DNA of 12,818 nucleotides, from positions 1 through 12,818 of the forward strand of contig WRIO01000007.1 in NCBI GenBank assembly GCA_009782695.1. The letters run 5' to 3'. Position 1 is the first letter of the stretch; each line of letters begins with the position of its first letter. The stretch comes from Candidatus Cloacimonadota bacterium (GTDB lineage: Bacteria > Cloacimonadota > Cloacimonadia > Cloacimonadales > WRIO01). Position numbers and translations under genes: made by a program. This document shows positions 1-12,818 of this stretch, piece by piece. The notes under the pieces were generated by a model. The model was not told the DNA's origin. It saw only the letters and a program-made list of their open reading frames with translations, and searched no databases.

Positions 1-2192
1 GTCTCAAAATCTTTAAAATTAAAGTCGCTAAATCGGTTATAACAGTTCCCAGTATCCAAGAACAACAAACCTATTATCTGGTCTGAGGCTACAGGGATGC
101 CAACCTCAGTAGCAAATAGCACCTCTCGTGTGCCACCGTCAAGGGGACCTATTGACCTGTCTGCGTAACCTCGTATGCCTGATGCCCCTGTGCCACCGAG
201 CAAAAACCTCTCATCAGGGGGCACCTCAGAATGGCTACCATAACCAGTGATATAACCAACGCGCCACTTGCTACGCAGTGCGGTCGACAAAAATAATGGT
301 GTAAACCACGATACCTCAGATACCTGCTTGAAGTAATTAAAATCACCCCCAACAGGACCACCAGCTAACTCGCTATGCAAAACTATACGCGAGCCTGTGG
401 TTGGGAAAAAAACATTGTCACGCGAGTCACGAGACAAGGTCATATTGACAGAACTGGTTGTTTGCCAACCTGCTGCGTCAAGCTTATCTAGAATATGCGA
501 ATAATAAACATCTCTGTTCCGGATACTATATTCTCTACCGCCTATCGAGTATCCAAGTGAGATTCGTGAATAATCGATAGCCTTTATAGGATAGCCAAAA
601 CGAACCCCAGCGCCCATAGTTTGCACGTTATAATTCGCACTGGACCATCTCCTGCGAGTGTTGTATAAACTAGTCCCAAATAATACATCTGTGTCATATA
701 GATATGGGTTTACAAAGCCAAGCTCCACATTGTTGTGACTCCCTGATGTTTCCCAATTTATGCTGGTCTGCCAGCTATTTCCAAAGGCATTATTTAGAGC
801 CAAACTCATAGTTCCTAGTAGTTTATCACGGCTGTTGTATCCTAAACCAACATTGGCAGAACCAGAAGATCTATCAGTGACTTTTAGGAATAAGTCTACA
901 TCCCCCTCTCTATTTATCGGAGCGTAGTCTAGCTCCATATCAGGTTCAAAAAAGCCTAAGTTATATACATTTTGCTGACTGCGGATGATCCGAGATTGTT
1001 TGAAATAATCACCTGGAGCTATGGTCAGCTGCCGTCTGATAACCTTTTCTTTGGTCTTTGTGTTCCCACTTATGTGTATCTTATGTATCCTTGCACGAGT
1101 GTTTTCTTCGATATCCAGTAAGATATTTACTCGATTACCATCGCGGTTTATTTTTTGGTCATATTGCAAGTAGATATACCCTTCTTCGTAATACATTGCT
1201 CCCACGGACCGTAACTGCTTGTCAAATTTATCCATATTAAACACATCACCCGCTGACATGGTAAACTTGTCTAACAGTTCTTGCTTTTCAAAATGGTGAT
1301 TACCTACGATGTCCACAGAGCCAAAATAAAATTTTTCGCCTTCCTCTATATGTAAAGTCAATATCAAAAATCTCTTGTTCTCTATCTCTTCTTCCACTCT
1401 TACTATGCGGGCATCGATATAGCCTAATTTGTGATAATAATCTATTATTCTTTTTTGATCTTCTGTATAGCGTTCTTCTTCAAATTTTCCCGAACGGAAA
1501 AAGCCACTTTTTCGGGTTTTCATTTTTTTGATGATTTTTTTGGAGGTAATATGCTCGTTACCTTCCACTAAAACACGCCGAACTTTTACTTTTTTGCCCT
1601 CAGTCACTTTTACCCGAACATCTATCCGCTCTCCTAATTGGTTGCGGGTGTCTATGCCTGCTTTTGCGTCTTTTTTGGCTTGTTTTCTTGCTTTTTTATC
1701 TGTGAGAGCGGACATTTGGGTCATCTGGTAATCGAGCTGGGCTAAGTTAAAACCCTTGCTTTTGTATTCTGCTAAAATCCTACGGCTATTCTCATTTTGC
1801 ACGATGGGAGACCAATTCGTCCCTATCCGCAAGATTCCCACTTCTTCTAGCTTTGACTTCGAGATTGCTTTACTTCCTTCATAGCTAAACCTTTGCACCA
1901 CAGGGAGTTCCTCGACTATAATATGAATCCGAATCCCTCTGTTTATTTCCTCTACATCTATGTTGACATCTTCGAAAACATATAATTGATATAAGTTTTT
2001 TATAGCACTCCCGACTATCTCAGGGGTAAACATGTCACCTATCTTTAATCCAGAAGTAGATAAAATCAAGTTTCTATCCACTCTTTCATTGCCTGTTATC
2101 TGTAAGTCCAATATCACAGCAGTTTGTGAAAATAAGGTTATGCTCATCAATAATAGCAAAGTTAACAGGGAAAGCCGCACTTTCCAGATCAT
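1..2192 (-). CDS. bamA: Outer membrane protein assembly factor BamA (Omp85), C-terminus cut by window edge
   Basis: This gene encodes the core of the BAM machine that folds beta-barrel proteins into the outer membrane. Translating from the ATG at 2192 gives 730 residues with no stop before the window edge. Residues 1-23 form a signal peptide (MIWKVRLSLL, hydrophobic core, then FSQ). Five POTRA repeats follow at about 25-95, 96-198, 199-284, 285-364 and 365-440, each with a typical strand such as VDIVGN or HISGN. The barrel starts near 443. The RGY form of the conserved Omp85 barrel motif is at 674-676 (GIRGYADRS). The family is usually around 750-850 aa, so only the last barrel strands are missing. 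POTRA2 carries a Lys/Ala-rich insert at about 164-190. A GGAGG site lies 4 nt before the ATG and sets the start. The gene lies downstream of, and on the same strand as, the zinc-ribbon gene, with 211 bp between them. The assignment is secure at family level. Confidence 0.95.
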   Translation of the reverse strand, partial: MIWKVRLSLLTLLLLMSITLFSQTAVILDLQITGNERVDRNLILSTSGLKIGDMFTPEIVGSAIKNLYQLYVFEDVNIDVEEINRGIRIHIIVEELPVVQRFSYEGSKAISKSKLEEVGILRIGTNWSPIVQNENSRRILAEYKSKGFNLAQLDYQMTQMSALTDKKARKQAKKDAKAGIDTRNQLGERIDVRVKVTEGKKVKVRRVLVEGNEHITSKKIIKKMKTRKSGFFRSGKFEEERYTEDQKRIIDYYHKLGYIDARIVRVEEEIENKRFLILTLHIEEGEKFYFGSVDIVGNHHFEKQELLDKFTMSAGDVFNMDKFDKQLRSVGAMYYEEGYIYLQYDQKINRDGNRVNILLDIEENTRARIHKIHISGNTKTKEKVIRRQLTIAPGDYFKQSRIIRSQQNVYNLGFFEPDMELDYAPINREGDVDLFLKVTDRSSGSANVGLGYNSRDKLLGTMSLALNNAFGNSWQTSINWETSGSHNNVELGFVNPYLYDTDVLFGTSLYNTRRRWSSANYNVQTMGAGVRFGYPIKAIDYSRISLGYSIGGREYSIRNRDVYYSHILDKLDAAGWQTTSSVNMTLSRDSRDNVFFPTTGSRIVLHSELAGGPVGGDFNYFKQVSEVSWFTPLFLSTALRSKWRVGYITGYGSHSEVPPDERFLLGGTGASGIRGYADRSIGPLDGGTREVLFATEVGIPVASDQIIGLLFLDTGNCYNRFSDFNFKDFE

Positions 2193-2235
2193 TTAACCTC
2201 CATCGGTCATTTATAAAAGAAACACTATAACAATC

Positions 2236-2263
2236 ATTATATTACAATAAAATTTCTTGATAA
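2236..2263 (-). promoter_or_regulatory. Candidate bamA promoter
   Basis: Reading on the minus strand, a perfect TATAAT lies at 2241-2236 and a TTATCA (4 of 6 to TTGACA) at 2263-2258, with a 16-nt spacer. It is about 44 nt upstream of the bamA ATG, in an AT-rich stretch. This is a pattern match only. In AT-rich DNA such matches arise by chance, and bamA could also be read through from the gene at 2404-3057. No clear terminator is visible in the 2193-2403 gap. Confidence 0.3.
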
Positions 2264-2403
2264 TTTCCACACTTTTTTATATACAAAATCGGGATATCTT
2301 TCAGAAAAGATTTTATCTAACTGTTTTCATAAGATTTTATGCGCAAGAACAATCAAAAGTAAAAAATCGAAAACAATTTTGTTGATACAGATGAAAGCAG
2401 CTA

Positions 2404-3057
2404 TTAATCATCTTGAGTGTCGATGATTTGCGTAAAACGGAATCCTATATCACACAACCCTTTTATGCATTGGGCAGCGTATATATACTTTTGATCTGTC
2501 ACAGTGTTCAGTATTTTGGAACTTTCATCATACATTTGTAGGTTCCTTTTTAGTTCTGCTATCGCTATCAATCTATGGTCTGTAGTACTCATCATCAGCT
2601 CTATCAGTCTCCGACAATTATTCTCGTAGAGTGTCTGATCTACATCCTTTGAAAATATTTTCTTGGTAAGTAGATCCTCATCATTCTCTGTCGACATATC
2701 ACGCACTCGGTCGTTGAAACAATACCACAGCTTCATGCGTAAGTATCTTTCTTCTGTCTGATCACGGTATGCAACAAAATTCAATGCTTCTTGATATTCA
2801 TAAGGGTTCAAAAACTGAACCTGTAGGGCATCATTTAAATCATCCTCTTCACTGTTTTCAAATGGCTGGGTCAACCAAAAAATAGTAGAACATTTTTTAC
2901 ACTTTGTAATCTGTGGAAAATCAGGTAGCATAGGGGCGACCCGCATTCCATCTGTATAATATCTAGCTCCTATTGTATTTCCTGATACTAAAGTTTCTCG
3001 AAAATAATATATGCCACAATCAGGACATTTATGAATCTCTTTTGGACCAAATATCAT
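2404..3057 (-). CDS. Zinc-ribbon protein of unknown function
   Basis: A 217-aa cytoplasmic-looking protein with no signal peptide or membrane segment. The N-terminus holds two CxxC knuckles (C11/C14 in KCPDCG and C53/C56 in KCKKCS), the pattern of a zinc ribbon. Between them is a segment (SGNTIGARYYTDG ... PMLPDFPQ) that I recall from uncharacterised Bacteroidetes-type zinc-ribbon proteins. Residues from about 85 to 205 look alpha-helical and may form TPR-like helices (RYLRMKLWYCFNDR, AIAELKRNLQMYDESSKIL). The start is supported by AAAAGGAG about 5 nt before the ATG. A -33/-7-like promoter lies just upstream. It is the nearest upstream neighbour of bamA on the same strand, but nothing in the sequence ties it to outer membrane assembly. 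The specific function is unknown. Confidence 0.85.
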   Translation of the reverse strand: MIFGPKEIHKCPDCGIYYFRETLVSGNTIGARYYTDGMRVAPMLPDFPQITKCKKCSTIFWLTQPFENSEEDDLNDALQVQFLNPYEYQEALNFVAYRDQTEERYLRMKLWYCFNDRVRDMSTENDEDLLTKKIFSKDVDQTLYENNCRRLIELMMSTTDHRLIAIAELKRNLQMYDESSKILNTVTDQKYIYAAQCIKGLCDIGFRFTQIIDTQDD

Positions 3058-3100
3058 CTTAACTCCTTTTTACCATATCTTGCAGAATTTTTTAGGATAC

Positions 3101-3129
3101 CAAACTTTAAAAAAAGGATTTTATGTCAA
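3101..3129 (-). promoter_or_regulatory. Candidate promoter of the zinc-ribbon gene
   Basis: On the minus strand a TTGACA (3129-3124) is followed by AAAGTTTG (3108-3101), with 18 nt between TTG and the second box. This resembles the Bacteroidetes-type -33 TTG / -7 TAnnTTTG promoter. The same layout occurs at 5175-5204 and 6563-6592 in this window, which raises confidence. The -7 box ends 43 nt before the start codon. Confidence 0.45.
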
Positions 3130-3303
3130 GAAAAATTTAGCTTCGAGTGATTTCTTTGTAATCATCTTCTATTGTCCTTAACCTCTAAGTCTTGGTCTAA
3201 TATAGGGAAAGTTATTAAAATAGCATACCTAACAAAGGGAGTTTATCATATTCGGTTGATTATTGCTTACTGTTTTCTGAAAATCCTCTTAACTACTATT
3301 ATA

Positions 3304-4464
3304 TCATTTTAACAACATCATTTTTTTGACAGCCGAATACTCCCTCTTTTTCATCACATAAAAATAAATCCCACTGCTTACATTTTGACCAAAGTCATCC
3401 TTGCCATCCCAGGTCACACTTTGCTTCCCTTGTTTTAAGTTTTGCGACAGCAGTTCACGCACTTTTTGACCACGAACATTATATATCAAGATGGTCACAA
3501 CGCTATCATTTTTAAGTCCGAACCTAATGTTAGTAGATGGATTAAAAGGGTTTGGATAGTTGTCATATAGCTCTGTTTTAGTGATAGAGACCAGGTCCTC
3601 CTCATCTGTGGTGTGAGGGGTGGCAGACACAGTATTCGAAGCAGGTGACTCTCCGTTTCCGTATACAGCAGTGACATAATATTCATAGGTAATATCATTT
3701 GTGACAGCGCTATCTGTAAAAGACAGTTCAGCTAAAGGTAGTGATAATGCAGTAAAGAGCTCATTGTCTCGGTAGATGATATACCCTGTGAGATGATTTA
3801 TATTTTCTGCACCTGCTTCCCAAGATAAAAGGACAAAGGCATCTCCCTCTACTGCTACAAGGTTCTGGGCAGGAAAGAGCTGATAAAGTTCAGCTACTAA
3901 TTCAGCGGCCTCAGACACGCCATTTTCATAAACTGCAAATAAAAAATATGTGTGCTGCCCAAAAGGTAGTTCATTTTCTGAGAAGGTTAAGACATTTGCA
4001 GGTGTTTCTATCAAGACCACAGCATCTCGCGACAGTGTGTATCCCATCAAATGTAAGGGATTTATGTCAATAGGTGCTTCCCAAGTCAGTAAAACATCAT
4101 GCTCATTTTCGACTGATAAGGAGAAATTTGAAGGGACAACCAGAAAATATATTTCTAAAGAGACAGAAACTGCCGGTGACACACCGTTTGCATATTCTGC
4201 TACCACAGTGTAAGTATGCTGTCCGATAGGCACGTCAGCATAGTGAAAATACGGTGATGAAGGTTCCGGATTGGGGGACAGCAATACTTCCCCTCGATAA
4301 ACTAAATATTGCACTAAATATTCACTTTCCACCTCGTCCCATTCCAGTAGCGCATTGTAGCCGTTTGAGATAGCCGCAGAAAGGTTTGCGATGGGTAAAA
4401 GCTCATAAATAGAGACAGTATATATCGCAGGTTCAGACACTCCATATAGCTTAGACTTTGGCAA
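3304..4464 (-). CDS. FN3-repeat surface protein with T9SS C-terminal sorting domain; 3' part of a broken gene
   Basis: This reading frame encodes 386 residues if begun at a weak TTG (4464). It has three fibronectin type III-like repeats at about 26-106, 109-194 and 197-283. Each ends with a similar strand (EYANGVSP, VYENGVSE, VYGNGESP). A C-terminal domain at about 293-386 carries YPNPFNPST (303-311) and ends in a Lys-rich KKMMLLK tail. That is the FlgD-Ig/type A sorting domain that directs export through the type IX secretion system and surface attachment. There is no signal peptide. The sequence opens with SKLYGVSEPA, which matches the last strand of a preceding FN3 repeat, so the N-terminal part is missing. 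It overlaps an LRR-coding frame at 4314-4952 in another frame. The most likely reading is that both are pieces of one large adhesin-like gene damaged by an internal deletion or frameshift. Confidence 0.85.
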   Translation of the reverse strand: MPKSKLYGVSEPAIYTVSIYELLPIANLSAAISNGYNALLEWDEVESEYLVQYLVYRGEVLLSPNPEPSSPYFHYADVPIGQHTYTVVAEYANGVSPAVSVSLEIYFLVVPSNFSLSVENEHDVLLTWEAPIDINPLHLMGYTLSRDAVVLIETPANVLTFSENELPFGQHTYFLFAVYENGVSEAAELVAELYQLFPAQNLVAVEGDAFVLLSWEAGAENINHLTGYIIYRDNELFTALSLPLAELSFTDSAVTNDITYEYYVTAVYGNGESPASNTVSATPHTTDEEDLVSITKTELYDNYPNPFNPSTNIRFGLKNDSVVTILIYNVRGQKVRELLSQNLKQGKQSVTWDGKDDFGQNVSSGIYFYVMKKREYSAVKKMMLLK

Positions 4465-4952
4465 AAATAGAAGGCATTTACCCCGATAACAGTGACATTG
4501 TTACTGATAACTACATTCGACAAAAAATCTCTACCACTAAACGGGCTACTAATTCCACTGTATATAAAATTTTTGTTTATCGTGGTTGACTCAAAACTAG
4601 AGCACCCGCTAAACACGTTCGACTCAAAAAAGATAGGTTCTGGATTATTATCATTACTACCAATGGTAACATTAGTTATCGAACTGCAGTTGTAAAACAT
4701 CCGAGTTTTCATAGAAGTGACATAATCCCCGATGATTACTTCGGTTAAAGACCCTTCTATATTATAAAATGGCGAGAAAGTAGTATCAGTATTATAGTCT
4801 AAATTTTTATTCAATATCACCTTGCTGATGGCAGAGCTATTATTGCCAAAAGTATAATATGGTAAAAAATCACAACCAGTCTCCATAAAAATGATGGAAA
4901 ATAAAGTATTAAATAATACTCTTTTATCATTTCCGTAACTTGTTGTAAACAA
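4314..4952 (-). pseudogene. BspA-type leucine-rich repeat fragment, 5' part of a broken surface-protein gene
   Basis: The frame opens at a TTG (4952) with no ribosome binding site and no signal peptide, and an in-frame stop lies just upstream. Residues from about 35 to 165 show degenerate BspA/LRR_5 repeats, such as MFYNCSSITNVTIGSN, VFSGCSSFESTTI and VTVIGVNAFYFCQSL. These are typical of surface proteins that also carry T9SS tails in FCB bacteria. The repeat pattern stops at about position 4460, and the remaining residues to 4314 look like out-of-frame translation of the FN3 region. The LRR part is therefore joined out of frame to the FN3/T9SS part at about 4445-4475. It is probably not translated into a working protein. 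It lacks both a normal N-terminus and its own stop. Confidence 0.6.
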
Positions 4953-4957
4953 TACAA

Positions 4958-5034
4958 GTTATACCACTAACAAGCAAGGTTCATCGGACAAGGTCGAACC
5001 TGCTCCGATGAACCTTGCTTGTTTCTAGTGTAAC
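4958..5034. repeat. Perfect 20-bp inverted repeat (large hairpin), possible MITE-like repeat or bidirectional terminator
   Basis: The arm at 4969-4988 is the exact reverse complement of 5004-5023 (20 of 20), with a 15-nt spacer. The spacer contains a smaller AGGT-CGA-ACCT stem. Outside the perfect arms the match continues imperfectly (GTTATACCA against GTTACACTA), extending the symmetric unit to about 4958-5034. It lies directly upstream of the damaged LRR reading frame, and the stop codon that closes that frame upstream is in its outer arm. It could be a dispersed palindromic repeat, or a terminator between divergent genes. Confidence 0.75.
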
Positions 5035-5174
5035 TATATAATGATTTATGTAGTTACAAAACATGCTCAGAAAGATCTTGATTTTTATAAAAGTAATATG
5101 CAGAGTATTTTTTATTTAATATATTGAGACATAAGGTGATACGATACATAATTTGATCCACGGATAAATAATCC

Positions 5175-5204
5175 TTGACAAAAAAACGACTTTTTTAATC
5201 TTTG
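5175..5204 (+). promoter_or_regulatory. Candidate promoter for the 5278-6115 gene pair
   Basis: TTGACA at 5175-5180 is followed, with 19 nt between TTG and the second box, by AATCTTTG (5197-5204). This fits the -33 TTG / -7 nAnnTTTG layout of Bacteroidetes-type promoters. An A-tract follows the first box and a T-tract precedes the second, as in the rRNA promoter candidate at 6563-6592. The second box ends 73 nt before the ATG at 5278. Confidence 0.5.
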
Positions 5205-5277
5205 TCACTCTATAAGTAACGAAACCTACTGCAAAAAGTGTTACATAGCGGTAAAAATAAACAATTTGGAGAGAAAT

Positions 5278-5712
5278 ATGTTGGGGAAATTAAAATGGAC
5301 TTTACTTATATTAGCAGTTTTCTTTGTATCGAATGCATTTTCATTGGAAAAAGAGTATGTGAAATATGTCTTTGAAAACGATAATAAAGAAGAGCTTTTA
5401 GAACAAGCAGACATTGCCTATACTCAAGGAAAACTGCAAGTTGCCATCGATATCCTATTTGAAGTTTGGCTGACTGAGAGGAGTTTTTGGCAGTATCTGA
5501 TGACTATATCTACATTTTACAATGATCTAAACAAACCAGAAATGGCTGGGATATTCCTCCTGGAAGCCACTAATAGAGTAGATAAAGCTTTCGATGTGGA
5601 AGGTCTTAAAAAGAGTTTTACAAAAGTATGGGACGATGAAATTTTTATCCCTTTTAGGGACAAAGCAATCGCTGTAAATTCAGAAAAAAAGCTGTTGCTA
5701 GAGGAAAAATGA
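5278..5712 (+). CDS. Small exported helical protein of unknown function
   Basis: I start this gene at the ATG at 5278. GGAG at 5268-5271 sits 6 nt upstream, and the signal peptide then begins cleanly (MLGKLKWTLLILAVFF...SNAFS, cleavage near residue 22). An upstream in-frame TTG at 5266 would overlap the ribosome site and is unlikely. The product is 144 aa. The mature part is acidic and appears all-helical. Residues about 40-95 (ADIAYTQGKLQVAIDILFEVW...) look like one or two TPR-like hairpins, which suggests a periplasmic protein-binding role. No catalytic motif is visible. A second exported protein starts 16 nt downstream, so the two are probably co-transcribed. I do not recognise the family. 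Confidence 0.75.
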   Translation: MLGKLKWTLLILAVFFVSNAFSLEKEYVKYVFENDNKEELLEQADIAYTQGKLQVAIDILFEVWLTERSFWQYLMTISTFYNDLNKPEMAGIFLLEATNRVDKAFDVEGLKKSFTKVWDDEIFIPFRDKAIAVNSEKKLLLEEK

Positions 5713-5728
5713 CGCCAAAAGGAGGGGA

Positions 5729-6115
5729 ATGTTTAGTATGAAGTCTATATTTCTAATTATTTTACTTTCTCTGATCACTTGCCTAAATAGTGCTGCTTTC
5801 GATAGTGACCCTGATATAGCGTGCAACGAATCATTTATCCAAGCCAACTTTGAAAAACTGTTTACGTATTATATGATGAATAGTGGGCTTTCCAGCACAG
5901 ATTTTTTGAAATCAAACAGAAAGATTGAGCCTCGCATAATTCAGAGATTGTATTTGACGAATGACTTATATACAGAATCGCTTTTTGTCGGTCAGTCTCA
6001 TCAGTCTCCAACATTCAATAGTTGTGTGTTTAAAAATGCATTAAAAGATCCTTCTCTTTTGATAATCCAAAACGAGTATGAATTCCTAGATTTCGAACAA
6101 AAATATGATCCGTAA
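5729..6115 (+). CDS. Small exported protein of unknown function
   Basis: A 128-aa protein with a hydrophobic N-terminal signal (KSIFLIILLSLITCLNSAAF). Cleavage after NSA is likely. A lipoprotein signal at LITC is possible but has Thr at -1, which is atypical. A strong AAAGGAGG lies 3-4 nt before the ATG at 5729. The next in-frame ATG (5738) gives a more usual signal peptide but a spacing of about 12 nt, so the exact start is uncertain. It follows the 5278 gene with a 16-nt gap, as in an operon. The mature part has no motif I recognise, and its two Cys residues (about 31 and 99) could pair. A terminator-like hairpin lies downstream at 6223-6245. Confidence 0.7.
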   Translation: MFSMKSIFLIILLSLITCLNSAAFDSDPDIACNESFIQANFEKLFTYYMMNSGLSSTDFLKSNRKIEPRIIQRLYLTNDLYTESLFVGQSHQSPTFNSCVFKNALKDPSLLIIQNEYEFLDFEQKYDP

Positions 6116-6118
6116 ACT

Positions 6119-6289
6119 AGTAGCGGAGAGCCTCCATTTAGGTCGGCTATCGATGATGTGCAATTCCCCTCCAAATTGGAGGGGTGGACGCTTTAGCGGA
6201 CGGGGTGGTTGATATTTATATCAGTGCGGAGCGCACTTTTTTATATAGTCCCTTTTGGGACAATGGAGAGCGGGACGCTCTCCGCTACT
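6119..6289. repeat. Palindrome-rich intergenic element with 13-bp terminal inverted repeats
   Basis: The element begins with AGTAGCGGAGAGC (6119-6131), and its exact reverse complement closes it at 6277-6289. Inside are further perfect palindromes: CCCCTCC/GGAGGGG (6166-6172 and 6178-6184), AGTGCG/CGCACT (6223-6228 and 6232-6237), GTCCC/GGGAC (6249-6253 and 6258-6262) and GGAGAGC/GCTCTCC (6265-6271 and 6277-6283). The GGAGGGGTGG...GGGGTGGTT part resembles dispersed REP-like sequences I recall from Bacteroidetes-type genomes. It is GC-richer than the AT-rich flanks. No protein is encoded. It lies between a gene end and the rRNA promoter, where dispersed repeats often settle. Confidence 0.65.
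6223..6245 (+). terminator. Rho-independent terminator after the 5278-6115 pair
   Basis: A 6-bp perfect stem AGTGCG/CGCACT with a 3-nt loop is followed by TTTTTTAT (6238-6245). It is on the correct strand to end transcription of the two exported-protein genes before the rRNA promoter. It is also one of the palindromes in the repeat element at 6119-6289. Confidence 0.6.
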
Positions 6290-6592
6290 TAATCCTGTTT
6301 ACATTGTTTATTATGCAAATTCGAAAATCATAACAAATATATATTATATATAGTTACACTCATCTTTTGTCCAATATCGATTTTCAAAAAAGCTCATTTT
6401 TACCACTTTTTTTTCGGCTTATCTGTTTTTCGGGTTAAAAAATATTTTGAACACATAGCAAAAATAGGCTCTTTGCCAGAAATTTACAAAATTTTATAGT
6501 ATTGTAAAATAAGGCGTTACAGATAAAAAATAAGCTCTCAAAAAAAAATATTAAAAAAGTGCTTGACGAAAAACCCCCCTTTTGATTTTTTG
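6290..6592 (+). promoter_or_regulatory. rRNA operon promoter region with A-tract UP-like sequence
   Basis: The stretch from 6290 to 6540 is AT-rich, with no gene visible. An A-tract block at 6540-6558 (nine A, then TATTAAAAAA) resembles an UP element and lies directly before TTGACG (6563-6568). The second box is ATTTTTTG (6585-6592), 19 nt after the TTG, in the same layout as the promoter candidate at 5175-5204. An A-tract, a C6 run and a T-tract fill the spacer. The position, 248 nt before the 16S 5' end, suits an rRNA promoter. No transcription start has been mapped. Confidence 0.5.
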
Positions 6593-6839
6593 GCGTAACC
6601 TACTTTTAAGGTAGATTTACGAAGGTCAGTTTACGAAGTTTGCCTTTTAGTAACAAAAAAAATAGTGATGTGGGATTCGTTTGCCTTAGCGGACGATTCC
6701 TCGAAAAATATATAGTTCTACATAACAGTTTATACAGTGGAGTGACTCATAGTCTCAGTCGTTAGGGCGACTGGGAGTTATTGTTTTTGAGAGAAGACAA
6801 TAATAGTTAAAAGAAATAATAAATAAGTTTAAATAAGTG
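6593..6839 (+). other. 16S rRNA leader with two hairpins
   Basis: This is the presumed transcribed leader between the promoter candidate and 16S. It contains a hairpin of CTCAGTCG with CGACTGGGAG (about 6754-6777, one G-U pair), immediately followed by TTATTGT/ACAATAA (6778-6784 and 6797-6803). A short direct repeat TTTACGAAG occurs twice near 6616-6642. I could not identify a convincing boxA antitermination site or a strong pairing with the 16S 3' trailer. Confidence 0.45.
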
Positions 6840-8392
<1,553 letters not shown>

Positions 8393-8411
8393 CAAAGGTG
8401 TAAAATTAATC

Positions 8412-8443
8412 AAATTATAAATTATAAATTATAAATTATAAAT
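8412..8443. repeat. Tandem AT heptamer repeat
   Basis: About four and a half copies of AAATTAT lie in tandem, starting 20 nt after the 16S 3' end. The unit is partly self-complementary. It may vary in copy number between rRNA copies or strains. Confidence 0.85.
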
Positions 8444-8516
8444 AGATTACAGAGTAATAATGATAGCCAATCAAAATTACTCCGAATATACACTTATTAA
8501 AAAATAGCAGAGCGGT

Positions 8517-8559
8517 AAATGAAAGCGCTACTGCGAATATCAAACACGATTTCATTTTT
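8517..8559 (+). other. Hairpin with T-tract upstream of the toxin-antitoxin genes
   Basis: An 8-bp perfect stem AAATGAAA/TTTCATTT with a 25-nt loop ends in ATTTTT. It sits between 16S and the antitoxin ribosome site at 8616-8622. It could be a processing site or a weak attenuator separating rRNA from mRNA. The long loop makes it a weak terminator. Confidence 0.3.
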
Positions 8560-8628
8560 CTGATAACTCGTGAGTCACTTCCATTTTAATTTAAAGATAT
8601 AAAATTCCAAAAAATAAAGGAGTTTATT

Positions 8629-8865
8629 ATGAATGATGAAAGAAATGATGTAGTCGAAAACATTAGCTCTACTGATACTGTAAATATCACACCAGAACCT
8701 GTTGTAAAAAAGGAAGTTCCTTTGCCTCCCGGTTCTGAAATAGACACAGTGGAGAAATTAGTCGAAGCCCTGCTCGAAGCCGATAAACAGATTGATGAGG
8801 GCGAATACTACACTTGGGAAGAAGTAAAAGCCCATTTAACGAAAAAGCATGGGATTAAGTGGTGA
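8629..8865 (+). CDS. Putative type II antitoxin, partner of the downstream RelE/ParE toxin
   Basis: A small acidic protein of 78 aa, started at ATG 8629 with AAAGGAG (8616-8622) 6 nt upstream. Residues 1-36 are low-complexity, rich in Asn, Glu, Pro and Val, and appear disordered. Residues about 38-74 form two helices ending in IDEGEYYTWEEVKAHL. This resembles the 'xxEGxYxxxEEVxxxL' tail found in antitoxins of RelE/ParE-type pairs, which wraps the toxin. No ribbon-helix-helix, HTH or AbrB fold is visible, so it may lack the usual DNA-binding autorepressor part. Its stop codon overlaps the toxin start (GTGA at 8862-8865). The assignment rests mainly on this overlap and the neighbour, with weaker support from the C-terminal pattern. 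Its position inside the rRNA spacer implies co-transcription with rRNA. Confidence 0.7.
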   Translation: MNDERNDVVENISSTDTVNITPEPVVKKEVPLPPGSEIDTVEKLVEALLEADKQIDEGEYYTWEEVKAHLTKKHGIKW

Positions 8866-9197
8866 ATATACTCGAATCCTCAAAGCAAGCCCGCGCCGAT
8901 ATAGATTCTTGTTACAGTTATATAAAAGATAACTTACAAGAGCCTTATGTTGCATTAGATTTACTGCTCTCCATCGATAAAAAAGTAAAACAATTAGTTT
9001 TTCTACCAGAAGCTTGGCCACTAGTAAACAATGATTTCCTAGCATCGAAAGGGTATCGTGCTGTCACTGTAAAGAGATATACTCTTTTTTACAGGTTTGA
9101 AGCAGAAAGCAGCGTCATTAGATTACTACGATTTCTGCCTGGTAGAATGAACTGGGCAAGAATCTTGTTAAAAGATTTTGAAGAAGAAGAGGGGTAA
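8859..9197 (+). CDS. RelE/ParE-family toxin
   Basis: The 112-aa product matches the RelE/ParE superfamily throughout. Helix 1 is ARADIDSCYSYIKDNLQEP. It is followed by a helix with LLLSIDKKVKQLVFLPEAWP, then GYRAVTVKRYTLFYRF and VIRLLRFLPGRMNWARIL, which are the strands and C-terminal motif that carry the Arg residues of this fold. The family includes ribosome-dependent mRNA nucleases (RelE) and gyrase poisons (ParE). The sequence resembles the ParE/plasmid-stabilisation branch, but the target cannot be told from motifs. The start is GTG, either 8859 or 8862. The latter gives a 4-nt GTGA overlap with the antitoxin stop and is attractive for translational coupling. It lies in the 16S-23S spacer, on the rRNA strand, 187 nt before 23S. 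It looks intact. Confidence 0.85.
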   Translation: MVNILESSKQARADIDSCYSYIKDNLQEPYVALDLLLSIDKKVKQLVFLPEAWPLVNNDFLASKGYRAVTVKRYTLFYRFEAESSVIRLLRFLPGRMNWARILLKDFEEEEG

Positions 9198-9846
9198 GAT
9201 AGCAATTATCCCAAACACAAAATAAATATGTCTTTAAGAAATAGCTTTTACAAAAAAGTTATTAAAAAATAGAAACAGTTCTAAACAACAGAATATAGAG
9301 TGAAACAGAGTATAGAGGTTAAACTTTTTACTAGGGGAAGGTAGAGATATCTTCTTGAGAGTAAAGAGTTTAAAAATATTAAATAGAAAAAGTACAAATG
9401 GCACACGGTGGATGCCTTGGCACAAAATGGCGAAGAAGGACGTGGTTAACTGCGATAAGCTACGGGGAGCTGTAAGCGAGCTTTGATCCGTAGATTTCCG
9501 AATGGGGCAACCCGGCGAGAGTTATGTCTCGTCATCTCCGCAAGGAGAAGCGAACGCGATGAACTGAAACATCTTAGTAGTCGCAGGAAGAGAAAATAAA
9601 ATATGATTCCCTCAGTAGTGGTGAGCGAACGGGGAATAGCCTAAACCGTCAGCAATGGCGGGGTCGTGGGGCGGCGATATACGATTTTAAAAATATAGAC
9701 GAACATATCTGGAAAGGTAGTCCGTAGAGGGTGATAGACCCGTAGTCGAAATGTTTTTAGAAGGTTAGCCTAACCCCGAGTAGGGCGGGACACGAGAAAT
9801 CCTGCTTGAATCTGGGAGGACCATCTCCTAAGGCTAAATACATTTT

Positions 9847-9888
<42 letters not shown>

Positions 9889-9944
9889 CACCTCGAATGA
9901 GGAGTGAAATAGTACCTGAAACCGTGTGTCTGCAAGCAGTCAGA

Positions 9945-10001
9945 GCACGATATTTTTCTGAAGAAAAATATCGAATGTGTTTGACTTCGTCAAAATGTGT
10001 G
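9945..10001 (+). repeat. Left terminal inverted repeat of the H25 intervening sequence
   Basis: This arm pairs imperfectly with 10395-10455 over its whole length. By itself it folds into an 11-bp perfect hairpin with TGAA loop (9948-9958 with 9963-9973) and a 6-bp hairpin TTTGAC/GTCAAA (9980-9985 with 9989-9994). Confidence 0.75.
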
Positions 10002-10452
10002 AAATATGTAAGATGTGTAAAGAGAGGTATGATATGAGTAATGAAGTTTTAGAATTGAGCTTTGAGTATTCTGTGTTATCAGTTAAGTTTGTTAGAGATA
10101 TGAAAAAAACTACTTGTGAGTTTGAACTTATGAGTCAATTTCTGCGTTCTGCTACTTCGGTAGGAGCAAACATAACAGAAGCGCAGTTTCCACAAAGCAA
10201 AGCTGATTTTGTATCGAAAATGTCCATAGCTCGAAAAGAAGCGAATGAGTCAAAATATTGGCTTCGCCTTTTGGTAGCTACAGAAATAGTAGCAAAAGAG
10301 CAAGTGGATGAATTACTACAAAAGATAGAAAGAATACTAAAGCTTTTAAATGCTATCATAATATCTTCTCGCAAATAAAACACATCAACCAAATCACCCA
10401 CATTTAAAAGCGAAGCTTTTGACATATCCGACTTTTTTCAGAAAAAAAGTCG
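9948..10452 (+). other. 23S rRNA helix-25 intervening sequence (IVS) with protein gene
   Basis: This insertion of about 500 nt replaces the loop of helix 25 (E. coli about 536-559), a classic site of IVS elements that are cut out of precursor rRNA without religation. The two ends are long imperfect inverted repeats (9945-10001 against 10395-10455) based on GCACGA/TCGTGC, which would form an RNase III-type stem. Each end can alternatively fold into two local hairpins. A four-helix-bundle protein gene lies between them on the rRNA strand. Cleavage would leave 23S in fragments in the mature ribosome, as known for other IVS elements. Precise cut sites cannot be read from sequence. Confidence 0.88.
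10034..10378 (+). CDS. 23S rRNA-IVS four-helix-bundle protein (S23 family)
   Basis: I start at ATG 10034, because AGAGAGG (10021-10027) lies 6 nt upstream and homology starts here ([10 protein letters not shown]). An upstream ATG at 9977 would add 19 Cys/Lys/Met-rich residues that overlap the IVS stem and is unlikely. The 114-aa product fits the four-helix-bundle family known from 23S IVS elements. It has an aromatic-rich first helix, then [42 protein letters not shown] (key positions R38, S39, G44, N46, E49, K56, F59, E69 and W76), then a last pair of helices. Family members form pentameric rings. Their role is unproven, although RNA binding has been suggested. The gene is inside the IVS, on the rRNA strand, and intact. 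Confidence 0.92.
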
Positions 10453-10455
10453 TGC
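10395..10455 (+). repeat. Right terminal inverted repeat of the H25 intervening sequence
   Basis: This arm is complementary to 9945-10001. Locally it forms a 6-bp hairpin AAAAGC/GCTTTT (10406-10411 with 10415-10420) and a 10-bp hairpin CGACTTTTTT/AAAAAAGTCG (10429-10438 with 10443-10452). The order mirrors that of the left arm. Confidence 0.75.
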
Positions 10456-11068
10456 GATGGCGTGCCTTTTGCATAATGAGCCGGCGAGTTAATTTATACT
10501 GCAAGGTTAAGCAGCATGAGCTGTGTAGCCGAAGCGAAAGCGAGTGTTAATAGCGCGTATAGTCGTATGAATTAGACCCGAAACCAGATGATCTATCCAT
10601 GTCCAGGTTGAAGTTTGGGTAACACCAAATGGAGGACCGCACCGACCGACGTTTCAAAGTCGGCGGATGAGGTGTGGATAGGGGTGAAAGGCCAAACAAA
10701 TCTGGAGATAGCTGGTTCTCTCCGAAAACTATTTAGGTAGTGCCTCATTTTAATTTTACGGAGGTAGAGCACTGAATGGGCTAGGGGCCTTACCGGGTTA
10801 CTGAACCCAAATAAACTCCGAATGCCGTAAAATGATGAATGGGAGACAGGGCGTGTGGGATAAGCTTCACGTCCGAGAGGGTAAGAACCCAGACCGTCAG
10901 CTAAGGTCCCCAAGTATATGCTAAGTGAATAAGGATGTGCTATTGCACAGACAGCCGGTATATTGGCTTAGAAGCAGCCATTATTTAAAGAGTGCGTAAT
11001 AGCTCACCGGTCGAGTGGTGATGCACCGAAGATGAACGGGACTATAAGCATATCACCGAAGCTACGGA

Positions 11069-11160
11069 GTGTACTTTTTTGACTATTGTTAAAAAAATAC
11101 GCAACGATAGAAATATCGTTGTGGTTTATATAATATGGGGTTGGTGCGAGCCAACCCCAT
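11069..11160 (+). repeat. Cluster of three hairpins at the left edge of the H45 insertion
   Basis: Hairpin A pairs GTGTA+T6 (11069-11080) with A6+TACGC (11091-11102), with one C-A mismatch. Hairpin B is a perfect 8-bp stem CAACGATA/TATCGTTG closed by a GAAA tetraloop (11102-11121). Hairpin C is a perfect 10-bp stem ATGGGGTTGG/CCAACCCCAT with a 6-nt loop (11135-11160), followed on this strand by eight A rather than T, so it is not a classic terminator. Hairpin A may be what remains of, or replaces, helix 45. Confidence 0.7.
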
Positions 11161-11208
11161 AAAAAAAACTTTGGAGATAAAGTTGAGTAAAATCATAAGG
11201 AGATAATA

Positions 11209-11565
11209 ATGAAAAAAATAACAACAATAATTGTATTAATGCTAACAGCATTTTGTTTATCTGCTGAAAGTTTTGTTTTAGATATAGATATGGAAAGTCT
11301 AGATAAAAACAATAGCGAGGTTCTTTTAGATAACATGACTTTGCGTATTAATGTTGAAGCTGATGTTTTACACAATCCGAATGGAGAAGATTATAAAGAA
11401 TTTATTCTTGAATCACCTATAGGAGGATTGAACTTTAAAATATTAGACGAAAAAGACGATCCAAACCCCGAACTAACACAAAAAATAGAAATATTACGAA
11501 AATCAGATTTACCAAAAGCTTTAAGGGATGAACTTATAAAACTTTTAATTCAGAAAAGTAAATAA
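11209..11565 (+). CDS. Small exported protein of unknown function
   Basis: A 118-aa protein with a clear signal peptide (MKKITTIIVLMLTAFCLSAES, cleavage probably after SAE or SA, near residue 19-20). AAGGAG (11197-11202) lies 6 nt before the ATG. The mature part starts with a strand-rich region (FVLDIDMESL, NMTLRINVEADVL) and has a helical acidic/Lys C-terminus (LPKALRDELIKLLIQKSK). Its length and composition are those of a small periplasmic protein, and no family is recognised. It stands alone between the hairpin cluster and a terminator-like hairpin at 11581-11613, and reads in the rRNA direction. Confidence 0.75.
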   Translation: MKKITTIIVLMLTAFCLSAESFVLDIDMESLDKNNSEVLLDNMTLRINVEADVLHNPNGEDYKEFILESPIGGLNFKILDEKDDPNPELTQKIEILRKSDLPKALRDELIKLLIQKSK

Positions 11566-11580
11566 ACAATAATTATTAAT

Positions 11581-11613
11581 AAGTCAACATCCGATTCTTC
11601 CGGATGTTGACTT
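11581..11613. terminator. Strong hairpin after the exported-protein gene
   Basis: A perfect 13-bp stem AAGTCAACATCCG/CGGATGTTGACTT (11581-11593 with 11601-11613) with a 7-nt loop lies 15 nt after the stop codon. Only a short T-run follows (TTTG), so it may stop transcription from either side or stabilise the mRNA end. Confidence 0.6.
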
Positions 11614-11868
11614 TGATAATATAAGATTAGCTATACTAAAAAGGAGATTTATTTATCTTAATCCTTTCCATGACCAAATTAAAATAGCAATAAACTAAAA
11701 ATAAATAGAGTATACATATCTATTTAAAGAGTTGTCATACATTGAAGTAGATTAGATTTAGAAAATATTTGACTTATATTAAAGAAAAGTTGTCTTTATA
11801 CAACTTTTTTATATCATTAGTTAGATTTTCTTAATATAAATCATTAACATCTAAAGGAGATTGTAAAA
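11614..11868 (+). other. Gene-free AT-rich interval with a second hairpin
   Basis: No coding frame is supported here. AAAAGTTGT/ACAACTTTT (11785-11793 with 11800-11808) is a 9-bp stem with 6-nt loop ending in six T residues. It is a rho-independent terminator shape placed 61 nt upstream of the next start codon, so it could also act as an attenuator. The ribosome site AAAGGAGA for the next gene is at 11853-11860. Confidence 0.45.
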
Positions 11869-12372
11869 ATGAAAAAGAGCATAGAAAAAGAAAAAACTGA
11901 TAATCAAAGATTGGAAACACCTACACCAAATGGTTTGATATCACCAGAGCCTCGTATTTCTTCGTCTGTACTTGAAGAGATGATGGAACAATTAGAAGTC
12001 ATGATTGATAAGTTTATGGGTAGTGCAGATATAAATGCTGCAATGACTGGTAAAGAAAGAATGCGACTTTTTGGTGTAAAGTCTAGAAAATATGGTTTTA
12101 TAACAAAAGCTTGGGATATCGCAAAGGGAAATCCAACATTTTTACCTCCAAATTTTGATATCAAAACTATGGAAGAGCATATAAGAATCTTCGAGGAAGT
12201 AAGGCAACTTACATTATTACTCGAACAATTTCAACATATAGCGACCGATTATTTAATGCTTACTAGCGATAATGCTTATAGAGACGCTTTACGAGTTTAT
12301 GGTAGCCTTAGGGAACAAAATAAAAGTAGGGTTCCAGGGGCAAATGCACTTTTCAAAGAGCTTTTACAATAA
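11869..12372 (+). CDS. Conserved hypothetical protein resembling an uncharacterised Bacteroidetes family
   Basis: A 167-aa protein, no signal peptide, with AAAGGAGA 8 nt before the ATG. The first 35 residues are polar and appear flexible. The rest is helical. The middle and end (residues about 58-165) follow a pattern I recall from small unannotated Bacteroidetes proteins: an ERxxL...GxKxxxFxxKAxxxAKxNPxxxPP segment, then a Leu-rich helix, then 'DxLMLxxSxAYxxALxxYxSxxxxxKxxVPGAxxxxxxL'. Here these read KERMRLFGV, AKGNPTFLPPNFD, DYLMLTSDNAYRDALRVYGS and SRVPGANALFKEL. No enzymatic motif is evident and the function is unknown. It lies alone in the H45 insertion with its own spacing, so it is probably a single-gene unit. 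Confidence 0.8.
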   Translation: MKKSIEKEKTDNQRLETPTPNGLISPEPRISSSVLEEMMEQLEVMIDKFMGSADINAAMTGKERMRLFGVKSRKYGFITKAWDIAKGNPTFLPPNFDIKTMEEHIRIFEEVRQLTLLLEQFQHIATDYLMLTSDNAYRDALRVYGSLREQNKSRVPGANALFKELLQ

Positions 12373-12609
12373 AAATAAGATTACTATAAATTAAGTTTAC
12401 GCAACTACTCCAATAATATTAAGTATTCTATTCTATCAATGATAAGAATAAAATAGTTTATATTGGACGAGTGTTGAACAGTCACTGTGTGTAACATTTT
12501 TTATAAGTCATTTTAAGTTAAATTTAGTATTTTATTGTAGAAAAGATTTAGTAACAGTCTTTTCTATAAAAGAATAATAAAAAATATCATATAAATAAGG
12601 GAAATAAAA
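12373..12609 (+). other. AT-rich intergenic interval with hairpin
   Basis: No gene is visible. A 9-bp perfect stem TAGAAAAGA/TCTTTTCTA (12538-12546 with 12558-12566) lies 44 nt before the next start codon. A weak promoter-like pair TTGAAC ... TAACAT (about 12474-12498) precedes it. Confidence 0.35.
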
Positions 12610-12818
12610 ATGAAAAAAATAACAACTTCAATAAAAACTTTTACAACTATATGTAATATATTAACAATCAGCCTTTTTTCAATAGTATTTTTCGAGATTG
12701 TCTTATTAAAAAAGTCAAGTAGCATATCAAACTTACTGTTACCAATTTGCATATTAAGTTCCTTGATAGGCATAGTAGTCCGTAAGTTATATTTAAAGAA
12801 AGTTATTGCAAATGAGGT
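12610..12818 (+). CDS. Small two-TM membrane protein, C-terminus cut by window edge
   Basis: ATG at 12610 with a modest AAGGGA 7 nt upstream opens a frame without stop to the window end (69 full codons). The sequence starts with a basic MKKITTSIKTF. It has two hydrophobic stretches at about residues 13-33 (ICNILTISLFSIVFFEIVLL) and 42-57 (LLLPICILSSLIGIVV), joined by a short KKSSS loop and followed by a basic RKLYLKK. This predicts a small inner membrane protein with both ends inside. No family is recognised and the true length is unknown. A hydrophobic minus-strand frame in the same place is its shadow. Confidence 0.55.
   Translation, partial: MKKITTSIKTFTTICNILTISLFSIVFFEIVLLKKSSSISNLLLPICILSSLIGIVVRKLYLKKVIANE

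Follow-up and report, generated by a model that had tools for sequence, protein, structure and literature searches.

A large, gene-carrying insert at helix 45 of a Cloacimonadota 23S rRNA gene, best read as an intervening sequence

In a Candidatus Cloacimonadota genome, a 23S rRNA gene departs from its normal sequence at helix 45 and continues as AT-rich DNA up to the end of the contig. We consider it probable, at roughly 0.7, that this DNA is an intervening sequence (IVS) which replaces the tip of helix 45, exceeds 1.75 kb, and carries at least two likely genes and a third ORF, all on the rRNA strand. This reading, rather than a chimera at the junction, is preferred because the first part of the insert is homologous to the leader of a closed helix-45 IVS in a relative, while the cargo of the two differs. 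The relative, G003, belongs to the same family but to another genus, and is the one genome on which the close comparison is based. Further support comes from helix 25 of the same 23S gene, where an IVS with paired ends is also present. The window, by which we mean the whole stretch of DNA analysed, is the entire contig C7 (12,818 nt) of G000, a MAG of 309 contigs and 1.56 Mb with 64% completeness. Its features are as follows.

6840-8392, + strand: full-length 16S rRNA gene (Rfam RF00177, 1487 bits, model positions 1-1533)
8629-9197, + strand: type II toxin-antitoxin-like pair in the 16S-23S spacer (Pfam ParE_toxin, 6.6e-11)
9385-9946, + strand: 5' segment of the 23S rRNA, about 562 nt (start from Rfam RF02541, end placed by eye against G003)
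9947-10459, + strand: helix-25 IVS, about 513 nt, whose ends pair in the predicted fold
about 10034-10378, + strand: S23p gene within the helix-25 IVS (23S_rRNA_IVP, PF05635; Pfam 1.6e-24 for 9977-10375)
10460-11067, + strand: middle segment of the 23S rRNA, about 608 nt (10560-11068 is 97% identical to G003)
11068-12818, + strand: visible part of the helix-45 insert, 1,751 nt, GC 27.6%, reaching the contig end
11068-11208, + strand: leader of the helix-45 insert, collinear with the leader of the G003 helix-45 IVS (alignment and predicted fold)
11209-11565, + strand: ORF1, 118 aa, with a signal-peptide-like N-terminus by eye
11869-12372, + strand: ORF2, 167 aa, with a helical model, member of an uncharacterised family
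12610-12818, + strand: ORF3, 69 visible aa, open at the contig end, membrane-like by eye

The last normal 23S sequence is CACCGAAGCTACGG at 11054-11067, and the departure falls at 11068. The preliminary description had placed a break into AT-rich DNA at helix 45 and put the insert at more than 1.7 kb, and both statements agree with what we find. We take the site to be helix 45 from the numbering of the E. coli 23S rRNA. Known IVSs replace the tip of helix 9, 25 or 45, and in the window it is the helix-45 tip that is replaced: the junction aligns with the short helix-45 tip of 12 operons elsewhere in the phylum. The assignment also agrees with the IVS sites given in the available part of PMC4990558. 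A match to the full Rfam 23S model ended further downstream, at 11264; we rejected this end as forced by the model, because the sequence past 11067 aligns with an IVS leader. Upstream of the junction the 23S is well conserved, with 495 of 509 positions (97%) identical to G003 over 10560-11068. Helix 25 was compared between the window and G003, where it is a short loop only.

In G003 the corresponding insert can be followed to its end. On contig C45 the helix-45 tip is replaced by 758 nt (locus L007, 704-1461), and the predicted fold pairs the two ends of this insert for about 45 bp; the 23S then resumes and runs to a 3' end at 3153, with a 5S gene downstream at 3206-3322. The G003 insert is thus a closed IVS with paired ends in a 23S-5S stretch that looks intact. 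Its cargo is one ORF of 159 aa (842-1318), lipoprotein-like with a lipobox by eye. The encoded protein has one identical counterpart, on a 1,045-nt contig, and a degenerate 46-residue match with stops in its own genome (G003:C82); beyond its own genome it found no match in the phylum. Two weak hits, to NCBIfam TIGR04313 (E 0.0044, far below cut-off) and to phrog_806 (E 0.0031), were not accepted as homology.

The two inserts begin alike. Over the full length of its first 155 nt, the window insert aligns with the G003 leader, including the arm, a hairpin, an A-run, the Shine-Dalgarno sequence and ATGAAAAAAATAA. In the window, the leader contains the 5' arm of what we presume to be a closing stem, two hairpins (about 11100-11123 and 11134-11161) and the Shine-Dalgarno sequence; folded alone, the region of the 5' arm can also form a small local hairpin. 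The 155-nt alignment scores 58, a value reached by none of 3,784 background segments of G003 (mean -7, maximum 37), and at 100 nt none of 3,821 segments scores as high. For the arm alone the result varies with the length chosen. At 40 nt its score was matched by 0 of 11,581 and 0 of 4,880 background segments and at 60 nt by 2 of 2,000 shuffles, while the counts were 11/11,613 and 6/4,928 at 24 nt, 2/11,601 and 3/4,910 at 30 nt, and 14/11,561 and 0/4,850 at 50 nt. The start of the first ORF lies 141 nt into the insert in the window and 138 nt in G003, an almost equal offset, with a similar ribosome-binding site and start. Past the leader the two inserts give only short DNA matches; the strongest, of 26 nt (E 0.006), corresponds to the ORF start that both have at the same offset. 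ORF1 to ORF3 have no BLASTP similarity to the G003 IVS protein at E up to 5. The start of the insert is thus conserved between the two, while the cargo is different. The two thus share the site, a homologous 155-nt leader and a near-equal offset of the first ORF, whereas the G003 IVS is closed, only 758 nt long, and carries one lipoprotein-like ORF unrelated to those in the window.

Inserts of this size are sporadic among the relatives, as is typical of IVSs. A query from the 5' side of helix 45 matched 13 of the 124 genomes of the phylum that were searched, namely G000, G003 and 11 others, and a large helix-45 insert is present in two of the 13, both in one family. In the 12 operons of the 11 other genomes, helix 45 measures 10-51 nt. 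These lengths come from a pattern that measured all 12 loci outside the family; it replaced a tighter one that had found the tip in 6 of 15 loci, two of which end before helix 45. Three genomes matched by the 3' side query only (G019, G038 and G093) were excluded from the helix-45 count. The 23S was also looked for in G001 and G002, which belong to the same family, and gave no match.

The contig ends inside the insert, and the 3' arm and a return to 23S would lie beyond its end; the total size and the gene number given here are therefore lower limits. When the window was searched for a complement to the 5' arm, the highest score was 19, compared with a mean of 21 for shuffled sequence, while the same test on the G003 IVS, as a control, scores 54. 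We also searched the rest of the bin. A covariance model found no other 23S piece among the 12 of 18 candidates scored, and neither a conserved motif nor BLAST with the 3' half of the G003 gene found a 3' half of 23S. The missing half says little, since completeness of the bin is 64% and the 3' side query leaves 109 of the 124 genomes of the phylum, G000 among them, without a match.

The preliminary description had counted three genes on the same strand. Three + strand ORFs are indeed present, each preceded by a Shine-Dalgarno-like leader by eye, but the coding signal of the last is weak: GC at the three codon positions of ORF3 is 0.19/0.30/0.26, with the first-position peak absent, whereas ORF1 and ORF2 have this peak, as do the three chromosomal ORFs compared. 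ORF3 is thus weaker as a gene than the other two. For ORF1, a word-filtered search of 5.8 billion proteins, in which three candidates passed the filter, returned only ORF1 itself at E 0.1. The search with ORF2 gave 28 relatives in addition to ORF2 itself, and 21 of these are 230-292 aa long. ORF2 ends in a clean stop ahead of the C-terminal part present in the 23 relatives that were aligned (P0017, P0019, P0023, P0028 and P0029 were left out); no remnant of the missing part was found downstream of that stop. The predicted structure of ORF2 is all-helical (pLDDT 81, pTM 0.59), and its best match in the PDB was not significant (E 2.9). A weak match within the phylum lies in G031 (E 3.6e-4, 58 residues). 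Two ORF2 relatives that could be seen in context are free-standing genes in MAGs of Treponema and Chitinispirillales, with no Rfam match in the surrounding 11.2 kb and 7.9 kb, respectively. Two readings fit the absence of the family's C-terminal part from ORF2: the cargo may be decaying, or ORF2 may be a shorter form that still works.

Comparisons of the insert as a whole gave little further similarity. It had no match among 72,556 plasmid records, where the 16S gene of the window finds its best matches at about 77%. G000 contains one full copy, and the other match in this genome, among the 2 of 61 candidates scored, is 53 nt around a gene start on contig C122. BLAST returned short matches in 32 other genomes, and of the 45 matches listed besides the insert itself, 42 fall at insert positions 103-215, 791-848 or 1463-1565, which are the surroundings of the three ORF starts. 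None of these short matches was taken as homology of the insert; the one examined, on C122, is the start of a gene. PADLOC reported nothing for the insert ORFs at E 0.01, and a viral scan of 16 stretches in the follow-up of ORF2 found none.

The insert resembles several known systems in part. A helix-45 IVS of 428 nt with an S23p ORF has been described in Coxiella burnetii (PMC4990558). The window insert shares with it the helix, the replaced loop and the presence of an ORF inside, and there, as in G003, a stem forms from the ends; unlike the Coxiella IVS with its single S23p gene, it exceeds 1,751 nt and has three ORFs in view, none of them S23p. In the window, S23p is instead found in the helix-25 IVS. 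In the survey of PMC2672173, as far as its available part goes, IVSs other than transposons measured 9-112 nt and 23S inserts above 1 kb were transposons (1,471 nt in Nostoc and 1,067 nt in Deinococcus). These are like the window insert in being over 1 kb, ORF-bearing and located within a 23S gene, but as described there they encode transposases and have copies elsewhere, whereas the visible insert showed no transposase, and no second copy among the 2 of 61 candidates scored. Insertions in CPR 23S genes, which total up to 5,750 bp per gene, are similarly large and ORF-bearing; among their ORFs with known domains, 274 of 278 encode homing endonucleases, and insertions of unknown kind that lack an ORF reach 500-1,000 bp, according to the part of PMC11270868 available. 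No homing endonuclease was detected in the visible window insert. In the literature covered, which consisted of titles and abstracts mainly from outside subscription journals, no multi-gene IVS was described.

A large multi-gene IVS had been proposed in the preliminary description on condition that the 23S resumes. The closed IVS of G003, with its homologous leader and with 23S and 5S beyond it, argues for this proposal, while in G000 the 3' arm and a return to 23S would lie past the contig end. The chimera at 11060-11110 that was named as its refutation is unlikely, because homology to G003 crosses the junction and runs on to the start of ORF1. A rearrangement deeper inside the insert is possible, and we weighed in particular whether a genuine helix-45 IVS, nearer in size to that of G003, might have had its leader and ORF1 joined to unrelated DNA with ORF2 and ORF3, by assembly or by a later event. 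Such a join would fit the contig end inside the insert, the shared leader that stops near the ORF1 start, and the two ORF2 relatives from other phyla, which are free-standing genes whose surrounding 8 and 11 kb contain no rRNA. We nevertheless regard it as rather unlikely, as all three ORFs lie on the rRNA strand in DNA of similar AT-rich composition, no second junction stood out on inspection, and the G003 cargo likewise lacks a phylum match outside its own genome; cargo without local relatives therefore fits an insert of this kind.

It is improbable, in our judgment, that the gene is a truncated pseudogene, in which a rearrangement cut the operon inside the IVS and the 23S never resumes. The preliminary description had kept this alternative in play, and the failure to find a 3' half of 23S in the bin speaks for it, but so incomplete a bin, in a phylum where most genomes are unmatched by the same 3' query, weakens that point, and the visible 23S, 97% identical to G003 over 509 nt, is well conserved. 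The same description had also offered a mobile element, which receives no positive support from the visible part. A transposon or intron within helix 45 would have precedents in the 1,067- and 1,471-nt transposon inserts of PMC2672173 and in the large intron-like insertions of CPR rRNA genes reported in the available part of PMC11270868, and the unseen 3' part could carry a gene of this sort. We found, however, no intron family at the Rfam gathering score in the window (and so in the 1,751 nt of insert that it shows), no domain of a transposase or homing nuclease in any of the three visible ORFs, and no second copy among the scored candidates (2 of 61), and the leader is common to an IVS with paired ends, so that we hold this alternative to be very improbable.

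If the insert is a helix-45 IVS, as we favour, its maturation may resemble that of known ones, which are transcribed with the pre-rRNA and excised without ligation, by RNase III where tested, leaving a 23S that functions in pieces (PMC4990558, available part). The insert would be transcribed inside the pre-rRNA, and its 5' arm would pair with a 3' arm beyond the contig end; the insert is expected to end in a complement of 11068-11091 joined to GGTAGGAGAGC. RNase III, whose cutting was demonstrated for the Coxiella IVS and is by analogy presumed here, would then cut the closing stem. Because helix 25 also carries an IVS, the 23S would work as three pieces, with lengths near 562, 608 and 1,692 nt; the value for the last was measured in G003. 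The fragments of about 1.2 and 1.7 kb expected in the preliminary description had left the helix-25 IVS out of account. The released insert RNA may serve as mRNA for the cargo before it decays. If the cargo genes are used, read-through with the rRNA would be the simplest source of transcript; promoter-like sites are at chance level (11 found, 10.7 expected), and terminator-like sites slightly exceed chance (2 found, 0.5 expected), the two being opposite strands of the one hairpin at 11100-11123. Against use of the cargo stand the shortened ORF2 and the precedent of Coxiella, where the results suggest that S23p is not synthesised in vivo (PMC4990558, available part).

Should this reading hold, the range of 23S IVSs, a few hundred nt long and carrying no more than one small gene, would widen to include a multi-gene insert that, so far as visible, is neither intron nor transposon, and one site would be seen to retain its ends under changing cargo. 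The insert would further indicate how much foreign sequence an rRNA can carry and shed during maturation, and would allow a test of whether genes inside IVSs are expressed. In practice, inserts of this kind could interrupt assemblies and give 23S genes in MAGs a truncated appearance.

We tentatively extend this to a broader and more doubtful idea, drawn from two genomes, that the rRNA operon of this family may serve as a platform for gene capture. The spacer, helix 25 and helix 45 would be sockets for exchangeable cargo, with conserved ends at least in helix 45; the cargo would be transcribed at rRNA levels, that in the 23S would be released by RNase III as mRNA, and ribosome synthesis itself would drive its expression. 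The kinds of cargo to be placed in such sockets are toxin-antitoxin-like pairs, secreted proteins and orphans.

The 16S-23S spacer of the window is about 1.0 kb long, and no tRNA was found in it. Its toxin-antitoxin-like pair consists of a 78-aa partner (8629-8865), which has no Pfam match, and a ParE-family toxin (8859-9197). In G003 the spacer on contig C152 is 3.6 kb long and contains tRNA-Ile and tRNA-Ala and six same-strand ORFs of at least 84 aa. One pair there combines a protein weakly similar to Phd/YefM (below cut-off) with a ParE protein, which is 37% identical to the ParE-like protein of the window spacer over 103 residues; the spacer also encodes a DUF6364 protein paired with a PIN protein, and two proteins that match nothing in Pfam. 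Contigs C152 and C45 share 303 nt of 23S with six differences, which makes it probable that more than one operon or strain is present in G003, and the spacer and the helix-45 insert may belong to different operon copies. Within the window insert, imperfect 14-nt inverted repeats flank ORF2 (11770 and 12497) and hint at a nested IVS, though they are short enough to arise by chance in AT-rich DNA. The 16S-23S spacers of the 12 operons outside the family measure 112-454 nt, and four of the 12 contain ORFs of 60-83 aa.

The 23S gene that carries the helix-45 insert also contains an intervening sequence (IVS) at helix 25, with an S23p gene (window 9947-10459), whereas in G003, a genome of the same family, helix 25 carries no more than a short loop.

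ORF2, the second ORF of the helix-45 insert (window 11869-12372), belongs with proteins at loci L021 and L022 to one uncharacterised helical protein family, whose members come from MAGs of Treponema, Chitinispirillales and Planctomycetaceae. The C-terminal part is missing from the copy in the window. Imperfect 14-nt inverted repeats lie on either side of ORF2 (11770-11783 and 12497-12510) and bear a loose resemblance to the arm of the IVS. It is possible that they delimit a nested element, or that they arose by chance.

The window's 16S-23S spacer contains no tRNA genes, and a ParE-family toxin gene and a small partner gene are found within it on the rRNA strand (8629-9197). In G003, the 16S-23S spacer (L008, contig C152, 302-3917) spans 3.6 kb and holds tRNA-Ile and tRNA-Ala, as well as six ORFs of at least 84 aa, all on the same strand and including two toxin-antitoxin-like pairs. 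Because this contig differs at six positions from C45 (L007, which carries the closed helix-45 IVS) over their 303-nt overlap in 23S, G003 may contain two operons or be a mixture of strains.
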